Assembly: GCA_018384375.1 (NCBI GenBank)
Contig: JAHAYJ010000074.1
Span: forward strand, 1 to 64,000
Direction: 5' to 3'
Source: Lachnospiraceae bacterium
GTDB taxonomy: Bacteria > Bacillota > Clostridia > Lachnospirales > Lachnospiraceae
Length of the DNA: 64,000 nucleotides
Positions 1-64,000 of this stretch are shown here, one piece after another. Each line of letters opens with the position of its first letter. The first letter of the stretch is position 1. The notes beneath the pieces are model-generated. The model made no database searches. It was not told the origin of the DNA and saw nothing but the letters and a program-made list of their open reading frames with translations. A program made the position numbers and the translations under genes.

Positions 1-521
1 CCGATAGGCTGGGAAGCCTTGTACATCTTTACATACTCATCTGACATATACTGGAAGTTGATCATCCAGTTATACAGTAAGTTCTCTTCTCCTTCCGGAA
101 TCAGAAGGTGTGCCTTACACATAAATTCAGGATCAAGACCTACGAAACACTCTGCATGATACATGGTTTTCCAACGTGTCTCATAAATAGCATCCATAAC
201 AACTTTATCAAGCTTAGCCTCATCAACGCCGGGCTCGCCCTTAATGCGGCGTGCTGCAGCATAACGTCCTGTTACTGCACCATCGTTGAACAGAAGAACC
301 TTTGCATCCTTCTCAAGACCAAATGTTTCACCGTCCTTGATCGGCATGTCCGTTACGATCGTTCCGGGTGAATTCTTTGCTAATTCATAAGCTTCCTTCA
401 ATGTGTTTACTTTTACTACATTGTTTCCGTAGAAAGCAGCTTCGATGATGGAACGGGTCTTTGAAAAACCAACTTTACCAGCACCAATTTCGGAAATCGG
501 ATAATAAGCTTTTGTTGACAT
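1..521 (-). CDS. Unrecognised metabolic-type protein, N-terminal 173 residues (runs off window)
   Basis: The frame opens with ATG at 521 behind a strong AAGGAGGACAT ribosome binding site and continues uninterrupted to the window edge. The translation begins MSTKAYYPISEIGAGKVGFS and has no signal peptide or membrane segment, so it is probably a soluble enzyme. I do not recognise it securely. It weakly recalls clostridial proteins labelled phosphoenolpyruvate carboxykinase, but no P-loop or other diagnostic motif lies in the visible part, so that is only a memory-based association. A good promoter sits about 100 bases upstream. It is divergent from citrate synthase, which would suit a role in central carbon metabolism. 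Confidence 0.8.
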   Translation of the reverse strand, partial: MSTKAYYPISEIGAGKVGFSKTRSIIEAAFYGNNVVKVNTLKEAYELAKNSPGTIVTDMPIKDGETFGLEKDAKVLLFNDGAVTGRYAAARRIKGEPGVDEAKLDKVVMDAIYETRWKTMYHAECFVGLDPEFMCKAHLLIPEGEENLLYNWMINFQYMSDEYVKMYKASQPI

Positions 522-860
522 ATGATGTCCTCCTTAATTTGTTGTATATTTTCCACCCCGGTTCCGGCCTTGAAACCTCTGCCAAAACCGTGGTTCCTTA
601 CCTCGCATGTACCTTCCCGGCACACCTATTGTATTATCTCAAACATGTTTTTAAAAGTCAATATTAATGAAGTGCAAATTTCTGAATGAATTCTAAAATA
701 TTTGTTAACAGTTCAATTTTTACTTGTTTGAAGTGCGTTTGCATGTTATTATTGTTTTATCATTTTTTCTGAAATGTTCTTTCATTTCTTAAATATTAAC
801 TGACAAAAGCTATGGATTCCCACATACTAACCATACAATTTTTTAGGAAAGGAGTATTAC
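522..860. other. Divergent intergenic region upstream of gltA
   Basis: This stretch of about 340 bases holds no gene. It contains the minus-strand promoter and leader of the first gene on the left side. The right half is AT-rich and must carry the citrate synthase promoter, but I see only weak candidates there (a TTGAAG near 728 followed by T-rich sequence). The gltA ribosome binding site AGGAAAGGAG lies at its right end. No riboswitch fold was recognised. Confidence 0.5.
633..661 (-). promoter_or_regulatory. Sigma-A-type promoter for the leftmost gene
   Basis: Read on the minus strand, TTGACT (656-661) is followed after exactly 17 bases by GATAAT (633-638), each one mismatch from consensus. 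Transcription would begin near 625, giving a 5' leader of about 100 bases before the ATG at 521. Confidence 0.6.
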
Positions 861-2228
861 ATGGATCATAATGAATTTTCTGAAATCACACCCGAAATTG
901 TCCGCCTTGCCAGAATGAGCGAGCAGGCAGATATCATTGATACAGAACTTTTTACCAAATATGAGGTCAAAAGAGGACTTCGAGATTTAAACGGAAAGGG
1001 CGTTCTTGCAGGTCTGACTAATATTTCCGATGTCCGTGCCACGCAAATCGTGAACGGTGTAGAGGTCCCTGCCCATGGTCGTCTGTTTTACCGTGGTTAC
1101 GATGTGAAAGACCTGGTAGAAGGCTTTACGAAGGATGGGCGTTTCGGTTTTGAGGAGATCACCTATCTTCTGCTTTTTTCCAAGCTTCCTACAGAAAAGG
1201 AGCTTGCCGATTTCAAAGCACTCCTTTCCAAATACAGAAGTCTTCCAACCAGCTTTGTACGGGATATTATCATGAAAGCACCCAGCCGTGACATGATGAA
1301 TACGCTTGCAAGAAGCGTCCTTACCCTGTACTCCTATGATGACAGAGCCGATGATGTATCGCTTCCCAACGTATTGAGACAGTGTCTGCAGCTGATCAGT
1401 CTGTTTCCGCTTTTATCCATATATGGCTATCAGGCCTACGGACATTACCATGACGGAAAGAGTCTTTTCATCCATCCTTCTGACCCGACTCTTTCCGCGG
1501 CAGAAAATATTTTACATATCCTACGTCCGGACAGTTCCTACACTCCGCTTGAAGCAAGACTGTTAGACATTGCTCTTGTCCTGCACATGGAGCACGGCGG
1601 CGGTAATAACTCCACCTTTACCACGCATGTTGTCACCTCCTCCCTGACAGATACCTATTCTGTCATCGCAGCTGCCATCGGTTCCTTAAAGGGTCCCAGA
1701 CACGGTGGTGCCAATATCAAAGTGGTTCAGATGTTTGAAGATATGAAGAAGGAAGTCAAGGATTGGGCGGATGAGGAGGAAGTTTCCGATTATCTGAAAA
1801 GACTCCTTCACAAGGATGCCTTCGATCATGCCGGACTTATCTATGGCGTAGGACACGCGATCTACTCAAAGTCCGATCCCCGTGCCGTGATCTTCAAATC
1901 CTTCGTAGAAAAGCTGTCTGTGGAAAAGGGTCTGGAAAAGGAATTCGGACTCTATTCCCTGGTTGAAAAGCTGGCACCGCAGATCATCTCTAAGGAGCGC
2001 CAGATGTATAAGGGGGTCAGCATTAATGTAGACTTTTACTCCGGTTTTGTTTATCACATGCTTGATCTTCCGCTTGAGCTGTACACACCTATTTTTGCCA
2101 TGGCGCGAATTTCCGGCTGGAGTGCCCACCGCATGGAGGAGCTTGCAAATAACGGCAAGATCATCCGGCCTGCCTACAAGCCCATCGGACCCGACCGCGA
2201 TTATATCGATATCCGCGACCGTAAATAA
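861..2228 (+). CDS. gltA: Citrate synthase (Si type)
   Basis: Condenses acetyl-CoA with oxaloacetate to give citrate in the cytoplasm. The 455-residue product carries the family signatures: RGY at 78-80, the first active-site region EHGGGNNST with His245, GPRHGGAN with His281, and GVGHAIYSKSDPR with His332 and Arg341, followed by the NVDFYSG segment holding the expected catalytic Asp. It is somewhat longer than the roughly 430-residue E. coli enzyme because of an N-terminal extension of about 40 residues. ATG at 861 follows AGGAAAGGAG at good spacing. It is monocistronic, ending in a strong hairpin. In this kind of anaerobe it most likely starts a partial oxidative branch towards 2-oxoglutarate and glutamate. 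Confidence 0.95.
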   Translation: MDHNEFSEITPEIVRLARMSEQADIIDTELFTKYEVKRGLRDLNGKGVLAGLTNISDVRATQIVNGVEVPAHGRLFYRGYDVKDLVEGFTKDGRFGFEEITYLLLFSKLPTEKELADFKALLSKYRSLPTSFVRDIIMKAPSRDMMNTLARSVLTLYSYDDRADDVSLPNVLRQCLQLISLFPLLSIYGYQAYGHYHDGKSLFIHPSDPTLSAAENILHILRPDSSYTPLEARLLDIALVLHMEHGGGNNSTFTTHVVTSSLTDTYSVIAAAIGSLKGPRHGGANIKVVQMFEDMKKEVKDWADEEEVSDYLKRLLHKDAFDHAGLIYGVGHAIYSKSDPRAVIFKSFVEKLSVEKGLEKEFGLYSLVEKLAPQIISKERQMYKGVSINVDFYSGFVYHMLDLPLELYTPIFAMARISGWSAHRMEELANNGKIIRPAYKPIGPDRDYIDIRDRK

Positions 2229-2237
2229 AAGCAAAAG

Positions 2238-2269
2238 GCTGCATAATTCGGATAACCGAATCATGCAGC
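2238..2269 (+). terminator. Bidirectional terminator between gltA and the GGDEF gene
   Basis: Arms GCTGCAT (2238-2244) and ATGCAGC (2263-2269), extended by ATTCGG/CCGAAT on an internal stem, form a stable hairpin followed by a T-tract at 2274-2278. Both flanking convergent genes end here, so it can serve both strands. Confidence 0.8.
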
Positions 2270-2276
2270 TTCCTTT

Positions 2277-3614
2277 TTACTCTTCTTTTTTTCCAACACT
2301 TACCATTTCGTAGCCAAGCGTCAACCGGCCATCTCCGGAGAGTTCACTGAATTTTTTCTGAATCCTCTTTACCACAAGCGTTCCGTTTTCCTCAGAGGCA
2401 TTCATCAGAATGGCTACATACTGCGTATTTCCGCATCTTGTTGCCACATCCCCTCTTCTTAAGGATTTAGATACTGCCTCCTCCAGAATTTCAATCGGCG
2501 GTTTCTCGTTTTCTCCCTCTATATGTTCCTGTTCCTGAATGGTAAAGAGTACCAGCTGTACATCCTGACTTTTTCTCTCCATACATCGGGAGACAAAATG
2601 ATAAATTCTTTTGAATCCGTCATACTCCACACGGTATGCTCCGCTCTGCTCGCTTTTTTCCTGGATCAGGCGCTGAAGCTGCAAAAGATCGATCAGATTA
2701 TTGTCCTCGTCAAGCTCCTTCTCTTTTCCTTCCTCGGTATGGTAAAAGTAACAGCCCCTCTTCCCATTCTGCTTCACATAATACAAGGCCTTATCGGCGG
2801 CAGCATACAGCTCCGCAAAATGACTTCCATCTTCCGGTTTTTCTGCTATTCCAATGGAAACAGACAGCTTAAAATCACAGGTATCCAGAAGCAGGTCATT
2901 TACCTCGAATTCAATTCCGGCAATCATTCTTCTTGCAATACTTTTAATCTTGCTCTTCTCATAGGTCCCCGGAATGAATATAGCAAATTCATCCCCACCG
3001 ATCCGGCAGATAGCGTCCTCAGGTGAAGCCTCCTCCTCCATAACTCTCGCAAATTTGATCAATACCTGGTCGCCGATCACGTGTCCAAAGGTGTCATTGA
3101 CCTGCTTGAAATTATCCAGGTCAAGCAGCAGGAAAAATCCGTTTTCCTTTCCCTCCTCCGGCTGATCCAATATCTTTTCAAAGCATCTGCGGTTAAGAAG
3201 ATTGGTAAGGCTGTCTCTGCCCGCAATATTCTGCAGTTCCTTCGTCTGCTCCGTCATCTGCAGGATTTTCTCGATCCTGCTCCGCATAATATCCGGTTCA
3301 AACGGCTTCTTAATGAAGTCCATGGCTCCCATCTTAAGCCCGGTAACCTCATTTTCCTTATCTGCCTCCGCTGTCAGAAAGATAACCGGAATATCCCGGG
3401 TAACGGGATCCTCCTTAATTCTTTCCATCACCTCAAAGCCGTTCATCTCCGGCATGTTCACATCAAGCATGATCAGATCCGGCTGTATTTCGCGCAGAAT
3501 CTGCAATGCCGCTTTGCCGGATTTCGCCGTTGTAACATCATAAGTATCCTTCAGTACCTCTGCTGCACACTTCAAATTCGTTGTAACATCATCTACAATT
3601 AAAATGTGTTTCAT
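2277..3614 (-). CDS. Response regulator with GGDEF domain and a second, degenerate GGDEF-like domain
   Basis: A 445-residue cytoplasmic signalling protein that should make cyclic di-GMP from GTP. Residues 1-120 are a receiver domain with phospho-acceptor Asp51 (LIMLDVNMPEMNG) and the KKPF segment at 102-105. A helical linker leads to a GGDEF domain at about 130-290 with an intact GGDEF motif at 206-210. The inhibitory I-site RxxD is replaced by SPED (197-200), so product inhibition is probably absent. Residues 305-445 resemble a second GGDEF fold (LRRGDVATRCGNTQY, then EENG and LTLGYEM) in which the catalytic motif is GNTQY, so it is presumably a sensory or dimerisation module. No histidine kinase gene is adjacent. 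It converges on gltA. Confidence 0.88.
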   Translation of the reverse strand: MKHILIVDDVTTNLKCAAEVLKDTYDVTTAKSGKAALQILREIQPDLIMLDVNMPEMNGFEVMERIKEDPVTRDIPVIFLTAEADKENEVTGLKMGAMDFIKKPFEPDIMRSRIEKILQMTEQTKELQNIAGRDSLTNLLNRRCFEKILDQPEEGKENGFFLLLDLDNFKQVNDTFGHVIGDQVLIKFARVMEEEASPEDAICRIGGDEFAIFIPGTYEKSKIKSIARRMIAGIEFEVNDLLLDTCDFKLSVSIGIAEKPEDGSHFAELYAAADKALYYVKQNGKRGCYFYHTEEGKEKELDEDNNLIDLLQLQRLIQEKSEQSGAYRVEYDGFKRIYHFVSRCMERKSQDVQLVLFTIQEQEHIEGENEKPPIEILEEAVSKSLRRGDVATRCGNTQYVAILMNASEENGTLVVKRIQKKFSELSGDGRLTLGYEMVSVGKKEE

Positions 3615-3671
3615 ACGCTTCTGCTCCCCCTGTTCTGAACAGCCCGGTCAACACTTTACTCTTATTTCAAA

Positions 3672-5159
3672 CTAAATTCCAAGGAAATCCTTTACAGTCT
3701 GCTTCATTTGCGTCTTATCACATACATGATCATGCAGAACCGGAGCCGTCCTGATTTCCTCGATTGCCCTTGGAACATCCACGCCTGAAATTTCAGAAAG
3801 TCTGTCAACCAGTTCGAAGTCTCCCATTGCATCATATTTGCTGTCAATCGCATTCATGACACTTCTTGTAAATTTATACGGGCTTGCTGTGGAAGCGATC
3901 ACAGTAACCTTGTCATCCTTTGTTGCTTCTTTATACTTTTGATAAACACAGGATGCAACTGCTGTATGTGTGTCGATCACATACCCGGTACTCTCATATA
4001 AATCATGAATTGTCTGTGCGGTCTCCAGCTCACTTGCATAATTACCGTAAAAATCTCTGAGCTGTTCCCTCATCTCCTCTGTAATGGTATAGGAACCGCC
4101 TTGTGAAAGTGCCGCCATCAATTCTTTATTCTTTGCAGGATCATTTCCCGCAATTCGATAAATCAGTCTCTCCAGATTGCTGGAAATCAGAATATCCATA
4201 GAGGGCGACGAGGTAAGTACAAATTCCCTGTTCCGGTCATAGGTTCCCGATGTAAAGAAATCATAGAGAACCTTGTTTTCGTTGGATGCACAAATCAGTC
4301 TGTCGATCGGTAATCCCATCTGTTTTGCATAAAATGCCGCCAGAATATTGCCAAAGTTTCCTGTCGGAACTACTACGTTAATCTTTTCACCGCTTACAAT
4401 CTGCTCTTCCTTCAACAGCTTTACATAAGCATATACATAATAAACGATCTGGGGAACCAGACGTCCGATATTGATGGAGTTTGCAGATGAGAACTGAAAG
4501 CCCTTTTCATCCATGTAAGCTGCCAACTCTTTATCCCCGAATATCTGCTTTACCCCGGTCTGTGCATCATCAAAGTTTCCGTGAATACCTACCACATATG
4601 TATTTTTCCCCTTCTGGGTTACCATCTGCTTTTCCTGGATCGGACTGACACCGTTTTTCGGATAGAAAACAATGATCCTCGTACCTTCTACATCCGCAAA
4701 GCCTGAAAGTGCTGCCTTTCCGGTATCCCCGGAGGTAGCTGTCAAAATCACGATCTCATTTTTCACCTGATTCTTCTTGGCTGATGTCGTGAGCAGATGT
4801 GGCAGGATCGACAATGCCATATCCTTAAAGGCAATGGTTGCCCCATGGAACAACTCCAGATAATAAGCGTCCCCCGCTTCCACAAGCGGCGCAATCTCTT
4901 CCGTATCAAATTTTTCGTCATAGGCCCGTCTGATGCAGTCCTTCAATTCTTCTTCCGTGAAATCTGTGAGGAACAGCTTCATAACTTCATACGCAACCTG
5001 TCCATAGGTCATATCTGCCAACTCTTCCAAAGTTTTATCCAAAACCGGAATTTTCTCCGGCACATATAAGCCTCCGTCCTCCGACAGTCCCTTCAGTATT
5101 GCTTCCGATGCTTTGACCGGATTCCCTTTACTTCTTGTACTATGATATAAAATCTCCAT
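3672..5159 (-). CDS. thrC: Threonine synthase
   Basis: PLP enzyme converting O-phosphohomoserine to threonine, the last step of threonine synthesis. The 495-residue product begins MEILYHSTRSKG, the usual N-terminus of the long (E. coli/yeast-like) class. GATIAFKDMAL contains the PLP Lys112, and LTATSGDTGKAAL and VPTGNFGNILAA follow as expected. The frame can be extended upstream to 5192, but ATG at 5159 has GGGAG at proper spacing and matches the family start. No homoserine kinase gene is adjacent; metA at the far end of the window uses the same precursor family. Confidence 0.95.
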   Translation of the reverse strand: MEILYHSTRSKGNPVKASEAILKGLSEDGGLYVPEKIPVLDKTLEELADMTYGQVAYEVMKLFLTDFTEEELKDCIRRAYDEKFDTEEIAPLVEAGDAYYLELFHGATIAFKDMALSILPHLLTTSAKKNQVKNEIVILTATSGDTGKAALSGFADVEGTRIIVFYPKNGVSPIQEKQMVTQKGKNTYVVGIHGNFDDAQTGVKQIFGDKELAAYMDEKGFQFSSANSINIGRLVPQIVYYVYAYVKLLKEEQIVSGEKINVVVPTGNFGNILAAFYAKQMGLPIDRLICASNENKVLYDFFTSGTYDRNREFVLTSSPSMDILISSNLERLIYRIAGNDPAKNKELMAALSQGGSYTITEEMREQLRDFYGNYASELETAQTIHDLYESTGYVIDTHTAVASCVYQKYKEATKDDKVTVIASTASPYKFTRSVMNAIDSKYDAMGDFELVDRLSEISGVDVPRAIEEIRTAPVLHDHVCDKTQMKQTVKDFLGI

Positions 5160-5241
5160 CGTAATACTCCCTTTCCCCAGGTTCTTTTGCAAAATTGTTT
5201 TTATATTTTATCATAAAAAAAGCGTTTTTTCAACGACAGAC

Positions 5242-5880
5242 TTAACCATTGGTAAAAAACTCATGTCCGCCATGCTCAAACAGCCTCACCAGAGCACAGT
5301 CGAACCATTTCATCTTTTCCGGGTCCGCATATTTTCTTGCAGCAAAATACAGTGCTCCCTGGGTGATATCCTCCCCGCAAAGCACTCTCTCCACTGCATC
5401 TATGGTATCCTGTGTCGCTTTTGCCTTAAAGTAGCTTCCATTCGCAACCGGGGAGAACTGATATACCCCCTCCTCCTGCTGCATCACTACCTGAACAACC
5501 GTATCCGGAAACTTGTCGCTTTGTACGCGGTTCAGTACAACTCCTGCCACCAGCATTTTCCCTTCCTCATCCTCATTTCCGGCCTCTGCCTGTACAATTT
5601 TCAGCAATGCTTCGTAATCCTCCTCGGACAGTTCATACTTATATTCCCTTTCAAGCACCGTATAATCTACAACTCTCTGGCCCGATGCCGCCCGCTTCAG
5701 CATTCCAAAAAATCGATCTGCTCTGGGTTGCTCCGGAGCCGTTTCGTAATCCTTTATAAGACTCAGCTTAAATGCCGGAGTCGAAGCAAGCTGGGTGATC
5801 TGTGTTCCTTTTGCACAAAACCAACCTGTAATCAGCAGCATATTACATAAGAACAGCTGCATGATAAATTTTTTATACAT
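5242..5880 (-). CDS. SleB/CwlJ-type cell wall hydrolase (Hydrolase_2 family), secreted
   Basis: The 212-residue product starts with a hydrophobic segment (residues about 6-24) that is a signal peptide or anchor, so it acts outside the membrane on peptidoglycan. The C-terminal domain from about residue 85 (LLKIVQAEAGNEDEEGKM, VAGVVLNRVQS, YQFSPVANGSY, ALYFAARK) matches the hydrolase family that includes the spore cortex-lytic enzymes, with the catalytic Glu expected in the QAEAG motif. The family is also found in vegetative cells of non-spore-formers, so the name does not prove sporulation. It follows thrC upstream by about 80 bases and is divergent from the AP2-domain gene. Confidence 0.85.
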   Translation of the reverse strand: MYKKFIMQLFLCNMLLITGWFCAKGTQITQLASTPAFKLSLIKDYETAPEQPRADRFFGMLKRAASGQRVVDYTVLEREYKYELSEEDYEALLKIVQAEAGNEDEEGKMLVAGVVLNRVQSDKFPDTVVQVVMQQEEGVYQFSPVANGSYFKAKATQDTIDAVERVLCGEDITQGALYFAARKYADPEKMKWFDCALVRLFEHGGHEFFTNG

Positions 5881-6064
5881 GCCAATATCCGCATCCTTTC
5901 TTTTCGCAGCTTTTGCATCCTTTTGTTTGTCCGACTGTCACACTTATGTAACAGTTCCTTAATATTTTATACAGTTACTGCCAAAAATATTTCTAAAATT
6001 TTCTTTATGGCCTTTTTTGTGGTAAAATAACCTATATATTTTGCGAAAGAAGGGATTTGGGTCT

Positions 6065-6859
6065 ATGGAGAAAAACCTCCCCGGTGTGTTTACCGCACAA
6101 AAAAAGGACGGCAGTACCTACTACCGTTCCTCCATTACTTTTCAAAAAAAACACATCAGTTTGGGCAGCTATCCTTCTGCCTACATGGCCTATGCTGCCT
6201 ATCTGGAGGGCTCCTCGTTGCTCAATGATGCCTCCCTTACCCTTGCAGATTATTCCCCGCACCGTATCCTTCCATACCCCAAATGGGTCTGTCTGCTGAA
6301 TTTTCGCGACAATCAGATCTATTTTTCCACACCCATCTACATGAAGAAAAACTATTTTGAATACCATCTTTCCTCCAGTGAGCTGCTGAAATTCGATTTT
6401 GATGATCTGTTTTATTATTCCTCCCATAAGATCATGCGACGGGGAAGGCATTTTTTTGTAGCCGATTACGGAATGCAGGTCAACATCCTGAACCGCTACG
6501 GAATCAAAAATTATGCTGTGCCGGAAAAGGATTACCGCTTTGTAAACGGAGATAATATGGATTTCCGTTATGAAAACATAGAAATTTTCAACATCTATCA
6601 CGGTGTCTCCAGAAGAGAAACAAAAAAAGGTCCCCGCTACATCGCCAAAATCCACATAAACGGAAATTATACGATTGGAACCTATCAAAGTGATATCGAG
6701 GCAGCCATTGCCTACAATAAAGCCATTGATATCCTGAAAAAAGCCGGCGTGAGCAAGGGATTTTCACCAAATTATATTGAGAACCTGTCTCCTTCTGCCT
6801 ACGCCGACATCTATTCAAAATTACATATCTCCTCCAAAATAGAAGGCTATCACCCTTAG
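6065..6859 (+). CDS. AP2-domain protein with degenerate HNH-like core
   Basis: A 264-residue protein in which residues about 6-50 (GVFTAQKKDGSTYYRSSITF) and 178-225 (GVSRRETKKGPRYIAKIHIN) both look like AP2 DNA-binding domains. Between them, YRFVNGDNMDFRYENIEIFN (about 152-171) aligns with the tail of HNH homing endonucleases (consensus like HINGDxxDNRxxNL), but the histidine of that motif is missing. It therefore looks like a domesticated mobile nuclease that kept DNA binding. A TTG at 6041 would extend it, but ATG at 6065 behind GAAGGGA is preferred. It stands alone, with its 3' end 20 bases from the GH25 gene, and its function is unknown. Confidence 0.75.
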   Translation: MEKNLPGVFTAQKKDGSTYYRSSITFQKKHISLGSYPSAYMAYAAYLEGSSLLNDASLTLADYSPHRILPYPKWVCLLNFRDNQIYFSTPIYMKKNYFEYHLSSSELLKFDFDDLFYYSSHKIMRRGRHFFVADYGMQVNILNRYGIKNYAVPEKDYRFVNGDNMDFRYENIEIFNIYHGVSRRETKKGPRYIAKIHINGNYTIGTYQSDIEAAIAYNKAIDILKKAGVSKGFSPNYIENLSPSAYADIYSKLHISSKIEGYHP

Positions 6860-6879
6860 CCCGTATTTCCCGGCATCAG

Positions 6880-8010
6880 CTATTTACGGGTATAGTCCAC
6901 AAAGCTGATGAGGTAGGCTGCGGGGTTTTCCACTCCGTCAATTTCCTGATTAGTCGCATATTTCCACATACGGAACTGATAGGGATAGTCCGGGATCGAA
7001 GACTGATCCGACAGAAGGACATCATATTCAGGAAGCAGAACCTCAGGCAACAGCTCCGTTAACAGCCAGCTCTTGTTCCCGTAAAGAAGCGTGCGATAGC
7101 CTTCCCTCTCAACTGTAGACAGAAATGCCTCTGCGATCTCCGTCTTATCCTCCTCCTTCAAGATATCAATTCTGGAATCATCATTGGTAATATATTCCAT
7201 ATCATACACAACCGGATAATGGATCTGGTAAGGGACCAGATTGCTGACTACAAAATTAGCCTCATCTACTGCCTCCTGCACAGTAACTGCCTGTGAAAAG
7301 AAGGAAACCCCCACTTCAAGTCCCGCATTCTGCGCAGCTGTGATATTGGCCACGAAATTTTCATCCAAAGTAACAACTCCGCTCTCATATCCGCGGCTTC
7401 CCAGTCGCAGGATCACGAAATCAATCCCGTTTTCCTTCAGAAGCTTAAAGTCTACTTTTCCGCTGTTTTTTGACAGATCAACACCCAGCCAGGAGCACTT
7501 TTCCCCATCCTGATAATACGCCATCTTTCCATTGGTTATTTTCAGATTCGTAATATCATAGGTGTGCAGGGGAATCTTACTTACTATCTCGATCCACTCC
7601 TGTGTTCCATCCTTATAGGTAACTAACGTGTGTTTTCCATCCTTTTCCTTCTCCTCATCTGTAGGCTCATGAGAAGGAGTAGGGGAAGGACTTGTTGTAG
7701 GTTCTGCTTCCACAAAGGTCGTATCATCCTGGTACATATTCCAGAAATCAAGATCCTCCGCGCGAAGCTTATTCTCTCTGTAAAGTGTTTCAATATCCTC
7801 CTGCCCCTCGGCGAACGATACCTCTGTCGTAGGAGTCGGCGATGCAGTCGGTTTCACTGACTGATTTTTCGCGCTGCCGGATCCTCTTTTGTCTGAGTTA
7901 CTGGCAAAAACAACAGCAAGAATAATCAGCACGAAGGCCGACACAGCAACTATTGTATAAATTACCGGCATTCCCATGCCTCTTTCATCTTCCTCACCGG
8001 GTAAACGCAT
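6880..8010 (-). CDS. Membrane-anchored GH25 lysozyme-like muramidase
   Basis: A 376-residue protein with a transmembrane helix at about 14-36 and no signal cleavage site, so the bulk lies outside the cell. A linker rich in Pro, Thr and Ser (about 50-115) leads to a GH25 barrel beginning WLGVDLSKNSGKVDF (catalytic Asp about 178) and containing VVYDMEYI, the DxE pair at about 270-272. GH25 enzymes cut the MurNAc-GlcNAc bond of peptidoglycan. ATG at 8010 follows CGGAGAAG at good spacing and is preferred over an in-frame TTG at 8037. It is divergent from apbE, with a palindrome in the shared upstream region. Confidence 0.88.
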   Translation of the reverse strand: MRLPGEEDERGMGMPVIYTIVAVSAFVLIILAVVFASNSDKRGSGSAKNQSVKPTASPTPTTEVSFAEGQEDIETLYRENKLRAEDLDFWNMYQDDTTFVEAEPTTSPSPTPSHEPTDEEKEKDGKHTLVTYKDGTQEWIEIVSKIPLHTYDITNLKITNGKMAYYQDGEKCSWLGVDLSKNSGKVDFKLLKENGIDFVILRLGSRGYESGVVTLDENFVANITAAQNAGLEVGVSFFSQAVTVQEAVDEANFVVSNLVPYQIHYPVVYDMEYITNDDSRIDILKEEDKTEIAEAFLSTVEREGYRTLLYGNKSWLLTELLPEVLLPEYDVLLSDQSSIPDYPYQFRMWKYATNQEIDGVENPAAYLISFVDYTRK

Positions 8011-8089
8011 CGATTTCTTCTCCGTTATCCTTTTCAAATCTTTCTCAAAATTATATAATAACTATACATGAAATGAAAATCTATTACAA

Positions 8090-8105
8090 TTGGAATTCAT
8101 TCCAA
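8090..8105. promoter_or_regulatory. Palindrome in the GH25/apbE divergent region
   Basis: TTGGAAT and ATTCCAA are perfect inverted arms around a 2-base centre. The site lies between the two divergent starts (8010 and 8134), which is where a shared operator would be expected. No regulator is assigned. Confidence 0.4.
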
Positions 8106-8133
8106 AATTGATTCGTTTTTCAGAGGTACTTTT

Positions 8134-9141
8134 ATGCACGTTCTCTCTTCTGTTTTCCAAATAAAATGTTCCGGGTTAAAGTGTTTGATCCTTGCCGCAT
8201 TTCTTTTTCCCACAATCCTGCTTTCAGGCTGCGGCAGACAGAGCACTCCGGTTTCCGACACCGGTTTTTATTTCGATACCGTAATTACCATTACCCTCTA
8301 TGAGGAAGACAACAAATCCCTTCTTGATGAATGTATGGCACTTGCAGGACACTATGAGGCACTCCTGAGCCCTACCGTTGAAGGAAGCGATGTCTGGAAG
8401 ATCAATGCCAATCCCGGAACCTTTATCACCGTGGATAAAGATACGCTCTCACTCCTTCAGGAAGCACTTTCCTACGCGGAGGTATCAGACGGCATGGTAA
8501 CACCTTCCATCGGTGCCCTTTCTTCTCTCTGGAACTTCGGTTCTGATTGCCCACAGATGGTTCCTGAAAGTCAGGCGATTCAAAACGCCCTTGCTCATAT
8601 CGACTATCATTCCATTGAGATTCAGGGCAGCCGGGTTCGTCTGAACGACCCGGAAGCCGTTATTGATCTGGGGTTTATTGCCAAAGGTTTTATCGCCGAT
8701 AAAATGAAAGAGTTTCTTCTCTCAAAGGGTGTCACTTCCGCTTTGATCAATCTTGGCGGCAACCTGGTGGCGGTAGGTTCCAAACCCGACGGAACTCCCT
8801 TTAAAATTGGGATTCAAAAGCCGTTTGCATCCTCCGGCACAGCTGCGCTTACACTTGATCTCACCGATATCAGCGTTGTTTCCTCCGGAAACTATGAGCG
8901 TTATTTTGAGAAGGACGGAAGGCTCTACCATCATATTCTCTCTGCCGAAACCGGATATCCCGTTGAAAACGAACTTTCACAGGTCACTATATTGTCTCCG
9001 GATTCCACACAGGCAGATGCCCTCTCCACATTATGTTTTATTCTCGGATACGAAAAGGCCGTCCGACTGCTTGAAAATTACCCTGATGTACAGGCAGTCT
9101 TCATCACAGAGGACGGTCAGATTCTTTATTATCACTTTTAA
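8134..9141 (+). CDS. apbE: FAD:protein FMN transferase, lipoprotein
   Basis: A 335-residue lipoprotein: the signal peptide ends in LLSGC with the lipobox Cys at about residue 33. ApbE enzymes move FMN from FAD to a Thr or Ser of target proteins outside the membrane. Signatures include FYFDTVITITLY near the N-terminus, VIDLGFIAKGFIADKM, ALINLGGNLVAVGSKPDG and YHHILSAETGYPV. The natural targets, RnfG and RnfD, are encoded a few kilobases away, so this is almost certainly the Rnf flavinylation enzyme. It converges on the aldo/keto reductase gene, with only 4 bases between the two stop codons. Confidence 0.93.
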   Translation: MHVLSSVFQIKCSGLKCLILAAFLFPTILLSGCGRQSTPVSDTGFYFDTVITITLYEEDNKSLLDECMALAGHYEALLSPTVEGSDVWKINANPGTFITVDKDTLSLLQEALSYAEVSDGMVTPSIGALSSLWNFGSDCPQMVPESQAIQNALAHIDYHSIEIQGSRVRLNDPEAVIDLGFIAKGFIADKMKEFLLSKGVTSALINLGGNLVAVGSKPDGTPFKIGIQKPFASSGTAALTLDLTDISVVSSGNYERYFEKDGRLYHHILSAETGYPVENELSQVTILSPDSTQADALSTLCFILGYEKAVRLLENYPDVQAVFITEDGQILYYHF

Positions 9142-9145
9142 ACGT

Positions 9146-10189
9146 TTATTCCGTCACGGAAACCTCTCCCGCCAGTACTCTCTTGTAATCTTCCAGATTT
9201 TTAGCAAGAAGATTGGGGGTATCCAGTCCATAAGGGCATTTGCTCTTACACTGATTACAGTGCAGACAGTTTTCAATTTTCATCATTTTTTCCTGGGCCT
9301 CTTTTGTCAGCTGTAACCTGGAGGGTGATCTTCGAAGCAACAGGGACATTCTGGCACAATTATTGATCTCTATCCCTACAGGGCACGGCATACAGTAACC
9401 GCAGCCACGGCAGAAATCGCCGGAAAGTTCTTCCTTATCCTTTTCGATCAGATGCTGTATTTCCTCACTCATTTCAGGTGGATTCTGAATATAGGATAAA
9501 AATTCCTCCAATTCCTTTTCCCTCTGAACCCCCCAGATGGGCAATACATTTTCATACTGTGCCGCATGGGCATAGGCAGCTGCCGAATTGGTAATCAGTC
9601 CTCCCGATAAAGCCTTCATGGCAATGAACCCCATGTCTGCCTTTTTGCAAGCCTCTACCAACTCCTCCTCCTTTTCTGTAGCAAGATAGCAAAAAGGAAA
9701 CTGTAAGGTCTCATACAGTCCGCTGGCGATTGCTTCTCTGGCAACCCCCAGCCTGTGATTGGTAATGCCGATATGACGGATTTTTCCCGCCTTTTTTGCT
9801 TCCATTGCCGCGTCATACAATCCACTCTTATCTCCCGGCTTTGGGCAGAACTCCGGATTATGGAACTGATATATATCAATATAGTCTGTCTTCAGATTGG
9901 CAAGACTCTGCTCCAAATCCTTTTTCATCTCTTCTCCCGTCTTTGCCCCGGATTTGGTCGCAATATACAGAGATTCCCTGATTCCCTCAAAGGCAAGCCC
10001 AAGCTTATGTTCACTATCACTGTAAGCTCTGGCCGTATCAAAAAAGCGAATTCCACCTTCGTAAGCCTTTCGCAGCAGATGGACTGCCGCCTCATCACTG
10101 ATCCTCTGGATCGGCAAAGCGCCAAAGCCGTTTTTATTCACAACGATTCCCGTACTTCCCAATCTGACATTTACGCTGTTTTCTCTCAT
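9146..10189 (-). CDS. Aldo/keto reductase with C-terminal 2[4Fe-4S] ferredoxin domain
   Basis: The 347-residue product has an N-terminal aldo/keto reductase barrel (about 1-250; FFDTARAYSDSE, IYIATKSGAK, YIDIYQFHNPE, HIGITNH) and a C-terminal ferredoxin-like part with the cysteine groups CRGCGYCMPCP and CLHCNQCKSKCP, enough for two iron-sulfur clusters. This is a well-known fused family in clostridia with undefined substrates. It starts 22 bases downstream of rnfB on the same strand, with no terminator seen, so it is probably the seventh gene of the rnf operon. Ferredoxin or the Rnf complex are plausible electron partners, but that is inference. Confidence 0.88.
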   Translation of the reverse strand: MRENSVNVRLGSTGIVVNKNGFGALPIQRISDEAAVHLLRKAYEGGIRFFDTARAYSDSEHKLGLAFEGIRESLYIATKSGAKTGEEMKKDLEQSLANLKTDYIDIYQFHNPEFCPKPGDKSGLYDAAMEAKKAGKIRHIGITNHRLGVAREAIASGLYETLQFPFCYLATEKEEELVEACKKADMGFIAMKALSGGLITNSAAAYAHAAQYENVLPIWGVQREKELEEFLSYIQNPPEMSEEIQHLIEKDKEELSGDFCRGCGYCMPCPVGIEINNCARMSLLLRRSPSRLQLTKEAQEKMMKIENCLHCNQCKSKCPYGLDTPNLLAKNLEDYKRVLAGEVSVTE

Positions 10190-10211
10190 CTCAAGCTCCG
10201 TTCCTGTTTTC

Positions 10212-11009
10212 TCAATGCATTACAATTGACTTTCTGGGGCATTTTTCCACGCAGATGCCACAGCCTTCACACTTCTCATAATCAATGGTCGCATTAAAGT
10301 CTGTCACCTCCACTGCCTGTGCAGGACAGTTTTTCTTGCACAACTGACAGCCGATACAGCCCACAGTACAATCCTTCATCGTAACCGGCCCCTTATCCTT
10401 GGAGCTGCATGCCACTGCATATTTGGAATCATACGGGATCAGCGCAATCAGATGCTTGGGACAGACATCCACGCACTTTCCGCAAGCCTTACATTTTTCC
10501 TTATCCACCACTGCCACACCATTTACAACATGAATTGCATCAAAGGGGCATACCTGCACACAGGTTCCAAATCCCAGGCAGCCGTAATTACAGCTCTTCG
10601 CCCCTCCGTTTGGCACAAAGGAAAGCATACGGCAATCCTCAATCCCTGTATAATCATAGTCAAGGGTTGTCTTTTCACAGTCACCCTGACACTGCACAAA
10701 AGCAGTCATTCTGGTGGTTTCTCCAGCTTCTACGCCCATAATTCCGGCAATGACCTTGCCTACAGGCTCTCCGCCCACCGGGCAGGCATTTACCGGTGCC
10801 TCTCCCTTTGAGATGGCAGCTGCAAGACCGCTGCAGCCGGGGAATCCGCATCCACCACAATTGTTTCCCGGAAGCGCTGCAAGAACAGCCTCCTCCTTTT
10901 CATCAACCTCTACCTTAAATTTAATGGCGGCAATTCCAAGAAACAGACCGATAAACAGCCCCACACCTCCCACAACGGCAACCGCAAGTAAAACTCCTGT
11001 TATATTCAT
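10212..11009 (-). CDS. rnfB: Rnf complex subunit B (iron-sulfur electron carrier)
   Basis: A 265-residue subunit of the ion-translocating ferredoxin:NAD oxidoreductase. One N-terminal membrane helix (about 4-28) is followed by the Fes-type motif NNCGGCGFPGC plus a later NACPVGG, and then a run of ferredoxin-type cysteine groups: CLGFGTCVQVCP, CKACGKCVDVCP, CIGCQLCKKNCP and CEGCGICVEKCP. It is expected to accept electrons from ferredoxin. It lies last of the six rnf genes and ends with a Met-His terminus. Confidence 0.95.
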   Translation of the reverse strand: MNITGVLLAVAVVGGVGLFIGLFLGIAAIKFKVEVDEKEEAVLAALPGNNCGGCGFPGCSGLAAAISKGEAPVNACPVGGEPVGKVIAGIMGVEAGETTRMTAFVQCQGDCEKTTLDYDYTGIEDCRMLSFVPNGGAKSCNYGCLGFGTCVQVCPFDAIHVVNGVAVVDKEKCKACGKCVDVCPKHLIALIPYDSKYAVACSSKDKGPVTMKDCTVGCIGCQLCKKNCPAQAVEVTDFNATIDYEKCEGCGICVEKCPRKSIVMH

Positions 11010-11022
11010 ATCTGCTCACCCC

Positions 11023-11601
11023 CTACAGCAATCCTGAAAATCCGCAGAAGGCAATTGCCATAAGTCCCGCTGTTACGAGAACGATCGGCATTCCCCTGAA
11101 GGATTCCGGAATATCATTATATTCCATTTTTTCCCTGATTCCTGCCAGGATCACAATGGAAATGGTAAAGCCTACTGCCGTGGCAAATCCGTTTACAATA
11201 CCGGCAAGAATTCCATAATTCTTCTGCACATTGGTAAGTGCAACGCCAAGCACTGCACAGTTTGTCGTGATCAGCGGTAAATAAACACCCAGCGCCTGAT
11301 ACAGTGCTTTCATAAATTTCTTAAGGAACATTTCCACGAACTGTACTAATGCTGCAATCACCAAAATAAAAACAATTGTCTGTAAATAAGTCAGATCAAA
11401 GGGAACCAGAATAAACTTGTATATCACTCCCGCAACCGCAGATGCCAGTGTGATGACAAAGATAACCGCTGTTCCCATTCCTGCCGCCGTATTGGTTTTC
11501 TTAGACACACCAAGGAAAGGGCATAATCCCAAAAACTGACTCAGAACGACATTGCTGACCAGTGAGGATGAAATTAATATAATAAGCAGATCCTTAATCA
11601 T
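11023..11601 (-). CDS. rnfA: Rnf complex subunit A (membrane)
   Basis: A 192-residue integral membrane protein with about six helices and the family features LSQFLGLCPFLGVSKK near the N-terminus and LITTNCAVLGVAL in the middle; the conserved Cys residues of these motifs bind an iron-sulfur cluster shared with RnfE. Its start overlaps the rnfE stop by 8 bases, indicating translational coupling. Confidence 0.95.
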   Translation of the reverse strand: MIKDLLIILISSSLVSNVVLSQFLGLCPFLGVSKKTNTAAGMGTAVIFVITLASAVAGVIYKFILVPFDLTYLQTIVFILVIAALVQFVEMFLKKFMKALYQALGVYLPLITTNCAVLGVALTNVQKNYGILAGIVNGFATAVGFTISIVILAGIREKMEYNDIPESFRGMPIVLVTAGLMAIAFCGFSGLL

Positions 11602-12364
11602 TCTTTTCTTCCTCCTTTTCTATCACTGTCTCTTCTTTCGTCTCTTCCGGTTCTTCCGCCTTTGCATTCTCATCATAAAAGCGTTTGCTGCAGCCGGCTT
11701 CTGAACAATTCATACAATCTGAGTTGCAGCCGGAACCGATCTTCGACATATCCTTACCCTTTCTTTCTCCCGCAAGTTTCACCTTATTCTGGATAGCTGT
11801 GAGTACGGCAAGCACAAAGAAGGCTCCGGGAGCCAGCACAAAGATACTGCAGGGAACATAGCTTTCCGGCATGACAGCATAACCAAATACTTCACCTGCA
11901 CCCAGCAGTTCTCTCACAGCACCAATGATCGTAAGTGCCAGCGTAAAGCCAAGGCCCATACCGATTCCGTCAAACAGTGAGGGAATCACACCGTTTTTGG
12001 AGGCATAGGCTTCCGCACGTCCGAGGATGATACAGTTTACAACGATCAGCGGAATATAAAGTCCCAACGCATCATAAAGGAATGGAATATATGCCTTTAA
12101 GAGCAGCTCCACTACCGTTACAAAGGATGCAATGATCACGATAAACGCAGGGATACGCACCTTATCGGGTATCACCTTGCGGAGCAGGGAAATAAACATA
12201 TTGCTGAGAGCCAGCACCACCATAGTGGTAAGCCCCATTCCCATACCATTGATTGCCGATGTGGTAACTGCCAGCGTCGGACACATTCCCAGCATCAGTA
12301 CAAAAGTCGGATTTTCTTTGATCAGTCCGTTCACCAGACGTTCTGACACACTATTTTGCTTCAT
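11594..12364 (-). CDS. rnfE: Rnf complex subunit E with cysteine-rich C-terminal tail
   Basis: A 256-residue membrane subunit paralogous to RnfA, with the matching motifs LMLGMCPTLAVT and LIVVNCIILGRAEA that contribute cluster-binding cysteines. The usual fold ends near residue 205. Here a hydrophilic tail of about 50 residues follows, holding GCNSDCMNCSEAGC (C-x3-C-x2-C-x4-C) and a long Glu/Lys-rich end. The tail is unusual compared with textbook RnfE of about 200-230 residues and may bind metal or a cluster. The start overlaps rnfG by 14 bases. Confidence 0.93.
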   Translation of the reverse strand: MKQNSVSERLVNGLIKENPTFVLMLGMCPTLAVTTSAINGMGMGLTTMVVLALSNMFISLLRKVIPDKVRIPAFIVIIASFVTVVELLLKAYIPFLYDALGLYIPLIVVNCIILGRAEAYASKNGVIPSLFDGIGMGLGFTLALTIIGAVRELLGAGEVFGYAVMPESYVPCSIFVLAPGAFFVLAVLTAIQNKVKLAGERKGKDMSKIGSGCNSDCMNCSEAGCSKRFYDENAKAEEPEETKEETVIEKEEEKND

Positions 12365-12974
12365 AGCTGCTACCTCCTAACTGTGTCTGGAAATAATACA
12401 GACCGCCGTTGACTGCGGTCGTAACCGCGTTGGTCGTAATTGTTGCACCACTGATAGCATCGATCTGATTGTCTGATGTAGCTCCCGATTTGGTATAAGT
12501 AAAGCTGGGAAAATTCTTATTCGCAAATTGGGGTTTTAAGACCTCCTCTGCCTTCATTCCAAGACCGGCAGTTTCTGAAATACTCAAAATGGAAATACCA
12601 TTTAAGGTTCCGTCTGTACAAATTCCCATAGTAAAGGTAATATCTCCGCCATACCCCTCATGGCTGGTTACCGTCAATACATAGCCAAGCAGGGTTTCAT
12701 TCTGGTCCAGTGCCTCAAGAACATTTTCAACCTCAACCATCTCAAAGCCGGATTCCGTCCAGGCGCTCTGCCACTTTGCATCCTCCGGCATTCCTTCCGT
12801 AATCAGGGAAAAATCCGATGCTGCCGGAAATACCTCCGCATAAGCTTCTTTGGCTGCTTTTTCCTCAGCCAGAGCAATCGGCTCCTTGGTAACCTGGTAA
12901 ACTGCTCCCAGGATCAGGCCGGCAAACAAGGTGATCACAAAAAGGATGGCCGCATCTTTTAACATACTCTTCAT
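12351..12974 (-). CDS. rnfG: Rnf complex subunit G (covalent FMN protein)
   Basis: A 207-residue subunit with one N-terminal helix (about 7-28) and an extracytoplasmic FMN-binding domain. The flavinylation motif DAISGATIT is at 172-180, where Thr178 is the expected FMN attachment site for ApbE; ETAGLG at 134-139 is also typical. It overlaps rnfD by 4 bases (ATGA) and rnfE by 14. Confidence 0.95.
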   Translation of the reverse strand: MKSMLKDAAILFVITLFAGLILGAVYQVTKEPIALAEEKAAKEAYAEVFPAASDFSLITEGMPEDAKWQSAWTESGFEMVEVENVLEALDQNETLLGYVLTVTSHEGYGGDITFTMGICTDGTLNGISILSISETAGLGMKAEEVLKPQFANKNFPSFTYTKSGATSDNQIDAISGATITTNAVTTAVNGGLYYFQTQLGGSSYEAK

Positions 12975-13903
12975 GCTCTTTCCCCTCCTTTTCCAAATGC
13001 CTTCGGCATAGTGATCTTCTCAATCAACGGCACCAGAAGATTGCCCAGAATGATTGCATAGGACACGCCTTCCGCAGAGGGTCCGAAAATTCGGAAAATT
13101 CCGGTAAGCAGTCCCAAAATAATTCCATATAAATATTGTCCTCTCTTCGTCACAGGTCTGGTCACATAATCTGTTGCCATAAAGAAAGCACCCAGCATCA
13201 ATCCACCGCCGGCAAGATGCGCACTGATAAACGCAGGATCAAATCCATGTCCGCCAAACAAGATAATAAAAATAACAAAGGTCACAATGTAGCTTCCCGG
13301 CACCTTTAAATCAATGACACCAAGCAGAATCAGGAAGCAAGCCCCGATCACGATCGCAATCATGGAGGTCTCACCGATAGTTCCTGCCGTCTTACCGATC
13401 ACCATATCCAATATGTTCACACTCTCTCCTGCCTTCAAGCTGGCAAGAGGTGTTGGTCCCGTATAGGCATCACATTCAAAGTTGCACATGATGGAAGTAT
13501 AGGAGATCAGCAGAAAACATCTTGCACCAAGTGCAGGATTCATAAAGTTCTGTCCCAGCCCCCCAAATAACATCTTTACAACCAATATTGCAAACACACC
13601 GCCCACTACACCAATCCACCAGGGCGCTGAAGGAGGAAGGTTAAGCGCCAGCAAAAGCCCGGTAACCACTGCCGAGAAATCGCCGATCGTCACCTTTTTG
13701 TGCATCAGTATTTCGTATATCAACTCTGTCAGCACTGTAGTTGCTACAGTAACCAGTATTAAAATCAGTGCATTTAATCCAAAATTATAGATACCAAAGC
13801 CAGCCGCAGGAAGCAGTGCAATCACTACCGCAAGCATAATGCTGCTGGTAGTAACCCTCGACCTGATATGGGGATTAGATGACACTTTCATCAAATCGCT
13901 CAT
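12971..13903 (-). CDS. rnfD: Rnf complex subunit D (membrane, covalent FMN)
   Basis: A 310-residue polytopic membrane protein that binds FMN covalently and takes part in ion translocation. The flavin site motif appears as DAYTGPTPLAS, a variant of the usual (S/T)GATPL. ATG at 13903 (MSDLMKVSSNPHIRSR) lies behind AGGAGGAGAACGTTC; an upstream in-frame start at 13936 would overlap rnfC and give an atypical basic leader, so it is rejected. Confidence 0.94.
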   Translation of the reverse strand: MSDLMKVSSNPHIRSRVTTSSIMLAVVIALLPAAGFGIYNFGLNALILILVTVATTVLTELIYEILMHKKVTIGDFSAVVTGLLLALNLPPSAPWWIGVVGGVFAILVVKMLFGGLGQNFMNPALGARCFLLISYTSIMCNFECDAYTGPTPLASLKAGESVNILDMVIGKTAGTIGETSMIAIVIGACFLILLGVIDLKVPGSYIVTFVIFIILFGGHGFDPAFISAHLAGGGLMLGAFFMATDYVTRPVTKRGQYLYGIILGLLTGIFRIFGPSAEGVSYAIILGNLLVPLIEKITMPKAFGKGGERA

Positions 13904-13916
13904 GAACGTTCTCCTC

Positions 13917-15233
13917 CTACTTTTTCTTCTTCGCAAGCTGCATCTTTCGCATGGACTTGATCACCTGGGTAAGCGGACGCTTTGCCGGACACACATAGCT
14001 ACAGCAGCCACATTCACAGCATTCCATGCCGTTGTTCTTCACAAAGGCTTCCTCATCATAGTGTTCTGCATAGTCTGCAAGCTTTCTGGGAACAACTCTG
14101 CCCGGACATACCTCTACACACTTTCCGCAATTGATGCAGGCACTGGGTTCCATGGCAGACACCTCATCCTTTGTCATGCAAAGCAGGGCTGAGGAAGTTT
14201 TAGTTGCCGGGACATCCAAATCAAAAATTCCGAATCCCATCATAGGACCTCCGGATACAATTTTCACCGGTGGTTCCTTAAACCCGCCTGCCTCCTCCAC
14301 CAGTTCATGATAATTGGTTCCGATTCTCACTTTAAAATTCTGTGGGTTGGCAATGGCATCTCCCGTAACCGTTACGATCCTGTACATCAGGGGTTTTCCC
14401 TCCATTACCGCATTGTAAATTGCAATCACGGTATCCACATTATTCACAACGCACCCCGCATCTGCCGGAAGCATGGAGGAATTGATCGCCCGCCCCGTTG
14501 TCGCGTAGATCAGCTGTCTCTCGGAGCCTTGCGGATATTTGGTTTTCAGTGCCTTTACCGTGATCTTATTCTCATTTCTGGTCAAATATTTTAATCTGGT
14601 GATACAGTCCGGCTTATTGTCCTCCACTGCCAGAATTCCTCTGGCATTTTCAAAAAGACTTAAGGCAACCTTGAGTCCACCGATCAGTTTTTCCGGCTCT
14701 TCAAGCATCTTCCGGTAATCTGAGGTTAAGTAAGGCTCACACTCTGCACAGTTTACTATCACATATTCTATCTTTTCGGGTTCCTTGGGAGAAAGCTTCA
14801 CAGCTGTGGGGAATCCGGCACCGCCCATACCTACGATCCCAGCCTCCCTGATCATTTCAATCTTCTCTTCCCTGGTAAGCTCCTCAAGGGGTTTTACCGG
14901 CTGCCACTCCACTTCCTCATAAAGACCGTCATTCTCTATGACAATACTCATCACATTATCTCCGGTGACAACCCTTCTCGGTTCAATTGCTTTCACAGTT
15001 CCTGAAACCGTTGCATAAATAGGTGCCGACACAAAGCCGCCTGCTTCTGCAATCTTCTGACCTGTTAACACCTTGTCACCTTTCTTCACGATCGGCTGTG
15101 CCGGAGCACCGATGTGCTGCGACAACGGATAAATCAGGTCACCCTTCGGGAAGACTTCCCTGATTGGCTTATCCTTCGATAATTCTTTTCCATCGTAAGG
15201 ATGTATGCCTCCCGCAAACGTTAATCTTGCCAT
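13917..15233 (-). CDS. rnfC: Rnf complex subunit C (NADH-binding)
   Basis: The 438-residue peripheral subunit that exchanges electrons with NAD. It shows the GMGGAGFPTAVKL glycine-rich nucleotide/FMN site near residue 137 and two C-terminal [4Fe-4S] motifs, CINCGKCVEVCP and CCECGCCSYVCP. As first gene of rnfCDGEAB it sets the promoter position, which must lie within 15234-15390, shared with the divergent exonuclease gene. Confidence 0.96.
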   Translation of the reverse strand: MARLTFAGGIHPYDGKELSKDKPIREVFPKGDLIYPLSQHIGAPAQPIVKKGDKVLTGQKIAEAGGFVSAPIYATVSGTVKAIEPRRVVTGDNVMSIVIENDGLYEEVEWQPVKPLEELTREEKIEMIREAGIVGMGGAGFPTAVKLSPKEPEKIEYVIVNCAECEPYLTSDYRKMLEEPEKLIGGLKVALSLFENARGILAVEDNKPDCITRLKYLTRNENKITVKALKTKYPQGSERQLIYATTGRAINSSMLPADAGCVVNNVDTVIAIYNAVMEGKPLMYRIVTVTGDAIANPQNFKVRIGTNYHELVEEAGGFKEPPVKIVSGGPMMGFGIFDLDVPATKTSSALLCMTKDEVSAMEPSACINCGKCVEVCPGRVVPRKLADYAEHYDEEAFVKNNGMECCECGCCSYVCPAKRPLTQVIKSMRKMQLAKKKK

Positions 15234-15314
15234 TATCTACCCTTCTTTCCACATATTGATTTTCAGTCGTATTCTGATAATTTTCATCCTCTTAAATATA
15301 CTATTTTTTTGTCG

Positions 15315-15332
15315 AAAATACTACAGTATTTT
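15315..15332. promoter_or_regulatory. Palindrome between rnfC and the divergent exonuclease gene
   Basis: AAAATACT and AGTATTTT form a perfect inverted repeat with a 2-base centre, inside the only space that can hold the rnf promoter. It is a candidate operator; no cognate regulator is identified. Confidence 0.4.
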
Positions 15333-15393
15333 TGAAAAATATGCTACACTAATCAATGAGAAATTTATTACTCGATTTCAATCGGAGGATTTT

Positions 15394-16497
15394 ATGAAGA
15401 CAGAAGAAGTCATACTTGGAAATTTCAAACTGGAATATCCTCTGGAGCGTCTTGCTCCTCTTGATCAGGTATTGTTTTTAGATATAGAAACAACCGGCTT
15501 TCTGGCAGCCAACTCTTCCCTTTACTTAATTGGCTGTGCATTTTATACAGAAGGGAATTGGGTCATTCGCCAGTGGTTTGCCCAGACCTCTGAGGAAGAG
15601 CCTGAGCTTCTAAAGGCTTTTCTTGATTTTGCACACAATTTCAGTTATCTGATTCATTATAACGGAAACACCTTTGATCTGCCCTACCTGAAAAACAAAG
15701 CAAAAAAATACGGAATCGAATGTGATTTTGATCAGCTCGAAGGGCTTGATATTTATCGCCGCGTTGCCCCTTACAAAAACTTTTTAAAGCTTCCGAACTG
15801 CAAGCTGAAAACTGTGGAAGAATTTCTCGGCATCAGACGTGAGGACGGATACACAGGTGGGGAGCTGATCCAGGTATATCATGACTATACTGCTTCCTAC
15901 GATTATAATCTCTATCGCACGCTGTTGTTACACAATTCAGATGATATGAAGGGAATGCTGGAGGTTCTTCCTATCCTTTCCTACTACGATCTGTTTAATT
16001 GTAATCTCAAGGCGCGAAAGGTTCAGGCTAATTATTATAATGATATCCACGGCATTCCGCGCAAGGAGCTGGTTCTGCAGCTGGTATTTTCCTCCCCGCT
16101 TCCGGTTCCCATAAGCTTTATGGGAAGAGGCTGCCATTTTAAAGGGGAAGGCTATGAGGGAACCCTGATCGTTCCAATCTATGAAGAGGAACTCAAATAC
16201 TTCTATGCCAACCACAAGAACTACTACTATCTTCCCACAGAGGATATGGCGATCCATAAATCAATTTCTTCCTTTGTCGACAAGGATTACAGGCAGCAGG
16301 CAACCGCAGAGAACTGCTATACCCGTAAATTCTCTCTTTATCTTCCCCAGTGGGAGGTTCTTGTTGAGCCATTTTTCAAGCGGGAATACAAGAGCAAGGA
16401 TTTATTCTTTGAGCTTACCGATGACATTAAAAAGGACAGAGATTTATTTTCCAGGTACGCAAGCCATATACTGAATGCGATGGCGCTGCAGCAATAG
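15394..16497 (+). CDS. Ribonuclease H-like DEDD exonuclease domain protein (YprB-like)
   Basis: The 367-residue product has the first DEDD motif in LFLDIETTGF, the second in LIHYNGNTFDLPYL and a later Asp-containing segment around LLLHNSDDMKGM. This matches the RNase_H_2 family (B. subtilis YprB type), predicted 3'-5' exonucleases acting on RNA or DNA. ATG at 15394 follows ATCGGAGGA; the frame is open upstream to 15205 but that part overlaps rnfC and has no coding character. Residues beyond about 215 form a second, unrecognised domain. A bidirectional terminator follows. Confidence 0.82.
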   Translation: MKTEEVILGNFKLEYPLERLAPLDQVLFLDIETTGFLAANSSLYLIGCAFYTEGNWVIRQWFAQTSEEEPELLKAFLDFAHNFSYLIHYNGNTFDLPYLKNKAKKYGIECDFDQLEGLDIYRRVAPYKNFLKLPNCKLKTVEEFLGIRREDGYTGGELIQVYHDYTASYDYNLYRTLLLHNSDDMKGMLEVLPILSYYDLFNCNLKARKVQANYYNDIHGIPRKELVLQLVFSSPLPVPISFMGRGCHFKGEGYEGTLIVPIYEEELKYFYANHKNYYYLPTEDMAIHKSISSFVDKDYRQQATAENCYTRKFSLYLPQWEVLVEPFFKREYKSKDLFFELTDDIKKDRDLFSRYASHILNAMALQQ

Positions 16498-16514
16498 AAT
16501 ATAATTAATTCAAA

Positions 16515-16541
16515 AAAGAGACATCTTCACGATGTCTCTTT
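16515..16541. terminator. Bidirectional terminator between exonuclease gene and cheR
   Basis: AAAGAGACATC (16515-16525) and GATGTCTCTTT (16531-16541) are perfect 11-base arms around TTCAC. Runs of A on the left and T on the right provide tracts for both convergent genes. Confidence 0.85.
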
Positions 16542-16543
16542 CA

Positions 16544-17326
16544 CTATTTTTTCGGACGTTCATAATAGAATGAATTTTTTCTCTCATATCCCATATCCCT
16601 ATGATTGATAATCTGCTCGGTACTTCCGATAAACAGAATCCCTCCAGGTGCCAGCGACTGATAAAATTTTCTGAACACCTCATCCTTAGCCTCTTCCGTA
16701 AAATAAATCAATACGTTTCGGCAGACAATCATATGATAATCCTTCGGGTAATTACTCTCAAGCAGATTATGCTCTCTAAATTCCACCCGCGATTTAATTT
16801 CATCAGAGATCTGATAAGAAAGTCCTATCTTGGTAAAATACTTCTTTTTGAAGTCTTCCGGAACGGCTGCTATACTCTTTTCACTATATAGACCAACCTT
16901 CGCCTTCGCAATCACCTGCTTGTCCAGATCCGTTGCCATAATGCGGATCTGATTCAGCGGTATATGTCTGGATAATGCCATAACAAGGGAGTACGGCTCA
17001 TCCCCCGTGGAGCAGGCTGCACTCCAAATTTTAAGGTTCTTACCGAATTTACTGATCAACTCCGGTATAATCTCCTTATCCATCACCTGCCATTGTTCAG
17101 GATTTCTGTAAAACTCAGAAACATTGATGGTAAGATAATTGACAAATTCCTCAAATTTGGACTTGTCCTTCTTTAATACCTGCACATATGCATCGTAGCC
17201 CACAATTCCGTTTTTCGCTATAAGAGCATCAATTCTTCTTTTCATCTGACGCTCTTTATATGCATTTAGATCTATTCCGGTAAGCTGCATTACAGCTCCC
17301 TTAAAGTATTCATAATCGTAAGCCAT
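16544..17326 (-). CDS. cheR: Chemotaxis protein methyltransferase CheR
   Basis: The 260-residue enzyme uses S-adenosylmethionine to methylate Glu residues of chemoreceptors. An N-terminal helical domain (about 1-75) is followed by the methyltransferase domain with NVSEFYRNPEQW, the SAM-binding WSAACSTGDEPYSL, MATDLD and the acceptor-site region MIVCRNVLIYF. No other che gene is next to it. It is the last gene of a packed minus-strand chain, 24 bases after the S1 protein gene. The presence of a receptor-like relic at 59.8-60.6 kb supports a chemotactic ancestor. Confidence 0.93.
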   Translation of the reverse strand: MAYDYEYFKGAVMQLTGIDLNAYKERQMKRRIDALIAKNGIVGYDAYVQVLKKDKSKFEEFVNYLTINVSEFYRNPEQWQVMDKEIIPELISKFGKNLKIWSAACSTGDEPYSLVMALSRHIPLNQIRIMATDLDKQVIAKAKVGLYSEKSIAAVPEDFKKKYFTKIGLSYQISDEIKSRVEFREHNLLESNYPKDYHMIVCRNVLIYFTEEAKDEVFRKFYQSLAPGGILFIGSTEQIINHRDMGYERKNSFYYERPKK

Positions 17327-17350
17327 AGCAAACCGCCTGAGATTTATAGT

Positions 17351-18529
17351 CTATTTTTCTGATTCCTCTGTTTCCTCAGTTGCTTCCTCAGCTGCAATAA
17401 CAGCATCGATATCAACAGAGACTACATCTGCATCTGCTTCCTCTTTCACTTCTTCGGCAGGTGCTTCTTCCGGTTCAGGAGCCAGCAGTGCCTTGATGCT
17501 GAGACTGATCTTCTTATCTTCGCTGTTGAAATCTACTACCTTAGCGGTAACCTCATCGCCAACCTTCAAAACATCTGCAGGCTTTTCAATATGCTCTTTA
17601 GAAATCTGTGAAACATGAAGCAGTGCGTCTACGCCCGGCTCAAGCTCAACAAAAGCACCGAAATCTGTCATTCTTGCAACCTTACCGGTCACTTCATTGC
17701 CGACTGCATACTTAACTGCGGCATCCTTCCAGGGATTTTCATCCTCAAACTTCAAACTGAGAGCAATCTTAGTCCCTGTGATCTCCTTGATAAAGGTCTT
17801 AACGGTATCTCCTACCTTAAATACCTTCTTCGGATTCTCCACACGTCCCCAGGACATTTCAGAAATATGAAGAAGTCCGTCTGCACCGCCGATATCAATA
17901 AATGCGCCAAAGTCCGTCACATTTTTAACAGTACCCTCAACCACATCACCAACATGGATGCTCTCCAGCAGTTTCTTCTGCATCTCTGCCTTTTCAGCTA
18001 CCAGCAGCTGCTTGCGGTCACCGATATATCTTCTTCTCTTTGGATTATACTCACTGATTACGAACTGAATTTCCTGACCGGCATACTTGGAAAGGTCCTT
18101 TTCATACACATCTGATACAAGACTTGCAGGAATAAAGATTCTGACCTCATCCACAATCACACTTAAGCCTCCGTCAAGAACCTGTGAAACCTTTGCAGTA
18201 AGCACTTCCTTATTGTTGAAGGCTTCTTCAATTCTCTTGTTGCCACGGTCAGCTGCCAGTCTCTTGTAGGTCAGGATAACCTGTCCTTCACCGTCGTTTA
18301 CCTTAAGTACTTTTACTTCCATGGTATCGCCCGGCTTAGCTACAGTTGTCAAATCCACATTGGGTTCATTGGTGTATTCATTTCTGGTAAGAACACCATC
18401 GGATTTATAGCCGATGTTAAGGATGATCTCTTCAGGCTTAACATCAATGACTGTACCTTCAACTACCTCTCCTGTATGTATTGTCTTTAATGATTCTTCC
18501 AACATCTGTTCAAAAGTTAATTCTGACAT
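17351..18529 (-). CDS. S1 RNA-binding domain protein (RpsA-like)
   Basis: The 392-residue product contains four S1 domains (roughly 15-85, 100-170, 188-258 and 272-345); the last two are the most regular (GDVVEGTVKNVTDFGAFIDI and GNEVTGKVARMTDFGAFVEL). A strongly acidic tail follows. It resembles the shorter Firmicute version of ribosomal protein S1, involved in mRNA binding. Its start lies 20 bases inside ispH, and in several clostridia the two are fused, so this arrangement is either ancestral to or derived from that fusion. Confidence 0.9.
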   Translation of the reverse strand: MSELTFEQMLEESLKTIHTGEVVEGTVIDVKPEEIILNIGYKSDGVLTRNEYTNEPNVDLTTVAKPGDTMEVKVLKVNDGEGQVILTYKRLAADRGNKRIEEAFNNKEVLTAKVSQVLDGGLSVIVDEVRIFIPASLVSDVYEKDLSKYAGQEIQFVISEYNPKRRRYIGDRKQLLVAEKAEMQKKLLESIHVGDVVEGTVKNVTDFGAFIDIGGADGLLHISEMSWGRVENPKKVFKVGDTVKTFIKEITGTKIALSLKFEDENPWKDAAVKYAVGNEVTGKVARMTDFGAFVELEPGVDALLHVSQISKEHIEKPADVLKVGDEVTAKVVDFNSEDKKISLSIKALLAPEPEEAPAEEVKEEADADVVSVDIDAVIAAEEATEETEESEK

Positions 18530-19358
18530 AATTTTGAACCTCCTCGATAATATTGTTAGGGGTGGAAGCCCCTGCAGTAATACCCACCAGAGCAGCAGTT
18601 TTAGGTAATTCTAAATGCAAATCTTCCAGTGTCTGTATAAAAAATGTGGCCGCACACTTCTCACGACAGATTTCATAAAGCTTCTGTGTATTGGAGCTGT
18701 GCCTGCCACCTATTACAATCATCGCATCGACCTTCGCCGCGATCTCCCCAGCTTCCTTCTGTCGTTCCTCTGTTGCATTACAGATAGTATTTACAACATT
18801 AACATTGTAACCTCTTTTCTGAAAAATTTCAACTAATTCTTGAAATTTGTTGTAGTTAAATGTCGTCTGAGACACAACACACAGTGGTGCCTGTTCATCC
18901 ACCACCAGGCTTTCAGCCTCCTGTCTGGATTCAATTACCTCCGCCGGAGTTTGGGACCATCCCATGATTCCTTCAACCTCAGGATGTCCCGGATTCCCGA
19001 TAATAACAATTTTCTTTCCCTCCGAGCTCTCCTTCTCCACAATATTGTGGATCCGCTTCACAAAGGGACATGTGGCATCAATACAATCCAATCCGTTTTT
19101 TTCAATCAGTTCGTAGATTCTTTTTGGCACACCATGAGAACGAATCACTACAGCGCCTTCCTTTAATTCCTTCAGCGCATCTTCCCCTTCAATCACCTGC
19201 ACGCCATGCTTTTCCAGGTCCTTAACCACTTCCTCATTGTGTATGATCGGGCCGTAGGTATAAATCTTCTGTTCTTTTTGAATCTGTTCATAAACCTTTT
19301 CCACTGCACGTTTTACGCCAAAACAAAACCCGGCACTTTTCGCCAGTAATACTTCCAT
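18510..19358 (-). CDS. ispH: 4-hydroxy-3-methylbut-2-enyl diphosphate reductase
   Basis: Last enzyme of the MEP pathway, giving IPP and DMAPP; a [4Fe-4S] protein. The 282-residue product has the three cluster cysteines in SAGFCFGV (Cys12), DATCPFVKR and VNTICNATEERQ, and VIRSHGVP for substrate binding. ATG at 19358 behind AAGGAAAGT is chosen over 19382, which would overlap the cmk end. The 3' end overlaps the S1 gene start. Confidence 0.95.
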   Translation of the reverse strand: MEVLLAKSAGFCFGVKRAVEKVYEQIQKEQKIYTYGPIIHNEEVVKDLEKHGVQVIEGEDALKELKEGAVVIRSHGVPKRIYELIEKNGLDCIDATCPFVKRIHNIVEKESSEGKKIVIIGNPGHPEVEGIMGWSQTPAEVIESRQEAESLVVDEQAPLCVVSQTTFNYNKFQELVEIFQKRGYNVNVVNTICNATEERQKEAGEIAAKVDAMIVIGGRHSSNTQKLYEICREKCAATFFIQTLEDLHLELPKTAALVGITAGASTPNNIIEEVQNYVRINF

Positions 19359-19372
19359 ACTTTCCTTCTCCC

Positions 19373-20029
19373 CTATCTGCAAAGCGCAAGAATAGCTGTC
19401 ACGACCTCGTCGATTGTCATGTTGGAGGAATCCACCAGTGTTGCATCCTCGGCCTGACGAAGTGGTGCGATCTCGCGATTCATATCCTGCTCATCTCTTT
19501 TCACAATATCTTCTTCAATCTTCTTAATATCACAGAGTTCGCCTTTGGCAGTCAGCTCATCATATCTTCTTTTTGCACGGACAGCTGCACTGGCAGTAAG
19601 GTAAACCTTAACATCCGCATGGGGAAGAACCACTGTTCCGATATCCCTTCCATCCATGACAACATCATTCGTTCTTGCCAGTTCCTTCTGCAGCATAGTC
19701 AGACGCTCCCTCACTCTGGGATGCTTACTGCTGCAGGATGCCATATTTCCTACCTCTTCCGTACGGATGACACCATTCACATTCTGACCGTTCAGGAGCA
19801 CTACCTGCTCCCCGTTTTCATACCGGATCGTAATTTCAGCGCCCTCACATTTCTCTCCGATCGCTTTCTCATCATCCTTACTGATGCCGCAGGAAATCAG
19901 GTAATACGCCATAGCACGGTACATGGCTCCCGTGTCCACGTAAATATATCCCTTTTCCTTTGCTACTTTTTTCGCTATTGTGCTCTTACCTGCTCCCGCA
20001 GGCCCGTCTATTGCTATCTGAAAGCTCAT
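19373..20029 (-). CDS. cmk: Cytidylate kinase
   Basis: Phosphorylates CMP and dCMP with ATP. The 218-residue product has the P-loop IDGPAGAGKSTIAKKVA at 8-24, YVDTGAMYRA, and VMDGRDIGTVVLPHADVKVY. It overlaps the preceding flavoprotein gene by 4 bases and ends 14 bases before ispH. Confidence 0.95.
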   Translation of the reverse strand: MSFQIAIDGPAGAGKSTIAKKVAKEKGYIYVDTGAMYRAMAYYLISCGISKDDEKAIGEKCEGAEITIRYENGEQVVLLNGQNVNGVIRTEEVGNMASCSSKHPRVRERLTMLQKELARTNDVVMDGRDIGTVVLPHADVKVYLTASAAVRAKRRYDELTAKGELCDIKKIEEDIVKRDEQDMNREIAPLRQAEDATLVDSSNMTIDEVVTAILALCR

Positions 20030-21300
20030 TTGTTCTCTTCTCCTTTTCCTTCATGATTCTGCGCTGCAGAGATTCCCGCCAGGCATCCGGTGGACCATGC
20101 AATCTGTAGATTAAAGCCTCCGGTCACCGCATCAAGATCCAATATCTCTCCGGCAAAATAAAGACCATTTATCAGTTTCGATTCCATGTTGGAAGGATTA
20201 ACCTCCTTCACATTCACACCGCCCTGTGTTATGATGGCTTCCGCAAAGCCACGTGTACCGGTGACAGTCATCTTCATTCCCTTTAAGAGATCCATCAGCC
20301 TTCCGCGTTCTTCCCTGGTTACTTCATTCACCTTTTTCTCCGGCATAATTCCCGATAAAGTAATCACCACCGGAATCATCTTAGCCGGTAGCAGGCCGTC
20401 CAGTGCATTCCGGAATTGCTTGTTCTTATTCTCATCAAAATCACGCAAAAGTCGCTTATCCAACTGTTCCCGCGAAAGTGCAGGCTTCAGGTCAATGATC
20501 AGTTCCACCGGAATCCCTGCATACTTTTTCACATAAAAGCTGCTGGCGCTCAAGATCAATGGGCCACTCACACCAAAATGCGTGAACAGCATTTCTCCGA
20601 AGCCCTCATAAATTTTCCTTTTATCTTTTTTCAGGGTAACTGCAACATTTTTCAGGGAAAGTCCCTGCATCTGTCTGCACCACTCTTCTTCCACAATAAA
20701 AGGAACCAGCGCCGGTCTTGTCTCCTTGACCGTATGCCCAAGACTTTCTGCAAAGCGATAACCGTCTCCCGTAGAGCCGGTTGACTCATAAGATCTTCCT
20801 CCCGTTGCCAGAATCACAGCATCTGCTTTCAGCACCTTTCCATTTGACAGTCTCACCCCTGCTACATGGGAATTTTCTGCTGTTTCCACCTTTACTATCT
20901 CTGAAACGCAGGTGTCCAGTAATACCTTGACGCCTTCCCTTTCCAGCTCTCTGTTCATTGCCTGTATCACATCGGAGGAATGATCCGAAACAGGAAATAT
21001 CCTTGCCCCTCTTTCCTCCTTTAAATGACAGCCTGCCTTTTCAAAGAAATCCATGACTGCCCGGTTATCCATCTTTGCAAAGGCACTGTAGAGAAACTTT
21101 CCGTTGCTGATGATATTCCCCAAAAAATCCTCAGCGTCACAGGCATTGGTCAGGTTACATCTTCCTTTGCCTGTGATATAGATCTTTTTGCCTGTTTTTT
21201 CATTTTTCTCAACTAAGGTCACCTGTCCGCCATTTCTTGCCGCAAAGACTGCAGCCATCATACCGGCCGCGCCTCCGCCTACAACTATGATCTGCTTCAT
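20026..21300 (-). CDS. HI0933/YhiN-family NAD(P)/FAD-dependent flavoprotein
   Basis: A 424-residue cytoplasmic flavoprotein with the FAD-binding IVVGGGAAGMMAAVFAARNG at the N-terminus, TGKGRCNLTNAC at about 44-55, ATGGRSYESTGSTGDGY in the middle, and FAGEILDLDAVTGGFNLQIAW near the end, all classic for this family. The physiological substrate is not established. It overlaps cmk and the upstream RpiR gene by 4 bases each. Confidence 0.9.
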   Translation of the reverse strand: MKQIIVVGGGAAGMMAAVFAARNGGQVTLVEKNEKTGKKIYITGKGRCNLTNACDAEDFLGNIISNGKFLYSAFAKMDNRAVMDFFEKAGCHLKEERGARIFPVSDHSSDVIQAMNRELEREGVKVLLDTCVSEIVKVETAENSHVAGVRLSNGKVLKADAVILATGGRSYESTGSTGDGYRFAESLGHTVKETRPALVPFIVEEEWCRQMQGLSLKNVAVTLKKDKRKIYEGFGEMLFTHFGVSGPLILSASSFYVKKYAGIPVELIIDLKPALSREQLDKRLLRDFDENKNKQFRNALDGLLPAKMIPVVITLSGIMPEKKVNEVTREERGRLMDLLKGMKMTVTGTRGFAEAIITQGGVNVKEVNPSNMESKLINGLYFAGEILDLDAVTGGFNLQIAWSTGCLAGISAAQNHEGKGEENK

Positions 21301-22229
21301 GACTTATCTTCTTTCTGAACGAGAGGGTAATTCAGCATTGGCTCCTCGTCAATAAAGTTAATTTCATCATTCAGATATACCTGATAATTATTCCACACAT
21401 CCTCCAAGGTCTCCAGATTTTTCTTTACTTCTTCGGGCTGTCTCAGGCAGAGTGCCACCACAAGCGCATTGATCACGCTAAGCGGAGCTACCAGGGAATC
21501 CACAATAGAAACCATATCACTTCTTGCAAGTAAATTACATGAGGAATATAGATTCATGGGGGAATGAATACTGTCCGTAATGGTAATGACCTTGGCGTTC
21601 CTGTCATTGGCAAACTCCATTGCTTTCAAAGTCCGCATGGAGTATCTTGGGAAGCTGATGCCGATAATGGCATCACGCTCTCCGATCCGGATCATCTGCT
21701 CAAACATTTCTGTAACACTGGTTGTTTTTACAAGCACAACATTACCGCGAATCATATTCAGGTAAAAATGAAGAAAATCCGCAAGCGGTTCACAGCTTCT
21801 GACTCCTACCAGATAAATCGTCTTTGCTTTGAGAATGATGTCTACTGCTGCTTCAAAGGCTGCCGCATCCAAATTTACCAGCGTGTCCTGAATTTTTTCA
21901 ATATCCGCATTCAACACGGAATGCAAAATTTCCGACTGAGTACTGTTTCCGTATTTGGCACCGATCTTCTGCACGGTATTCAGCTTATCCGTCACCCAGC
22001 TTTCCAGCGCCTTCTGAAACTCCGGATATCCGTCATATCCGAGTCCTGTAGCAAACCGCACCACAGTGGATTCGCTGACGCCTACCGTCTCCCCCAGCTT
22101 AGCCGCCGTCATGAAAACTGCCTGATCATAATGATCAGAAATATAGGAAGCAATTGCCTTATGCCCTTTACTCATCTTCATGAACTTTTCATTCATTCTG
22201 GTTATAATATCATGTTCCTGTTGCTCCAT
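21297..22229 (-). CDS. MurR/RpiR-family transcriptional regulator
   Basis: The 310-residue product has an N-terminal helix-turn-helix domain (about 1-77; AAKLGETVGVSESTVVRFA) and a SIS sugar-phosphate-binding domain (about 125-260; IYLVGVRSCEPLADFLHFYL). Family members respond to phosphosugars. No sugar gene is adjacent, and it is translationally coupled to the flavoprotein gene, so its target is unclear. Confidence 0.9.
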   Translation of the reverse strand: MEQQEHDIITRMNEKFMKMSKGHKAIASYISDHYDQAVFMTAAKLGETVGVSESTVVRFATGLGYDGYPEFQKALESWVTDKLNTVQKIGAKYGNSTQSEILHSVLNADIEKIQDTLVNLDAAAFEAAVDIILKAKTIYLVGVRSCEPLADFLHFYLNMIRGNVVLVKTTSVTEMFEQMIRIGERDAIIGISFPRYSMRTLKAMEFANDRNAKVITITDSIHSPMNLYSSCNLLARSDMVSIVDSLVAPLSVINALVVALCLRQPEEVKKNLETLEDVWNNYQVYLNDEINFIDEEPMLNYPLVQKEDKS

Positions 22230-22265
22230 CTCTCACTCTCCATCTCCCCGGCTTCCGTTTTCTTC

Positions 22266-22811
22266 CTATTTAAATGCCTGATAGGAATCCTTCAGAAGCT
22301 GGATTGTCTCACTTTCCGACAGGTCATAATCTCCGGTCAGGGACATACAGGCTGCCCCGTGAATAAAAATCCACATCTTCATAAACAGTTCGCTGGCATT
22401 CCGGCACCCCTGCGCAGCAGCTGTCTGGATCTCTTTGCTGACATTCCCTGCATTTCCGTTCACAAGATCATACATGCTTCTGCCGAAACGATTCTGTGAC
22501 AAAAAAACAAATTCAAACAGTTTCTGATACGCACCGGCAAACTTTATGTAAGCATAGCCGAGATTGACAAAGGGTGTCACCGTCTGCCTCGGAAACTGAG
22601 CGTAATATTCCTGAAAGAATTCACATGCTTTTCCGAACAATTCCTCTGTCAGTTCCTCCATATTCTTATAGACACGAAAGATGGGCTGGGTTGAACAGTT
22701 TGCCTTTGCGGCAAGCTTCCTTGCCGTCACCTGTTCAATTCCCTCTTCCTGTAAAATCTCAAACGCTGCCTGCATGATATCTTCTTTTGTGATAGTCTCT
22801 TTTCTTGCCAT
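22266..22811 (-). CDS. TetR/AcrR-family regulator
   Basis: A 181-residue protein with a helix-turn-helix at about 25-46 (VTARKLAAKANCSTQPIFRV) and a C-terminal ligand domain resembling the TetR_C_33 type (ELFMKMWIFIHGAACM). ATG at 22811 is preferred over 22820 because the AAGGG ribosome site is then correctly spaced. It precedes the RpiR gene by 36 bases and may be transcribed with it. Ligand and targets are unknown. Confidence 0.85.
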   Translation of the reverse strand: MARKETITKEDIMQAAFEILQEEGIEQVTARKLAAKANCSTQPIFRVYKNMEELTEELFGKACEFFQEYYAQFPRQTVTPFVNLGYAYIKFAGAYQKLFEFVFLSQNRFGRSMYDLVNGNAGNVSKEIQTAAAQGCRNASELFMKMWIFIHGAACMSLTGDYDLSESETIQLLKDSYQAFK

Positions 22812-22934
22812 ACCAGTCATCCCTTCTTCTGTAAAAATGTTTGTAATGTCCCTTCATCTGATTCTCCGAGCAATAACATACGTTATTATTTTACACTGGA
22901 ATTAATGTTATGTCAACAAGAGTATTGTAAAAAA

Positions 22935-22956
22935 GGCAGCGACTTAAGCCGCTGCC
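22935..22956 (-). terminator. Terminator overlapping the amidase stop codon
   Basis: On the minus strand GGCAGCG and CGCTGCC arms (22950-22956 and 22935-22941) flank an 8-base loop that contains the TAA stop of the amidase gene, and a run of T (22929-22934) follows. This is an intrinsic terminator built into the end of the coding region. Confidence 0.8.
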
Positions 22957-23735
22957 TCATCTTCTCCCAATATATATTCTCTTAGATCCTGAATGAACTG
23001 TTCCCAGGCAGCTTCATTTTCTACATAGTACAGCGGACATTTCTTCCCACCTTCGTCATAATGCCTTCTCATATCCTCCGGCGTCAGCTTATATTCCTTA
23101 AGCAGCCATGCCGAAAGCTTTATCAGAGACTGATAGGTTTCCTCTGTAAATTTTCCATCCTCCCTTAAGTAACAGCATTCAATCGATATGGAATCATCGT
23201 TTCTCTTTTTCACTGCATATCCGATCTCATCAAGAGGAATACATTGCACGATTTCCCCCTCATAGCCGATTATGAAGTGTGCACTGGCTGAGGTTTCGCC
23301 CGTAACGCCCAGATTTTCAAAATAACTGCGATTCTGGGCAGCGCTCGTTCCCGGGTTTGCGGTATAGTGCACAAAAATATTATTTACCCTTTTCAGTTCC
23401 GTTCCCGGACGTGAATAGGGGTTGACCGTAAGATAATCCTCCGTGATGGCGGGCTTTTGTGATTCATTTGCCTGAATCATCTGCCTCCGCTCGGAATAGA
23501 GAACACTTGCCAGTGCTCCTTTACCGGAAAAGCCTCTGATCAACAGATAAAGCAGTACACAGAAGAGAATAATCAACACAAGCTCGCATAGCAGAATCAT
23601 TCCTTTCAGCCTTTTATTCCGTTTCATCCTTCTGCGTCTTCTCTTCCGGCTTTTTTTATATTTTACCGCTTTTCTTTTCTCCTCCGGTCTTTTCCCGCTT
23701 TCCGGCTTTGTAATATCAATCAGTTCCAGTTCCAT
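22944..23735 (-). CDS. N-acetylmuramoyl-L-alanine amidase, membrane-anchored
   Basis: The 263-residue product has a very basic cytoplasmic N-terminus (about 20-45, runs of Lys and Arg), one membrane helix at about 46-67, and an external amidase_2/PGRP domain from about 118. Zinc ligands are visible in IFVHYTANPG, ASAHFIIGYEGEIVQ and RHYDEGGKKCP. It would cleave the bond between MurNAc and L-Ala in peptidoglycan. It stands alone with its own terminator. Confidence 0.88.
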   Translation of the reverse strand: MELELIDITKPESGKRPEEKRKAVKYKKSRKRRRRRMKRNKRLKGMILLCELVLIILFCVLLYLLIRGFSGKGALASVLYSERRQMIQANESQKPAITEDYLTVNPYSRPGTELKRVNNIFVHYTANPGTSAAQNRSYFENLGVTGETSASAHFIIGYEGEIVQCIPLDEIGYAVKKRNDDSISIECCYLREDGKFTEETYQSLIKLSAWLLKEYKLTPEDMRRHYDEGGKKCPLYYVENEAAWEQFIQDLREYILGEDEAAA

Positions 23736-23869
23736 CCCGCCTCATCCTTCGTATGGACTTATTGAAAGGCTACTTATCATCTGCCATTCTATCCAGAATG
23801 ATTATAGCAGAATGCCATATGGTTTTAATTAACAAATCATAAAGATTTCCTTAAATTCAATTCTGAAAT

Positions 23870-24802
23870 TTACTTCTGCTTTTCTCTTGCCCGTTTTCTG
23901 TCATTTTTGTCCTGATACAGTTCCACATTTCCCAATCCCTGGACAAATTTGGAAAACTGGCTGTATCCGAAATCCTTCACATTAAAGTGATTGTATTTAT
24001 TATAGACGCGATTGCTCAACTCGCTGATCCCTATCCCCTTTGTTCCGGACTTTTGAATGATCTCCCTGACATAACTGCAGATTTCCTCACGGGATTTTTC
24101 ATTGTTAAGCAGTGATATGGTGATCACATTCTGGTTCTTTTCCAGATGGAACATTCCCGCATCCTCAACAAATTTGGATAGCAGGCTGTATCCGTAGTTT
24201 CTCACATCGAAATCCGGATACATATTGACAAGTCGATTGCCCACAGCTGCAAGCTCCAGACTTTTTCCCTTGTTCTCATTTTCGTTGACAATGTTTGTAA
24301 TCGCATTATATATGACTTCTCTGCCGATGGTATTATCCTTATCATCCTTGCTCGCAGTATCCTCATCCTGATTACTCAGATTTTCCAGATTGACAAAGCG
24401 TGTGCAGGCCACGCGGAAGGAACGGGGTGTCTTCTCCTCCCCCATCCCGATAACCTCCATACCGGATTCTCGAAGCCGGCTGGCAAGACGGGTAAAATCA
24501 CTGTCACTGGAAACAATGCAGAAGCCATCCACATTTCCGGTATACAAAATATCCATGGCATCAATGATCAATGTGGAATCCGTAGCATTTTTCCCTACCG
24601 TATTGCTGAACTGTTGAATGGGAATGACCGAATTTTCCAGCAGTTCTCCCTTCCATTTGTTTGCCTGCGTACTTGTCCAGTCCCCATAGATTCTTTTGTA
24701 GGTAGTGATCCCGTATGTGGAAAGTTCCTCCAAAATCACACTGATGTATTTTGCGGAAATATTATCCGCATCAATCAGTAATGCGAAACGCTTATTTTCC
24801 AT
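23870..24802 (-). CDS. NYN-domain (PIN-like) nuclease with two OST-HTH/LOTUS domains
   Basis: A 310-residue protein. Residues 1-145 form a NYN/DUF88 domain with acidic residues in ALLIDADNIS, DSTLIIDAMDILYTG and IVSSDSDFTRLA, the pattern of a metal-dependent ribonuclease. Two related modules follow at about 165-235 and 242-305, each ending in a motif like DFGYSQFSKFV (first copy NYGYSLLSKFV), which are OST-HTH (LOTUS) domains known to bind RNA. The combination suggests an RNA-degrading or RNA-silencing protein; the target is unknown. It is 44 bases downstream of the LacI gene. Confidence 0.85.
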   Translation of the reverse strand: MENKRFALLIDADNISAKYISVILEELSTYGITTYKRIYGDWTSTQANKWKGELLENSVIPIQQFSNTVGKNATDSTLIIDAMDILYTGNVDGFCIVSSDSDFTRLASRLRESGMEVIGMGEEKTPRSFRVACTRFVNLENLSNQDEDTASKDDKDNTIGREVIYNAITNIVNENENKGKSLELAAVGNRLVNMYPDFDVRNYGYSLLSKFVEDAGMFHLEKNQNVITISLLNNEKSREEICSYVREIIQKSGTKGIGISELSNRVYNKYNHFNVKDFGYSQFSKFVQGLGNVELYQDKNDRKRAREKQK

Positions 24803-24846
24803 CCTCCGTCTCCCCTTTCTCTGATAATTACTGCACAGCAGTCTGC

Positions 24847-25854
24847 TTATCTGCTCATGACACTCTGCTTCTCCGATAAATATCCACTCACCACGTGGAT
24901 TCCCCTTCGATAGTCTGTTTTGCTGATCTTCTTCAGCAGAATACTGATACCGGTAAGAGCCATCTGCTCCATATCCACTCCGTAGGAAGTAATATCCACA
25001 TTGCAGAGCCCCGGATACAGATAGTCATCATAGCCCACCACAGAAATATCTTCGGGGACACGCCTTCCTGTCTCCTGAAGCAGTTTGATCAGCTTGCTGG
25101 CCGTCAGATCACAGTTACACACAAATGCCGTTGGCATTTCAGAAGGAAGGGTAAGCGAATCGTAAGACTCTCTTTCTCCGACACGATCGGGAATAATCCA
25201 TTCCTCTCTGACTTTTTGTCCATGCTCGATCATGGCCTTCTCGTACCCAAGATAGCGATCTGTAATGCTCTTAGTACTAAACAGGGTCCCAACAAATGCA
25301 ATTTCGTGATGTCCCTTATGAAACAGATAATTTGTAATTTCATAGGTCCCATAAAAGCTGTTGGATATAACACTGTCTTCAAAGATATCATTCACGTAGA
25401 AATCCATATAGACAACCGGAACGGGAACCCGTTCATGAAGCATTTTCAGATAACCACTGTCCATGCAGCCCAGTACCATAAGTCCATCCACCTTGTTCTC
25501 CCGGATCAGCTTAGGCACTTCCTGGTTATTTTCCTCCTCTTCTCCGATAATTTCAAGAAGTACAAAACAGTTTTGCTCAACCGCCCTTGTATTAATCTCC
25601 TGATACATCTTCCAGTAAAAGGTGGCCCACTTTTCTGTATAGTATTTGGCTAAAATCACGCCGATATTATAGCTTTTTTTCATTCCCTCCCTGATTTCTC
25701 CGGAAGGGATGTAACCCATTTCAAAGGCAAGCGTTTTTATTTTTTCCCGCATTACCTCACTGACTCCCGGTTTTCCGGACAAAGCTTTTGAAACTGTCAT
25801 TGTACTGACATTCAGTCTTTGTGCAATATCCTTCATTTTGACTGCTTTTGCCAT
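24847..25854 (-). CDS. LacI-family transcriptional regulator
   Basis: The 335-residue product has the N-terminal helix-turn-helix KMKDIAQRLNVSTMTVSKAL and a periplasmic-binding-protein-like sensor domain from about 60, ending with the SVVGYDDYLYPGLCNVDITS segment. ATG at 25854 behind GAGGTGTAAA is preferred to the longer frame starting at 25920, which would run into the glycosidase gene. It begins 8 bases after that gene ends, so the two form an operon and the regulator probably controls it in response to a mannan- or glucan-derived sugar. Confidence 0.92.
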   Translation of the reverse strand: MAKAVKMKDIAQRLNVSTMTVSKALSGKPGVSEVMREKIKTLAFEMGYIPSGEIREGMKKSYNIGVILAKYYTEKWATFYWKMYQEINTRAVEQNCFVLLEIIGEEEENNQEVPKLIRENKVDGLMVLGCMDSGYLKMLHERVPVPVVYMDFYVNDIFEDSVISNSFYGTYEITNYLFHKGHHEIAFVGTLFSTKSITDRYLGYEKAMIEHGQKVREEWIIPDRVGERESYDSLTLPSEMPTAFVCNCDLTASKLIKLLQETGRRVPEDISVVGYDDYLYPGLCNVDITSYGVDMEQMALTGISILLKKISKTDYRRGIHVVSGYLSEKQSVMSR

Positions 25855-25862
25855 TTTACACC

Positions 25863-27620
25863 TCAATCTTCCTGTTCGGTTCCCTTCTTCAATCCCTCCA
25901 GGATCAAAGGATATTTCCATTCACAGGTTTCTCTGTTGATTAGTCCGAATAGTTCTCCATTTCCCTCAAAGGCTCCATTATCCCACCAGATACAGGGAAT
26001 GCCTTTCTCGGCTGCCCGACTTACATAGTACTGAACCCACGCAGCCCGCTCACTTTCATTTCCCTCTGTATTTTTGTACATAGCACCAAATTCACCGATG
26101 ATTACCGGAATCCCTTTGGAAATGAAAAGTTCATCCAATTTCTGCATAATCGTGTCAATGTTTTCCGTATCCTGATCCCAGGTGCCACGCCCCTGTACAT
26201 TAAGTGCAAAGTCATAGGGTTCATATGCATGCACAGAGACAATAATCTTATCATCCTCCGGCACCTGAATATGCTCTAACGCAGCCCAGGCATTTGCAGC
26301 ATATCCGGGAATCATTAAGATTCGGTCAGGATTATTGCCTCCGCTCTCCCTGATCGTTCTGACAAAGACAGCATTCAATGCATTTACCACGTCCCAGCCT
26401 TCCTGGTCACCGCCGTTCCATTCCACGTCAGTACCTTTCTTTCTGGGTTCATTCAGTCCTTCAAAAATCAAATGCTCATCATAATCCTGGAATCGCTCCG
26501 CGATCTGGCTCCATACTGCTGCAAGAATCTTTTCGGAACGCTCCTGTCTGTCATAATATGTTTCATACCAGCTTTTGATGTAGGAATCCGGTGTGCAGTC
26601 TCCCCACCAGAACCAACCGCCGCTGGCCTCATGAAGCGGTCTGAAAAGAACCGGGACACCTGCCCTCTGCAGCTTCTGCAGTTCTTTTGCAATAACATCC
26701 ATATCAGAAATAAGCGCCTGATAGCCTTCTTCATCTTCCCCATTCATGATCTTATCAAGATCAATATTGGTACTATCTGTGTAAAACCCGCTGTACCAGT
26801 TTCCGGTAAGATATTGCTCCGGTGCATTCCAATGCCAACAAATCGTTACAATTGCCCCTTCTTCCCAAGCCTGCATCGCATACGTAATACTTTTTCCCTC
26901 ACTGCCATGGGCAGTTCTTGACGGCGAATATTCTATCATATCCAGTCCAACCATCGCCGGAAATTCACCTGTCTCTTTCCAGATACAGGCCATTTCATGA
27001 CCATACAGGCCACCATCACAATACTGCCCTGATATGATGTTCGTTCCATAGTTATCTACAAGATAACTCATGAGGCGTTTCGCGCAATCATCTGCATTTT
27101 CATTGCAAAGCTTTGCCGAAACCTGATAATAATCCTCCTCCAGTTCCTTACTCTGAAGGACTGTAAGCTTATCCAATGCAATATACCCCCAATATTTGGA
27201 AACCGTAATCTCATGTTCTCCAGCTTCTAAATAATTCCGTTTCATGCGCTCTTCGGTAAAAAAGCCTTCCGGGCTCGCAATGGTTCCTGCGGAAACGCCG
27301 TCCAGCAAAACAAAGTTCTCTTTATAACCGCCAATATTTGCTATTGTAAATTGGAAATCATAGAAGCCAGTCTCCTCGATGGTAATTCGAAAGGTACATT
27401 CATCTCCTTCTGCTTCAAATCCCTCCGCATAGCCTGTTCCCGAAAAGCCGCTCATTTCTTTTTTTACAGAGAGATTGGGAGAAAGCTGTGCATCTTCTGC
27501 CTCATAAACTCCGATCACATTCTTCTCCTCCTCAGATTCCCGTTGGCTATCAGCACAGCCAACCAAAATCATTACCCCCAGTATACAGGCCGTCAATACT
27601 TCTACCGTTTTCCCATTCAT
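25863..27620 (-). CDS. Secreted lipoprotein glycosidase: CBM35-like module plus GH26/GH5 hybrid barrel
   Basis: A 585-residue lipoprotein (lipobox LVGC, Cys22) facing the outside. Residues 37-157 look like a CBM35/CBM6-type carbohydrate module (VYEAEDA, FSGTGYAEGF). Residues about 185-345 are GH26 mannanase-like: MIEYSPSR, VTICWHWNAPEQYL and FRPLHEASGGWFWWG with the GH26 acid/base Glu331. From about 362 onwards the sequence is instead GH5-like: LIFEGLNEPR with Glu391, VSVHAYEP, VIIGEFGAM with Glu510, and WWDNGAFEGNGELFG. Both families are clan GH-A barrels, but this join would duplicate strand 4. Substrate is probably beta-mannan or beta-glucan; activity is uncertain. The ribosome site is weak. 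Confidence 0.85.
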   Translation of the reverse strand: MNGKTVEVLTACILGVMILVGCADSQRESEEEKNVIGVYEAEDAQLSPNLSVKKEMSGFSGTGYAEGFEAEGDECTFRITIEETGFYDFQFTIANIGGYKENFVLLDGVSAGTIASPEGFFTEERMKRNYLEAGEHEITVSKYWGYIALDKLTVLQSKELEEDYYQVSAKLCNENADDCAKRLMSYLVDNYGTNIISGQYCDGGLYGHEMACIWKETGEFPAMVGLDMIEYSPSRTAHGSEGKSITYAMQAWEEGAIVTICWHWNAPEQYLTGNWYSGFYTDSTNIDLDKIMNGEDEEGYQALISDMDVIAKELQKLQRAGVPVLFRPLHEASGGWFWWGDCTPDSYIKSWYETYYDRQERSEKILAAVWSQIAERFQDYDEHLIFEGLNEPRKKGTDVEWNGGDQEGWDVVNALNAVFVRTIRESGGNNPDRILMIPGYAANAWAALEHIQVPEDDKIIVSVHAYEPYDFALNVQGRGTWDQDTENIDTIMQKLDELFISKGIPVIIGEFGAMYKNTEGNESERAAWVQYYVSRAAEKGIPCIWWDNGAFEGNGELFGLINRETCEWKYPLILEGLKKGTEQED

Positions 27621-27682
27621 CTGCTTTATTTTTAACCTTGATAATTTTAATATTTCTCGTTTTATAACCTTATATCATTTAA

Positions 27683-27710
27683 AGTATACCTTTTGTCACC
27701 TTACGCAACA
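27683..27710 (-). promoter_or_regulatory. Candidate promoter of the glycosidase-lacI operon
   Basis: On the minus strand TGTTGC (27705-27710) is followed after 16 bases by TATACT (27683-27688). The -35 element lies inside one arm of the inverted repeat at 27704-27725. Confidence 0.45.
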
Positions 27711-27725
27711 CCATTTTATGTTGCG
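27704..27725. promoter_or_regulatory. Candidate operator, spaced inverted repeat
   Basis: CGCAACA and TGTTGCG are perfect 7-base arms separated by 8 bases. One arm covers the putative -35 element, so binding by the LacI-type product of the same operon would block transcription. Confidence 0.45.
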
Positions 27726-27890
27726 ATAAATATATCATTATTGCATTATTTGTGAATTTTGTATAATTAGACAAAATGAGCATGTTACAAATATCTATTT
27801 TGCACAAATATCGTTTTGTAACTTTTTTAAGTTTAATAAAGTTATTATAACTTTATTTTAGATTGCATCTATTTTTGATATTTTCTGCCA

Positions 27891-27922
27891 AAAAAAATCC
27901 CCATACAAGAGCTTGTACGGGG
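27891..27922 (-). terminator. Terminator of the sodium-pump operon
   Basis: On the minus strand CCCCGTACAAG and CTTGTATGGGG pair (one G-U) around a 2-base loop (27899-27922), followed by a run of T (27891-27897). It lies 40 bases beyond the oadA stop codon. Confidence 0.85.
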
Positions 27923-27961
27923 ATCCTCTATTTTCTATTTTCTGATATATCGTTCCAAATA

Positions 27962-29389
27962 TTACACAGGATATGCTGCATTCTTGGTATCAGCCTGGGT
28001 CATATCTACCTTTTCCTGCTGTGCCTGACGATACTTGAAGAAGTCTGTTGCCACCTGAGGGAACAATGCATAGGACAGTACATCCTCGTCCTGCTGCTTC
28101 CATTCCTTCATTTCTGACTCCAGCTTATCCATCTCGTTCTCAATCAGATCAGCGGGACGGCAGGTAATTCTCTCTTCACCCGGAATAACCTTGTCAATTA
28201 CCTCCTGGCTCATAGGCTTCACTGTCTGGCCATATTCACCACGAAGCACTGCCTTGGTTTCCTTGGTTGCCATCTTATATCTTTCACCCATCAGCACATT
28301 AAATACAGCCTGTGTACCAACGATCTGTGAAGAAGGTGTAACCAAAGGAGGCTCACCTAAGTCCTTACGAACCTGAGGGATTTCCTTCAGCACATCATAG
28401 TACTTATCCTCTGCATTCTGTTCCTTGAGCTGGCTAACCATATTGGAAAGCATACCGCCGGGAACCTGATATAACAGAGTCTTAATATCAACACCCATAA
28501 CCTTGGGATTCAAAAGTCCGCTTGCAAGGCACTCGTCTCTGTAAGGTCTGAAGTAATCAGCAATTTCAGCAAGAAGATTCTGATCATAGCCTGTATCGTA
28601 GGGAGTTCCCTTGAAGGTTTCAACCATAACCTCAGTTGCAGGCTGTGACGTGCCCATAGCAAAAGGTGAAATTGCACAGTCGATCACATCTACCCCTGCT
28701 TCTACTGCTTTCAGGTAAGTCATGCTGGCAACACCGGATGTATAATGCGTATGTAACTGGATCGGGAGCTTGGTTGCTTCCTTCATTGCCTTAATCAATT
28801 CAGCAGCCTTGTAAGGAACCAGAAGGCCTGCCATATCCTTGATACAGATGGAATCTGCTCCCATCTCCTCAATCTTCTTAGCCATATCTACCCAGTATTC
28901 CAGAGTATAAGCATCACCCAAGGTATAGGAAAGCGCGATCTGTGCATGACCTCTTCCTTCCTGTGCCTTGATCTTATTGGTTGCATTAACTGCTTCCTGA
29001 AGGTTTCTCAAGTCATTCAGGCAGTCGAAGATACGGATAATATCAATACCGTTTGCAATAGACTTCTCAACAAAGCTGTCTACCACATCATCTGCATAAG
29101 GTCTGTAACCTAAAATATTCTGCCCTCTGAACAGCATCTGAAGCTTGGTATTCTTAAATCCATCTCTTAATTTTCTAAGTCTCTCCCATGGATCTTCCTT
29201 TAAGAAACGAAGGGAAGCATCGAATGTTGCACCACCCCAACACTCTACTGCATGATAACCAACTTTATCCATTTTATCTACGATTGGAAGCATCATGTCG
29301 GTAGGCATTCTCGTTGCGATCAGTGACTGGTGCGCATCACGAAGAACGGTCTCCATAATTCCAACCGGTTTTTTAACCTGTTCTGCCAT
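27962..29389 (-). CDS. oadA: Oxaloacetate decarboxylase alpha subunit / pyruvate-type carboxyltransferase
   Basis: A 475-residue carboxyltransferase that moves CO2 between oxaloacetate and biotin. It shows LRDAHQSLIATRM with the metal-binding Asp, MLFRGQNILGYRPYADDVV, SICIKDMAGLL with the conserved Lys, and LQLHTHYTSG with metal-ligand His residues. It lacks a fused biotin domain, since the carrier is encoded separately upstream. It is the last gene of a five-gene operon and could equally be named PycB-like. Confidence 0.9.
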   Translation of the reverse strand: MAEQVKKPVGIMETVLRDAHQSLIATRMPTDMMLPIVDKMDKVGYHAVECWGGATFDASLRFLKEDPWERLRKLRDGFKNTKLQMLFRGQNILGYRPYADDVVDSFVEKSIANGIDIIRIFDCLNDLRNLQEAVNATNKIKAQEGRGHAQIALSYTLGDAYTLEYWVDMAKKIEEMGADSICIKDMAGLLVPYKAAELIKAMKEATKLPIQLHTHYTSGVASMTYLKAVEAGVDVIDCAISPFAMGTSQPATEVMVETFKGTPYDTGYDQNLLAEIADYFRPYRDECLASGLLNPKVMGVDIKTLLYQVPGGMLSNMVSQLKEQNAEDKYYDVLKEIPQVRKDLGEPPLVTPSSQIVGTQAVFNVLMGERYKMATKETKAVLRGEYGQTVKPMSQEVIDKVIPGEERITCRPADLIENEMDKLESEMKEWKQQDEDVLSYALFPQVATDFFKYRQAQQEKVDMTQADTKNAAYPV

Positions 29390-29419
29390 TGTTTAATCCT
29401 CCTATATTTATTTAAATGA

Positions 29420-30571
29420 TTAGAATACACCAAATACTGCCATGAAGGTACCGGCTGCTACAGCAGTACCGATAACCCCTGCCACATTAGGTCCCATAGC
29501 ATGCATCAGCAGGAAGTTAGTAGGATCAGCTTCCGCACCAACCTTCTGGGAAACTCTTGCTGCCATAGGAACCGCGGATACACCGGCAGAACCGATCAAC
29601 GGATTTACCTTGCCCTTGGTAGCAATACACATCAGCTTGCCGAACAGTACACCCGCTGCAGTACCGAACGCGAATGCAATCAGACCCAGAATGACGATTT
29701 TGATCGTATCCCAGTTCAAAAATGCCTCTGCGCTGGTAGTTGCTCCTACAGAAGTACCAAGCAGGATAACCACGATATACATCAGCGCATTGGAAGCTGT
29801 GTCTGTCAGCTGTCTTACCACGCCGGATTCTCTGAACAGATTACCCAGCATCAGCATACCAACAAGGGGAGCTGTTGTAGGCAGAATCAGACATACCACA
29901 ATTGTAACAATGATCGGGAAAAGAATCTTCTCAAGCTTGGATACCGGACGAAGCTGACCCATTTTGATCTTTCTTTCCTTCTCGGTTGTCAACAGTTTCA
30001 TAATAGGCGGCTGGATAATCGGCACCAGTGACATATAAGAATATGCCGCTACTGCGATTGGTCCGAGCAAGGCAGTCTGTCCCAGCTTTCCGGCAAGGAA
30101 AATGGAGGTAGGACCGTCTGCACCACCGATGATAGAGATTGCTGCCGCTGCTTTATCATTAAAGCCCAGTGCAATCGCTCCAAAATATGCTGCAAAAATA
30201 CCAAACTGTGCTGCAGCACCAAGTAAGAAGCTCTTAGGATTGGCAATCAGAGGTCCAAAGTCCGTCATGGCACCAACCCCCATAAAAATCAGGGAAGGTA
30301 AAATTGCCCATTCATCTAAGAGATAAAAATAGTACAGTAAGCCGCCAACTCCGTTAGGTGATTCTTTAATCGACATCATAATGTCCGGATAAATGTTAAC
30401 AAGCAGCATACCAAATGCGATAGGTGTCAAAAGCAATGGTTCAAAGCCTTTGGCAATCGCAAGATAGAGAAATACACAGGCAACAAGGATCATCAGATAA
30501 TTTCCCCATGTCAGATTGAAGAAAGCAGTCTGATGGATCAGATTGTCCAGTGTAGTTACTATATAATCCAT
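29420..30571 (-). CDS. oadB: Sodium pump decarboxylase beta subunit
   Basis: A 383-residue polytopic membrane protein of the OadB/MmdB/GcdB family, which couples decarboxylation of carboxybiotin to sodium export. Family motifs include [48 protein letters not shown] and [19 protein letters not shown]. It lies between the biotin carrier and oadA. Confidence 0.94.
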
Positions 30572-30617
30572 TTCTTTTACCTCCTGTTGTTTTAATCAGC
30601 ACACGCAATACTCAATA

Positions 30618-30995
30618 TTAGTTCAGAGTTGCCAGTAATGCGCCTGCTTCAACAGGATCACCAACAGCTACATCAATGCTTGCCACAGTACCATCCTGAG
30701 GTGCCACAACAGGGATTTCCATCTTCATTGCTTCCAGAATCACTACTGTATCGCCGGCCTTAAGAGCCTGACCAACACTTGCTTCAACCTTGAATACCTT
30801 ACCTGCTGCACCGGCTTCTACTCTTACACTGCCTGCTGCGCCGGCTGCTGCCTTAGGTGCTGCTGCCGGTGCTGCCTTGGGTGCTGCTTTCGGTGCTGCT
30901 TTCGGTGCTACCGGTGCAGGTGCTCCGGTGGATGCTCCTTCTTCTACTACTACATCATATACGTTTCCGTTTACGGTAATTGTATAATTTTTCAT
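30618..30995 (-). CDS. Biotin carboxyl carrier protein of the sodium pump
   Basis: A 125-residue protein: a short N-terminal strand region (MKNYTITVNGNVYDVVVEEG), a flexible Ala/Pro/Lys-rich linker (about 25-57), and a biotinyl domain with EAMKMEIP, biotin Lys91. The shape matches GcdC/MmdC carriers that shuttle the carboxyl group between carboxyltransferase and the membrane subunit. Confidence 0.93.
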   Translation of the reverse strand: MKNYTITVNGNVYDVVVEEGASTGAPAPVAPKAAPKAAPKAAPAAAPKAAAGAAGSVRVEAGAAGKVFKVEASVGQALKAGDTVVILEAMKMEIPVVAPQDGTVASIDVAVGDPVEAGALLATLN

Positions 30996-31036
30996 TACTT
31001 AAATCCTCCTGTGATTTTATTCAACTATCTTCTTAA

Positions 31037-31819
31037 TTAGGCTTTCTGCCATTTACTTCCCACACGTCTGATACTTCTCACAACAAATCCATCTGTAGAC
31101 GAAGCACCTTCGCTTGCCGCAATTGCTGCGGCAATAACAGCTACCAGTTCAAGATCATCGGTAAGTTCTTCCTTCTCAATGATCTGTGCAATCGTGTTAT
31201 CTACTGCTGCACTCTTAGCTTCCTGCTTTGCCGATTTCTTTGAAAACTTAGCCTGAAGCTTAGGAATCAAACTGAAGCAGCTGATAATTCCACTGATCAG
31301 AATCAGAACCACAAATACGGTTCCCATACCAAGAAGCGTATTTAATGCTGCCTTCTCCATCTTTTCACCAAAGGAGTAAATAACATTGGTTGTGACACTG
31401 ACCGGCATACCGTCTTCAAACACAACCTCTATTGTAGCATTCCGTTTGTCACATTTTATCTCAGCCGTAAGTACACCCTCTTCCGGATACCTCGTACCTT
31501 GATATTCCTCAACAACTACGGAATTATTGGTGACCTTAACCACTTCTACATAATTACCCATATCTTCGGAAGCACTCTTCCAGCTTGCAAAGGCATTTTC
31601 AAACACTGTGCCATCCACGCCATTTTGTTCAACCATGGCAATGTAGCTTTCCTCGCCCTGCTGGTTTACCACCTGACTGACAACAGTAGCAACGCTTTCC
31701 ACATAATCCCTTGCTTCCTGATCTGACATCAGATCGTCTGCCTCTTTATTCTGCTGGCCGCATGCTGTAAGTCCAAGCATACAGGTAATCATACCTAATA
31801 TTAATAACCATTTTTTCAT
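31037..31819 (-). CDS. OadG-like gamma subunit fused to an external lipoprotein domain
   Basis: A 260-residue protein. It begins with a lipoprotein signal (LGLTACGQQ, Cys about 21) and an external domain of about 130 residues, then one membrane helix (about 148-172, LLGMGTVFVVLILISGIISC) typical of OadG/MmdD gamma chains, and a cytoplasmic tail with AVIAAAIAASEG and RRVGSKWQKA, the usual OadG ending. Standard gamma chains are much shorter, so the outer lipoprotein part is an added module of unknown role. Confidence 0.8.
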   Translation of the reverse strand: MKKWLLILGMITCMLGLTACGQQNKEADDLMSDQEARDYVESVATVVSQVVNQQGEESYIAMVEQNGVDGTVFENAFASWKSASEDMGNYVEVVKVTNNSVVVEEYQGTRYPEEGVLTAEIKCDKRNATIEVVFEDGMPVSVTTNVIYSFGEKMEKAALNTLLGMGTVFVVLILISGIISCFSLIPKLQAKFSKKSAKQEAKSAAVDNTIAQIIEKEELTDDLELVAVIAAAIAASEGASSTDGFVVRSIRRVGSKWQKA

Positions 31820-31837
31820 ATTAAGTAATTATCCTTT

Positions 31838-33268
31838 CTAGACTGTACCATGTTTCTTTGCAGGACGGTCTTCCCTCTTTGTGAACAGCATCTCAAATGC
31901 ACCGATCACATACTTTCTGGTAGCTGCAGGTTCGATGATCTGATCAACATATCCTCTCTTTGCTGCACCAGATGCACTTGTCTGCAGTGCTGCATACTCT
32001 TTTGCACAGGCATCGATCGCATCTGCGCCCTGACCATCACAGATGATCTTAGCTGCAAGTTTTGCATCCATTGTACCGATCTGCGCATCAGGCCATGCCA
32101 TCGTAATATCTGCTCCGATTGCCTTAGAATTCATTGCAACATAAGCGCTTCCGAATGCCTGACCGATAATTACGTTCACTTTAGGAACGGTTGCATTTGC
32201 AAATGCATATGTAAGCTTAGCTGCCGCCTTGGCGATCTTCTTCTCTGCACACTTGTCAGCCTTAAAGCCCTTGACATTCGTCAGTGTCAGAACAGGGATA
32301 TTGAATGCATCACAGAAATTTACGAAATCTGCTGCTTTATCGCAGCCTGCAGGAGTCAGAACAGTATCAAATTTATCTGTTACATTTCCGTCCTCTCCGT
32401 ATACCTCACTGCGGTTTGCAACAGCACCCACGGTTACACCATTTAATTTGATCAGTGCCGTTACCATTTCCTTGGCAAAATTTCCCTTCACTTCAAAGAC
32501 AGCACCATCATCGGCAATCTGGGATAATGCAATAGAAGTATCTCCAACGCAACCGGCGATTTCTGCACATGCACGGTTCAGGTCGTCTGTGCACTCTTCA
32601 AATGACATGTCATCTTCATTATTAGCCGGAAGCAGACATACCAGTTCTCTGATCTTTGCAAGAATGGAAGCCTCATCTGCAACCACATCAACGATTCCTG
32701 CCTCTTCGCTCTGAAAAGCAGCTGCTGAAGTGTCACATTTGCTGATCTCATTTCCATCTAATGCATTGGGAGCATTCACAAACAGCTTTGCTTTCTTTTC
32801 TTCCATAAAAGTAAAGTCTGTCAAAGTAGGGATCAATGCAAGACCGCCGCCGCAGGAACCAAAGATTGCTGTAATCTGTGGAATGATACCTGAGCTGATC
32901 ACCTGCTTTTTGTAGATCTCACCGAAGCCGTTCAGTGCGTCTGTTGCTTCCTGTAATCTAAGTCCGGCAGACTCGATCAGTCCAATCACGGGTGCCCCTG
33001 TTTTCAGTGCCAGATCATAGAGGTTTGCAATTTTCTTTGCATGCATTTCACCGACACTGCCGTTTAATACGGAAGCGTCCTGGCTGTATACATACACAAG
33101 GTTGCCACCAATCACTCCGTAACCGGTGATAACACCGTCAGAAGGAGTTTCTGTCTGTTTCAGATTGAAATCAGTGCTTCTTGCTGTGATCTGCGCACCA
33201 ATCTCAACGAAACTGTTTTCATCGAGTAAAGCGGTAATTCTTTGACTCGCTTGTGAAGTAGTACTCAT
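31838..33268 (-). CDS. Acyl-CoA carboxyltransferase (MmdA-like, divergent)
   Basis: A 476-residue member of the biotin-dependent acyl-CoA carboxyltransferase family, with crotonase-type folds in both halves: GLIESAGLRLQE and IFGSCGGGLALIP in the first, and GQAFGSAYVAMNSKAIGAD and AWPDAQIGTMD in the second. It is shorter than typical MmdA (about 510 residues), and the region after GSCGGG is divergent, so the acyl-CoA (methylmalonyl, malonyl, glutaconyl or another) cannot be read from sequence. First gene of the sodium-pump operon, which also encodes the unrelated carboxyltransferase OadA. Confidence 0.85.
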   Translation of the reverse strand: MSTTSQASQRITALLDENSFVEIGAQITARSTDFNLKQTETPSDGVITGYGVIGGNLVYVYSQDASVLNGSVGEMHAKKIANLYDLALKTGAPVIGLIESAGLRLQEATDALNGFGEIYKKQVISSGIIPQITAIFGSCGGGLALIPTLTDFTFMEEKKAKLFVNAPNALDGNEISKCDTSAAAFQSEEAGIVDVVADEASILAKIRELVCLLPANNEDDMSFEECTDDLNRACAEIAGCVGDTSIALSQIADDGAVFEVKGNFAKEMVTALIKLNGVTVGAVANRSEVYGEDGNVTDKFDTVLTPAGCDKAADFVNFCDAFNIPVLTLTNVKGFKADKCAEKKIAKAAAKLTYAFANATVPKVNVIIGQAFGSAYVAMNSKAIGADITMAWPDAQIGTMDAKLAAKIICDGQGADAIDACAKEYAALQTSASGAAKRGYVDQIIEPAATRKYVIGAFEMLFTKREDRPAKKHGTV

Positions 33269-33317
33269 GTTTTTCAGCCCTCCATTTTTATATTAAAAAA
33301 ATAATAACTTGATTCAC

Positions 33318-33376
33318 GGGGACAGACTTATCCCCATAATTTCACCTCTAGAAGTATAACATAAATGTTTGCAAAC
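33318..33376 (-). promoter_or_regulatory. Promoter and leader elements of the sodium-pump operon
   Basis: Minus strand: an extended -10 element TGTTATACT (33353-33361) without a clear -35, a perfect 10-base palindrome GTTTGCAAAC (33367-33376) just upstream of it, and in the leader a small hairpin with arms GGGGA and TCCCC (33318-33322, 33331-33335). The palindrome resembles LacI/CcpA-type half sites only loosely. Confidence 0.4.
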
Positions 33377-33450
33377 GCATAGAGATAAATTTTTGTTTTT
33401 TACAAAATTTTTACGAATAAACCGTTATCAGTCATTTCGCAATCGCTATA

Positions 33451-34497
33451 TCATTCTGTTTCAGCGGACGGCAGGCTTTCAAAATAGAAATTTTCGTCCA
33501 TCCTATCCCTTAGCGTCCCCTGCCCCAGATTATACAGAAGCAGCAATTTTGTATAGGCGGCCTCTAAAGATATATTCTTCATGGGAATGATCCCCCTCTC
33601 CATCATCTTCTCTGTGGTTGCATAAAATCTGCCTTCCGTACATTTATAGGAAGCCGTATAGACAGGAATTCCCTGTTCCGTACAGAAATCTAAAAATTTG
33701 AGAAAAGAATAGTTCTCCTCCACCGTGCATGCAGTTGCTGAATGATATAGATAATGAAGGATTGCTGCCGGCTTCTCCTGAAGGCTGATAAAGCGATAAT
33801 CCAATCCCGGATAGGGACGGATCAGCATAATCTTATTGGAGAAGGACGGACTTTCCCACGGAAGCAGACTACCTGCCTGATGGAGCTTGGCGATCGTTGG
33901 ATTTCTCTTGTCTCTGTAAAGAATCAGCTGTCCCTTCTCCATCTTTCCAAACGGTATTCCTCCAAAGCCTCTGAACTGATCCTCGTAGGCATCTGCCTCT
34001 GTCAGACGAGTAGCTACGTAAACAGGCATTTCCCCGGTATTGCTCTGGTATACCGCGAACACGCCCTCCACCATGCCGCATCGAATCAATTCCACTGCGC
34101 TTCTGAAATTTACAAGTCCGTTACTTCTTGCATCTTCAAGCGGATAGTTGGCTGCTGTCAGCACTACAGGCACCGGCACATGGCCCAGATACATTCCAAG
34201 AAGTGCCGCAGTATAGGACAAAGTATCGGATCCATGGGCAATGATCACCCCCTGATAATTCTCATAGGGAATTTCCTTCATACAACTGCAGAGCCTGCCT
34301 AATATCCCCGGTGTCATATTTTCACTGAGCACAGAAACCGGCTGCTTTACCTCAAATTCCTCTTCCCGTCCATACTTCTTCTGATAGAGAGAAAGCAATT
34401 GACCGGCAGATTTTTCCGTCACATTCATGCTTTTTCCCTGAACAGTACTTCCAATCGTTCCGCCCGTCAGTAGCACTAAAATCTTTTTCATTCTCAT
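33451..34497 (-). CDS. ansA: L-asparaginase
   Basis: Hydrolyses asparagine to aspartate and ammonia; no signal peptide, so cytoplasmic. The 348-residue product has the two catalytic Thr motifs, LLTGGTIGS at the N-terminus and IIAHGSDTLSYTAA around residue 93. ATG at 34497 follows GAGGAAAAAGGGTG. An upstream in-frame ATG at 34536 would place coding sequence over the repeated palindromes and is rejected. Divergent from dacF. Confidence 0.92.
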   Translation of the reverse strand: MRMKKILVLLTGGTIGSTVQGKSMNVTEKSAGQLLSLYQKKYGREEEFEVKQPVSVLSENMTPGILGRLCSCMKEIPYENYQGVIIAHGSDTLSYTAALLGMYLGHVPVPVVLTAANYPLEDARSNGLVNFRSAVELIRCGMVEGVFAVYQSNTGEMPVYVATRLTEADAYEDQFRGFGGIPFGKMEKGQLILYRDKRNPTIAKLHQAGSLLPWESPSFSNKIMLIRPYPGLDYRFISLQEKPAAILHYLYHSATACTVEENYSFLKFLDFCTEQGIPVYTASYKCTEGRFYATTEKMMERGIIPMKNISLEAAYTKLLLLYNLGQGTLRDRMDENFYFESLPSAETE

Positions 34498-34510
34498 CAC
34501 CCTTTTTCCT

Positions 34511-34523
34511 CTGCCAGTGGCAG
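34511..34523. promoter_or_regulatory. 13-base palindrome in the ansA leader
   Basis: CTGCCAGTGGCAG has perfect 6-base arms around one base, which suits protein binding better than an RNA hairpin. It lies just upstream of the ansA ribosome site. Confidence 0.35.
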
Positions 34524-34534
34524 AATAGTTATTC
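34523..34534. repeat. Palindromic repeat copy 1, ansA-dacF divergent region
   Basis: GAATAGTTATTC (arms GAATA/TATTC around GT). An identical copy lies 31 bases to the right, about three helical turns, as expected for paired operators. Confidence 0.6.
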
Positions 34535-34553
34535 ATCGTCCTGAACCTTCGCT

Positions 34554-34565
34554 GAATAGTTATTC
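34554..34565. repeat. Palindromic repeat copy 2, overlapping the dacF -35 region
   Basis: Exact second copy of GAATAGTTATTC. It sits about 14 bases before the dacF -10 element, where the -35 box should be. Confidence 0.6.
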
Positions 34566-34578
34566 TGTTCCGTACATA

Positions 34579-34584
34579 TATAAT
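34579..34584 (+). promoter_or_regulatory. -10 element for dacF
   Basis: A perfect TATAAT 28 bases upstream of the dacF ATG. No consensus -35 is visible; the second palindrome occupies that place, suggesting an activator- or repressor-controlled promoter. Confidence 0.5.
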
Positions 34585-34611
34585 AGGAAAAGGAAACTAT
34601 TGAGGAATTTC

Positions 34612-35913
34612 ATGAAACATCGAAAGTATTGCTCCTTCCTTCTGCTTGGCTGGCTGCTCATTCTGATTCTTTGTCCTTCCTTATCACTTTTTGCCGCATC
34701 CGGTTCTGAAGCGGAATCTTCCGATCTCAAGCTGTATGCCCAATCCGCAGTACTAATGGATGCAGAATCCGGACGGATCCTATATGAAAAAGATGGAGAG
34801 CATGTTTTGCCCATGGCAAGCACCACAAAGATTATGACCTGTATTCTTGCTCTTGAATGCGGAAATCCTGAAGACTATGCGGAAGCCTCCTCCTATGCAT
34901 CCAGCATGCCTAAGGTCAAGCTTTATGTGAAATCCGGTGAATACTTCAAGCTGAAGGATCTTCTCTATTCTCTTATGCTGGAATCCCACAATGACTCTGC
35001 GGTTGTAATTGCGGAGCATATTGCCGGCAGTACAGAAGCCTTTGCAGATATGATGAACCAGAAAGCAAGAGACATCGGCTGTTTTGACACCTTCTTTATT
35101 ACACCTAACGGGCTGGATGCCACAGTGACCGGTTCTGACGGTCAGGTCCGGGCTCATTCCACCACCGCCGCAGATTTGGCGCGGATTATGTCCTATTGTA
35201 TCACGGATTCCCCAAAGCGGGAAGAATTTCTTAAAATCACGGAAACAACATCCTATTCCTTCGGAAGCTATCAAAAAAAAGAGGACAGCTTCGTCCCCAG
35301 CGGGAGAACCTTTTCCTGCAATAACCACAATGCCTTTCTTTCCATGATGGACGGTGCGTTGTCCGGGAAAACCGGATTCACCGGCAATGCCGGTTATTGC
35401 TATGTAGGTGCGCTGAAAAGAGATAACCGTACCTTTGTGGTGGCACTGCTTGCCTGCGGATGGCCAAACAATAAATCCTACAAATGGAGCGACACAAAGC
35501 AACTGATGAATTTTGGACTGGAAAACTTTGAATACCACAGTCTTTCAGAGGTTCTTTATGACGAATCCACCCTCTCCCCCATACCTGTGCAGAACGGTCA
35601 GACGAGTCGCCTTGGAGAATCAGCGTATACCAATGTGAAAATTGATCGTTCTGATGAGAAGAGAAAAACCTCCTCCGGATCAGATCCGGGAGAAGGAATT
35701 CTTCTGAAAAAGGGCGAACAGTTTCAGGTAAAACTGGAAATAAAAAAGGAGCTTAAAGCTCCTGTAGATGCCGGTACCGAAGTAGGCACCGTGAAATATC
35801 TTGTGGGGGATGATATTTATAAGATAGAGTATGTCCTGACCTGTGACACCATTCCTGCCATCAGCTATCTCTGGTGCCTGCATCAAATGCTGCTCCGCTA
35901 CTGCACGTTCTAA
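34612..35913 (+). CDS. dacF: D-alanyl-D-alanine carboxypeptidase (S11, DacF-like)
   Basis: A 433-residue exported penicillin-binding protein that trims the terminal D-Ala of peptidoglycan stem peptides. It has an N-terminal signal peptide, the active-site MASTTKIM (SxxK), SHNDSA (SxN) and SGKTGFTGNAGY (KTG), then a C-terminal beta-rich domain with a hydrophobic end suitable for membrane attachment. ATG at 34612 follows TGAGGAA. The stop codon overlaps the convergent scpB stop. Confidence 0.92.
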   Translation: MKHRKYCSFLLLGWLLILILCPSLSLFAASGSEAESSDLKLYAQSAVLMDAESGRILYEKDGEHVLPMASTTKIMTCILALECGNPEDYAEASSYASSMPKVKLYVKSGEYFKLKDLLYSLMLESHNDSAVVIAEHIAGSTEAFADMMNQKARDIGCFDTFFITPNGLDATVTGSDGQVRAHSTTAADLARIMSYCITDSPKREEFLKITETTSYSFGSYQKKEDSFVPSGRTFSCNNHNAFLSMMDGALSGKTGFTGNAGYCYVGALKRDNRTFVVALLACGWPNNKSYKWSDTKQLMNFGLENFEYHSLSEVLYDESTLSPIPVQNGQTSRLGESAYTNVKIDRSDEKRKTSSGSDPGEGILLKKGEQFQVKLEIKKELKAPVDAGTEVGTVKYLVGDDIYKIEYVLTCDTIPAISYLWCLHQMLLRYCTF

Positions 35914-36479
35914 ATATCAAGCTGAAGACTTGCTTCCTGCTCTGCCTGCACCTTAAACTCTTCTATCTGTACCGCGGAAAGCTCCGGCAGCTCCTCCAGT
36001 GATTTTACGCCAAAGCTGCGCAGAAATTCTTCTGTCGTTCCAAACAGAAGGGGACGCCCCGGAGCATCCATTCTACCCACCTCCGCAATCAGACCAAATT
36101 CCACCAGTCTGTTTACCGCATGATCACAGCTGACTCCCCTGATCTTCTCTATCTCCGCCCTGGTGATCGGCTGCTTATAGGCAATGATGGAGAGTGTTTC
36201 CAAAAGCGTGTCCGTGAGCACATACTTACGTGGTGTCTTGGCGATCTTGATCAGGTATTCATACATCTCTGCACGGGTACACATCTGGAAAGAGTCCTCC
36301 AGTTCTATCAACGTGATCCCGCCGCTCTTCTGATCATATTCTTCCTTCATCTCCATCAGCAGCTGCCTGGTTGTATTCTTGTCTTCTTCTATCACTGCAG
36401 CCAGTCTTTCTATCTCCACAGACTCTCCCATCGTAAAGAGAATCGCTTCTAAAATCGCCTTTTCTTCCTGCCTGTCCAA
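35910..36479 (-). CDS. scpB: Segregation and condensation protein B (TTG start)
   Basis: Kleisin-associated winged-helix protein of the SMC-ScpAB condensin. The product contains ILEAILFTMGESVEIERLA, SIIAYKQPITRAEIEKIRGVS and GRPLLFGTTEEFLRSFGVKSL, all diagnostic. I start it at TTG 36479 (about 189 residues), 13 bases after the scpA stop and behind GGGGAGCAGAA; a longer ATG frame from 36545 would overlap scpA and lacks family similarity in the extension. The end overlaps dacF by 4 bases tail to tail. Confidence 0.9.
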   Translation of the reverse strand: MDRQEEKAILEAILFTMGESVEIERLAAVIEEDKNTTRQLLMEMKEEYDQKSGGITLIELEDSFQMCTRAEMYEYLIKIAKTPRKYVLTDTLLETLSIIAYKQPITRAEIEKIRGVSCDHAVNRLVEFGLIAEVGRMDAPGRPLLFGTTEEFLRSFGVKSLEELPELSAVQIEEFKVQAEQEASLQLDI

Positions 36480-36492
36480 ATTCTGCTCCCCC

Positions 36493-37239
36493 TTATCCTT
36501 CGTTTGAAGTAATGATGATATCATCAAAGGTATTTTCCTGTACAATTGAAATCCGCCCTACCTTCATCATCTCCAGCATTACAAGGAAGGTAACGATAAT
36601 TTCCATTTTGCTTCTCTGCTTCTCCAAAAGTTCTCTGAAGCTGAAGGTCTTATGTGTATGGATATACTGCTCTATGTAAGCCGTTTTGGCATCCATATCC
36701 ACTTCATCCTTTTCAATCTGTCCAAAGGTACTTCTCACAGGATCAATTTTGTCTTCCTGTCTGCGCATGACCATCTTGAACAGTTCCTGAAGCTTTCCCA
36801 GATTGGCGTCTCCCAAAAGCTCTTCCATATTAACAGGCGGTCTGTAGTCCTCGATTTCCTTTGGAAGCGTCTTCTCTTTAAACAGCGTCCTGGCGGCATC
36901 CACCTGTCTGTCCTTCAGCTCATAAGACATATATTTATACATCTTATATTCCAACAGCTTCTGTACCAGTTCTGCTCTGGGATCTTCCTCTTCCCCTTCC
37001 TCATTTACTTCCTTGGGAAGAAGCATTCTGCATTTAATATCAAGCAGAGTCGCCGCCATGACCAGAAACTCACTCATGACATTCATATCCTCAGTTTCCA
37101 TGGCTTTAATATAGTCCAGATACTGCTCCGTAATCTCCACAATCGGGATATCGTAAATATCTACCTTATTCTTTTCAATCAGATGCAGCAGAAGATCCAG
37201 TGGGCCTTCAAACGCCTCCAGTTTCACAGATAACGCCAT
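36493..37239 (-). CDS. scpA: Segregation and condensation protein A
   Basis: The kleisin subunit that bridges SMC heads. The 248-residue product starts with VKLEAFEGPLDLLLHLIEKNKVDIYDIPI, the hallmark N-terminus, with KCRMLLPKE in the middle and a winged-helix C-terminus (VTFLVMLEMMKVGRISIVQE). It is followed by scpB and preceded 13 bases upstream by deoC, so the three are probably cotranscribed. Confidence 0.95.
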   Translation of the reverse strand: MALSVKLEAFEGPLDLLLHLIEKNKVDIYDIPIVEITEQYLDYIKAMETEDMNVMSEFLVMAATLLDIKCRMLLPKEVNEEGEEEDPRAELVQKLLEYKMYKYMSYELKDRQVDAARTLFKEKTLPKEIEDYRPPVNMEELLGDANLGKLQELFKMVMRRQEDKIDPVRSTFGQIEKDEVDMDAKTAYIEQYIHTHKTFSFRELLEKQRSKMEIIVTFLVMLEMMKVGRISIVQENTFDDIIITSNEG

Positions 37240-37252
37240 TGATCCGGCTCCT

Positions 37253-37888
37253 TTACTTACAGATTGCTATCGTGGCACTGGTTCCCAGTCTGCTTGCCCC
37301 GGCCTTTAACATACTCTCTGCGGTTTCTTTATCCCTGATACCGCCGGAAGCCTTCACACCCATATCACTGCCAACTGTTTTCCGCATCAATGCCACATCC
37401 TCTGCCTTTGCGCCCCCCGTTGAGAAGCCGGTGGATGTCTTTACAAAATCAGCTCCTGCTTCCTTTGCGAGCTCACATGCCTTCACTTTTTCTTCGTCCG
37501 TCAACAGGCAGGTCTCGATAATAACCTTGAGCAGCGCATTCCCACATGCTTTTTTAACCTCCCTGATATCGGAAAGAACCACATCATAAAGCTTGTCCTT
37601 TAAGGCACCAACATTAATCACCATATCAATTTCCTGCGCTCCGTCCTCCACTGCGATCGCAGTTTCAGCAGCCTTTGCTCTGGTGGACATCTGACCTAAC
37701 GGGAAGCCCACTACTGTACAGACCTTTACATCCGTCCCCTTCAACTGCTGTGCCACATAAGCGGTGTAATAGCTGTTCACGCACACCGACATAAAATCAT
37801 ATTCCTTTGCTTCCTCACAGATCTTTTTAACTGCTTCCAGGCCCGCATCAGCCTTCAATATTGTGTGATCAAATAATTTGGCATCCAT
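37253..37888 (-). CDS. deoC: Deoxyribose-phosphate aldolase
   Basis: Class I aldolase splitting deoxyribose 5-phosphate to acetaldehyde and glyceraldehyde 3-phosphate. The 211-residue product has [10 protein letters not shown] at the start, [18 protein letters not shown] and the Schiff-base Lys in [14 protein letters not shown], then VKASGGIRD. It lies upstream of scpA with no other nucleoside gene nearby. Confidence 0.95.
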
Positions 37889-37928
37889 TTTCTTCTCTCC
37901 TTTTGCAATTTTTTATTTTATCATGCTT

Positions 37929-38795
37929 CTATTTTTCAGTCAAACGACCACTTTCCAGATGAATCACCACCAACTCTCCCGGATTAAAAATGCGGATAGG
38001 CAGGGTATGCGTTCCCAGACCTCTGCTCAAAATCATAGTTGCCGTTCCTTCCCTAAATTCACCCCCATCATATTTGGGAAAAAGCTTAAATGCCGGAGAA
38101 AGAACCCCTCCCAGAATCGGAAGTCTCATCAAACCGCCGTGGACATGGCCGGATACCACAAGATCCGCTCCCCATTCCGCATAGTTTTGAAAATAATCAG
38201 GATTATGTGCAATCAGCACGGAAAAGCAGTCCCGATCCGGCTTTCCCAATGTCTCCTCAAGGTAAGTCGTTTCCATGGAAACCTTTTTAAACTTTCCGTA
38301 ATAATCCCTTGCGATTTCACTTCCGTAGATATCCATATTGTAATCCGGCAGGCTGCTTTTTTCATTGACAAGATACCGCACGCCTGCTTTCTTTAGATTT
38401 TGCCGGTAAGCCTCATACATCTTACCATAGATTTCCGGATGAATTCTGGTCTTATGCTCATGGTTTCCGTTTCCGTAATATACCGGATAGCGGTCTGAGA
38501 GCCCGGTAACCAGTTGCTGCGCTGTCTTTATATCACCGCCTTTCACGGATGTATACATATCGCCTGCGATCAGAATCATATCCGGATGAAGCTCATCAAT
38601 TTTTTTGATCAACCTTTCATTGTTATTTCCAAAAGACTTTCCATGCAGATCCGTAAGAAGGACGAGCACAGCGTCCTTCTTCAGCTTTTCTGCCTTGCAC
38701 TTGTATTCTTTTACAACAAAACGGTTACAGTCAATTGCCATAACCATCAGAAAAAAGAGGGCAAGCAATATCACTGCAATGATCAAAATCTTCAT
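37929..38795 (-). CDS. Membrane-anchored metallophosphoesterase
   Basis: The 288-residue product has an N-terminal helix (about 2-20) and a calcineurin-like phosphoesterase domain with all metal motifs: LLTDLHGKSFG, ILIAGDMY, YYGNGNHEHK and VVSGHVHGG. The family includes YaeI/YkuE-type lipid-related and wall-related phosphoesterases; the substrate is not known. It is 40 bases upstream-flanked by deoC and follows the D,D-carboxypeptidase gene. Confidence 0.88.
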   Translation of the reverse strand: MKILIIAVILLALFFLMVMAIDCNRFVVKEYKCKAEKLKKDAVLVLLTDLHGKSFGNNNERLIKKIDELHPDMILIAGDMYTSVKGGDIKTAQQLVTGLSDRYPVYYGNGNHEHKTRIHPEIYGKMYEAYRQNLKKAGVRYLVNEKSSLPDYNMDIYGSEIARDYYGKFKKVSMETTYLEETLGKPDRDCFSVLIAHNPDYFQNYAEWGADLVVSGHVHGGLMRLPILGGVLSPAFKLFPKYDGGEFREGTATMILSRGLGTHTLPIRIFNPGELVVIHLESGRLTEK

Positions 38796-38845
38796 TGCGC
38801 ATTTCCTTCCTTAAAAATCTGTACTCTAACATCTTACCACAAGTT

Positions 38846-40012
38846 TTATAAACTACAAAACAGTTTCCAGACTTTTATCAGATAATCTCTGTAGACAGCT
38901 TTTGCAATCGTCACATCCGAAAGAATGGAAACACTTCCGATCCTCTTCCCATCCATTGTGTAAACTGCTTCTCCCACAGCATCTCCCCGACTGATCGGTG
39001 CCTCCACTTCAGACGGTAGTGAAATGGTCTTTTGAATGCTGCCAAGATCACTTCCCTGAATGTCCAGATACCGGAATGGTCCCTGATAGATCAGTGCTGC
39101 CTCATCCTGTACGCCTCCCTTTACCGGAAGCAGGGGAAGCGTCTCCTCGTTTTTGTCCTCATAAAGGGCACTGACACTGTACCCGTAATTCAGGAGTGCC
39201 ATGGCATCCTGAAAACGGGTTTTATTGCTGGGAGACCCCATCACCACACCGATCAGATCAATACTATCTTTGCTGGCTGTTGCCGAGAGGCAGTATAATG
39301 CCTTGCTGGTAGAACCGGTCTTGAGCCCGGTAGTCCACTCGTACATTTTTAAAAGCTTATTGGTACTGGACAGGGTAAAATTGGAGGTTCCCTGCTGTGT
39401 TGCATGGATAATATCCTCCATCCAGATTTTTGTATAATTCAATATCTGGGGATATTTTGTAATCAGTTCCTTCGACATAATCGCCACATCCTTTGCCGAG
39501 GTGTAATGATTATCCGATTCGCTGAGACCACAGCAATCTTCGAAATGAGTGTTTAAAAGACCAAGCTCCTCCGCTCTTTTGTTCATCAAATTCACAAATT
39601 CTGCTTCACTGCCCGCTATGAATTCGGCTGCAGCCACACTGGCATCATTTCCGGAGGCTACCGCAATACACTTGATAATCGTCTCAAGCGTCTGTACCTC
39701 TCCCTCTTCCAGGAAAACCTGGGATCCACCCATAGATTTTGCATAAGCGCTGGTCATAACCTCACTGTCAAGCCTTACTCTTCCTGTCCCCAGGTGGTCA
39801 AAAATCACCAAAAGAGTCATAATCTTGGTAATACTGGCGGGGCTGCGCCTCACATCGGCATCCTTTTCACAAATAATCTGACCTGTAGAAGCCTCCATCA
39901 GAATATAGGACGGTGCCTCTATCTGTGGCAGCGCTAATACCTCCATCGGAAGCATCAGAAAAAAAACAAAACATATCACATAGCACAGGGTGATTTTAAA
40001 AAATCGATTCAT
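38846..40012 (-). CDS. D-alanyl-D-alanine carboxypeptidase (S11)
   Basis: A second exported penicillin-binding carboxypeptidase of 388 residues. A signal peptide (about 1-28, ending VLALP) is followed by SPASITKIMT (SxxK), ASGNDAS (SxN) and TGLKTGSTSKALY (KTG), and by a C-terminal domain that ends in a likely amphipathic anchor (YRDYLIKVWKLFCSL). It is a paralogue of the dacF product 4 kb away. Confidence 0.92.
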   Translation of the reverse strand: MNRFFKITLCYVICFVFFLMLPMEVLALPQIEAPSYILMEASTGQIICEKDADVRRSPASITKIMTLLVIFDHLGTGRVRLDSEVMTSAYAKSMGGSQVFLEEGEVQTLETIIKCIAVASGNDASVAAAEFIAGSEAEFVNLMNKRAEELGLLNTHFEDCCGLSESDNHYTSAKDVAIMSKELITKYPQILNYTKIWMEDIIHATQQGTSNFTLSSTNKLLKMYEWTTGLKTGSTSKALYCLSATASKDSIDLIGVVMGSPSNKTRFQDAMALLNYGYSVSALYEDKNEETLPLLPVKGGVQDEAALIYQGPFRYLDIQGSDLGSIQKTISLPSEVEAPISRGDAVGEAVYTMDGKRIGSVSILSDVTIAKAVYRDYLIKVWKLFCSL

Positions 40013-40093
40013 GTAATTGCTCTCCCCTTATGTATTCTACTACTATGGATATGTTTTATATTGATTGATAATGCACATAAAAGTTAATACTGT

Positions 40094-40687
40094 TTAATAC
40101 CATCTTGCCCGAAAAGAATGATATGCGTCAACCAGCTTGTCCTTCTTCTCCTTCAGACTTACATGAAAAATATTCATCAGCTTAATCACATAATCCACCG
40201 TCACAAGTATCATGACTGTCTTACAGGCTCTGATTCCCCATTCCATACTGTACTTATCCACAAAGCCAAGGATTCTGGAATGCAGAAAGGTAATGATTAT
40301 GATCGCATAAAACCCCCAGGCAATTGTGCTTTCAAGGCAGATAATTCCCTGGTAATTACATGGTTTTTCATTGTAATCCCACCACACTTCGCCAAACAGT
40401 TTCAGCATTAATCTTCCCACCAGATACTCAAAGACGGTGGCCAGCACAGCGCCTGCGAAGTAAAGCGCCACCAGATTACTGCTCAAAGGATGTAGAATTA
40501 AATATCCCACGACACCGCCAAATCCATAAATCGGGCAGAAAGGTCCCCTTCCAAATCCACGATTTGTCAGTTTTCTGTTGCAGAAGGACATGTAGATGGA
40601 TTCCACTGCCCATCCTGCAACGCTATAGATAATAAATGCAGAGACGAGATGATATACATCCGTCCCGAAAAATTCCCTTGTCCACAT
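40094..40687 (-). CDS. CmpB-like membrane protein (putative ABC transporter permease family)
   Basis: The 197-residue product has about five membrane helices and the family features YSVAGWAVESIYMSF, LTNRGFGRGPFCPIYGFGG and YNEKPCNYQGIICLESTIAWG. The Pfam family is named a putative ABC transporter permease, but no ATPase is encoded nearby and the true function is unknown. Confidence 0.82.
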   Translation of the reverse strand: MWTREFFGTDVYHLVSAFIIYSVAGWAVESIYMSFCNRKLTNRGFGRGPFCPIYGFGGVVGYLILHPLSSNLVALYFAGAVLATVFEYLVGRLMLKLFGEVWWDYNEKPCNYQGIICLESTIAWGFYAIIIITFLHSRILGFVDKYSMEWGIRACKTVMILVTVDYVIKLMNIFHVSLKEKKDKLVDAYHSFRARWY

Positions 40688-40786
40688 TTTTCCAAGCCCC
40701 TCATTTGTATATGCACATCCTGCACGGTGTGCTTCTTGTTTCCTAAAAAGCCGCAGTCCACGAACAATTTCCCATTACAGAAACAA

Positions 40787-40816
40787 GAAAGTCCTTGGAA
40801 TCATTCAAGGACTTTC
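40787..40816 (-). terminator. Terminator of rpsU
   Basis: GAAAGTCCTTG (40787-40797) and CAAGGACTTTC (40806-40816) are perfect 11-base arms around an 8-base loop; on the minus strand a T-rich stretch (TTGTTTCTG) follows. It lies 15 bases after the rpsU stop. Confidence 0.75.
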
Positions 40817-40830
40817 GTTGCACGTTATAA

Positions 40831-41007
40831 TTAGTTGTATTTACGTTTTCTTGCTGCTTCAGATTTCTTTTTGCGTCTTACGCTTGGCTTTTCGTAATGT
40901 TCTCTCTTACGAATCTCCTGCTGAATACCAGCCTTCGCGCAACTTCTCTTAAAACGACGTAAAGCGCTATCTAAAGTCTCGTTCTCTTTTACGATTACGT
41001 TTGACAT
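40831..41007 (-). CDS. rpsU: 30S ribosomal protein S21
   Basis: A 58-residue protein starting [20 protein letters not shown] and ending in a Lys/Arg-rich tail ([17 protein letters not shown]), unmistakable S21. It takes part in the platform of the small subunit near the anti-Shine-Dalgarno end of 16S rRNA. ATG at 41007 follows GGGAGG. It is monocistronic, with its own strong promoter and terminator. Confidence 0.96.
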
Positions 41008-41077
41008 CTTACACCCTAACCTCCCTTCAGTCCCTTCCTCGTAACATCGACTGATTGGGTTTCTATTTGCATACTCT

Positions 41078-41090
41078 GTACATCATGTAC
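41078..41090. promoter_or_regulatory. Palindrome downstream of the rpsU promoter
   Basis: GTACAT and ATGTAC arms around one base, about 10-25 bases after the predicted transcription start. It could be an operator for a repressor of rpsU or part of the leader RNA. Confidence 0.35.
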
Positions 41091-41107
41091 TCATATACAC
41101 ACGTATG

Positions 41108-41135
41108 ATTATACCACAAATTTTGTCTGCGTCAA
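41108..41135 (-). promoter_or_regulatory. Strong sigma-A promoter of rpsU
   Basis: On the minus strand TTGACG (41130-41135) and a perfect TATAAT (41108-41113) with a 16-base spacer. The leader to the ATG is about 95 bases long. Confidence 0.75.
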
Positions 41136-41151
41136 TCATTAATTTTATTTT

Positions 41152-43809
41152 TTATCCAAGCTGGCTCTCTAATACCTTGGAGGCCTCCGCAATTGCTGCA
41201 TCAATTCCTGCCGGGTTCTTTCCGCCTGCCTGCGCCATATTAGGGCGCCCGCCGCCACCACCGCCGACTAATGCGGCAATGCCTTTGATCAGGTTCCCTG
41301 CATGAGCACCCTTACTTATCGCTTCTTCCGTTGCCATGGCTACCATATTCACCTTGCCATCACAGTCGGAAATCAAAACAATGACGCCCTCACCGATCTT
41401 AGTCTTTAACTGATCTCCCAAGTCGCGAAGTCCATTCATGTCAACACCGGCTACCGAAGCAGAAAGGAATTTTACACCCTTAACTTCCTTCACCTGATTT
41501 GATACATCCCCAAGAGCATTCTTCGCCGCCTTACTCTTTAAGGATTCATTCTCACTCTGCAGTGCCTTCATTTCCGCCATCAAATGTTCCGCACGCTCTA
41601 CCAGAGAAGCCGGAGAAGTCTTCAAGGTTCTTGCTACCACATTCAGCTTTTCTTCCATGTCCTGATAATAAGCTGTTACATTTCTGCCCGTAATTGCCTC
41701 AATACGGCGGATACCGGCAGCCACACCTGACTCGGAAAGGATCTTAAAGGAAGCGATCTCACCCGTATGTCCCACATGCGTACCGCCACACAATTCCTTC
41801 GAGAAATCGCCAATCATTACTACCCGGACGGTATCACCATACTTTTCGCCAAAGAGTGCCATAGCTCCTGTCTTTTTAGCCTCATCAAGACTCATTATCT
41901 TTGTTTCCACGATCAGATCCTCTGCAATCTTATCGTTCACGATCTCTTCGACCTTCCTAATCTCTTCCGCAGTCATTGCCTGTCCATGGCTAAAGTCAAA
42001 ACGCGTTCTCTCTCCATCCTGATAAGAACCGGACTGCTCTACATGATCTCCCAGCACCTCCCGGAGTGCTTCCTGCAGCAGATGAGTTGCCGTATGGTTC
42101 TTACAGGTATTGCCACGATTCAATGCCGAGACAGAAAGAGAAGCATTTTCACCCTTGTTCATGACTCCGGACACCACTTTCCCAATATGTCCGATTCTGC
42201 CTCCCGGCAATTTGATCGTATCCTGAACCTCAAAGACACCCTGCCCGGTACGTATCACACCAAAGTCACCTTTCTGACCACCCATTGTTGCATAAAAGGG
42301 TGTTTGAAGGGTTATTATGGTTCCCTCTTCTCCTTCAAGCAAGGAATCCTTCCATTCGCTTCCTGTGTTCATCGCTGCAATGCTGCTTTCTGCCGTCAGG
42401 GTATCATAACCGACAAACTCACTGACAACGGAAGCATCCAGGCTCTCATAAAGCCCCGCATTTTCAACAGCAAGCTTTGCTGAGAAATTCTGATTATCTC
42501 TTGCCTTCTGCTTCTGTTCCTCCATAGCTTCCGCAAAGCCGTTCTCATCCACCTGAAGTCCCTCTTCCTGTGCCAGTTCCACAGTCAGCTCAATGGGGAA
42601 TCCAAAGGTATCATATAAATAGAATGCAGATTTACCGTCAATTTCAGTGTTTCCGGCCTTCTTTTTCTGTTCCAGAATCTTTCGGAATTCCTTCATGCCG
42701 TTCTCCACAGTACTCTCAAAACGATTGATTTCCTTTTGTAGCTCTGTGATCACGAACTCCTTGTTTGCTTTCAAAAGCGGATAGCTCTCCGCATAAATAT
42801 CATCAATATAAATTTCTGCAATTTTCAGTAGATTTTCCGCATTCAGATTCAATACACGTCCATGTCTTACCGCGCGGCGGATCAGACGGCGGAGTACATA
42901 TCCGGCTCCCGCATTTGATGGAAGAAGCTTTGCCTCGTCCCCAATCAGCATCACGCTGGTACGGATATGATCTGCAAGGATTCTCATAGACCTGGTCAGT
43001 TTTTCGTCCTGCTCATATTTTGTTCCTGAAGCTTTCTCAATATAAGCAATCACAGGGGCGAACAGATCAATCTGGTAAACATCCCTGGTTCCGTTTAAGA
43101 ATGCCAGGATACGTTCAAGTCCCCAGCCGGTATCAACATTTTTCTGCTTCAGAGGAGTCAGACTTCCATCATGATGCTTCTCATACTGCATAAAAACATC
43201 ATTTCCCAATTCGGTGTATTTCCCACAATGGCATCCCGGTCCGCAATTCGGTCCACAATCCGGTCTGTCAGCAACATAAAACATTTCACTGTCAGGTCCG
43301 CAGGGGCCGTACTCTAACCCCCACCAGTTATCCTCTGCCGGCAGATAATAGATATTTTCCTTCTTAAAGCCGGAAGCGATCCGGTACTGCGCCCCTTCCT
43401 CATCTCTGGGCGCATTCTCATCTCCCGCAAATACTGTTGCAGCGAGATGATCGGCATCAAAGCCAAACACCTGTGTCAAAAGCTCAAAGCTCCACTGACA
43501 GCGCTCCTTTTTGAAATAATCTCCAAGGCTCCAGCTTCCCATCATTTCAAAGAAGGTCACATGGCTTTTGTCACCTACAGAATCAATATCATTGGTACGA
43601 ACGCACCCCTGCACATTACAAAGTCTTGTTCCCAAAGGATGCTTCTGTCCTAATAAATACGGCATCAGAGGCTGCATTCCCGCCACATTAAAGAGTACCC
43701 CTGTGGAACCGTCAGATACAAGGGAAACAGCCCCTACATCCACATGTCCACGTTCTATATAAAATTGTTTCCAGGTCCGTCTCAGTTCATCTGAAGTGAA
43801 TTGTCTCAT
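41152..43809 (-). CDS. alaS: Alanine-tRNA ligase
   Basis: Charges tRNA-Ala. The 885-residue product starts MRQFTSDELRRTWKQFY, has the class II core (VGDKSHVTFFEMMGSWSLGDYF, AGAGYVLRRLIRRA), the editing domain with NHTATHLLQEALREVLGDHV and ELCGGTHVGHTGEIASFKI, and a C-terminal domain ending in ALVGGGGGGRPNMAQAGG. ATG at 43809 behind GAGAGGAAATAT fits the family; the frame is open to 43893 but that would overlap glyS. Only about 40 bases separate it from glyS, too little for a T-box leader. Confidence 0.97.
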   Translation of the reverse strand: MRQFTSDELRRTWKQFYIERGHVDVGAVSLVSDGSTGVLFNVAGMQPLMPYLLGQKHPLGTRLCNVQGCVRTNDIDSVGDKSHVTFFEMMGSWSLGDYFKKERCQWSFELLTQVFGFDADHLAATVFAGDENAPRDEEGAQYRIASGFKKENIYYLPAEDNWWGLEYGPCGPDSEMFYVADRPDCGPNCGPGCHCGKYTELGNDVFMQYEKHHDGSLTPLKQKNVDTGWGLERILAFLNGTRDVYQIDLFAPVIAYIEKASGTKYEQDEKLTRSMRILADHIRTSVMLIGDEAKLLPSNAGAGYVLRRLIRRAVRHGRVLNLNAENLLKIAEIYIDDIYAESYPLLKANKEFVITELQKEINRFESTVENGMKEFRKILEQKKKAGNTEIDGKSAFYLYDTFGFPIELTVELAQEEGLQVDENGFAEAMEEQKQKARDNQNFSAKLAVENAGLYESLDASVVSEFVGYDTLTAESSIAAMNTGSEWKDSLLEGEEGTIITLQTPFYATMGGQKGDFGVIRTGQGVFEVQDTIKLPGGRIGHIGKVVSGVMNKGENASLSVSALNRGNTCKNHTATHLLQEALREVLGDHVEQSGSYQDGERTRFDFSHGQAMTAEEIRKVEEIVNDKIAEDLIVETKIMSLDEAKKTGAMALFGEKYGDTVRVVMIGDFSKELCGGTHVGHTGEIASFKILSESGVAAGIRRIEAITGRNVTAYYQDMEEKLNVVARTLKTSPASLVERAEHLMAEMKALQSENESLKSKAAKNALGDVSNQVKEVKGVKFLSASVAGVDMNGLRDLGDQLKTKIGEGVIVLISDCDGKVNMVAMATEEAISKGAHAGNLIKGIAALVGGGGGGRPNMAQAGGKNPAGIDAAIAEASKVLESQLG

Positions 43810-43849
43810 ATATTTCCTCTCCTCATTTTCCTCATCAGCAATCTGCCTC

Positions 43850-45238
43850 TTAGAATGCAAGCTTCTCTGCGAAATAAGCATCAAGATCCGCAATTGCTAC
43901 TCTCTCCTGCTCCATGGAATCCCGGAATCTCACAGTTACACATCCGTCGGTCTCGGAATCAAAGTCATAGGTTACACAGAAAGGTGTGCCGATCTCATCC
44001 TGACGGCGATATCTCTTACCAATGTTGCCTCTGTCATCAAATTCACAGTTATACTTTTTGGAGAGCTGTGTGAAAATTTTCTCTGCCCCCTCATTCAACT
44101 TCTTGGATAAGGGCAGAACACCGATCTTGACCGGTGCAAGTGCCGGATGGAAATGAAGCACGGTACGCACATCGCCTTCCCCGATCTCTTCCTCGTCATA
44201 AGCCGCACAAAGAAAAGCAAGTACCACACGGTCTGCTCCCAGTGAAGGCTCGATGACGTAAGGAACATATCTCCAGTTCTTCTGATCATCAAAATAGGTT
44301 AAGTCCTCACCGGATACATTCTGATGCTGTGTCAGATCATAGTCGGTTCTGTCCGCAATGCCCCAAAGCTCACCCCAACCGAAGGGGAACAGGAATTCAA
44401 TATCGGTTGTTGCTTTCGAATAGAAGGACAATTCTTCCTTATCGTGGTCACGCACGCGCATCTCCTCGTCCTTCATGCCAAGACTCTTTAACCAGTCAAT
44501 GCAGAACTGCTTCCAGTATGCAAACCATTCAAGATCTGTCTCCGGCTCACAGAAAAATTCCAGTTCCATCTGTTCAAACTCTCTGGTACGGAAGGTAAAA
44601 TTCCCGGGTGTAATTTCATTACGGAAGGATTTACCAATCTGTCCGATACCGAAAGGAATCTTCTTGCGGGAAGTTCTCTGTACATTCTTAAAATTCACAA
44701 AGATACCCTGTGCTGTTTCAGGTCTTAAATATACCGTGTTCTTCGCATCTTCCGTTACCCCCTGGAAGGTCTTGAACATCAGGTTAAACTGGCGAATATC
44801 CGTAAAATTGTGTTTTCCACAGGAAGGACAGGGAATTTTATGTTCTTCGATGAAATTTTTCATCTTCTCCTGACTCCAGCCGTCTACAGAACCATCCAAT
44901 TCAATTTTATTTTCTGCTGCGAAATCCTCAATGATCTTGTCTGCACGAAAACGCTCATGGCATTCCTTACAATCCATCAGAGGATCAGAAAAGCTTCCAA
45001 GATGCCCGGATGCCACCCATGTCTGCGGATTCATGAGAATCGCACAGTCAACGCCGACATTATAGGGATTTTCCGTGATGAACTTCTGCCACCATGCCTT
45101 TTTGACATTATTCTTCAGTTCCACGCCCAGATTACCATAATCCCAGGTGTTGGCAAGGCCTCCGTAAATTTCAGATCCGGGATATACAAATCCTCTTGCC
45201 TTTGCCAAAGCAACAATTTTCTCCATCGTCTTTTCCAT
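43850..45238 (-). CDS. glyS: Glycine-tRNA ligase (dimeric class II type)
   Basis: Charges tRNA-Gly as a homodimer. The 462-residue product starts [20 protein letters not shown] and carries [49 protein letters not shown] and [10 protein letters not shown]. The start at 45238 is chosen because AAAGG is then about 10 bases away. Upstream is a lipoprotein gene with a 40-base gap, so no T-box fits. It is probably cotranscribed with alaS. Confidence 0.95.
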
Positions 45239-45278
45239 AACACACATACCTTTCGTTCATTATATTTAATAAATTACT

Positions 45279-45929
45279 TTACTTATACAAAATATACGCC
45301 AGACCTTCCGCATCTTCCGTTCGATTCACTTTTTTACAATTATCGGATACCGTCACATTTTCACTGATAAACTGCGCTTTTCCGTTGAGAATCACTGTTG
45401 CATCAAGAGTGATCGTTTCTCCCTGAATCTCCTTTTTACTGACATCCATAATCAGCAGTCTGTAATCCTCCATCGAAAGGATATCCGCCTGCCCTATGGT
45501 TTCAAGGGAATCCTTGACACTGCTTAAAACCACATTCAGATCAAAACCCGCATCCTTTGCCTCCCCGGGTGTGCCGTTAAAAAATACGATATGATTAAAT
45601 TCGGCAAAATCCAGCGCCTTCTGATAGGTCATCTCTACCGTGGCAATCTGATTTTCCACTTCAACCTTCTCAACCGTAACACAGCCGCTGCCCGCTTCCC
45701 GGTTATAGTCGGCTGCTTCCCGCAGGATCATCTGTTGCAATTCATCCTTATCATAATAGCTCTGTGCAAAGCTTTCTTCTATATGGGAACGTACAATTCC
45801 GTCCTTTTCTATGGAAATCGTGGTCGTTTCTCCCTCGCTGCCAAAGCCGCAGGAAGCCAGCGCCAGCATTCCCGTTATCATCAGTATCATATACATCCAT
45901 CCGGGTGTCCGATTCAAAATGTTCTTCAT
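45279..45929 (-). CDS. Lipoprotein of unknown function
   Basis: A 216-residue lipoprotein with a signal ending LALASCGFG (lipobox Cys about 27). The mature part has alternating beta/alpha character (VTVEKVEVENQIATVEMTYQ, then ITLDATVILNGKAQFISENV) and is conserved-looking, but I cannot name its family. It lies between recO and glyS in an otherwise translation- and repair-related run. Confidence 0.75.
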   Translation of the reverse strand: MKNILNRTPGWMYMILMITGMLALASCGFGSEGETTTISIEKDGIVRSHIEESFAQSYYDKDELQQMILREAADYNREAGSGCVTVEKVEVENQIATVEMTYQKALDFAEFNHIVFFNGTPGEAKDAGFDLNVVLSSVKDSLETIGQADILSMEDYRLLIMDVSKKEIQGETITLDATVILNGKAQFISENVTVSDNCKKVNRTEDAEGLAYILYK

Positions 45930-46007
45930 GCCATTTCCCTGTACAAACAGTTTCCCTTTTCGCGATTTACCAATCCATTATATATGAGTTACCCCTGTTT
46001 TTCAACA

Positions 46008-46667
46008 TCAATTTGATTTCATCTGTGACAGAATTTCAAGACTTTTAAATTTTCTGTCAACAAAACGTTTTCTGTAATAATCCGCAATCATTTTAAGCTC
46101 TGAAAGCACTTCCGGCTTTACGGTAAAGGTATAGAGCTTTTCCACACCGGTATTTACGATATAGGACATTGCATACACAGTGGAATCCAAATAGCTTTTA
46201 CCATTCTCCGGAAGTCCCGGGTATTCACCGTTTTGCGCCAGTGCTTTGATTTCAAATATGTACCTCACCAGTTCATTAGACAGACTTTCATGCTGCAATG
46301 CACGCAGGGATTGATACAGTAGTCCCAGCATCTTTGTTTCATCACTGTTTTCTCTTGTATAGTAATCCATAACCTCCAAAAAATACATCCCGTAGCATGC
46401 CAGTTCAAAATCATCGCGAAGACCTTCAAAATAATTGCTGATCACTGCCTCAGCTATGCTGTATGCGGTTCTTCCTTCATAAATGCGAAATTGTCCAAAG
46501 CAAAAGGGATTGGTGGAAGCTAACAGCCTGCTGCCCTGCTTTCTGGCACCTCTGGCAAAGGCTGCTATCTTTCCCCTCTCCCTTGTAAGTATGACTACCC
46601 GCCTGTCATATTCCCCGACCGGCTCTGCTTTCAATATGATCCCTGTAACACTGACCTGTTCCTGCAT
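46008..46667 (-). CDS. recO: DNA repair protein RecO
   Basis: Loads RecA on SSB-coated DNA in RecFOR repair. The 219-residue product has the OB fold at the N-terminus (VTGIILKAEPVGEYDRRVVILTRE, GKIAAFARGARK) and the helical C-terminal domain. I start it at ATG 46667, behind GGGAGCAGGACC, rather than 46742, where the additional residues have no family likeness. This start lies inside the 3' end of yqzL. The zinc cysteines found in some RecO proteins are absent. Confidence 0.9.
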   Translation of the reverse strand: MQEQVSVTGIILKAEPVGEYDRRVVILTRERGKIAAFARGARKQGSRLLASTNPFCFGQFRIYEGRTAYSIAEAVISNYFEGLRDDFELACYGMYFLEVMDYYTRENSDETKMLGLLYQSLRALQHESLSNELVRYIFEIKALAQNGEYPGLPENGKSYLDSTVYAMSYIVNTGVEKLYTFTVKPEVLSELKMIADYYRKRFVDRKFKSLEILSQMKSN

Positions 46668-46788
46668 AAGGTCCTGCTCCCTCATCCTTATCCTGCCTGC
46701 CGGTTTCCGTTCTTTCTTCCCTGTAGGCCAGATAGTCCTCAATCTTCCCTGTGTTTAAGAATTGTTCCCAGTAATTTATCGTCCTCAT
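46606..46788 (-). CDS. yqzL: YqzL-family small protein
   Basis: A 60-residue product with INYWEQFLNTGKIEDYLAYR, resembling B. subtilis YqzL (W..F..TGSIDTYL), and found in the same place, between era and recO. The ribosome site AGGGGG is 6 bases upstream of ATG. The last 20 or so codons overlap recO in another frame. Function is unknown. Its ribosome site is part of a strong inverted repeat. Confidence 0.7.
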   Translation of the reverse strand: MRTINYWEQFLNTGKIEDYLAYREERTETGRQDKDEGAGPYAGTGQCYRDHIESRAGRGI

Positions 46789-46796
46789 CTTGTGCC

Positions 46797-46825
46797 CCCT
46801 ATTATCAAAAAGTATGATATTAGGG
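46797..46825 (-). promoter_or_regulatory. Hairpin enclosing the yqzL ribosome binding site
   Basis: On the minus strand CCCTAATATCA and TGATAATAGGG pair at 10 of 11 positions around a 7-base loop. The right arm contains three bases of the AGGGGG ribosome site, so the folded RNA would hide it. Confidence 0.5.
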
Positions 46826-46844
46826 TTTACGTTTTTGGTCCTAA

Positions 46845-47750
46845 CTATTCGTTCTCTCCGGAATCATATCCAAAATTTTTAAGAAGGAATTCACTGTCTC
46901 GCCAATCCTTTTTCACCTTTACCCAAAGCTGTAGATTCACCTTGCTCTCCAGTAGATCCTCCACATCTTTTCTGGCATTCATGCCAATTTTTTTCAGCAT
47001 AGCGCCCTGCTTTCCGATAATGATTCCCTTGTGGGATTCCCTTTCACAGATAATTGTGGCATCAATGTCCACGATCTGTCCCCGCCACTTCATCCGTTCG
47101 ATCGTAACAGCAATCCCATGCGGGATTTCTTCATTCAAGCTCCGCAGCGCCTTTTCCCTGATCAGTTCAGCCACGATCTGGCGCTGGGGCTGATCCGTCA
47201 CCGTATCCTCATCGTAAAAAGCCGGTCCATAGGGCAGATATTTCATGATGCAGCGGATGAGTTCGTCCGTATTGTCATTCTTAAGTGCCGATACCGGAAC
47301 AATCTCGGCAAAATCCATTTCCTTCCGGTAAACATCAATGAACCCAAACAGTTCCTCCTTCTTTACGGTATCAATTTTGTTGATCACCAGGATCACCGGT
47401 GTATTGATCTTCCGAAGCTGGCTCAGGATCTGCTGTTCACCAGCACCGATATAGTCGGTAGGCTCCACCAGAAAAAGCACCACATCCACTTCCTTCAGAC
47501 TCCGCTGGGCAACATTCACCATATAATCTCCCAAGCGGTTCTTCGCCTTGTGAATTCCGGGTGTGTCAACAAATACAATCTGTCCCTCCTCGGAGGTATA
47601 AACCGTCTGGATGCGGTTTCTTGTTGTCTGTGGTTTCTTTGAAGTGATTGCGATTTTCTGTCCGATCAAATGATTCATCAAAGTGGACTTTCCCACATTG
47701 GGCCTGCCGATCAATGCTGCAAATCCGGACTTAAACTGTTCCTTTTTCAT
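46845..47750 (-). CDS. era: GTPase Era
   Basis: A GTPase that helps 16S rRNA maturation and 30S assembly. The 301-residue product shows GRPNVGKSTLMNHL (G1), IVFVDTPGIHKAK (G3), VINKIDTV (G4) and a C-terminal KH domain with ESHKGIIIGKQGAMLKKIG. It leads the era-yqzL-recO run. Confidence 0.97.
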   Translation of the reverse strand: MKKEQFKSGFAALIGRPNVGKSTLMNHLIGQKIAITSKKPQTTRNRIQTVYTSEEGQIVFVDTPGIHKAKNRLGDYMVNVAQRSLKEVDVVLFLVEPTDYIGAGEQQILSQLRKINTPVILVINKIDTVKKEELFGFIDVYRKEMDFAEIVPVSALKNDNTDELIRCIMKYLPYGPAFYDEDTVTDQPQRQIVAELIREKALRSLNEEIPHGIAVTIERMKWRGQIVDIDATIICERESHKGIIIGKQGAMLKKIGMNARKDVEDLLESKVNLQLWVKVKKDWRDSEFLLKNFGYDSGENE

Positions 47751-47777
47751 TCCTGATTTCTTTTCCTTATGCTTCCT

Positions 47778-48845
47778 CTATTTTTGCTCATCCTGCCTGG
47801 ATTCCTGTTTTTCCCGTTTCTTTTCTGCTTTTTCCTGTTTCTTTTCTGCTTTTTTCTGTTGCTTTTCCAGTCTCTTCTGTTTTCTTTTTTCCCTGCCCCT
47901 GACAAATGCCCGAATGGCCAGAATCACTGCTGCCAGGATCAATCCCCAAAGAATAAGGTACGGAAGATTAATGATAAAGCCGATCACAAAATCTGCAAGC
48001 CCGTTACCTACCCCGCACAGGCTGTTAACAAAGCCGGTGGAAATCTTTTCCCAGGTACTTTGTTCCTCTACCGGTGTCAGTTTTTCAACCTCATCGATAT
48101 ACAGATATACTGTGCTGTAGGAAACCTGATTATCCATCGTCCGCAGCTGGGATTCCATGCTTTCCAGCTGATAGCGGACCTCTGACAGACGGCTCTCGAT
48201 GGTAATAATATCCTCTACCGTCTCTGCCTGCTCCATGAGCTCCAAAAGCCGATCCTGTTCGGTAACCAGCGCTTCCTTGTGACTCTCCATATCCACATAC
48301 TGCAATGTCACATCTGTAACATTTTCATTACGGCTGATCACATTGGATACTTCCGCAATGGAAGATAAAAAGGCACTCAGATTTTCTGCCGGAATACGGA
48401 TCGTCAGACTGGCATTTCTCGTACCTCTTCCGTAATAGCTGCTGCCATTATAGGTATAGCTTTGTTCTATGTAGCCGGAAAGACGCTCCGTCTTTTCCTC
48501 CACCGTCAAAAGCAGTTCATCAAAGGTTTCCGTTTCAACCTCCAGATTCACATTCCGGATCAACTTCCGTCCGATGTCCTGAACCTCCGGTGTCTGTGCG
48601 GTACTGCCGCTCTCTTCCACAGCAGCCTCTTCTGCTTCTGTCTGTGTTGTTTCCGACTTGTAACCATTGTAGCTGTAAATATCATCGGAAAGATAGCCGT
48701 TTCCTCCATCATAAGCTGATGCGGCTGTCTCCATTGCCCCTGATGCAGTATCATAGGACTTACTGCTTCCTCCGCAGCCTGTCAGCAGAAGTCCTGACAC
48801 GATCATCAAGGATAATACTTTAAGGCTCACTTTTCTTTTTTTCAT
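47778..48845 (-). CDS. DUF4349 lipoprotein
   Basis: A 355-residue lipoprotein (LLLTGCGGSS, lipobox Cys about 23). The DUF4349 domain (about 100-300) includes RNVNLEVETETFDELL, LTIRIPAENLSAFL and a coiled coil around EDIITIESRLSEVRYQLES, and a membrane helix (about 295-320) is followed by a very charged Lys/Glu/Gln tail that would be cytoplasmic. Function is unknown. ATG at 48845 follows GGGAGGAATTG. Confidence 0.85.
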   Translation of the reverse strand: MKKRKVSLKVLSLMIVSGLLLTGCGGSSKSYDTASGAMETAASAYDGGNGYLSDDIYSYNGYKSETTQTEAEEAAVEESGSTAQTPEVQDIGRKLIRNVNLEVETETFDELLLTVEEKTERLSGYIEQSYTYNGSSYYGRGTRNASLTIRIPAENLSAFLSSIAEVSNVISRNENVTDVTLQYVDMESHKEALVTEQDRLLELMEQAETVEDIITIESRLSEVRYQLESMESQLRTMDNQVSYSTVYLYIDEVEKLTPVEEQSTWEKISTGFVNSLCGVGNGLADFVIGFIINLPYLILWGLILAAVILAIRAFVRGREKRKQKRLEKQQKKAEKKQEKAEKKREKQESRQDEQK

Positions 48846-48928
48846 AATACAATTCCTCCCTATAAACTTTGAAGTTTTCACTATAAGTTATAGAAGATAC
48901 GTTTCCCCTAATTCGAATTTATGGATTT

Positions 48929-51853
48929 TTAAAAAAGCTGATCAATATTTTGAAAAAGCTGCTGATTTTCTTTAATTTTCTCTCCGTTTCCGACAACGCA
49001 CAGACAATTCTCCTCCATAAATGCCTGTACATAACGGTAGAGTCCGTTCAGTTCCTCCCCTGTAGTTGCAAGGAGTTCCTCTCTTTCCTTCTGTACCCGT
49101 TCCATGGAAAGCCCTGTCAGATAACCGCCGAGAGAATAGCTGCCTCTTGTTGCCGGTGTCATAGGTGTATCCAGTTCGCTGATTGCACCGATAATAAACT
49201 GTGTCACAGTGCGTTCATCCAGCTTTGCATTTTTAATATAGTCTGCTGCCTTCTCATAGACCTCAATCGTTTTAGTCAGATTCGGATCCCGATAGGATAC
49301 AAAATATCCGTCACCGTTCTTGTAAAAGCTGCACATACAGCCATATGCACCGCCCTTGACCCTCACCTGATTCCAAAGATAATCATATCCCATCATCACC
49401 TTGAGTACCTTCAAAGACCCGGTATAGGGCAGCCCCTTCTCAATGAAATTACCGGCACGACAGACAAACTGTACCTGTCCCGCTGTCATGAAGCCTTCAT
49501 TTCTTTTTGTAAGGACAGGGGTATAGCCTGTTTCTTCTATCGGCTCTGTAATCAGTGCTGACTTAAATTCTCTGACAGCCTCATCAAGTCCTTCCCAGCT
49601 TTCCTTCGATGCCGTATAATCCACAAGCAAATTTTCCGGTCGGAAAATGCATACAGTCAGTTCCTTCAGGTTTGAAATCAGCTCCTCCTTTTTTGCCTCA
49701 AAATTCTTATCCAGTTCCTCCAACAGACGATACTGCGGAATTCCGCTGATCTCCTCGGATACTGCTGCTGTAGGCGAAAAATAGGAAAGTGCACGAAGTG
49801 CCGCCGTGGAATGCCCTGCACTTGTCATCGCTGCCTGAAGCCTTGATTTTGCTTCTGCGATCACCTCATGAAGTCGCTTGCCGTCATCAAATCTGGAGGT
49901 AAGAATAATCTCCTTCATCAATTCCAGTGCCTTATCTCTCTTTTCATATAATGCTCTGGAACGGATTTCCAGCATCACACGGTATTTCCTCATCTCATTG
50001 GCATTGGTATAGGTATTCACCACTGCCTTGATCCCGCCGGTATGAATATTGACTTCATTCGGCAGTTCCCCGTAGCTGAAATGCTCCGTATCCACCATCA
50101 TAAGCACTGTCTTCAAAATTCCCAGATAAGGAAACAGTCTCTCCGGTACCTGTTTCAAATCAAAAAGCAAATTTAAGTAACCGATTCCATTTGTGAAAAT
50201 ATCATGAAACACAAAGGTTGTTCCATCTATCTGCCTCACTTCATTCACATAGGCTGTTGCTTCCTTTTTCATATCCTCTCTGGTGAGCAGCGGAATGGTC
50301 TTAAGTGCCTCCTCGGAGCTTTCCTCCTCCTGATACGCCCGAAGGGCTCTGGTCTGATCCACGATCTCCTGCTTTTCAGCCTGACTTAAGGTTTCCTTGT
50401 AGCTCTGAAGCCTTTTCTGAAGCTGCTGATCCTTCTTTGTGGTAAGTCCGGGAACCGGCTTTACCACCAGAATTGTTTTATGCGTATTTTTCAGGAAATA
50501 TTTTTCGATCAGTCCTTCAAAATAATCTGTGCCGATAGCTTCTCTCAACTCCCGGAAGGTCTCATTGGCCTCAATGTGCAGGAATGGTTTCGTCTCGTCA
50601 TAAAGCCAGCTTTCCATTGCCTGCAGTCCCAGAATCAATCCCTTGGGATAGGAACCGAAATCTGCTTCTCTGTACTTAAACTCATAATAGTTGATTGCAG
50701 CAGCCAATGCTTTTTGATTTAGTCCATCCGTCACAAGCTTTGTCAGCACCTCTTCAATGGTTTCCACGAAGGCTTCCTTCTGTGCTTCCTCTGCGTTCTT
50801 TGCGATCACAGAAAAATATGGCTGATAAATACCGTTTTCCATACTGCTGTAAACATCCTTACCGATTCCACGATCAAGCAATGCCTGCTTTACCGGAGCT
50901 CCGGGTACCTGACAGAGAACATAGTCCAGGATGTCCATTGCCACATAAAGCTTTCTGTCAAGACTGGTTCCCATGGAAACATTATAGGTCAGGTAGGTAT
51001 TTTCAAAAACCGGCTCATCCTCCATCACGGAATATTCTCTGATAAGCTCGTTTGTCTTTTCGAAAGGTTTTTGCAGTCCAATTTCAGAATCTACCTTCCG
51101 TTCCTCGTATCCGGAAAGATATTCTTCATCTATAAAAGTAAGATATTCTACGGCATCCAGATTCCCATAAAGATAAATGTAGCTGTTAGAAGGGTGATAA
51201 AACTTTCTGTGGAAGGCAAGGAATTCCTCATAGCTAAGCTCCGGAATCACCTCCGGATCACCCCCGGATTCAAGCCCATAGGTGGTATCCGGATAAAGCG
51301 AATTCATAATTTCCCGTTCCACCACATCATCCGGAGAAGAAAAAGCTCCCTTCATTTCGTTATAGACAACACCATTGATGGTCAGCTCGTCCTCCGTATT
51401 CTCCATCTCATAGTGCCATCCCTCCTGCTTGAAGATCTTATCCTCCTTGTAGATATTGGGATAGAACACCGCATCCAGATAAACATGAACCAGGTTCCTA
51501 AAGTCCTTATCATTGCAGCTCGCAACCGGATAGACTGTTTTATCCGGATAGGTCATGGCATTCAAAAAAGTATTTAAGGATCCCTTTGCCAATTCGATAA
51601 ACGGATCCTTTACCGGGAAATGCTTAGAGCCACAGAGAACGGAATGCTCCAGAATATGGGCAACTCCAGTGCTGTCCTTGGGTGGTGTGCGAAACCCGAT
51701 ATAAAACACTTTATTTTCGTCATCATTTAGTAAAAGGGTAATGTTTGCCCCCGTTTTTTTATGCTTTAAAATGTACCCCTCTGAATTCAGATCAGTAATC
51801 CTTCTTCTCTCTATTACAGTGAATGCGCTTAAATCCTCTATCTGCTTTTTCAT
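48929..51853 (-). CDS. M16C zinc peptidase (PreP/insulinase family)
   Basis: A 974-residue clamshell metallopeptidase with the inverted zinc motif HILEH at 66-70 (AHILEHSVLCGSKHFPVKDPF), a downstream Glu ligand in the VYNEMKGAF region, and GGAYGCMC in the C-terminal half. Homologues degrade small unfolded peptides. No signal peptide, so cytoplasmic. It is the last gene of an operon that also encodes an unknown protein, a sigma-like factor and a rhomboid-like protein. Confidence 0.93.
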   Translation of the reverse strand: MKKQIEDLSAFTVIERRRITDLNSEGYILKHKKTGANITLLLNDDENKVFYIGFRTPPKDSTGVAHILEHSVLCGSKHFPVKDPFIELAKGSLNTFLNAMTYPDKTVYPVASCNDKDFRNLVHVYLDAVFYPNIYKEDKIFKQEGWHYEMENTEDELTINGVVYNEMKGAFSSPDDVVEREIMNSLYPDTTYGLESGGDPEVIPELSYEEFLAFHRKFYHPSNSYIYLYGNLDAVEYLTFIDEEYLSGYEERKVDSEIGLQKPFEKTNELIREYSVMEDEPVFENTYLTYNVSMGTSLDRKLYVAMDILDYVLCQVPGAPVKQALLDRGIGKDVYSSMENGIYQPYFSVIAKNAEEAQKEAFVETIEEVLTKLVTDGLNQKALAAAINYYEFKYREADFGSYPKGLILGLQAMESWLYDETKPFLHIEANETFRELREAIGTDYFEGLIEKYFLKNTHKTILVVKPVPGLTTKKDQQLQKRLQSYKETLSQAEKQEIVDQTRALRAYQEEESSEEALKTIPLLTREDMKKEATAYVNEVRQIDGTTFVFHDIFTNGIGYLNLLFDLKQVPERLFPYLGILKTVLMMVDTEHFSYGELPNEVNIHTGGIKAVVNTYTNANEMRKYRVMLEIRSRALYEKRDKALELMKEIILTSRFDDGKRLHEVIAEAKSRLQAAMTSAGHSTAALRALSYFSPTAAVSEEISGIPQYRLLEELDKNFEAKKEELISNLKELTVCIFRPENLLVDYTASKESWEGLDEAVREFKSALITEPIEETGYTPVLTKRNEGFMTAGQVQFVCRAGNFIEKGLPYTGSLKVLKVMMGYDYLWNQVRVKGGAYGCMCSFYKNGDGYFVSYRDPNLTKTIEVYEKAADYIKNAKLDERTVTQFIIGAISELDTPMTPATRGSYSLGGYLTGLSMERVQKEREELLATTGEELNGLYRYVQAFMEENCLCVVGNGEKIKENQQLFQNIDQLF

Positions 51854-51891
51854 ATATGCTCCTGTCCTTTTCCTCTCATTTTCAGCTCTGT

Positions 51892-52326
51892 TTAAACACT
51901 GAAGGTCATCATGCCGAGCTTTGACAGAATGATTTCCGTGATCAAAAGTCCGGAGGCCTTTTTTCTGGTAAGATTCATTTCCGTCAGTTCCTTTAACGTC
52001 AGGATTTTCTCCTGATACTCCATCCGTTTCTTCCCAAACAGGCTCTTTTTCTCCACCTGTACCTGTACCTTCACCCTGACCTTCAGCTGCTTCCAGGTCT
52101 CATATAGGAACGTCCCCGGTTCCAGGTAATAGAATTCGCTTTCCAGCGTTGTCTGCGGCGATGCCTCTTTTAAAATATAATGTGTCAGAATCGCTTTCAG
52201 TTTGAACGGAACCGCTTCCGCCTCAAGAAGCTCCTCATAGGCATATTTTGCTCCCACATAGATGCTTCCGGTGTCCTGCATGACATATTTAAAGTCCTCG
52301 TACTGTGTGACATTTCCCTTTATCAT
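51892..52326 (-). CDS. Conserved-looking protein of unknown function
   Basis: A 144-residue product with no membrane segment, beginning MIKGNVTQYEDFKYVMQDTG. Its middle part is beta-rich with alternating charge (KVRVKVQVQVEKKSLFGKK), and its end contains LTLKELTEMNLTRKKASGLL. I do not recognise a family. It starts 6 bases after the sigma-like gene, so its job is probably linked to that gene. Confidence 0.75.
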   Translation of the reverse strand: MIKGNVTQYEDFKYVMQDTGSIYVGAKYAYEELLEAEAVPFKLKAILTHYILKEASPQTTLESEFYYLEPGTFLYETWKQLKVRVKVQVQVEKKSLFGKKRMEYQEKILTLKELTEMNLTRKKASGLLITEIILSKLGMMTFSV

Positions 52327-52332
52327 TCTGCA

Positions 52333-53073
52333 TTATCCTTCCAGATCCTCAATTGCAAAGCCACTCATCCGCATCGCATCCTCGATAGCCTTTTGGGAAA
52401 TCCCCGTTTCCTGCGCCAGTTCTTCAACAGTCACCTTTCGGTGCAGTTCTTCTGCCAATTCCCTTGCCTTTTCTGCGACCTTATTCACCCGGTCAAGCAC
52501 CTTTTTATCCTTTTCCGCCTCCTGAAGGTTATCTGCTATACACTCCTCCATTGCGTCCATAACCATTTTTATCAGCATTCCTTCCGCTTCCTTTGCGTGT
52601 TCCAGACAGCCGAGCATGGTAACTCCCATGGCAAGTGCTACATTGCCCTCTCCAATCAAATCCTCCAGGAAAACGCCTTGACCGGAATACAGCTTTGATA
52701 TTTCAACCACCTGGGGCAGATAGGCCTGAATCAGCCTTCGCTGGGCATCCACTTCTCCAGCCATGGCGGAAAGTGTCACTGCTTCCTTTTCCCCGTCACT
52801 CAATTTCTCCAGCAACTGCATCTCCTTTTTGTATTCTTCCAGATAGTCAATCTCTTCCTCTGTGAGATACTCTTCCGGTTCAATCGATTCGCCAATCCCA
52901 ATTTTATGTTTTTTCAGGTAATCAAATACCATTTCCAGCTGCTCCTGCGAAAGTGCCAATTCCGCAAAAGCATCTCTTACCTGTTGCTCCTCTATACAGT
53001 TTCCCTGTTCCCTTGCCTGTTTCCTGACCTTCTCCAGTGTCTTTGCAAACAGCAGCTCTCTATTTTCTGCCAT
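52333..53073 (-). CDS. Sigma-70-like protein lacking region 4
   Basis: A 246-residue protein with a region 2-like helix set in AYLPQVVEISKLYSGQGVFLEDLIGEGNVALAMG, close to the core-binding part of sigma-70, and a region 3-like helix-turn-helix VTVEELAQETGISQKAIEDAM near the C-terminus. No region 4 (the -35-reading domain) follows; the chain simply ends at IEDLEG. It may be an anti-sigma-like decoy, a specialised factor, or a sigma relic. ATG at 53073 follows GAGAGGG. Confidence 0.7.
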   Translation of the reverse strand: MAENRELLFAKTLEKVRKQAREQGNCIEEQQVRDAFAELALSQEQLEMVFDYLKKHKIGIGESIEPEEYLTEEEIDYLEEYKKEMQLLEKLSDGEKEAVTLSAMAGEVDAQRRLIQAYLPQVVEISKLYSGQGVFLEDLIGEGNVALAMGVTMLGCLEHAKEAEGMLIKMVMDAMEECIADNLQEAEKDKKVLDRVNKVAEKARELAEELHRKVTVEELAQETGISQKAIEDAMRMSGFAIEDLEG

Positions 53074-53116
53074 ACGCCCTCTCAATCTGCCGCATCAGCG
53101 GCTTTTTATCAATTGC

Positions 53117-54007
53117 TCATTGATGTTTTATATGAGTATGTGTAAACAAGTGGTCCTGGCAATACTCATAATTTCCATCACATTTGGAGCAGAACCGGAA
53201 TTCCAGTTCCGGGTTCGTCTCCTCCGTCCTGCCGCAGATAGCGCATTTGTGCCTTGTAATCTTTGTGCTTTTCTTTACCTCACGCTTATACTCCTGTCTG
53301 CGTTTTACCTGCCTGGGAGTCATATGGACCTTCCCCCTGCCGGTCAGGAAAAACACAATAAAATTCATCAGGGAAGCGGCAATCACAAAGCGGTTGGCCA
53401 CCGTAAGCATCTCAAGTCCCGTTCCATAACCTACAATAAACTGATAAATCAGCATTACTCCGTAAATAATACCCAGAACCTTCACCTTGAGAGGAATGAA
53501 GAAGAAAAGAAGCACCTGCATATTCGGAAAAGTTGCTGCAAAAGCAAGGAATATAGACATATTCACATAATAGGTGCTGAACATGGACGAAATAATCGTA
53601 TAATAGTCTGCTCCCAGCGCTGCGACCACATCCTTCTGAAAAATCATGGAATATCCCAGAAGCAGAAAGGCTCCCGCTATCGTAAATAATGCCCCGGAAA
53701 AAATATAGACATTATAGCGGTAGGTCCCCCATGTCCGTTCCAGTGTGGTACCGATAGAATAATAAAAATATAGCATTAACAGCGTAAAAAAATCAAACTT
53801 GGACGGCGGCACAATCAGCCAGGTCACCAATCTCCAGATCTGCCCATGAAAAACAATCTCATAAGGATTCAGATACAGATACTTCAGAAATTCCGGATAG
53901 ATCCACTGAAAAAGGTATCCAAAGGCATAACAGATAATCAGCATCAATGACAGATTCTTAATTGCATATTTTCCAAATTTTCTCTCAAAGTTTCCCCGGG
54001 ATTTCAT
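53117..54007 (-). CDS. Rhomboid-like membrane protein with C-terminal zinc-ribbon, probably not a protease
   Basis: A 296-residue protein with about six membrane helices arranged as in rhomboids (FHGQIWRLVTWLIVPPS, LERTWGTYRYNVYIFSG). The serine motif GxSG is absent: the matching place reads ALGADYYTIISSMF. After the last helix comes a basic linker and a Cys/His-rich end with CAICGRTEETNP and FCSKCDGNYEYCQDHLFTH. ATG at 54007 follows GGAGGTTAGAG. It heads the minus-strand operon. Confidence 0.75.
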   Translation of the reverse strand: MKSRGNFERKFGKYAIKNLSLMLIICYAFGYLFQWIYPEFLKYLYLNPYEIVFHGQIWRLVTWLIVPPSKFDFFTLLMLYFYYSIGTTLERTWGTYRYNVYIFSGALFTIAGAFLLLGYSMIFQKDVVAALGADYYTIISSMFSTYYVNMSIFLAFAATFPNMQVLLFFFIPLKVKVLGIIYGVMLIYQFIVGYGTGLEMLTVANRFVIAASLMNFIVFFLTGRGKVHMTPRQVKRRQEYKREVKKSTKITRHKCAICGRTEETNPELEFRFCSKCDGNYEYCQDHLFTHTHIKHQ

Positions 54008-54173
54008 CTCTAACCTCCATCCAGCTACCTTTTTATCATGACTTAAAATATTAAATTCATGATACACCATAAAACTTCATATATTCTATCATTCCCCAAT
54101 CCAATTGTAAATAAAGCCTTTTCTTTTTTAGAAATATGATATTTTTTCTTTACAAATTGTTTATTTTCCTGCG

Positions 54174-54202
54174 TTGCAATTTACATGTCGGTGTCGTATA
54201 AT
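54174..54202 (+). promoter_or_regulatory. Strong sigma-A promoter of the activase operon
   Basis: TTGCAA (54174-54179) and a perfect TATAAT (54197-54202) with a 17-base spacer. Transcription would start near 54209, leaving a leader of about 65 bases to the ATG. Confidence 0.75.
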
Positions 54203-54273
54203 TACAGAGCATGTCAAATTTTGCGACTTTACATAATAAATAGGAAATTATTCCAACAGAAAGGCGGTAAATT

Positions 54274-57200
54274 ATGGACAATCAGTACTATACTCTGGGT
54301 ATCGACATTGGTTCCACCACTGTCAAAATTGCTATCCTGGATCATGCTCATAACATTCTGTTTTCTGATTATAAAAGACATTTTGCCAACATCAGGGAAA
54401 CGCTCTCTGACTTATTGACAGAAGCATATCATCAGCTTGGAAATATCCGGATTCATCCGATGATCACCGGTTCGGGAGGGCTTACCCTTGCCAATCACCT
54501 GAAGGTTCCCTTTGTTCAGGAGGTCATCTGCGTTGCCACAGCCTTAAAGGAGCTGGCTCCCAAGACCGATGTTGCTATCGAGCTGGGCGGAGAGGATGCA
54601 AAGATCATTTATTTTGAAGGCGGTAATGTTGAGCAGCGTATGAACGGTATCTGTGCCGGCGGCACAGGCTCTTTTATCGACCAGATGGCATCTCTGATCC
54701 AGACCGATGCTTCCGGGTTGAACGAATATGCCAAAAACTATAAATCCCTCTATACAATTGCGGCAAGATGCGGCGTATTTGCCAAGTCCGATATTCAGCC
54801 CCTGATCAACGAGGGCGCTACCAAAGAGGATCTTTCCGCCTCCATTTTTCAGGCCGTTGTCAACCAGACGATCAGCGGGCTTGCCTGTGGGAAACCTATC
54901 CGCGGACATGTTGCCTTTTTAGGTGGTCCTCTCCACTTTTTATCCGAATTGAAGGCTGCTTTTATCCGTACCCTGAAGCTGGATGAAGAGCATGTGATTG
55001 AAACCGCACATTCCCATCTCTTTGCTGCCATAGGTTCTGCCATGAATGCAAAGGAAGAGGTTTCTTATTCCATGGAGGAAATGGTTGCAAAGCTTTCCAC
55101 AGATATCAAAATGGAATTTGAAGTGGAACGTATGGAGCCCTTGTTCTCCTCCACCGCAGAATATGAAAGTTTCCGTACCCGTCACGGAAAGCATCATGTA
55201 CAGACGGCTGACCTTGCCACCTACAAGGGCAACTGTTATCTGGGTATTGATGCCGGAAGTACCACTACCAAGGTTGCTCTTGTAGGGGAAGACGGTTCGC
55301 TTCTATATTCCTTTTACAGTAACAACGACGGCAGCCCCCTAAAAACTGCCATCCGTTCTATCCGGGAAATCTATGCTCTCCTTCCGGAGGATGCACAGAT
55401 CGTCCGCTCCTGCTCCACCGGTTACGGTGAAGCTCTGATGAAGGCTGCTTTTCTTTTAGATGACGGTGAAGTGGAAACGGTTGCCCACTACTATGCCGCT
55501 GCCTTTTTCAATCCGGAAGTAGACTGCATCCTTGATATCGGCGGTCAGGATATGAAATGCATTAAAATCAAAAATCAGACCGTTGACAGCGTTCAGCTGA
55601 ATGAAGCCTGCTCTTCAGGCTGCGGGTCTTTTATCGAAACCTTTGCAAAATCATTAAACTACAGCGTTGAAGATTTTGCTCATGCCGCACTCTTTGCCGA
55701 GCATCCCATTGATCTTGGCACCAGATGTACCGTATTCATGAATTCCAAGGTAAAGCAGGCGCAGAAGGAGGGGGCTTCCGTTCCCGATATCTCTGCCGGC
55801 CTTGCCTATTCTGTCATCAAAAATGCCCTCTTTAAAGTAATCAAGGTTTCCGATGCCGCTTCCCTCGGAAAAAACATTGTCGTCCAGGGCGGTACCTTCT
55901 ACAATGATGCTGTTCTTCGAAGCTTTGAAAAAATAGCGGGCTGCGAAGCCATTCGCCCGGACATTGCAGGAATCATGGGTGCCTTTGGAGCCGCCCTGAT
56001 TGCAAGGGAGCATTACAGTGAAGGCTATGAAACCACTATGCTGCCCTTCGATAAGATCGATACCCTTCAATTTGAAACAAGTATGGCAAAGTGTAAAGGC
56101 TGTACGAACAGCTGCCGTCTGACGATCAACAGGTTTTCCGGAGGGCGCCAGTATATCTCCGGTAACCGCTGCGAACGCGGACTTGGAAAGCAGAAGAATG
56201 CCAACGGCGTTCCTAACTTATTTGACTATAAGTTAAAGCGGATTTTTGACTATGAGCCGCTTCCTGCTGACGAAGCAAAGCGTGGGACAGTCGGTATTCC
56301 AAGAGTCCTTAATATGTATGAAAACTATCCCTTCTGGTTCACCTTCTTTACAAAGCTTGGTTACCAGGTGGTTCTTTCTCCCCTGTCAAACAGGAAGATT
56401 TACGAGCTTGGAATCGAATCCATTCCAAGTGAGTCCGAATGCTATCCCGCCAAGCTGGCACACGGCCATGTAAGCTGGCTGATCAACCAGAAGGTAGACT
56501 TTATCTTCTATCCTGCACTTTTTTATGAGCGAAATGAATTTGGTGAGGCAAATAACCATTACAACTGCCCCATTGTTACTTCCTACTCAGAAAATATAAA
56601 AAATAATGTAGAGGAAATCAGCCGGGGGGAAGTCATCCTGCGCAATCCTTTCCTGTCCTTCCGGGATCTGAAAACCGTTTCCGAGGCCCTGGTTAAAGAA
56701 TTTAAAGAGCTTCCCGTTGAGGAGGTCATGGAAGCTGCCCGACTAGGCTGGGAAGAACTTGCCCACGCCAGAAGGGATATGCAGACAAAGGGTGAGGAGG
56801 TTCTTGCTTATCTGAAGGAAACCGGGAAACGAGGGATCGTGCTTGCCGGTCGTCCTTATCATATTGATCCGGAAATCAACCACGGTATTCCTGAACTGAT
56901 CACCCCCTACGACATTGCAGTCCTTACCGAGGATTCCATCTCCCACCTGGGCAATCCGGAGCGTCCTCTGATCGTTTCCGATCAGTGGATGTATCACTCC
57001 AGGCTCTATGCTGCGGCAAGCTATGTAAAGACCGTAGAAAACCTGGATTTAATTCAGTTAAACTCCTTTGGCTGCGGTCTGGATGCCGTTACAACAGATC
57101 AGGTGTGTGATATTCTCACAGGCTCTGACAAGATTTACACCTGTTTGAAAATTGATGAGGTAAATAATCTCGGTGCCGCAAGAATCCGTATCCGCTCGCT

Positions 57201-58521
57201 TCTTTCCGCCATCCGTGTCCGTGAAAAGCAGAACAAACAGCGTACCATCCGCTCCAGTGCCATCAATAAAGTGAAGTTTACAGAGGAAATGAGGAGGGAT
57301 TATACTATCCTTTGTCCTCAGATGTCCCCGATTCATTTTGACATATTAGAGCCTGCTTTCAACGCTTGCGGTTATCATTTTGAAGTATTGTCCAATGATA
57401 ACAGACATGCCGTTGATGTAGGACTTAAGTTTGTAAACAACGATGCCTGCTATCCATCCCTCATGGTAGTCGGACAAATTATGGATGCTCTTCTTTCCGG
57501 CAAATATGACCTTGACAAGACTGCAGTCATCATGACCCAGACCGGTGGCGGATGTCGTGCCACCAATTACATCGGTTTTATCCGGAGAGCTCTCGAAAAG
57601 GCCGGCATGCCACAGATTCCCGTCATCTCTTTAAACATGGGCGGAATCGAATCAAATCCGGGTTTCCACTTAAATCTGGAGCTATTAATGCGTGCTGCAT
57701 ACGGCGCTGTATTCGGAGATATTTTTATGCGCTGTGTTTACCGCATGCGCCCCTACGAGAAGGAAGCTGGAAGCGTGGAAGCCGTTCATCAAAAGTGGCT
57801 AAAAAAATGTCAGTCCTTTGTGTCAGCAAAGCACATGAATTTTTTCACCTTCCAAAAAATGTGCCGTCAAATAATAGCAGATTTTGATGCTATTCCGGTT
57901 ACCGGTGAAGTCAAGCCGAGAGTCGGAATCGTGGGAGAAATCCTTGTAAAATTTGCCCCTGCCGCTAACAATCATCTTGTCGATCTTCTGGAAGCCGAAG
58001 GTGCTGAAGCAGTTGTCCCGGATCTACTGGACTTCATGCTCTACTGCTTCTATAACCAGATCTATAAGGCTGACGAGCTTGGTATGAGCAAAAAAACAGC
58101 ACTTATTTCAAGATTGGGAATTCATGCATTGGAATTTTTACGCGGCAGTGCCTCCAAAGCTTTTGCAAAAAGCAAGAACTTTACACCGCCTACCAGCATC
58201 TTCCAGACGGTTGAATATGCAAAACCTATTGTTTCTATCGGCAATCAGACCGGAGAAGGCTGGTTCCTGACCGGAGAAATGGTAGAACTGATCCACAGCG
58301 GCGTGAACAATATTGTCTGTACGCAGCCCTTTGCCTGCCTGCCAAATCACGTGGTCGGAAAAGGTGTGATCAAGGCTCTGCGAAAGCAATATCCATTAAG
58401 TAACATCGTGGCGATCGACTACGATCCCGGTGCCAGTGAAGTCAACCAGCTCAACCGCATCAAGCTGATGCTCTCCACTGCTCAGAAAAATCTGGAAAAG
58501 GAAAGGAATTCTCATTCATGA
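54274..58521 (+). CDS. Giant 2-hydroxyacyl-CoA dehydratase activase (BcrAD/BadFG type)
   Basis: A 1415-residue protein. Two ASKHA ATPase domains come first: 8-260 ([27 protein letters not shown]) and 325-580 ([35 protein letters not shown]). Then comes a DUF2229 part (about 680-900; [35 protein letters not shown]) and a C-terminal portion related to the dehydratase beta subunit (about 1000-1400; [41 protein letters not shown]). Such proteins are thought to drive ATP-coupled low-potential electron transfer, but no separate dehydratase genes are adjacent and its partner is unknown. AAAGGCGG precedes the ATG. Confidence 0.92.
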
Positions 58522-59672
58522 TCAAAGCAGAAATTAATGAAATCAAGAGGCTCTATACTCCCAGTAACTGCTCTATTACAAGGATTTGCGGCTGCTATGT
58601 GGACGGCGAAAAAAATAAAAAGACTGAATTCAAAGAGGCATTCCTCTCTCTTCCTGAGGAGGAAATCTTCAAATATTTCGAATTGCTTCGAAAAACACTC
58701 TCCGGTACCTTGGGAAAAAATATGTTGAACCTGGAGTTTCCTCTTGTCAGCGAGGAAGCTGGTAGTACCCAGGAGTTTCTCCTTCGCCTGCGCGATAGCA
58801 AGCTGAAGGATGATTCGTTACTTGACGAATTCTATAACAGGGTCATCGGTTCCTATGAATATGTGGGAAATTATCTGATTTTACTGGTACACGATGCCTA
58901 TGATGTCCCCGGCAAAACCTCTGACGGTCTTACCATGGATGACGCTTCCGATACCGTATTTGAATATATCCTCTGCTGCATTTGCCCGGTGAACCTTTCC
59001 AAACCGGGACTCTCCTATGATGCACAGGCAAATGAGTTTCATAACCGTATCCGTGACTGGATCGTTGAAATGCCTGATACAGGCTTTCTGTTTCCCAGTT
59101 TTAATGACAGATGCACTGATATCCACAGTGCTCTCTATTATACGAAGAATCCCGAGGAGGCACACCCCGAGTTTGTGGATGGTATTTTAGGTGCAGTTCT
59201 TCCCCTTTCCGCCGGAAGTCAGAAAGAAACCTTCCAGGCACTGATTGAGGAAACCCTGGGGGAAGATGCCGAATATGAGATTGTCAAAAACATACATGAA
59301 AATCTGACAGAGATGATGGAAGAACATAAAGAAATTCCGGAACCTCTCACACTGGACAAGCATCAGGTCAGAAATCTTTTTGAAAAAAGCGGTGTAGAAG
59401 AAGAAAAGCTGACAGATTTCGAAATGCTCTATGACGCTGCTGCCGGTGAAAATACCTCCCTTATGGTATCTAACGTGGCAAACACCAGAACCTTTGAAGT
59501 GAAAACTCCCGATGTGATTGTCAAGGTCAATCCTGAACGTGCTGATCTCGTTAACACGATGCTGGTGGAGGGCAGGCGTTGTCTTGTCATTGAATTAAGC
59601 GACCATGTGGAGGTCAACGGCATCAGTATCCGAACCGGGAACACCTCTTCCGATGAGGAATCTACTATATAA
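58518..59672 (+). CDS. DUF4317 family protein
   Basis: A 384-residue cytoplasmic protein beginning [20 protein letters not shown] and containing [30 protein letters not shown] and a C-terminal [20 protein letters not shown], which matches the DUF4317 family common in Lachnospiraceae. Function is unknown. Its ATG overlaps the activase stop by 4 bases, so the two are translated together. Confidence 0.85.
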
Positions 59673-59707
59673 ATGTAGGAAGAAAACTTAAACCGCACAA
59701 AAAAACA

Positions 59708-59755
59708 GCCCACAGACTTTACCTACCTTCTTTCGAACAGATAAAGTCTGTGGGC
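59708..59755. terminator. Bidirectional terminator after DUF4317 and the PocR/MCP gene
   Basis: GCCCACAGACTTTA (59708-59721) and TAAAGTCTGTGGGC (59742-59755) form a perfect 14-base stem with a 20-base loop. On the minus strand a T-rich run follows (TGTTTTTT), so it works best for that strand. Confidence 0.85.
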
Positions 59756-59772
59756 CTTATTAATCAGATCCT

Positions 59773-60560
59773 TTATTCTTCCATTGCGTGCTTCTGGCTC
59801 ATTTTTCGGACAGACTGCTGAATATCAGAGGCTGCTACACTGATCTCCTTATATATTCCTGCCGACTGGGTTGCCAGTTCTCCCATCTGCTTAGCCACCA
59901 CTGCAAATCCGGCACCTGCAACACCGGCTCTTGCAGATTCAATGGAAGCATTTAAGGATAAAATATTCTGCTTGGTTGCAATTCCCTCCAGTTCCTTTGT
60001 CTTTTTGTTAATCTCGATCACCGTTGAAATTGCATTATCCAATTCCTCATCGAAAATGTTGAGCCGCTTGTTATTGCGGTATTTCATATATTCCAGATTT
60101 ACCACACGATTCATCACATCAGCAAGCAGCGAAGCCGCCGCTCTGATGGATTTCTCCGAGCGGATCGGCACCTTACGAAGTGCCTGAATATACGCTTCCG
60201 GATCAATATCAAGTTCAGCTGCTATACTCCTGAATTTTTCCTCATCGGGCTGTGCCGGAAGAACCTGCCCGCCGATAATAGCCCCAACCTTTTCCCCTTC
60301 TACCACAATATCTGCTGCGAAGTCCATCAAGCCCGCGTGGCAGAAATAGGTCCCAGTACATTCCGTATCGCATTTTACACACCGTCTCATACCTTCCTTG
60401 GAGTTTCTGGTATATTTCATACAGAAGTCCGTAAAATTACTGCCCTCCGTAATATAATTTCCGTCTGCATCTACTGCAATAGCGGCCAGACCTGTAGCAT
60501 CAGAAAATGATCCTGAATGCTCTGCAACTGCTTTAAATCCATAAAATCACTAATCTTCAT
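59773..60560 (-). pseudogene. PocR-sensor/methyl-accepting protein gene broken by a one-base frameshift
   Basis: ATG at 60560 behind GGAGGGT starts MKISDFMDLKQLQSIQDHF, then the frame breaks at the four-A run 60504-60507 (TTTT on the coding strand) and soon hits a stop. Inserting one T restores SDATGLAAIAVDADGNYITE and joins exactly to the 215-residue downstream frame, giving 262 residues: a PocR ligand domain with a CVKCDTECTGTYFCHAG cysteine group, and a short receptor signalling helix (KQNILSLNASIESARAGVAG). No membrane segments. Either a pseudogene, a programmed frameshift or a sequencing error. Confidence 0.8.
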
Positions 60561-60581
60561 CTAAACGTACCCTCCAAAAAT

Positions 60582-61805
60582 TTACTCTGCAAACAGATCC
60601 CGATACCACGTCAGGGAACTTAAGTAGGCTTCATTTACCTGTTCCATATCAATTTCTTTCAGGATCATGAGCCTTGAAACCTCCTGCCAGTTTGCACATT
60701 CATATTGTGTAATAAAATCCATGACAGGTGCAAATTTTCCCTTATGATCAACCAACGCTTCCCGAATTTCCTTAGATACTTGAACCATTTTAAGTGCCTC
60801 ATCCATCGGTTTACTCAAAATCAGATCAAGCACTGAGAAAAGCCCCATCAGGAACAGTTCAGGTGCCTGTGCTGCCAGTTCAAATGACGTTGCCAGATTC
60901 TCTGCAAATTTTGCACGTAAAAGTGATAATCTGGTAATTTCATTAGGTTTATCCGCATAGAGCTTATTTGCCACCGCGGTATTGATCCATTTCTTCAATT
61001 CCTTCTGTCCAAGCATCGCTGCCGCATGTCTGATCGAAGTAATTTCTGAATTAACCGACATCCGGTTTACCATCTTAAGCAGCGAGATTACAAGTGCTGT
61101 ATCCCGGCCGATAATATCCGCTGCCCTCGTCAGTTCAAAATCGTCACCATTCACTATATTTAACAACTCTATGTAATTGATTTTTAGGGGTGTGACCTCT
61201 GTCTCCCCTTTGGTAACGGGAACACGGTAAAATTCGCCCTCAAACAATTCATAACCGCCGTCTTCCTTCAGCACATCATAAATTTCCTGCGTCTGGATAT
61301 TCCCTGCACACAGCTTGACATTAGGATAAATACTGGAAAAATAGATTTTTGCCTTTGTAATATCGATCTTCTTATGATCTAACAACACATAATCCATCAA
61401 AAGAAGAATTTCCCGATAAGCCTCAAACTGGGAAACTGCAAGCTTACGAATAGCAAATTTGTATCCTTTTCCTTTTAATTCCCTGATCCTGTCCACATAC
61501 ATCGGCTCCGGCTTAACAGAATTATCCACCAGGAGCACGATTCTCTCATGAGGTGCATTGCACTGACTGTCTATATCAGTAAAAATAGAAATATTGTTGA
61601 TGGCAACAAACACTTCCTTATCTGCAGAAAGTGTTTCTATTCCCATGCTTTCAATCACCTCAAGTCCCGGTATGTAAGCTGCTCCATCATAGCTCCCTGT
61701 CCCCTGAAGAATGGGATTTAAAAAATAATTGTTTTTCTGGGTAAATAATGAATACGCCCGCACGCTCATTTCCTTATCAAATAAAGGGATCAATGTAACA
61801 AGCAT
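60582..61805 (-). CDS. EAL-HDOD signalling protein with inactive EAL domain
   Basis: The 407-residue product is built like B. subtilis YuxH: residues 1-200 are an EAL-type barrel whose catalytic EAL is replaced by AYSLF, so it cannot cleave c-di-GMP, and residues 205-390 form an HDOD domain (INYIELLNIVNGDDFELTRA, ISLLKMVNR, SIRHAAAMLGQKELKKWI, LFLMGLFSVLDLILS). It may bind c-di-GMP or act as a scaffold. It starts the small operon with the frameshifted PocR/MCP gene, 21 bases upstream of it. Confidence 0.85.
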   Translation of the reverse strand: MLVTLIPLFDKEMSVRAYSLFTQKNNYFLNPILQGTGSYDGAAYIPGLEVIESMGIETLSADKEVFVAINNISIFTDIDSQCNAPHERIVLLVDNSVKPEPMYVDRIRELKGKGYKFAIRKLAVSQFEAYREILLLMDYVLLDHKKIDITKAKIYFSSIYPNVKLCAGNIQTQEIYDVLKEDGGYELFEGEFYRVPVTKGETEVTPLKINYIELLNIVNGDDFELTRAADIIGRDTALVISLLKMVNRMSVNSEITSIRHAAAMLGQKELKKWINTAVANKLYADKPNEITRLSLLRAKFAENLATSFELAAQAPELFLMGLFSVLDLILSKPMDEALKMVQVSKEIREALVDHKGKFAPVMDFITQYECANWQEVSRLMILKEIDMEQVNEAYLSSLTWYRDLFAE

Positions 61806-61847
61806 ACTTTTCCTCCAATACGTAAATTAATAGTCAACATTTATATT

Positions 61848-61863
61848 AATAGTTTACACTATT
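61848..61863. promoter_or_regulatory. Inverted repeat upstream of the EAL-HDOD gene
   Basis: AATAGT and ACTATT are perfect arms around 4 bases in the AT-rich gap between the small coiled-coil gene and the EAL-HDOD start. A candidate operator only. Confidence 0.3.
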
Positions 61864-61886
61864 TATTTAATATACACAATATTTAT

Positions 61887-62129
61887 CTAGAATTCCATGG
61901 AATTTTTGTGGTTTTCAATATATTCCTGCAGAATCCCAGATGCCTCCTTGAGATTAAGCCCCGAATCCTCAAGCAGCTGGTTCAGTTCCTCCAGCTCCCT
62001 GTCTCTTTTCTCCTTGCATAACGCATCAAGCTCGTTCTGTTCTGCTTTTAGCCGTACCTTCAGTGCACCGACCAGTTCTTCCTTTTCCCTGATTTTTTCC
62101 TCAATTGTCTTTCTTTGACCTCTTGCCAT
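61887..62129 (-). CDS. Small coiled-coil protein of unknown function
   Basis: An 80-residue, highly charged protein (MARGQRKTIEEKIREKEELV) predicted to be a helical coiled coil over residues 8-50 with a final helix (LKEASGILQEYIENHK). GAGGTAGAAT precedes the ATG. It vaguely resembles the DUF4315 type of small helical proteins but I cannot confirm it. Confidence 0.65.
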   Translation of the reverse strand: MARGQRKTIEEKIREKEELVGALKVRLKAEQNELDALCKEKRDRELEELNQLLEDSGLNLKEASGILQEYIENHKNSMEF

Positions 62130-62261
62130 ATTCTACCTCATTTCCGCGCAAGCAAAGCGCATTATTTCATCATGAATTACTATAGTATATGGACAAGGTA
62201 CCCTGTTTATACCATTGCTTTTCTACCAGAACCACTTTCTGCTCCACATATCTTCTGATCT

Positions 62262-63194
62262 CTAAATCCACATTGCCGGGCTGATCTCATCCAAATCATA
62301 CGGGGTTACCTGGTATACGTAATAATTGAGCCAGTTGCTGTAAAGGTTGTTACTGTGGGATCTCCACTGCAGGGGTGGCTTTTTCGTGTCATCATCCTCC
62401 GGATAATAATTCTTCGGCATTTGGATGGGAAGCCCCTTCTCCTTATCTCTTATGTACTCATTATGCAATGTATATCTATCATATTCCGGATGCCCCATAA
62501 TAAAAATCTGTTTGCCACCCTCCGTCATGCAAAGAAGGACTCCCGCCTCCTCCGATTCGGCAAGCACCGTCAATTCCTTGCAATTATGGATATCTTTGGA
62601 CCTCACTGCAGTATGCCTGCTGTGTGGGATCATAAAGTAATCATCAAAGCCCCGTACTAACGGGATTTTTCTGTTCATCACTTTATGCTCAAACACACCA
62701 AACAGTTTCTCTTTAAGCAGGATTTTCTCAATTCCGAAATGATAATAAAGTCCCGCTTGAGCGCCCCAGCAGATATGTAATGTGGAGGTCACATGCCCCT
62801 TAGTCCATTCCATGATTTCACAAAGTTCTCCCCAGTAATCAACCTCCTCAAACGGAATCTGCTCTACAGGAGCCCCTGTAATTATCAAACCATCAAATTT
62901 TTTGTCCTTCAGTTCGTCAAAGGTATTATAAAACCGGTTTAGATGCTGAATCGGGGTATTAATGGAAATATGACTGTTCATTTTCATAAAAGTCACTTCA
63001 ATATGAAGCGGCGTATTGGACAATGCCCTCAAGAGCTGAAGCTCCGTATCCTGCTTAACCGGCATTAAATTCAGGATGCAAATCTGCAGGGGACGAATAT
63101 CCTGATGCATCGCACGGTACTCGTCCATCACAAATATATTTTCATTTTCCAGAATTTCTTTAGCGGGCAGATCACTTTGTACTTTTATAGGCAT
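62262..63194 (-). CDS. metA: Homoserine O-acetyltransferase (MetA family)
   Basis: First step of methionine synthesis from homoserine. The 310-residue product starts [20 protein letters not shown] and has the catalytic [15 protein letters not shown] with Cys142, PHSRHTAVR and GHPEYDR. Residue 111 is Glu (ITGAPVEQI); in this family Glu111 goes with acetyl-CoA and Gly111 with succinyl-CoA, so an O-acetyltransferase is expected despite the usual name homoserine succinyltransferase. It begins 18 bases after ligA ends, leaving no room for a SAM riboswitch. Confidence 0.93.
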
Positions 63195-63212
63195 AGTTTT
63201 GAGTTCCTTCCT

Positions 63213-64000
63213 CTAAGCACCGAACCGTTCCACGAATTCCTCCTCCGAAATAATGGGGATTCCCAGTTCCTGTGCTTTACGATTTTTTGATGAAGTCGAC
63301 CGGACGTCATTATTCACAAGGAAGTTCGTTTTGGAGGTGACACTTCCGGTCACCTTTCCGCCAGCCGCCTCCACATAAGCTTTGAATTCATCCCGGTTCT
63401 TGTAGTGATGTACATCTCCCGTAATAACAAAGGTAAGTCCCTCACACTTTCCTCCCTCTGTCACCCGGAAATTTACCTTTACTATTGTAACCTCTTTTAA
63501 TAATGCTTTCAAGGATGACTTGTTCTTCTCGTCCTCATACCATTCCATCACGGAATTTGATTTTTCCGGTCCGATTCCGTCAATGTCCTCAAAGCCTTCT
63601 TTCCTTTCCAATCGATCCAGGAATCCATCAAAACCGCAAGATGCAACTATTTTCTTCCCCGCATCCAGACCGATCATCGGAATACAGAGCGCATATAAAA
63701 AGTTCACCGGATGTACCTGCCTGCTCCTTTCAATTGCCTTCAACATATTTTCACAGGACTTTTCTCCAAAGCCTTCCATATGTCTGATGGTGTCCGCATG
63801 CTTCGCCAGCTGATAAATATCTGCGAACTCACTGATAAATCCAGCATTCATAAAGCGCAGCATAGTCTGGATCGATAATCCGTCGATATCCATACCGGAT
63901 TTACTCACGAATCTGGTAAATTTCTTTACATGCTTTGCACTGCAATCCGGATTCGTACAATGAAGCGTCTTTGTCCTGCTTTTGGGACTGATTCTGATCT
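63213..64000 (-). CDS. ligA: NAD-dependent DNA ligase, C-terminal part (runs off window)
   Basis: The frame is open to the window end and encodes about 262 residues. It starts inside the zinc finger (LHCTNPDCSAKHVKKFTRFV), passes through the helix-hairpin-helix region (DIDGLS, GFGEKSCENML, IDGIGPEKSNSVMEWYED) and ends with a BRCT domain (GLTFVITGDVHHYKNRDEFK, SKTNFLVNNDV). The catalytic Lys and adenylation domain lie outside the window. An internal GTG at 63908 is not the real start. Confidence 0.93.
   Translation of the reverse strand, partial: IRISPKSRTKTLHCTNPDCSAKHVKKFTRFVSKSGMDIDGLSIQTMLRFMNAGFISEFADIYQLAKHADTIRHMEGFGEKSCENMLKAIERSRQVHPVNFLYALCIPMIGLDAGKKIVASCGFDGFLDRLERKEGFEDIDGIGPEKSNSVMEWYEDEKNKSSLKALLKEVTIVKVNFRVTEGGKCEGLTFVITGDVHHYKNRDEFKAYVEAAGGKVTGSVTSKTNFLVNNDVRSTSSKNRKAQELGIPIISEEEFVERFGA

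Follow-up and report, generated by a model that had tools for sequence, protein, structure and literature searches.

The window, by which we mean the whole 64,000-nucleotide stretch of DNA analyzed, carries on its minus strand a hybrid glycosidase gene (25863..27620) that encodes a protein of 585 amino acids. From N to C terminus, the ORF, Pfam, PDB sequence searches, and comparison with relatives resolve this protein into a lipoprotein-type signal, a CBM35 carbohydrate-binding module, the front half of a GH26 mannanase, and the back half of a GH5_4-like endoglucanase. The initial annotation had described one uninterrupted frame here, and the ORF has exactly these coordinates, running from 27620 to 25863 with zero internal stops. 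To that description we add the minus-strand orientation; the plus-strand translation of the same interval is interrupted by stops. A signal peptide with the lipobox L-V-G-C (Cys22) was read by eye at 27555..27620 (minus), from which we infer that the product is secreted and lipid-anchored. Residues 38-154 (27159..27509, minus) form the β-sandwich domain of a CBM35 (Pfam PF16990, 7.5e-18). The GH26 half, residues 173-349 (26574..27104, minus), contains barrel strands 1-4 and Glu331 (26628-26630), as defined by Pfam PF02156 and relatives, while the GH5 half, residues 350-585 (25866..26573, minus), contains GH5 strands 4-8 with Glu391 (26448-26450) and Glu510 (26091-26093), as defined by Pfam PF00150 and relatives.

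All three Pfam matches (CBM_35, GH26, and GH5) are far above their cut-offs. The Glyco_hydro_26 match covers residues 173-436 (1.3e-44), extending beyond the join and overlapping the Cellulase/GH5 match at residues 349-550 (6.3e-45). In PDB sequence searches, the GH26-CBM35 mannanase 3zm8 spans residues 38-379, and the GH5 endoglucanases 3ayr and 8ghx match within residues 349-581. Both methods therefore divide the protein in the manner first proposed, with a GH26 front and a GH5 back behind a CBM35-like module, and Glu331, Glu391, and Glu510 lie at the positions assigned to them.

Each half retains some of the hallmarks of its family and lacks others. Of GH26 it has strands 1-4 and the glutamate of the PLHE motif, and Glu331 and this motif are invariant in a set of 44 rows. 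Strands 5-8 with the nucleophile glutamate are absent: close GH26 orthologs align only to residue 358-371, and some distant GH26 matches overshoot the join weakly, to residues 384 and 411. Of GH5 subfamily 4 it has the glutamates of NEP (strand 4) and GEFG (strand 7), Glu391 and Glu510 being invariant in a set of 14 GH5 rows, and its best PDB relatives include GH5-4 enzymes. Strands 1-3, with the arginine of strand 2 and the His-His of strand 3, are absent. In the numbering of the GH5 protein of the related genome G015, these residues are Arg112, His156, and His157 (invariant in 9/9; predicted strands 110-116 and 150-157). By the usual roles of these residues in the two families, Glu331 and Glu391 would be acid/base glutamates and Glu510 a nucleophile, and the missing GH26 back half is presumably the part that held the GH26 nucleophile.

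The join could be placed to the codon. Codon tables comparing the hybrid with the GH26 genes of G015, G019, L032, and G022 and the GH5 genes of G015 and G022 group the sequence with GH26 through codon 348-349 and with GH5 beginning at codon 350, so that the junction lies between codons 349 and 350 (26573..26574, minus), with 2-3 nucleotides possibly common to both parents. This falls inside the interval of residues 345-362 suggested initially. The parent-like genes of G015 have only 2-3 nucleotides in common at this point, and there are no Ns. The GH5 part begins at the equivalent of Ser159 of the G015 GH5 protein, right behind the strand-3 His-His-Glu. Because it starts just past strand 3, GH26 strands 1-4 are followed by GH5 strands 4-8, which gives nine strands and places Glu331, Glu391, and Glu510 in one chain. 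The alignments and an AlphaFold2 model agree with the earlier expectation of nine strands.

Characterized proteins resemble one part of the hybrid or the other. The Podospora anserina CBM35-GH26 endo-β-1,4-mannanase 3zm8 shares with it the CBM35, GH26 strands 1-4, and the PLHEAxGGWFWWG motif, but the hybrid lacks the back half of the GH26 barrel and has GH5 in its place. The broad-specificity GH5_4 endoglucanases 3ayr, 8ghx, 6wqp, and 6q1i (the last two with GH5-4 named in their PDB titles) share the NEP and GEFGA motifs across residues 349-581; unlike these enzymes, the hybrid has four GH26 strands instead of strands 1-3 and is without the invariant Arg and His-His. Prevotella bryantii PbGH26A-GH5A (6d2w) also combines GH26 and GH5 in one polypeptide, according to its PDB title. 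In that 776-residue chain the GH5 match has a region to itself, whereas the hybrid is two part-barrels spliced into one. Both barrels of PbGH26A-GH5A are presumably complete.

Intact counterparts of both halves are found in relatives, at opposite ends of one operon. Residues 1-358 of the hybrid have 72% identity to the first gene (GH26) of an operon in G015, and residues 345-585 have 78% identity to its last gene (GH5). The operon of G022 has the same layout, with a GH5 at 81% (residues 345-582) and a GH26 at 46%. Among 37 genomes of the genus, these are the only two in which the operon was observed complete, with GH26 followed by about 12 ORFs that include ABC sugar transport genes, then GH5 and LacI, and among the matches listed they are also the only two with an orthologous GH5 on the same contig as the GH26. 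In G015, 12 script-called ORFs lie between GH26 and GH5, and ten operon proteins have the Pfam order GH26, DUF624, solute-binding protein, permease, permease, DUF5696, permease, solute-binding protein, GH5, LacI. The DUF5696 protein at L081:1053-3626 (858 aa) is an interior member of this GH26...GH5 operon; a DUF624 protein adjoins its GH26 end, and a related one its GH5 end. The stretch equivalent to what is missing between the two halves of the hybrid is 17,357 bp long in G015, compared with 17,403 bp in G022.

Parts of the operon are distributed more widely. The operon DUF5696 occurs at no less than 73% identity in 6 of the 37 genomes (G015, G022, G019, G013, G012, and G024), all of which also carry a match to the GH26 half, and any DUF5696 match at E up to 1e-20 occurs in 11. 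No GH5 ortholog is among the matches listed for G019 (C74), G013 (C49), G012 (C33), or G024 (C247), and G026 (C54) and G016 (C87) have a GH5 at 68-69% with no GH26 match. The GH5 end of the operon may be variable or may have been lost in draft gaps, which may account for part of this pattern. In a wider family sample, one contig in each of G349, G421, G323, and G257 has a GH26-like match and, at a distance of 18-19 kb, a GH5-like one. Two Roseburia β-mannan loci with GH26, ABC transporter, and LacI genes (PMC6385246) are known comparators.

The fusion itself was found only in the genome of the window (G000). Matches were obtained in 17 of the 37 genus genomes and, in the family sample, in 82 of 397 (E up to 1e-20). 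Among the matches listed, one spanning residues 1-585 occurs in 1/37 and 1/397 genomes, each time the window's own; the family sample was scored on at most three candidates per genome among the matches listed, so that a weak chimera could be missed. Each of the remaining listed genus matches is essentially confined to one half, crossing the join by a little at most (e.g., 11-384 and 303-372). None of the 49 loci of the species-level genome_contigs collection spans both halves, and no chimera was found in a scan of viral_contigs. The match at L047 (289-585) was considered as a second fusion and rejected, as it is an ordinary GH5 gene. Orthologs belonging to a single family along their entire length, the outcome that would have spoken against a hybrid, did not appear; the orthologs instead divide at the join, with a different family on each side.

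The other operon parts searched for were not found in G000, a draft of 125 contigs that is 96.12% complete with 1.75% contamination. Two segments of the G015 operon (7.0 and 9.0 kb) had no match there as DNA, and DUF5696 was not found at E up to 1e-20. The DUF5696 protein search, with its six positive relatives, serves as a control for the empty DNA searches. For an operon permease with 95% identity between G015 and G019, the matches in G000 are paralogs of at most 34%. The full G015 GH26 matches only the chimera, at residues 6-371, so the GH26 back half was not found elsewhere in G000. With the full G015 GH5 as query, the orthologous GH5 front half was likewise not found, the matches being the chimera and a separate GH5 at 49%. 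This separate GH5, a 459-aa open frame at G000:C5:10699-11844, is retained in the window's genome.

The surroundings of the hybrid gene keep part of the operon's setting. A LacI-family regulator (24847..25854, minus) lies 8 nt downstream of the hybrid stop, a spacing identical to that between GH5 and LacI in G015; at 78.5% identity to the LacI that follows GH5 there, it is the operon's own regulator. The upstream region (27621..27900, minus) is partly similar to that of the G015 GH26, with a local score of 61 against a highest score of 44 in 300 shuffles; the comparison with G019 only equalled its highest shuffle (42). It contains a perfect 11-nt inverted repeat at 27835-27857, possibly a LacI operator, and A+T-rich inverted repeats also occur upstream of GH26 in G015.

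Beyond these lie an OadA-like gene (27962..29389, minus; 99.6% identical in G023) and an NYN-like gene (23870..24802, minus; 97% identical in G023), both named by eye. In G023, the nearest relative seen, OadA is directly followed by NYN and then by an amidase-like gene, and there is no operon at the site. Across the 30 NYN loci compared (32 genomes had a match), OadA adjoins NYN in 22, two have a gene between, five have no OadA in the flank, and the last is the window. In G015 and G019 the operon is placed after NYN. At 23870-29389 of the window, OadA and NYN bracket the chimera together with its LacI gene, on the opposite side of NYN from the G015 and G019 operon. Deletion alone does not readily account for this position, which may reflect a rearrangement or a separate insertion. 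Except for the NYN position, both flanks are collinear with G015.

These observations bear on the origin of the gene, for which the initial annotation had offered a natural chimera with new geometry, a deletion between neighboring GH26 and GH5 domains, or an assembly artifact. We consider it very likely that the hybrid arose by operon deletion. The deletion option is thereby favored but in altered form, as the parents are not neighboring domains but separate genes at opposite ends of an operon, about 17.4 kb apart; new geometry may have followed from it. The event, some 17.4 kb in extent, would have taken out the interior of a mannan/glucomannan-type operon and fused the 5' part of its first gene, a GH26-CBM35 mannanase, in frame to the 3' part of its last, GH5_4-like gene, leaving the operon's own LacI gene beside the fusion. 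Since the parent-like genes have almost nothing in common at the join, the mechanism would probably be illegitimate recombination. The same scarcity of common sequence argues against a repeat-driven misassembly, 2-3 nucleotides being far below the usual assembler overlap. That two loci or strains were misjoined, with the true genome holding a full operon, is a thought encouraged by the draft state of G000, its contamination, and the presence of the join in one genome only. Partial domains are often artifacts, although rare real ones exist (PMC4432964). The join is nevertheless in frame and free of Ns, its flanks are collinear with G015 except for NYN, and neither the operon interior nor the two missing gene halves were found on other contigs. 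The artifact option is weakened accordingly, and we regard it as very unlikely.

The fused protein was modelled with AlphaFold2. The model has the nine strands in order with moderate confidence (pTM 0.61), aligns to the GH26 structure 6hpf over 282 residues at 3.5 Å, and is best in the CBM35, where ten-residue block means are 81-97; pLDDT is under 50 in the join region (332-356). An intact GH5 folded as a control with the same nine sources as the chimera's GH5 half reached a pTM of 0.76, and confidence over the GH5 half was 70.4 in the chimera versus 78.1 in the control across 22 blocks, lower in 19 of them. The alignment used (A2) had 28 GH26 and 9 GH5 rows, so the GH5 half of the model depends on nine rows, which were selected for correct placement ahead of any modelling. 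Placement was correct with small GH5 sets and in 2 of 40 random draws of GH5 rows, one of which was used. An earlier alignment (A1; 67 half rows, L074 omitted) was rejected as MAFFT placed GH26 rows on the GH5 half, and adding copies of the window protein brought no improvement.

The reading frame of the fusion is intact. None of 43 GH26 and 81 GH5 family-invariant residues is altered in the chimera (0/124). The invariant sets comprise 44 GH26 and 14 GH5 rows, window included. They are what remained of 53 GH26 and 32 GH5 matches, respectively, once filters on identity (40% and 55%) and length had been applied and duplicates removed; L032 was left out, probably as ORFs with X were skipped. Most other rows also alter no invariant site, so the test gives only a bound. 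In a neutral simulation with half of events as transitions and indels excluded, the probability of no change and no stop was about 8% once 0.0075 substitutions per site had accumulated, and it dropped to 3% at 0.01. The intact frame and unchanged sites thus mean that the fusion is either very young (at or below about 0.9% neutral divergence, interpolated) or constrained. Seven flanking genes have dS of 0.35-2.1 against G023; a fusion free of constraint must accordingly have arisen late on the window's branch.

Branch lengths, in amino-acid differences per site, are longer for the window in GH5 (0.143, versus 0.080 for G015 and 0.046 for G022), barely longer in GH26 (0.152, versus 0.115 and 0.146), and 0.027 versus 0.013 and 0.013 in OadA; for NYN and the gene at 31037 the window branch is not longer. 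Synonymous distances are mostly saturated in these relative-rate and dN/dS comparisons, and the row labelled L032 is L084 and not independent.

What the protein does is a separate matter from how it arose. Our preferred reading, which we hold to be moderately probable, is that the gene is the in-frame scar of an operon deletion, probably without full enzyme activity. Granted the deletion, the absence of useful hydrolase activity seems fairly likely. Without the GH5 Arg and His-His and without the GH26 half that holds the nucleophile, full activity of a composite site is unlikely, and the nine-strand barrel would most likely fold poorly or have little activity. With the tested transport genes lost, the fused gene would remain behind an upstream region that seems to be the original one, and is probably a recent leftover. 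The CBM35 may still bind mannan.

A working enzyme under selection would have a closed nine-strand barrel, or an eight-strand one in which GH26 strand 1 is displaced; Glu391 and Glu510 would act as a retaining pair, and the CBM35 would target mannan. The open frame, the unaltered invariant sites, and the retention of signal, CBM35, LacI, and part of the upstream region accord with it, as do the strand order of the model and its alignment to 6hpf. A review (PMC8250049) describes half-barrel chimeras engineered from two glycosyl hydrolases as both active and stable. Every invariant site would equally be kept in a very young scar, though, and the poorly modelled join, the loss of Arg112, His156, and His157, the absence of the tested operon transport genes, and the occurrence of the chimera in a single genome among those searched make such an enzyme unlikely in our estimation. 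Rather improbable, too, is the fuller proposal that this is a natural in-frame GH26/GH5 hybrid of clan GH-A, made by a one-step operon deletion, folding as a working composite barrel and kept under its original promoter and LacI control. Such a candidate barrel would have nine strands, or eight with the first GH26 strand displaced, and would hold two candidate acid/base glutamates and one nucleophile. The protein might alternatively be a LacI-controlled surface binder, in which a lipid-anchored CBM35 carries an inactive barrel as ballast. That the CBM35 is the best-modelled part and keeps its invariant sites fits this idea, but selection on the module alone would not long preserve all 81 GH5-invariant residues, and we give it little credence.

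No natural GH26/GH5 half-barrel hybrid was mentioned in the titles and abstract openings listed by searches of open-licence PMC papers. Engineered half-barrel chimeras include glycosyl hydrolase hybrids (Sharma et al.) and CheY/NarL-HisF (PMC8250049), and like the hybrid they combine parts of different barrels or folds in one chain. Those were made in the laboratory, whereas the hybrid arose in a genome and apparently has one strand extra. The CheY-HisF barrel reportedly has an extra strand.

Here a genome itself made a cross-family part-barrel fusion, and the intact parent-type operons of its relatives allow comparison. Whether a fusion with a duplicated strand 4 is tolerated, and whether it is active, are testable questions. 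If the gene is only a scar, a mannan-type operon would have collapsed to a single fused gene and a regulator. Where annotation pipelines assign this gene to both GH26 and GH5, their calls should be read with caution.

Orphan LacI genes, 68-69% identical to that of the window, stand at the NYN-amidase site in G030 (L135:11598-12617) and G010 (L136:3869-4888). These two genomes, 78% and 89% complete, have no orthologous GH26 or GH5 match, and their matches to the chimera are at most 48%. If these regulators are remnants, the operon would have disappeared from around its LacI gene on at least one further occasion.
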